Assembly (NCBI GenBank): GCA_020348765.1
Contig: CP070753.1
Coordinates: 2,015,539 to 2,027,847 of the forward strand
Direction of reading: 5' to 3'
Length of the DNA: 12,309 nt
Source: Burkholderiales bacterium
GTDB lineage: Bacteria > Pseudomonadota > Gammaproteobacteria > Burkholderiales > Burkholderiaceae_E
Position numbers and translations under genes: made by a program. Below the pieces are notes generated by a model, which had not been told where the DNA came from, searched no databases, and saw only the letters and a program-made list of their open reading frames with translations. The first letter of the stretch is position 1, and each line of letters begins with the position of its first letter. Of the stretch, positions 1-12,309 are shown one piece after another.

Positions 1-1
1 C

Positions 2-970
2 GCACCGGCCCCAGGCCCCGGGTCCGCCGATTCGCCCCGGGAGCAGGCCTTCGAGGCCGCGATCGCCGCCGATCACAAGATCGAGCCGCAGGACTGGATG
101 CCCGAGGGCTACCGAAAGACGCTGGTGCGGCAGATCAGCCAGCATGCACACTCCGAGGTGGTCGGCATGCTGCCGGAGGGCAACTGGGTGACCCGCGCGC
201 CGAGCCTGAAACGCAAGGCGATCCTGCTCGCGAAGATCCAGGACGAGGGCGGCCACGGCCTGTACCTCTATTCGGCGGCCGAGACGCTGGGCGTTTCGCG
301 CGACCAGATGATCGAGGCGCTGCTGGCCGGCAAGGCGAAGTACTCGAGCATCTTCAATTACCCGGCGCTGACCTGGGCCGACATGGGCGTGATCGGCTGG
401 CTGGTCGACGGCGCGGCGATCATGAACCAGATCCCGCTTTGCCGGTGCTCGTTCGGCCCTTATGCACGGGCGATGATCCGCATCTGCAAGGAGGAGTCGT
501 TCCATCAGCGCCAGGGCTACGACCTGCTGCTGACGATGATGCGCGGGACCCAGGCACAGCGGGACATGGTGCAGGAAGCGGTCGACCGCTGGTGGTGGCC
601 GGTGGTGATGATGTTCGGGCCGTCGGACAAGGACTCGGTGCACTCGGCGCAGTCGACGAGGTGGGGGATCAAGCGCATCTCGAACGACGACCTGCGCCAG
701 AAGTTCATCGACGCGACGGTGCCGCAGGCCGAGCTGCTGGGCGTGACCCTTCCGGACCCGGCCCTGAAGTGGAATGCCGAGCGTGGACACTACGACTTCG
801 GCGAGATCGACTGGGACGCGTTCTGGCGCGTGGTCAACGGCGACGGGCCGTGCAACCGGGAACGCATCACGGACCGGATCCGAGCCCACGAGCGCGGCGC
901 ATGGGTGCGCGAGGCCGCGATGGCGCATGCGCGCAAGGCCCGGGCTCGCAGCGAGCACGGCGCTGCCTGA
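2..970 (+). CDS. paaA: PaaA, phenylacetyl-CoA 1,2-epoxidase catalytic di-iron subunit (5' partial)
   Basis: Catalytic subunit of the cytosolic multicomponent monooxygenase that epoxidises the ring of phenylacetyl-CoA using O2 and electrons from PaaE. The frame is open to the left edge. The residues before the ATG at 98 (ending IEPQDW) align with the N-terminal region of E. coli PaaA as I remember it, so that ATG is an internal Met and the true start lies outside the window. Counting that Met as 1, the ferritin-like ligand motifs are E20 (HAHSE), E50 and H53 (DEGGH), and E133 with H136 (EESFH); E20, E50 and H53 correspond to E42, E72 and H75 of the E. coli protein. Other family blocks are [23 protein letters not shown] and the C-terminal [10 protein letters not shown]. 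It is first in paaABCDE, 42 bases before paaB. No damage is seen; family identity is very secure. Confidence 0.97.
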
Positions 971-1012
971 GCGACAGGGGCGGGCCGCAGCGAGCCGACG
1001 GGGAAACGAATC

Positions 1013-1306
1013 ATGAGCGATCCGAGACGCGAATGGCCGCTGTGGGAAGTGTTCGTCCGCAGCAAGCAGGGACTGGACCACAGGCACTGCGGGAGCCTGC
1101 ATGCGGCGGATGCACAGATGGCGCTGCGCCTGGCGCGCGACGTCTACACGCGCCGCATGGAGGGCGTCAGCATCTGGGTGGTGCCCTCGGCGGCGATCAC
1201 CGCGTCCGCGCCCGAGGACAAGGCGAGCGACTTCGACCCGATGGCAGACAAGATCTACCGCCATCCGACGTTCTACGAACTGCCGGATGAACTGAAACAC
1301 ATGTGA
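1013..1306 (+). CDS. paaB: PaaB, phenylacetyl-CoA epoxidase subunit B
   Basis: Small non-catalytic subunit, 97 residues (about 95 in E. coli), that bridges PaaA/PaaC heterodimers in the epoxidase complex. The N-terminal block WPLWEVFVRSKQGLDHRHCG, the VYTRR segment and the C-terminal FYELPDELKHM are characteristic of the family. The ATG has a GGGGA Shine-Dalgarno-like stretch at 1000-1004, 8 bases upstream. The stop at 1304-1306 overlaps the likely GTG start of paaC, which fits translational coupling and equimolar production. A longer frame-1 reading across this region (439-1290) has the composition of a shadow frame and is not used. Confidence 0.96.
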   Translation: MSDPRREWPLWEVFVRSKQGLDHRHCGSLHAADAQMALRLARDVYTRRMEGVSIWVVPSAAITASAPEDKASDFDPMADKIYRHPTFYELPDELKHM

Positions 1307-2145
1307 GCGCGGCCATGACGACCGTCGATACGCCTGCACAGGGTGCCGCGGGCGGCGCCGAAGCCGCGGCCGCGGCGCTCGGCCCGGAGCACGTCGAGTA
1401 CCTGCTGCGGCTCGGCGACAACGCGCTGGTGCTGGGCCAGCGGCTGTCCGAGTGGTGCGGGCACGGACCGGTGCTCGAGGAAGACCTGGCGCTCACCAAC
1501 ATCGCGCTGGACCTGATCGGTCAGGCGCGGCTGCTGCTGTCGCACGCGGCCCGGCTCGAGGCGCGCGGCCGCGACGAGGATGCGCTCGCCTATTTCCGCG
1601 ACGAGCAGGCGTTTCGCAACTGGACCCTGCTCGAGCTGCCCAACGGGGAAGCCAAGCATGACGACTACGCGGTGACCGTCGCGCGCAACTTCCTGCACTC
1701 GGCGCTGATGGTCGAGCTGTGGCAGGCACTGGCCGGCTCGACCGACCCCCAGCTCGCCGCGATCGCGGCCAAGTCGCTGAAGGAGGCGCGCTCGCACCTG
1801 CGCCACTCGGCCGACTGGATGATCCGTTTCGGCGACGGCACCGAGGACTCGCATGCCCGTGCCCAGGCCGCGCTGGACCGGCTGTGGCCTTACACCAACG
1901 AGTTCTGGGCCGCCGACCCGGTCGAGCAGAGGGCGGCCGCCAACGGCATCGGCGTCTCGACCGCGGCCCTGAAGCCGGCCTGGGACCAGACCGTGGACGC
2001 GGTGCTGGCCGAGGCCTGCCTGAAGCGCCCGGCCGACTCGAACTTCGTTTCGACCGGCAAGCTCGGCCGGCACAGCGAGTTCCTGGGCTATCTGCTGGCC
2101 GAGATGCAGTCGCTGGCCCGCCAGCACCCCGGGGCCACCTGGTGA
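1303..2145 (+). CDS. paaC: PaaC, phenylacetyl-CoA epoxidase structural subunit
   Basis: Ferritin-like structural partner of PaaA; the A/C pair is the minimal stable core of the epoxidase, while PaaC itself is not the catalytic subunit. Family blocks are LLRLGDNALVLGQRLSEWCG near residues 34-53, then ALDLIGQAR, FRDEQAF, LLELPNGE, KEARSHLRHS and the C-terminal GRHSEFLGYLLAEMQ. The GTG at 1303 overlaps the paaB stop as GTGA and gives 280 residues. An in-frame ATG at 1315 gives 276, and neither has a clear Shine-Dalgarno. Compared with E. coli PaaC (about 248) there is an Ala/Gly-rich N-terminal extension of roughly 25 residues before the first conserved block. The stop at 2143-2145 overlaps a possible GTG start of paaD. 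Confidence 0.95.
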   Translation: MSAAMTTVDTPAQGAAGGAEAAAAALGPEHVEYLLRLGDNALVLGQRLSEWCGHGPVLEEDLALTNIALDLIGQARLLLSHAARLEARGRDEDALAYFRDEQAFRNWTLLELPNGEAKHDDYAVTVARNFLHSALMVELWQALAGSTDPQLAAIAAKSLKEARSHLRHSADWMIRFGDGTEDSHARAQAALDRLWPYTNEFWAADPVEQRAAANGIGVSTAALKPAWDQTVDAVLAEACLKRPADSNFVSTGKLGRHSEFLGYLLAEMQSLARQHPGATW

Positions 2146-2159
2146 CCGAGGGCGAGCGC

Positions 2160-2741
2160 ATGGCCCCGAACGGAACCTTGGTAAGCGAGGGTTCGACCGC
2201 GATACCGGCGACGAACAGCGACCGGCTCGAACGCGCCCGGGACGCGGCGGCCGGTGTGCCGGACCCCGAAATCCCGGTCGTGACCCTGGCCGACCTGGGG
2301 ATCCTGCGCGCGGTGACGCTCGAAGGCGAGCGCGTCGTCGTACAGCTGACGCCGACCTACACCGGCTGCCCGGCCACCGAAGTGATCGCAGACCAGGTGC
2401 GCGAGGCGCTGCGGCAGGCCGACGTCGGCGCGTTCGAGGTGCGCCTGACGCTGTCGCCGGCGTGGACCACCGACTGGATCACGCAAGCCGGTCGCGGCAA
2501 GCTGCGCAGCTTCGGGATCGCACCGCCCGCGTGCGCCGCGAACGGCGCCGGGGGTGAAGTTGCGGTCGTGCGGCTGTTTCCGCGTGCGCCGGGCTTCGAT
2601 GCGCGTCCCAACGCCCCGGACTGCCCGCGCTGCAGTTCGCACCTGGTCGAACGCCTGTCGGACTACGGATCGACCCCTTGCAAGGCCCTGTATCGGTGCC
2701 TGAGCTGCCGCGAACCGTTCGACTATTTCAAGCCCTACTGA
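2160..2741 (+). CDS. paaD: PaaD, MIP18/DUF59 protein linked to epoxidase iron-sulfur maturation
   Basis: PaaD is required for an active epoxidase but is not a stable part of the complex; its family is tied to iron-sulfur cluster assembly, presumably of PaaE. The protein is 193 residues (about 167 in E. coli). A DUF59/MIP18 domain covers roughly residues 22-105, with the hallmark VPDPEIPVVTLADLGIL at 33-49 and TPTYTGCPA carrying C70. The C-terminus has a cysteine array, C155-x2-C158, C174, C180-x2-C183, ending FDYFKPY, which looks like a metal or cluster site. The ATG at 2160 follows a GAGGGCGAG stretch. An alternative GTG at 2142 would overlap the paaC stop and add six residues. The first 20 residues are not family-like. 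Confidence 0.94.
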   Translation: MAPNGTLVSEGSTAIPATNSDRLERARDAAAGVPDPEIPVVTLADLGILRAVTLEGERVVVQLTPTYTGCPATEVIADQVREALRQADVGAFEVRLTLSPAWTTDWITQAGRGKLRSFGIAPPACAANGAGGEVAVVRLFPRAPGFDARPNAPDCPRCSSHLVERLSDYGSTPCKALYRCLSCREPFDYFKPY

Positions 2742-2758
2742 CTGCGCGACATCGAGCC

Positions 2759-3844
2759 ATGTCCGTGCCGCACTTCCACACTCTGAGCATCCGCGACGTC
2801 CGGCCCGAGACGGCCTACGCGATCTCGGTCGCGTTCGAGGTGCCCGACGCGCTGCGCGAAGCGTATCGATTCCGCCAGGGCCAGTTCCTGACGCTGCGCC
2901 ACGAGGTCGACGGCGAGGAGTTGCGCCGTTCGTACTCGATCTGCATCGGCGTTCCCGACTACGACCGGGACCGCGAACTGAGGGTCGCGATCAAGCGCGT
3001 GGCCGGCGGACGCTTCTCGAACTGGGCCAACGAGCACCTGAAGGCCGGCCAGCGCATCGACGTGATGACGCCCGACGGCCGCTTCTTCACCGAGCTGGCG
3101 CCCGGTCAGCGCAAGCACTACGTGGGCTTCGCCGGCGGTTCGGGTATCACGCCGATGCTGTCGCTGATCAGCACCACGCTGGCCGTCGAACCCGACAGCG
3201 AGTTCACGCTGTTCTACGGCAACCGGGCGGTCGCCTCGATCATGTTCGTCGAGCCGCTGGAGGAGCTGAAGAACCGCTACATCGACCGGCTGCGGCTGTA
3301 TCACGTGCTGTCGGACGAGGCCTCGGAGCTCGAGCTGCTCAGCGGCATGCTCGACCTGGGACGCTGCCGCGAGCTGCTCGATGCGCTCGCGCCGGCGGAC
3401 ACGATCGACGAGGCGTTCGTCTGCGGACCGGAACCGATGATGGACGCGGCCGAACAGGCGCTGCTCGATGCCGGCGTCGCCCGCGAGCGCATCCACATCG
3501 AGCGCTTCGGGGTGCCGGCACCTTCGGGCGCGCCTGCACGTCCGGCCGCTTCCGGCGGGCCGTCGGCCGAGGTGATCCTGATCGTCGACGGCAAGGAACG
3601 GCATCTGAAAGTCGAATTCGACGGCGCGCCGATCCTGGACGCCGGCCTTGCCGCGGGCGCGAACCTGCCGTACGCCTGCAAGGGTGGCGTCTGTTGCACC
3701 TGTCGCGCCCGCGTGCTCGAGGGCGAGGTGCGCATGGACAGGAACTTCACACTCGAGGAGCACGAAATGGCGCGGGGGTTCGTGCTGACCTGCCAGTCTC
3801 ACCCGGTGAGCGAGCGGCTGGTGGTCAGCTACGACGAGCGCTGA
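2759..3844 (+). CDS. paaE: PaaE, phenylacetyl-CoA epoxidase reductase (FAD, 2Fe-2S)
   Basis: Passes electrons from NAD(P)H through FAD and a plant-type 2Fe-2S cluster to PaaA. Length is 361 residues (356 in E. coli). An FAD-binding ferredoxin-reductase domain (about 1-110) carries RRSYS at 56-60. The NAD domain (about 115-250) has GGSGITPM at 126-133 and CGPEPMM at 222-228. A Pro/Ala/Gly linker (252-270) leads to a ferredoxin domain with C307-x4-C312-x2-C315 and C345. The ATG at 2759 places the start 17 bases after the paaD stop and begins MSVPHFHTL, like known PaaE. An upstream in-frame ATG at 2678 lies inside paaD and is rejected. All cofactor residues are present, so this should be a working reductase. 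Confidence 0.96.
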   Translation: MSVPHFHTLSIRDVRPETAYAISVAFEVPDALREAYRFRQGQFLTLRHEVDGEELRRSYSICIGVPDYDRDRELRVAIKRVAGGRFSNWANEHLKAGQRIDVMTPDGRFFTELAPGQRKHYVGFAGGSGITPMLSLISTTLAVEPDSEFTLFYGNRAVASIMFVEPLEELKNRYIDRLRLYHVLSDEASELELLSGMLDLGRCRELLDALAPADTIDEAFVCGPEPMMDAAEQALLDAGVARERIHIERFGVPAPSGAPARPAASGGPSAEVILIVDGKERHLKVEFDGAPILDAGLAAGANLPYACKGGVCCTCRARVLEGEVRMDRNFTLEEHEMARGFVLTCQSHPVSERLVVSYDER

Positions 3845-3894
3845 ACGCCGGCCTTGCCCGGCCTTCGCGGCACACCGTCCAGCGGCACCGAACC

Positions 3895-4698
3895 ATGGCA
3901 CGCACACGCGCACCGGACTACGAGCAGCACAGGGACCGCATCCTGGTCGAGGCGGTCCAGGCATTCGCGCGCATCGGCTACCCGAGCGCATCGATGTCCC
4001 GGCTTGCCCGGGCATGCGGCGTCTCCAAAGCGACGCTCTACCATTATTTCAGCAGCAAGGACGCGCTGCTGTTCGAGGCGCTGGACCGCTACACGCGATC
4101 GCTGGGCGCTCGGCTCGAGGCGGTGCGCGCGCGCCGGCTGGCACCGCGCGACGAGCTGGCGGCGATCGTGCGCACGCTGATGGACCAGTACCGCAGCTCG
4201 CATGCCTATCACGCCGCGCTGCTCAACGATGTCAAGTTCCTGGCGCAGCACGAGCGCGAGATGATCCGGGCCCAGGAGCGGGTGGTCGTCGACGCGGTCG
4301 CGCACAGCATCGAGCGCGCGTTTCCGCTGACCGTCACGGCGGCCAACCGCACGGTCGTGACGATGGCGCTGCTCGGCATGGTGAACTTCACGTTCGCCTG
4401 GCTGGACCCCGACGGGCCGGTCAGCCACGATCAGTTCGCCGAGGCCGCGATCGAGCTCTGGACCAGGGGCCTCGAGGCCGGTCGCCTCGGGTCGCTGCGA
4501 TCATTGTCCGGGCCGCCGCCGGGTCGAGCGCCCCGCGCAGCGCCGGGCGACGCACCCGACGCGGCCAGCGGCGACGCACCCGACGCGGCGCCCGGGGAAG
4601 CACCGGGCAGATTGCCCGGCGCAGCATCGGGCGCCGTCCGAACGACCACCGAGACCGAGAGGAAGCGCGATGAGCAAGCAGTTCGCATCGAAGGGTGA
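3895..4698 (+). CDS. paaR: TetR-family regulator, probable PaaR repressor of phenylacetate genes
   Basis: DNA-binding repressor candidate of 267 residues. The N-terminal TetR helix-turn-helix spans about residues 12-60, with the recognition region ACGVSKATLYHYFSSKDALL at 40-59. The ligand-binding half contains blocks such as LNDVKFL and QERVVVDA that I associate with the PaaR group of betaproteobacteria, which respond to phenylacetyl-CoA. The ATG at 3895 lies 50 bases after paaE, so it is probably cotranscribed; its likely operator, ahead of paaA, is outside the window. The core ends near residue 200. A tail of about 60 residues, rich in Ala, Pro, Gly and Asp, follows with an 8-residue repeat (GDAPDAAS/GDAPDAAP), unusual for TetR proteins. 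The stop lies 29 bases inside the next gene. TetR assignment is secure; the PaaR name rests on context and recalled similarity. Confidence 0.85.
   Translation: MARTRAPDYEQHRDRILVEAVQAFARIGYPSASMSRLARACGVSKATLYHYFSSKDALLFEALDRYTRSLGARLEAVRARRLAPRDELAAIVRTLMDQYRSSHAYHAALLNDVKFLAQHEREMIRAQERVVVDAVAHSIERAFPLTVTAANRTVVTMALLGMVNFTFAWLDPDGPVSHDQFAEAAIELWTRGLEAGRLGSLRSLSGPPPGRAPRAAPGDAPDAASGDAPDAAPGEAPGRLPGAASGAVRTTTETERKRDEQAVRIEG
4546..4589 (+). repeat. Tandem repeat coding for the regulator's C-terminal tail
   Basis: The 20-base unit GGCGACGCACCCGACGCGGC occurs at 4546-4565 and again, identical, at 4570-4589, a 24-base period that keeps frame. It codes for GDAPDAA twice in the regulator's tail. 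A degenerate third copy (GEAPGRLP) follows. The likely origin is slippage or unequal recombination in GC-rich DNA, so copy number could vary between strains. Confidence 0.85.
4658..4663 (+). promoter_or_regulatory. Ribosome binding site of the metallo-beta-lactamase gene, inside the tetR 3' end
   Basis: AGAGGA sits 6 bases before the ATG at 4670, within the last codons of the upstream regulator. It supports the chosen start despite the 29-base gene overlap and suggests coupled translation. Confidence 0.7.
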
Positions 4699-5629
4699 CC
4701 TGACCGCCAAGGTCGTGACCTTCACCAAGCTGTCCGACCATGCCTATGCGTACACGGCCGAGGGCGACCCGAACTCCGGCGTCATCATCGGCGACGACGC
4801 CTGCATGGTGATCGACACGACCGCGACCCCGGCGATGGCGCAGGACCTGATCAGGCGCATCCGCGAGGTCACCGACAAGCCGATCAAGTACGTGGTGCTT
4901 TCGCACTATCACGCGGTGCGCGTGCTGGGCGCCTCGGCCTATTTCGCCGAAGGCGCGACCGAGATCATCGCCAGCCGCGGCACCTACGAGCTGATTCGCG
5001 AACGCGGAGAGGCCGACATGAAGTCGGAGATCGAGCGCTTTCCGCGGCTGTTCCAGAACGTCGAGTCCATCCCGGGCCTGACCTGGCCGACGATGGTCTT
5101 CGAGCGCGAGCTGACGCTCTACCTGGGCGAGCTCGAGGTCAAACTGATGCACATCGGCCCGGGGCACACGCGCGGCGACACGATCGCGTGGCTGCCGTCA
5201 CAGCGCATCTGCTTCTCGGGCGACCTGGTCGAGTACAACGCCGGGGTGTACACCGGCGACGCCCAGCTCGAGGAGTGGCCGGACACGCTCGAGAGGCTGC
5301 GGGCGCTCGATCCCGAGAAGCTGGTGCCCGGTCGCGGGCCGGCGATGCAGACGCCGGCCGACTGCAACCAGGCGATCGACTACACGAAGAAGTGGGTCAC
5401 CGACCTGTTCGCGACCGCCAGGGCCGGCGTGGCCGCGGGCAGGGACCTGAAGCAGATCTTCGCGGACACGCGCCAGGTGATGGACCCGGTGTTCGGCCAC
5501 GTGTTCATCTACGAGCACTGCATGCCGTTCGACGTCTCGCGCGCGGTCGACGAGGCGCAGGGGATCAAGCACCCGCGCATCTGGACCGCCGAGCGCGACA
5601 TCGAGATGTGGAAGGCGCTGCAGGACTGA
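4670..5629 (+). CDS. Metallo-beta-lactamase-fold protein with degenerate second metal site
   Basis: Cytosolic protein of 319 residues with no signal peptide; the reaction is unknown. The MBL fold shows in the strand/turn SGVIIGDDACMVIDT (36-50), the VVLSHYHAVR region, GPGHTRGDT (163-171), FSGDLVEY (182-189) and LVPGRGP (218-224). The usual HxHxDH motif reads H79-Y-H81-A-V83-R84. H79, H81, H166 and D185 remain, enough for the first metal site. The Asp and His of the second site are Val and Arg, and the usual PGHG histidine is R222. A C-terminal helical extension of about 90 residues follows. It overlaps the probable paaR by 29 bases and sits in the paa gene group, so a role as thioesterase or hydrolase on an aromatic CoA side product is possible, but this is context only. 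Fold secure, function unassigned. Confidence 0.9.
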   Translation: MSKQFASKGDLTAKVVTFTKLSDHAYAYTAEGDPNSGVIIGDDACMVIDTTATPAMAQDLIRRIREVTDKPIKYVVLSHYHAVRVLGASAYFAEGATEIIASRGTYELIRERGEADMKSEIERFPRLFQNVESIPGLTWPTMVFERELTLYLGELEVKLMHIGPGHTRGDTIAWLPSQRICFSGDLVEYNAGVYTGDAQLEEWPDTLERLRALDPEKLVPGRGPAMQTPADCNQAIDYTKKWVTDLFATARAGVAAGRDLKQIFADTRQVMDPVFGHVFIYEHCMPFDVSRAVDEAQGIKHPRIWTAERDIEMWKALQD

Positions 5630-5674
5630 GCCGAGGCTGCGCCGCGGGCTCTGGGCGCGCCCGCGCGCCGAACG

Positions 5675-5707
5675 CCGGCCGCGGGGCGCTGGCCGCGCAG
5701 CGGCCGG
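5675..5707 (+). repeat. Inverted repeat in the gap before the TfoX-like gene
   Basis: CCGGCCGC at 5675-5682 pairs perfectly with GCGGCCGG at 5700-5707 around a 17-base loop. It lies in the 106-base gap after the metallo-beta-lactamase gene. No T-run follows, so it is not a canonical intrinsic terminator. It may be a processing or stability hairpin, or chance in very GC-rich DNA. Confidence 0.35.
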
Positions 5708-5735
5708 GCGCCGGACCGGTACCGGGGAGGGCACG

Positions 5736-6065
5736 ATGGCCTACGATGAAGGCGTCGCACAGCGGCTGCGCGAGGCATTCGCCGGGCGCGGCGACGTGGT
5801 CGAGAAGCGCATGTTCGGCGGCATCGCGTTCATGGTCTCCGGCCACATGTGCTGCGGGGTCATCGGCGACGCGCTGATGGCCAGGGTCGGCCCGGAACGC
5901 CACGCGGCCGTGCTCGAGCGCCCGCACGCGCGCGAGATGGACTTCACCGGCCGGCCGATGACCGGCTTCGTGTACGTGGCGCCGGCCGGCTTCGAGTCGG
6001 ATCGGGACCTGGATTCATGGGTGCAGACCTGTCTCGACTTCGTCGAGTCGCTGCCGCCAAGGTAG
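5736..6065 (+). CDS. TfoX N-terminal-domain protein
   Basis: Small protein of 109 residues made of a single TfoX N-terminal domain (PF04993 type), shown by the block RMFGGIAFMVSGHMCCGV at about 25-42, then VGPERHAAVLERP and the Gly/Tyr-containing C-terminal half. Full-length TfoX/Sxy, the competence regulator, has an added C-terminal domain that is absent here. Stand-alone N-domain proteins are common and of unknown role, so competence should not be assumed. GGGGAGG at 5724-5730 lies 5 bases before the ATG and fixes the start. The next gene begins 12 bases after the stop. Confidence 0.9.
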   Translation: MAYDEGVAQRLREAFAGRGDVVEKRMFGGIAFMVSGHMCCGVIGDALMARVGPERHAAVLERPHAREMDFTGRPMTGFVYVAPAGFESDRDLDSWVQTCLDFVESLPPR

Positions 6066-6077
6066 CCGGGTGAGTCG

Positions 6078-6449
6078 ATGCTCGCGGGCCTGGCCGCGGA
6101 CGCGCTGGTCCTGGTTCACTTCGGCTTCATCGTGCTGGTGGTCGCCGGCGGCCTGCCCGTGCTGCGCTGGCCGCGCCTCGCCTGGGTGCACCTGCCGATC
6201 GCGGCCTGGGGCGCGCTGATCGAGTTCGGCGGCTGGATCTGCCCGCTGACCCCGCTCGAGCTGCGCTTGCGCGCGATGGCCGGCCAGCACGGCTACACGG
6301 GCGACTTCGTCGCGCACTACCTGCTGCCGCTGATCTATCCCGATCAACTGACCCGATCGGCGCAGATCGCGAGCGGATTGCGGGTGGTTGCGATCAATCT
6401 GGTCGTCTACGGCCTGCTGCTGCGCCGACTCGCGCGCCGCCCTCGCTAG
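6078..6449 (+). CDS. DUF2784 family inner-membrane protein
   Basis: Small membrane protein of 123 residues and unknown function. The DUF2784 hallmarks are all here: an N-terminal hydrophobic helix (about 5-28) with VLVHFGF, LRWPRLAWVHLP, the block GALIEFGGWICPLTPLE at about 45-61, GYTGDF and HYLLPLIYP. A C-terminal hydrophobic stretch (about 101-116) ends in the Arg-rich tail RRLARRPR, which would sit on the cytoplasmic side. A GGGTGAG stretch just before the ATG is a plausible ribosome site. It follows the TfoX-like gene by 12 bases, so the two probably form one small transcript. Nothing links it visibly to phenylacetate metabolism. Confidence 0.92.
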   Translation: MLAGLAADALVLVHFGFIVLVVAGGLPVLRWPRLAWVHLPIAAWGALIEFGGWICPLTPLELRLRAMAGQHGYTGDFVAHYLLPLIYPDQLTRSAQIASGLRVVAINLVVYGLLLRRLARRPR

Positions 6450-6482
6450 GCGCTCCGGCTGCCGACGGCGCCCCCGGGATAG

Positions 6483-6504
6483 CCCCAAGGGGAAATCGGT
6501 TCCC
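6483..6504 (+). promoter_or_regulatory. Two overlapping inverted repeats upstream of the transporter operon
   Basis: CCCC-AA-GGGG at 6483-6492 is followed by GGGAA-N5-TTCCC (6490-6494 and 6500-6504). They share the GGG. Dyad symmetry 35-60 bases after the DUF2784 stop and ahead of a new operon fits an operator, but the arms are short and no protein is identified. Confidence 0.35.
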
Positions 6505-6518
6505 GGTACAGGGTCGCA

Positions 6519-6531
6519 GCATTGACAATGC
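6519..6531 (+). promoter_or_regulatory. Perfect 13-base palindrome containing TTGACA, candidate operator/-35 region
   Basis: GCATTG-A-CAATGC is a perfect inverted repeat with a one-base centre. It contains TTGACA at 6522-6527, the sigma-70 -35 consensus. No convincing -10 follows at 16-18 bases (best match GACGAT at 6546-6551, 3 of 6), so a promoter is not proven. The position ahead of the ABC transporter genes suits a repressor site. Confidence 0.45.
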
Positions 6532-6649
6532 AGGGAGGCCCAGATGACGATACGGCGGAGCCGACCGGACCGAGGGTCGATCGAACAGGACGTACGAGAG
6601 CCGGGCTGCGCGCGGGTTGCCAGCCGGATTCGAGGAGGCAGCTCGCGCG

Positions 6650-6715
6650 ATGCGTGGTTCGGTGCGCTATTCGAACGAGGGGGTCCCGGACCGCGGGCCC
6701 GAGGCGGTCCGGTGA
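6650..6715 (+). CDS. Possible 21-residue leader peptide translationally coupled to livH
   Basis: An ATG at 6650 opens a 21-codon frame (MRGSVRYSNEGVPDRGPEAVR) whose TGA at 6713-6715 overlaps the GTG start of livH at 6712 as GTGA. A perfect AGGAGG lies at 6633-6638, 11 bases before the ATG, slightly long but usable. No family is recognised and the composition is not strongly gene-like, so a protein role is unlikely. If translated, ribosomes finishing here would be placed at the livH start and would unfold the hairpin at 6686-6712. It is incompatible with translation initiating for livH at 6544, which would run through in another frame. Confidence 0.35.
   Translation: MRGSVRYSNEGVPDRGPEAVR
6686..6712 (+). 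promoter_or_regulatory. 9-bp hairpin covering the livH ribosome site and start
   Basis: CCGGACCGC at 6686-6694 pairs perfectly with GCGGTCCGG at 6704-6712 around the 9-base loop GGGCCCGAG. The 3' arm ends on the first base of the GTG at 6712, and the weak Shine-Dalgarno GAGG (6701-6704) lies in the loop and stem edge. In mRNA this would hinder initiation at 6712 unless opened by an upstream ribosome. Confidence 0.5.
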
Positions 6716-7725
6716 GACGATTCGTCGAGCGACACACGTTCTGGGCGATCGTGATCCTGCTCGGAGTCGCGATCTTCCTCTGGCTCATCTTCGCCGTCTG
6801 GCCCGATTGGCTGGAAGCGGCCTTCGGCCGCAAGAAGACCTTCGTCAACACGCTGCTCAACGGCGTGACCCTCGGCGGGCTGTATTTCCTGGTGGCGAGC
6901 GGGTTCACGCTGGTCTTCGGCCTGATGCGCAACGTCAACCTGGCCCATGGCTCGATGTATCTGTTCGGGGCCTATGTCGGCTACGAGGTGGCGCAGGCCA
7001 GCGCCAGCTGGTTCCTCGGCCTGGCCGTGGCATTTCTCGTCGTCGCGCTCGCCGGCGCACTGATGCAGGTGCTGATCTTCAGGAGGATGGAAGGCGAAGA
7101 GTTGCGCCAGACGCTGGTCACGATCGGCATCTCGATCATCGCGGCCGACCTGATGCTCGCGATCTGGACCGGGACGACCTATCAGTTCTCGCCGCCCGAG
7201 TGGCTCTTCGGCGCGGCTACGCTGCCGATCGTGTCGGTGCTGAAGTCCTCCGGTGATCCGGTGTACATCAAGTACCCCGTCTATCGCCTTTCGGTTTTCG
7301 TGCTGGCCGTGGCGGTCGGCATCGGCCTGTGGCTGTTCCTGAACCGCACGCGGGTCGGCATGATGATTCGCGCCGGCGTCAACGACCGCGACATGCTCGC
7401 GGCCTCGGGCGTCAACGTCCAGCTGGTGTTCGCGCTGGTGTTCGCGATCGGAGCGGGGCTGGCCGGTTTCGCCGGCGTGGTCGGCGGCACCGCGTTGTCG
7501 ATCGCCCCCGGCGAGGACGTGCGCTACCTGCTCGCGTCCCTGATCGTGGTCATCGTGGGCGGCCTCGGCTCGGTCACCGGCGCGGCCATCGGCGCGCTGA
7601 TCATCGGGCTGACCGAGCAGTTCGGTCTTGCCTATTTCCCGACCTACGGGGTGGTGCTGACTTTCCTGATCATGGTGCTGATGCTTGCGGTCCGGCCGCA
7701 AGGGCTAATGGGCAGCACGGGCTGA
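6712..7725 (+). CDS. livH: Branched-chain/aromatic acid-type ABC transporter permease (LivH family)
   Basis: One of two inner-membrane channel subunits of a HAAT-family importer, 337 residues from the GTG at 6712. The LivH core starts near residue 44 with TFVNTLLNGVTLGGLYFLVA, then GFTLVFGLMRNVNLAHGSMY, the cytoplasmic coupling-loop block GVNDRDMLAASGVNV, and VVIVGGLGSVTGAAIGALII near the end. About eight or nine hydrophobic segments are visible. An extra N-terminal segment (about 11-30) precedes the core, making it longer than a typical LivH of about 300. The start is uncertain: an ATG at 6544 with a well-spaced GGGAGG would add 56 residues, but that stretch uses ATA, GTA, CTA, GGA and many CGA codons unlike the rest of the gene and looks untranslated. 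livM starts 2 bases after the stop. Substrate cannot be read from the sequence. Confidence 0.9.
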   Translation: MRRFVERHTFWAIVILLGVAIFLWLIFAVWPDWLEAAFGRKKTFVNTLLNGVTLGGLYFLVASGFTLVFGLMRNVNLAHGSMYLFGAYVGYEVAQASASWFLGLAVAFLVVALAGALMQVLIFRRMEGEELRQTLVTIGISIIAADLMLAIWTGTTYQFSPPEWLFGAATLPIVSVLKSSGDPVYIKYPVYRLSVFVLAVAVGIGLWLFLNRTRVGMMIRAGVNDRDMLAASGVNVQLVFALVFAIGAGLAGFAGVVGGTALSIAPGEDVRYLLASLIVVIVGGLGSVTGAAIGALIIGLTEQFGLAYFPTYGVVLTFLIMVLMLAVRPQGLMGSTG

Positions 7726-7727
7726 GC

Positions 7728-8810
7728 ATGGATTCGCGCAACCTCTTCTCGGGCCGGATCACCCGGACGCCGGTTTCGCCGGCCGCCGCCCTGCTGGTGG
7801 TGTTCCTGCTGGCCTACCCGGGATTCGCGTCCGACTTCTTCGTGTTCCAGATCGGCGCCTATTCGCTGATCCTCGGCACGATCGCGCTGTCGCTGATGAT
7901 GCTGGCCGGCTATGGCGGAATGGTCAGCCTGGCGCAACTGACGGTCGCGGGCTTCGCCGGCTATCTGGTCGCGATCCTCGGCGTCAACAGCGTCGGCGTG
8001 ATGGGCCTCGGCTGGCCGTGGTGGCTGACGGTGCCGGTGGCGATCGCGGCCGCGGTGCTGCTGAGCACCTTCGTCGGCGCGATCTCGGTGCGCACCGAGG
8101 GTATCTACACGATCATGATCACGCTGGCGATCGCGGTCGCGTTCTTCTACTTCGTCCGGCAGAACTACGTGCTGTTCAACGGTTTCACGGGGTTCGCCGG
8201 CGTCGAGCCACCGACGCTGGCGGGCCTGTACTGGCGCGACCCGGCACCGTTCTACTACCTGACGCTCGCCGTGGCCGCGTTCTTCTACTGGGCGGTGCTG
8301 CACGGATCGCGAACGACCTTCGGTCTGAGCCTGCAGGCGATCCGGGACAACCCGCGGCGCATGAACGCGCTCGGCTTCAATGTCGCCCTGCACCGCGTCT
8401 TCGCCTACACCCTGGCCGGCCTGATCGCCGGCACGGCCGGCGTGCTGCTGGTCTGGTTCAACGGGCGCATCTCCCCGGGATCGGTGGGTGTGGACATCGT
8501 CATCGACATCCTCGTGATCGCGGTGGTCGGCGGCATGCGGCATCCGGCCGGCCCGTTCCTCGGGGCGATCGCGTTCGTGCTGCTCGAGAACTTCGCGATC
8601 GACCTGATCGACCGCGAGCGCTTCAACACGGTCATCGGGCTCGCCTTCCTTCTGGTCGTCCTGTTTTCGCCCGACGGCATTCTCGGACTCTGGAACCGGG
8701 CCCGCGCACGGCTCCGGACCGCAACGCCCGCGTCACGCCTCGCCGGCGGCGCGGGCAACAACGACCGGCAGCCCGCCGGATTGATCGAGCAAACCCAGCA
8801 GTGGAGGTGA
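7728..8810 (+). CDS. livM: Branched-chain/aromatic acid-type ABC transporter permease (LivM family)
   Basis: Second inner-membrane channel subunit, 360 residues. LivM features are a hydrophobic N-terminal helix (about 20-37), GTIALSLMMLAGYGGMVSLA, SVRTEGIYTIMITLAIAVAF, the coupling-loop block LQAIRDNPRRMNALGFNVAL, VVGGMRHPAGPFLGAI and the closing FSPDGILGLW. About nine membrane segments can be traced. After the last one a polar, unconserved tail of about 35 residues faces the cytoplasm. The ATG at 7728 sits 2 bases after the livH stop with no strong Shine-Dalgarno, which implies coupled translation. The stop at 8808-8810 lies within the ribosome site of the binding-protein gene. Confidence 0.93.
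   Translation: MDSRNLFSGRITRTPVSPAAALLVVFLLAYPGFASDFFVFQIGAYSLILGTIALSLMMLAGYGGMVSLAQLTVAGFAGYLVAILGVNSVGVMGLGWPWWLTVPVAIAAAVLLSTFVGAISVRTEGIYTIMITLAIAVAFFYFVRQNYVLFNGFTGFAGVEPPTLAGLYWRDPAPFYYLTLAVAAFFYWAVLHGSRTTFGLSLQAIRDNPRRMNALGFNVALHRVFAYTLAGLIAGTAGVLLVWFNGRISPGSVGVDIVIDILVIAVVGGMRHPAGPFLGAIAFVLLENFAIDLIDRERFNTVIGLAFLLVVLFSPDGILGLWNRARARLRTATPASRLAGGAGNNDRQPAGLIEQTQQWR
8803..8810 (+). promoter_or_regulatory. Strong ribosome binding site of the binding-protein gene
   Basis: GGAGGTGA, a full-length match to the anti-Shine-Dalgarno, lies 2 bases before the ATG at 8813 (GGAGG core spaced by 5). It contains the livM stop. It is the strongest such site in the operon, fitting the usual excess of binding protein over permease. 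Confidence 0.75.
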
Positions 8811-8812
8811 CC

Positions 8813-10060
8813 ATGATCGGCATCAGAACAACCATCCTCGCGACGGCGGCGGTCGTCGCACTAACGGGCCCCGCGCTCGCGCAGGAGACCATCAAGATGG
8901 GCGCGCTGGCAACGCTGGAAGGTGCCTTCACGGTGCTCGGCGAAGACGGCATGCGCGGCGTGCGACTGGCGCTCGAGGAATTCAATTCCACGGCCGGCGG
9001 CAAGAAGATCGAGCTGATCACCGGCTCGTCGGACGCTTCGCCCGACAGCGCGATCCGTGCCACCCGCAAGCTCGTCGAACAGGACGGCGTTCAGGTGCTG
9101 ATCGGCCCGCTGTCCGGGTCCGAGGGTCTGGCAGTCAAGGACTATGCCAAGACGCAGCCCAACGTGACCTTCCTGAACGGGACTTCGGCGGCGCAGGACA
9201 CGACGCTGCGCGCGCCGGCCGAGAACTTCTTTCGCTTCAGCACCGACGGCGCCCAGTGGATGGCCGGGCTGGGCGAGTATGCATACAACGTCAAGAAGTA
9301 CCGCAAGGTGGCGGTCCTGGCCGAGGACTACTCGTTCCCGTACACACAGGTGTTCGGCTTCCTCGAGCCGTTCTGCCGCCTCGGCGGCAAGGCTCCGGCC
9401 GACGCGCGTTTCTGGGTGCCGATCGGCAACAAGGACTACTCGTCGGTGATCGCGGCACTGCCCGACGACGTGGACGCGATCTATGTCGCGCTCGGGGGCG
9501 CCGACGCGGTCAACTTCCTGACGCAGTACGAGCAGGCCGGCGGCTCGTTGCCGCTGATCGGCGGCTCGATCACCGTGGACCAGACGGTGCTGGGCTCCAA
9601 GGGGCGCACCCGCAAGTTCGTCGTCGGCACGCCGTCGGCCGGGCCGATCTCCGACACCTGGGACGATCCCAGGTGGAAGGCGTTCGTTGCCGCTTACAAG
9701 AAGCGGTTCCCGGACGGTTTCCCCTCTCCGTCCCTGTTCGCCCACGGCTACTACGTCAACACCAAGGCCGCGCTGCTGGCGCTGAACGAGGTCGGCGGGG
9801 ACCTGTCCGACGGCGGCAAGAAGTACCGCGCCGCGCTCTCGAAACTGTCGTTCGATACGCCAACCGGCAAGGTCTCGCTCGACGCGCGGCGCCAGGCGGT
9901 CGCCGACATGTTCCTGACCGAAGTGGTCGAGGGCCCCGGCGGCAACCTGCTGAACAAGGTGGTCGAGGTCATTCCGCAGGTCAGCCAGACGCTCGGCGTG
10001 CCGTACGAGAAGTTCCTGGAGTACGGTCAGGTGAGCCGCAGCAACCCGAAGTGTGAGTGA
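8813..10060 (+). CDS. Periplasmic substrate-binding protein of the HAAT-family ABC transporter
   Basis: 415 residues. A Sec signal peptide is clear: R5, a hydrophobic core at 8-18 and an ALA-Q cleavage site after A23. The mature protein has the type I periplasmic-binding (Leu/Ile/Val-binding-like) fold: IKMGALATLEGAFTVLGEDG, then GVRLALEEFN, ATRKLVEQDGVQVLIGPLSG, FFRFSTDGAQW, VAVLAEDYSFPYTQ, and the second-lobe blocks VDAIYVALGGADAVNFL and LPLIGGSITVD. It presumably captures the transported acid and delivers it to LivH/LivM. The ligand is unknown: aromatic acids, branched-chain amino acids or other carboxylates are all possible for this family. It is not a lipoprotein (no lipobox). The stop overlaps the livG start as GTGA. 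Confidence 0.94.
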   Translation: MIGIRTTILATAAVVALTGPALAQETIKMGALATLEGAFTVLGEDGMRGVRLALEEFNSTAGGKKIELITGSSDASPDSAIRATRKLVEQDGVQVLIGPLSGSEGLAVKDYAKTQPNVTFLNGTSAAQDTTLRAPAENFFRFSTDGAQWMAGLGEYAYNVKKYRKVAVLAEDYSFPYTQVFGFLEPFCRLGGKAPADARFWVPIGNKDYSSVIAALPDDVDAIYVALGGADAVNFLTQYEQAGGSLPLIGGSITVDQTVLGSKGRTRKFVVGTPSAGPISDTWDDPRWKAFVAAYKKRFPDGFPSPSLFAHGYYVNTKAALLALNEVGGDLSDGGKKYRAALSKLSFDTPTGKVSLDARRQAVADMFLTEVVEGPGGNLLNKVVEVIPQVSQTLGVPYEKFLEYGQVSRSNPKCE

Positions 10061-10857
10061 ACCGCGGCATGGAGCCTGGCACCGACGCGCTGTCCCGCCT
10101 GCAGAGCGCCGGGCGCTTCGCGCTCGAGCTGGAGGCGGTCAGCCGTCATTTCGGCGCGCTGGTCGCGCTCGCGGACATCAACCTGACCGTTCGCGCAGGC
10201 GAGCGACGCGCGGTGCTGGGCTCGAACGGGGCCGGGAAGACGACCCTGTTCAATGCGATCACGGGCGACTTTCCTACGACCACCGGCCGCGTGCGCCTGT
10301 TCGGCGAGGACGTGACCGACCTGCCCAGCCACGAGCGGATCCGGCGCGGGCTGCGCCGCACCTACCAGATCTCGCTGCTGTTCGGCGGCCTGAGCGTGAT
10401 CGACAACGTGTTCCTCGCCTGCCGTGGGGTCGGCCGCGGCAGGTTCTCGCTGCGCCGGCCCCGGCACGACGACACGGCGCTCGAGTCAGCATCGACGCTG
10501 TTGTCGGCCGTGCACCTGGACGAAGTTCGCGACACGATGGTGTCCGAACTCAGCCACGGCCAGCAGCGGCAGCTCGAGATCGCGCTCGCGCTGGCCGGCG
10601 CACCGCGGCTGGTGCTGCTCGACGAGCCGGCGGCTGGGCTGTCGCCGACCGAACGCTCGGACCTGGTCGCGATCCTGCAGGCGCTGCCCGAGCACATCAG
10701 CTTCATCATCATCGAGCATGACATGGATGTCGCGCTGCGGGTCGCGCAGAGCGTCACGATGATGCACAACGGCAGGATCTTCAAGGAGGGCACCCCGGAG
10801 GAAATCGAGAACGACACCGAAGTGCAGGAGCTCTACCTCGGGCATGCCCATGGCTGA
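10057..10857 (+). CDS. livG: ABC transporter ATP-binding protein (LivG family)
   Basis: Cytoplasmic ATPase of the importer, 266 residues. Walker A GSNGAGKTT is at 55-63, the Q-loop near Q104 (TYQISLLF), the signature LSHGQ at 165-169, Walker B LVLLDEP at 185-191 and the switch histidine H221 in IIEHDMD, the usual LivG form. The C-terminal NGRIFKEGTPEEI block is also typical. All residues needed for ATP hydrolysis are present. The GTG at 10057 overlaps the binding-protein stop; an in-frame ATG at 10069 would remove four residues. The stop at 10855-10857 overlaps the start of the next gene by 8 bases. With the LivF-type ATPase it should form the heterodimeric motor. Confidence 0.95.
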   Translation: MNRGMEPGTDALSRLQSAGRFALELEAVSRHFGALVALADINLTVRAGERRAVLGSNGAGKTTLFNAITGDFPTTTGRVRLFGEDVTDLPSHERIRRGLRRTYQISLLFGGLSVIDNVFLACRGVGRGRFSLRRPRHDDTALESASTLLSAVHLDEVRDTMVSELSHGQQRQLEIALALAGAPRLVLLDEPAAGLSPTERSDLVAILQALPEHISFIIIEHDMDVALRVAQSVTMMHNGRIFKEGTPEEIENDTEVQELYLGHAHG

Positions 10858-12309
10858 TCGACCGCGCGCACCAACCGCCAATGCACCGGCGTTGCAGGTG
10901 CGGGACCTGCACGTCTACTACGGGCACTCGCACGCGCTGCAGGGCGTCGACCTGCAGGTCGCGCACGGGGTGCACGCGGTGGTGGGCCGCAACGGCATGG
11001 GCAAGACGACGCTGTGCAACGCGATCATGGGCCTGCTGCCGATCCGGCGCGGCTCGATCCGATTCCACGGCGACGAGGTGGTGGGTCGACCGCCGTACCG
11101 CATTGCCTCGCTCGGCATCGGCTATACGCCCCAGGGCCGCAGGCTGTGGCCGTCCCTGACCGTCGAGGAGCACCTTCGGCTCAGCGACGCAGGCGCCGGC
11201 ACCTGGACCATCGAGCGCGTCTACGATACGTTTCCGCGCCTCCACGAGCGCCGCCGCAACGGGGGCGGACAGCTGTCAGGGGGCGAGCAGCAGATGCTCG
11301 CCATCTCGCGGGCGCTGCTGCGGGACCCGCGCCTGCTGGTGCTGGACGAGCCCACCGAAGGGCTCGCGCCGGTGATCGTCGAGCAGGTCGATCGACTGCT
11401 CGGCACGCTCGCCGAGGAAGGCGACGTGGCCATCCTGCTGATCGAGCAGAACATCGCGGTCGCCACTGCGATCGCCGAGGACGTGGCGGTCATGGTCAAC
11501 GGGCGCATCAGCCGCGTGCTGCCTGCGCGGCAGCTCGTGGCCGATCGCGCGCTGCAGGAGCGCCTGCTGGGCGTCGGACGTCATTCGAGCGAGGACGTCG
11601 AACTGTCCGCGCTGGAGGCCACGGATGCCGCGGTGCGCGCGGCCGAACAGGCCGGTGCGCATACGCTCGAACGCGTGCAGCGCGCCGAAGTCTCCGCGCC
11701 GGCGCGGCCGCAGACGGCCGAGGCCGGCGCGGCGCTCGAGGCCGAGCCCCGAGCCGGGTCGCTGATCTACGTGCCACCGACCCGCTGGTCCCGCGCCGAA
11801 TGGCAAAGGCGCGGCGAAGCCCGCGGCCGCGCCGATTCGGCGCCGAAGGAGCCGGTCCAGGTCCCGCCGCAGCGCCCGTTCGATGCGCGGGTCGAGCCGC
11901 TGTACTCGGCGCCGCCGACGCCGCTCTCGGTGCTGCTGGGCAGCGACGCCTACGTGGTCGGGACTTTCGACACCAAGGGCGCGGAGCTCAATTACATCCG
12001 CGACTGCCTGGTGGCACAAGGCATCCGCGTTCGCGCCGTCGACCTGTCCACGTCGGGCAAGCCTTCGTCGGCCGAGGTCGCGCCGCACATGGTCGCCGCC
12101 TACCACCCGCGCGGCGCGAACGCGGTCTTCACCGGCGATCGCGGTGCTTCGGTGCGCGCGATGTCCGAGGCCTTCGAGCGCTGGCTGACCCGACAGCGCG
12201 GCATCGGCGGCATGATCTCGGCCGGCGGTTCGGGCGGCACGGCGCTGGTCACGCCGGCGATGCGCGCGCTGCCGATCGGCCTGCCGAAGGTGATGGTCTC
12301 GACGGTGGC
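10850..12309 (+). CDS. livF: LivF-family ABC ATPase fused to a Tm-1-like (UPF0261) ATP-binding domain (3' partial)
   Basis: The ATG at 10850 opens a frame with no stop to the window edge (486 codons). Residues 12-242 are a complete LivF-type nucleotide-binding domain: Walker A GRNGMGKTT (46-54), Q95, signature LSGGEQQ (142-148), Walker B LLVLDEP (162-168) and LLIEQN (197-201 region), where Gln takes the place of the switch His as in other LivF proteins. An ordinary LivF would end about here. Instead an Ala/Glu/Arg/Pro-rich linker (about 243-365), containing WSRAEWQRR, leads to a Tm-1-like domain: YVVGTFDTKGAELNYIRDCL (368-387), VDLSTSG, FTGDRGASV and ISAGGSGGTALVTPAMRALP (456-475). That family is named for the N-terminal half of the tomato Tm-1 protein; its bacterial reaction is unknown. 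Codon use is uniform across the joint, with no frameshift sign. Confidence 0.9.
   Translation, partial: MADRPRAPTANAPALQVRDLHVYYGHSHALQGVDLQVAHGVHAVVGRNGMGKTTLCNAIMGLLPIRRGSIRFHGDEVVGRPPYRIASLGIGYTPQGRRLWPSLTVEEHLRLSDAGAGTWTIERVYDTFPRLHERRRNGGGQLSGGEQQMLAISRALLRDPRLLVLDEPTEGLAPVIVEQVDRLLGTLAEEGDVAILLIEQNIAVATAIAEDVAVMVNGRISRVLPARQLVADRALQERLLGVGRHSSEDVELSALEATDAAVRAAEQAGAHTLERVQRAEVSAPARPQTAEAGAALEAEPRAGSLIYVPPTRWSRAEWQRRGEARGRADSAPKEPVQVPPQRPFDARVEPLYSAPPTPLSVLLGSDAYVVGTFDTKGAELNYIRDCLVAQGIRVRAVDLSTSGKPSSAEVAPHMVAAYHPRGANAVFTGDRGASVRAMSEAFERWLTRQRGIGGMISAGGSGGTALVTPAMRALPIGLPKVMVSTV

Follow-up and report, generated by a model that had tools for sequence, protein, structure and literature searches.

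A gene at the right-hand end of the window, the 12,309-nucleotide stretch of contig CP070753.1 analyzed here, encodes a LivF-type ABC transporter ATPase joined in one polypeptide to a UPF0261 (Tm-1-like) domain. This ABC-UPF0261 fusion is confirmed as genuine, and the architecture is a recurrent one and no oddity of the window genome. Judging from its sequence relatives, the UPF0261 domain is probably an ATP-using enzyme of the kinase type, and its substrate is probably a small imported compound, aromatic or keto. In the reading that we propose, the LivF motor tethers a UPF0261 enzyme that would act on the imported compound with ATP and pass its product to a PF09370 protein. We give this reading an even chance of being right.

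The fused frame encodes 488 residues with 0 stops and is open at its end because the contig ends there; the 3' end of the gene is cut, and a 100-N scaffold gap comes next. The source is a pseudo-scaffold of a 3.02 Mb genome bin that is 57% complete. See Table 1 for feature coordinates; the start of the fused gene may be 10850 instead of 10844. In the predicted protein, a full-length LivF-type ATPase is joined through some 120–130 linker residues to a UPF0261 N-terminal domain, of which the initial two thirds are present. Pfam places PF00005 at residues 32–171 of 488 (96.2 bits, cut-off 25). PF06792 spans residues 370–488 (129.6 bits, cut-off 27) and model positions 4–126 of 176; of the UPF0261 part, the window has just the first ~117 residues. 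The GC fraction at third codon positions is 0.896 over the ABC portion, 0.867 over the linker, and 0.908 over the UPF0261 portion, and the linker accordingly looks coding. A second UPF0261 domain, PF23189, was found in the relatives P0002, P0009, and P0029; the window contig stops inside PF06792. The initial annotation had claimed a covalent ATPase-UPF0261 fusion, and this was borne out by the stop-free frame, both Pfam domains, and the same junction in all 119 listed homologues. No stop codon was found in the linker, where one had been named as the sign against a fusion.

Table 1. Features of the window and of related loci (loci are numbered with the prefix L).
Feature	Location	Strand	Basis or remark
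LivF-type ABC ATPase - linker - UPF0261 N-terminal domain gene	10844..12307	+	one open frame, PF00005 + PF06792
Walker A GRNGMGKTT	10985..11011	+	motif position
ABC signature LSGGEQQ	11273..11293	+	motif position
Walker B LLVLDEPTEGL	11333..11365	+	motif position
Linker, A/P/E-rich	11579..11950	+	from LLGVG end to PF06792 start
Linker motif YVPPTRWS (RW core)	11768..11791	+	motif position
UPF0261 motif GTFDTKG	11960..11980	+	motif position
UPF0261 motif GGSGGT	12224..12241	+	motif position
LivG-type ABC ATPase, presumed partner of fused ATPase	10057..10857	+	PF00005 + PF12399
LivK-type periplasmic binding protein, 415 aa from ATG	8813..10060	+	PF13458, 186.9 bits
LivM-type permease	7719..8810	+	PF02653
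LivH-type permease	6544..7725	+	PF02653 at residues 104-381
paaA, paaB, paaC, paaD, paaE	within 98-3844		paaA, paaC by NCBIfam; paaD by Pfam; paaB, paaE by position and eye
TetR-like ORF	after phenylacetyl-CoA epoxidase genes		by eye
Metallo-beta-lactamase-fold gene	4670-5629
Regulator-like PF09370 gene	L008:2802-4535
Regulator-like PF09370 gene	L009:1939-3798
Regulator-like PF09370 gene	L020:1238-3037
Regulator-like PF09370 gene	L021:4015-5871
Regulator-like PF09370 gene	L023:3567-5411	-
Regulator-like PF09370 gene	L024:3935-5683	-
Regulator-like PF09370 gene	L025:4012-5856	-

The ATPase part has the features of LivF from HAAT-type importers, with PF00005, the Walker A, signature, and Walker B motifs, and an operon containing LivG, LivH, LivM, and LivK. 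The LLIEQN motif is also intact. The domain scores below the NCBIfam cut-offs of both LivF (NF008626; 149.7 vs 441 bits) and UrtE (TIGR03410; 224.3 vs 285.8 bits), and on these scores we place it in the same superfamily as the LivF and UrtE equivalogs and outside both. The LivH, LivM, LivK, and LivG genes are tightly packed upstream on the same strand, and LivG overlaps the start of the fused gene. The true start of LivH is probably further in than 6544. The best solved relatives of the window LivK are 4zpj, 4ey3, and 4evq, of which the latter two are presumably aromatic-acid binders. Phenylacetyl-CoA epoxidase genes lie upstream of the importer in the window.

We listed the best 120 of 7988 protein matches at E<=1e-30, after scoring the 7998 candidates that shared most words. 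All 119 non-self proteins among them contain PF00005, PF06792, and PF23189 (ABC, UPF0261 N, and UPF0261 C), at 61–69% identity and lengths of 624–818 aa. The carriers span several bacterial orders and include the isolates Hwanghaeella grinnelliae and Reyranella soli. Among 40 loci from genome contigs, 12 have the fusion, eight have LivF, UPF0261, and PF09370 as adjoining separate genes, and the remaining 20 have an ABC ATPase with no UPF0261 match in the stretch examined. Among the matches listed, in which fused matches rank first, the fusion is present in 7/36 same-family relatives of the window, in 0/24 same-order relatives outside that family, and in 14/337 genomes of the class of Hwanghaeella. 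Within the window's own class it occurs in 2/274 genomes, namely the window's own and the carrier of the L010 contig. The statement that UPF0261 proteins are normally separate is thus a fair one, as fused genes are a minority (e.g., 14/337), yet they are named in databases.

The architecture is already listed in databases. The names given to fused proteins include "ABC transporter permease," "ATP-binding cassette domain-containing protein," "Tm-1-like ATP-binding domain-containing protein," and "hypothetical protein." One JGI name states both halves: "uncharacterized protein (UPF0261 family)/ABC-type branched-subunit amino acid transport system A..." With source names of this kind, the link between ABC and UPF0261 is easily missed. 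A literature search found no published description of the ABC-UPF0261 fusion, and the MarK paper may discuss it. The words "ABC" and "transporter" are absent from the accessible text of PMC5028733.

Where the flank permits a view, the gene order of fused loci is LivH-LivM-LivK-LivG-[LivF::UPF0261]-PF09370. The PF09370 gene is directly downstream in 30/31 fused loci with room, often with overlapping frames. This count consists of 27/32 by match position within 60 bases of overlap, with L054, L082, and L086 added, where the PF09370 match overlaps the end of the fused gene by >60 bases, and with L049 left out, as it has no room downstream. The exception is L085, where the fused gene lies between amidohydrolase and flotillin-like genes with no nearby PF09370 and no LivG match. 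PF09370 is absent from the fused polypeptide in these relatives, being a separate gene. A TIM-barrel gene had been predicted just to the right of the window, and one was found at that place in these 30 fused relatives as well as in the window's own bin, where it adjoins a same-clade fragment of a UPF0261 gene. That fragment is on contig L006, which begins inside a UPF0261 gene and continues with PF09370 and an SRPBCC::oxidoreductase gene; fragment and window fall in the same 12-row clade of the UPF0261 tree. We considered whether L006 directly continues the window sequence; its first 40 bases align with the window's last 40 bases with 8 mismatches, so the two are not simply the same sequence. 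L006 could be a second copy or come from another strain. The same genome also has a stand-alone UPF0261 gene (L007:9446-10702, L001), whose protein scores closer to 9mpy than to Tm-1; the ORF after it looks HAD-like by eye.

Several other families recur in these operons, as assigned by Pfam and NCBIfam on representatives from L008 and L010. Flotillin-like, SRPBCC, and SRPBCC::quinone-oxidoreductase genes often follow PF09370 in fused loci. FAA-hydrolase, alpha/beta hydrolase, and amidohydrolase genes are downstream in L008–L011 and before LivH in L014, L015, L018, and L027. The flotillin (SPFH)-like gene is frequent in fused loci, examples being L010:13868-15925, L008:13884-15938, and L085:3692-5164. 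UPF0261 and PF09370 are separate genes within the same importer operon in L019–L025 and L035. In eight further loci (L092–L099) the pair has no Liv match within the ~4.2 kb flank, and L091 and L102 have UPF0261 alone. An SRPBCC gene, called by a Pfam run on L096, lies between PF09370 and UPF0261 in L096:2717-3157(-) and L098:2710-3156(-), with no Liv gene seen there. It is possible that the SRPBCC protein is a third core member of the UPF0261 and PF09370 module. L104 has a distant UPF0261 and PF09370 pair adjoining a class II aldolase/short-chain dehydrogenase gene.

Seven loci (L008, L009, L020, L021, L023, L024, and L025) have a second type of PF09370-matching gene, of 577–619 aa, on the upstream side of the importer. 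We scanned two of these proteins for Pfam domains. The L021 protein combines PF09370 with a sigma-54 activator domain and a Fis-type HTH, and the L008 protein has PF09370 and the HTH with no sigma-54 match. Both histidines that are invariant in the enzymes are replaced in all seven (H183 to N and H226 to E), and they are retained in 20/20 PF09370 enzymes of the operons. The same seven copies keep N49, R52, R54, N120, E145, and Y162 of the 20 operon enzymes. This pattern suggests that the regulator-like protein is a non-catalytic, enzyme-derived sensor of the pathway substrate or product.

We next compared the fused UPF0261 domain with solved relatives. PDB 9mpy has the title "Saro_1862 ... with bound acetovanillone," and Saro_1862 is possibly the kinase MarK. 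In alignment A2, which contains split and fused UPF0261 relatives and in which the window covers the first part only, 32/36 invariant residues are also present in 9mpy. The D, T, and K of the DTK in GTFDTKG are invariant in this alignment. The fused domain thus appears to share the core residues of Saro_1862, and we do not assign it as a hydroxyphenyl-ketone kinase. By structural alignment it is 44% identical to Tm-1 vs 31% to 9mpy, and its substrate may differ from the acetovanillone type because it is closer to Tm-1 than to 9mpy. To our knowledge, no activity has been reported for any fused ABC-UPF0261 protein, nor have most Tm-1 homologues been given a settled physiological role.

The linkers of 154 fused sequences, a set with some near-duplicates and with the window counted twice, are 87–217 residues long and rich in A, P, and E. 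An RW pair is present in 153/154 of them, 152 times as [TNPA]RW[SNGT]; the one linker without it is that of L055. RW is kept where the rest of the linker is unalignable, e.g., in Reyranella, Limibaculum, and the window's same-family relatives. Among the 43 linkers without the common [YH][VI]PPTRW form, 42 have RW, against an average of 4.9 and at most 14 in 2000 shuffles. About half of these 43 still look like the common form, and the contrast is inflated by relatedness. In the predicted structure of P0002, both modules are confident, the pTM is 0.58, and residues 243–330 have pLDDT <50; the linker is therefore modeled as disordered. The conserved RW looks like a docking motif. Docking onto the protein's own domains found no support, with residues 243–330 of P0002 all under pLDDT 50.

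For the history of the fusion, we built a UPF0261 tree of 54 rows by quick search, with SH-aLRT support only and an outgroup of two distant, long-branched rows. The 32 fused rows form one side of a branch (SH-aLRT 99), equal to 1 change. This clade spans several families, with no re-split member in the tree. The 19 split rows are paraphyletic around it, with some intervening forks at only 83–90, and in the deepest split row, L019, UPF0261 already lies between LivF and PF09370. The LivF tree broadly agrees. In it, 23 fused rows and the unfused L103 form one clade (support 98/95), and the LivFs of split operons are just outside, together with L026, L056, L069, and L071, which have no UPF0261 in the stretch examined. 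In L103, a LivF with a short tail and no UPF0261 is followed by a different ORF that looks, by eye, like a DHDPS-type TIM barrel; L103 may be a loss of UPF0261 or a near-branching relative. The simplest reading of these trees would be an old operon with livF, UPF0261, and PF09370 side by side, followed by one fusion and its spread, mainly in Alphaproteobacteria (from record titles), and also in the window's class and one MAG labeled as an actinobacterium.

In the mechanism that we propose, LivK and LivHM would import the compound as in an ordinary ABC importer. The tethered UPF0261 domain would modify it in an ATP-dependent manner at the cytoplasmic mouth of the importer, as a kinase or activating enzyme for the incoming compound, and the tether would let the compound be captured before it leaks back. 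The product would pass to the PF09370 TIM-barrel enzyme of the adjoining gene, and the RW motif of the linker may dock a partner, perhaps this TIM barrel. Two findings favor an enzyme over a pure motor regulator: the UPF0261 and PF09370 pair occurs without a Liv match in the flank examined, and the two are also separate genes in the same operon. The initial annotation had left both roles open, tying import either to a nucleotide-dependent step or to regulation of the motor; the former now appears the more likely, and the latter, as a pure motor regulator, lost ground. The tethered-enzyme proposal is itself weakened because split operons do without a tether, because the L103 LivF sits in the fused clade without UPF0261, because the LivFs of L026, L056, L069, and L071 near the split ones have none in the stretch examined, and by the absence of PF09370 and LivG near L085 and of RW in L055.

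Alternatively, the fusion may be neutral, or its sole benefit may be equal production and co-folding of the two products, with no functional coupling. The two genes already adjoin in split operons, some with overlapping frames, and the length of the linker varies, both of which speak for this view. However, the fused genes form a single clade across several families with no re-split member (L103 being a possible loss), and RW is kept in nearly every one of these otherwise poorly alignable linkers. We consider a neutral fusion rather unlikely. We also judge it unlikely that UPF0261 senses a nucleotide or metabolite as a regulatory domain and slows or halts the motor as product accumulates. Its C-terminal position on a nucleotide-binding domain fits this role, as C-terminal regulatory domains are known in other ABC ATPases such as MetN and ModC, and the partner family PF09370 serves as the N-terminal domain of regulator-like proteins in some of the same loci. 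However, the fused UPF0261 keeps the invariant residues of split and distant proteins, most of them also found in 9mpy, whereas both invariant histidines are gone from the regulator copies of PF09370; in addition, the pair occurs without an adjoining importer in the flank examined, and the linker is long and modeled as disordered. Finally, an assembly or frameshift artefact fusing two genes, which the position of the window at the contig end of an incomplete bin might suggest, has practically no chance of being correct and is rejected at the level of the family, as the same junction recurs across independent genomes, isolates included.

Returning to the tethered enzyme, a fuller version would be an importer with a motor-borne UPF0261 kinase, an RW motif that recruits the next enzyme, and an enzyme-derived sensor that induces the operon. 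By phosphorylating the emerging substrate, the kinase would trap aromatic or keto compounds that can permeate membranes. We offer this version tentatively and hold it to be rather improbable in full. The fusion suggests chemical modification of a compound right upon its entry into the cell, and if import and phosphorylation were physically coupled, a primary active importer would be joined to its first metabolic enzyme. The operon also provides a genetic list of partners, namely the importer, its binding protein, the TIM-barrel enzyme, the SRPBCC protein, and the enzyme-derived sensor, and a test of a single binding protein from this list could reveal the substrate.

The fused proteins differ from known systems in their combination of parts. 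Compared with LivF and UrtE of HAAT importers, full-length fused relatives have ~520 extra residues. A single solved relative of PF09370 was found, Mll9387 (PDB 2p10), which matches the L010 TIM-barrel protein over nearly the whole length (E 2e-122); we know of no reaction for either, and "PEP hydrolase" is a label only. Saro_1862 of Novosphingobium aromaticivorans (9mpy) is a 406-residue UPF0261 chain without an ABC part and is 31–35% identical. Tm-1, the tomato virus-resistance protein, is a relative of the fused enzyme-like domain. According to the accessible text of PMC5028733, Tm-1 homologues are widespread in bacteria, archaea, fungi, and plants, and Tm-1L has its UPF0261 part fused to a TIM barrel. 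In Tm-1 and plant Tm-1-like proteins, UPF0261 and the TIM barrel are thus one chain, whereas in the window type UPF0261 is joined to the ABC ATPase, with the TIM barrel encoded by a gene of its own. Compared with PTS group translocation, an import-coupled kinase of this kind would be a functional analogue built from unrelated parts.
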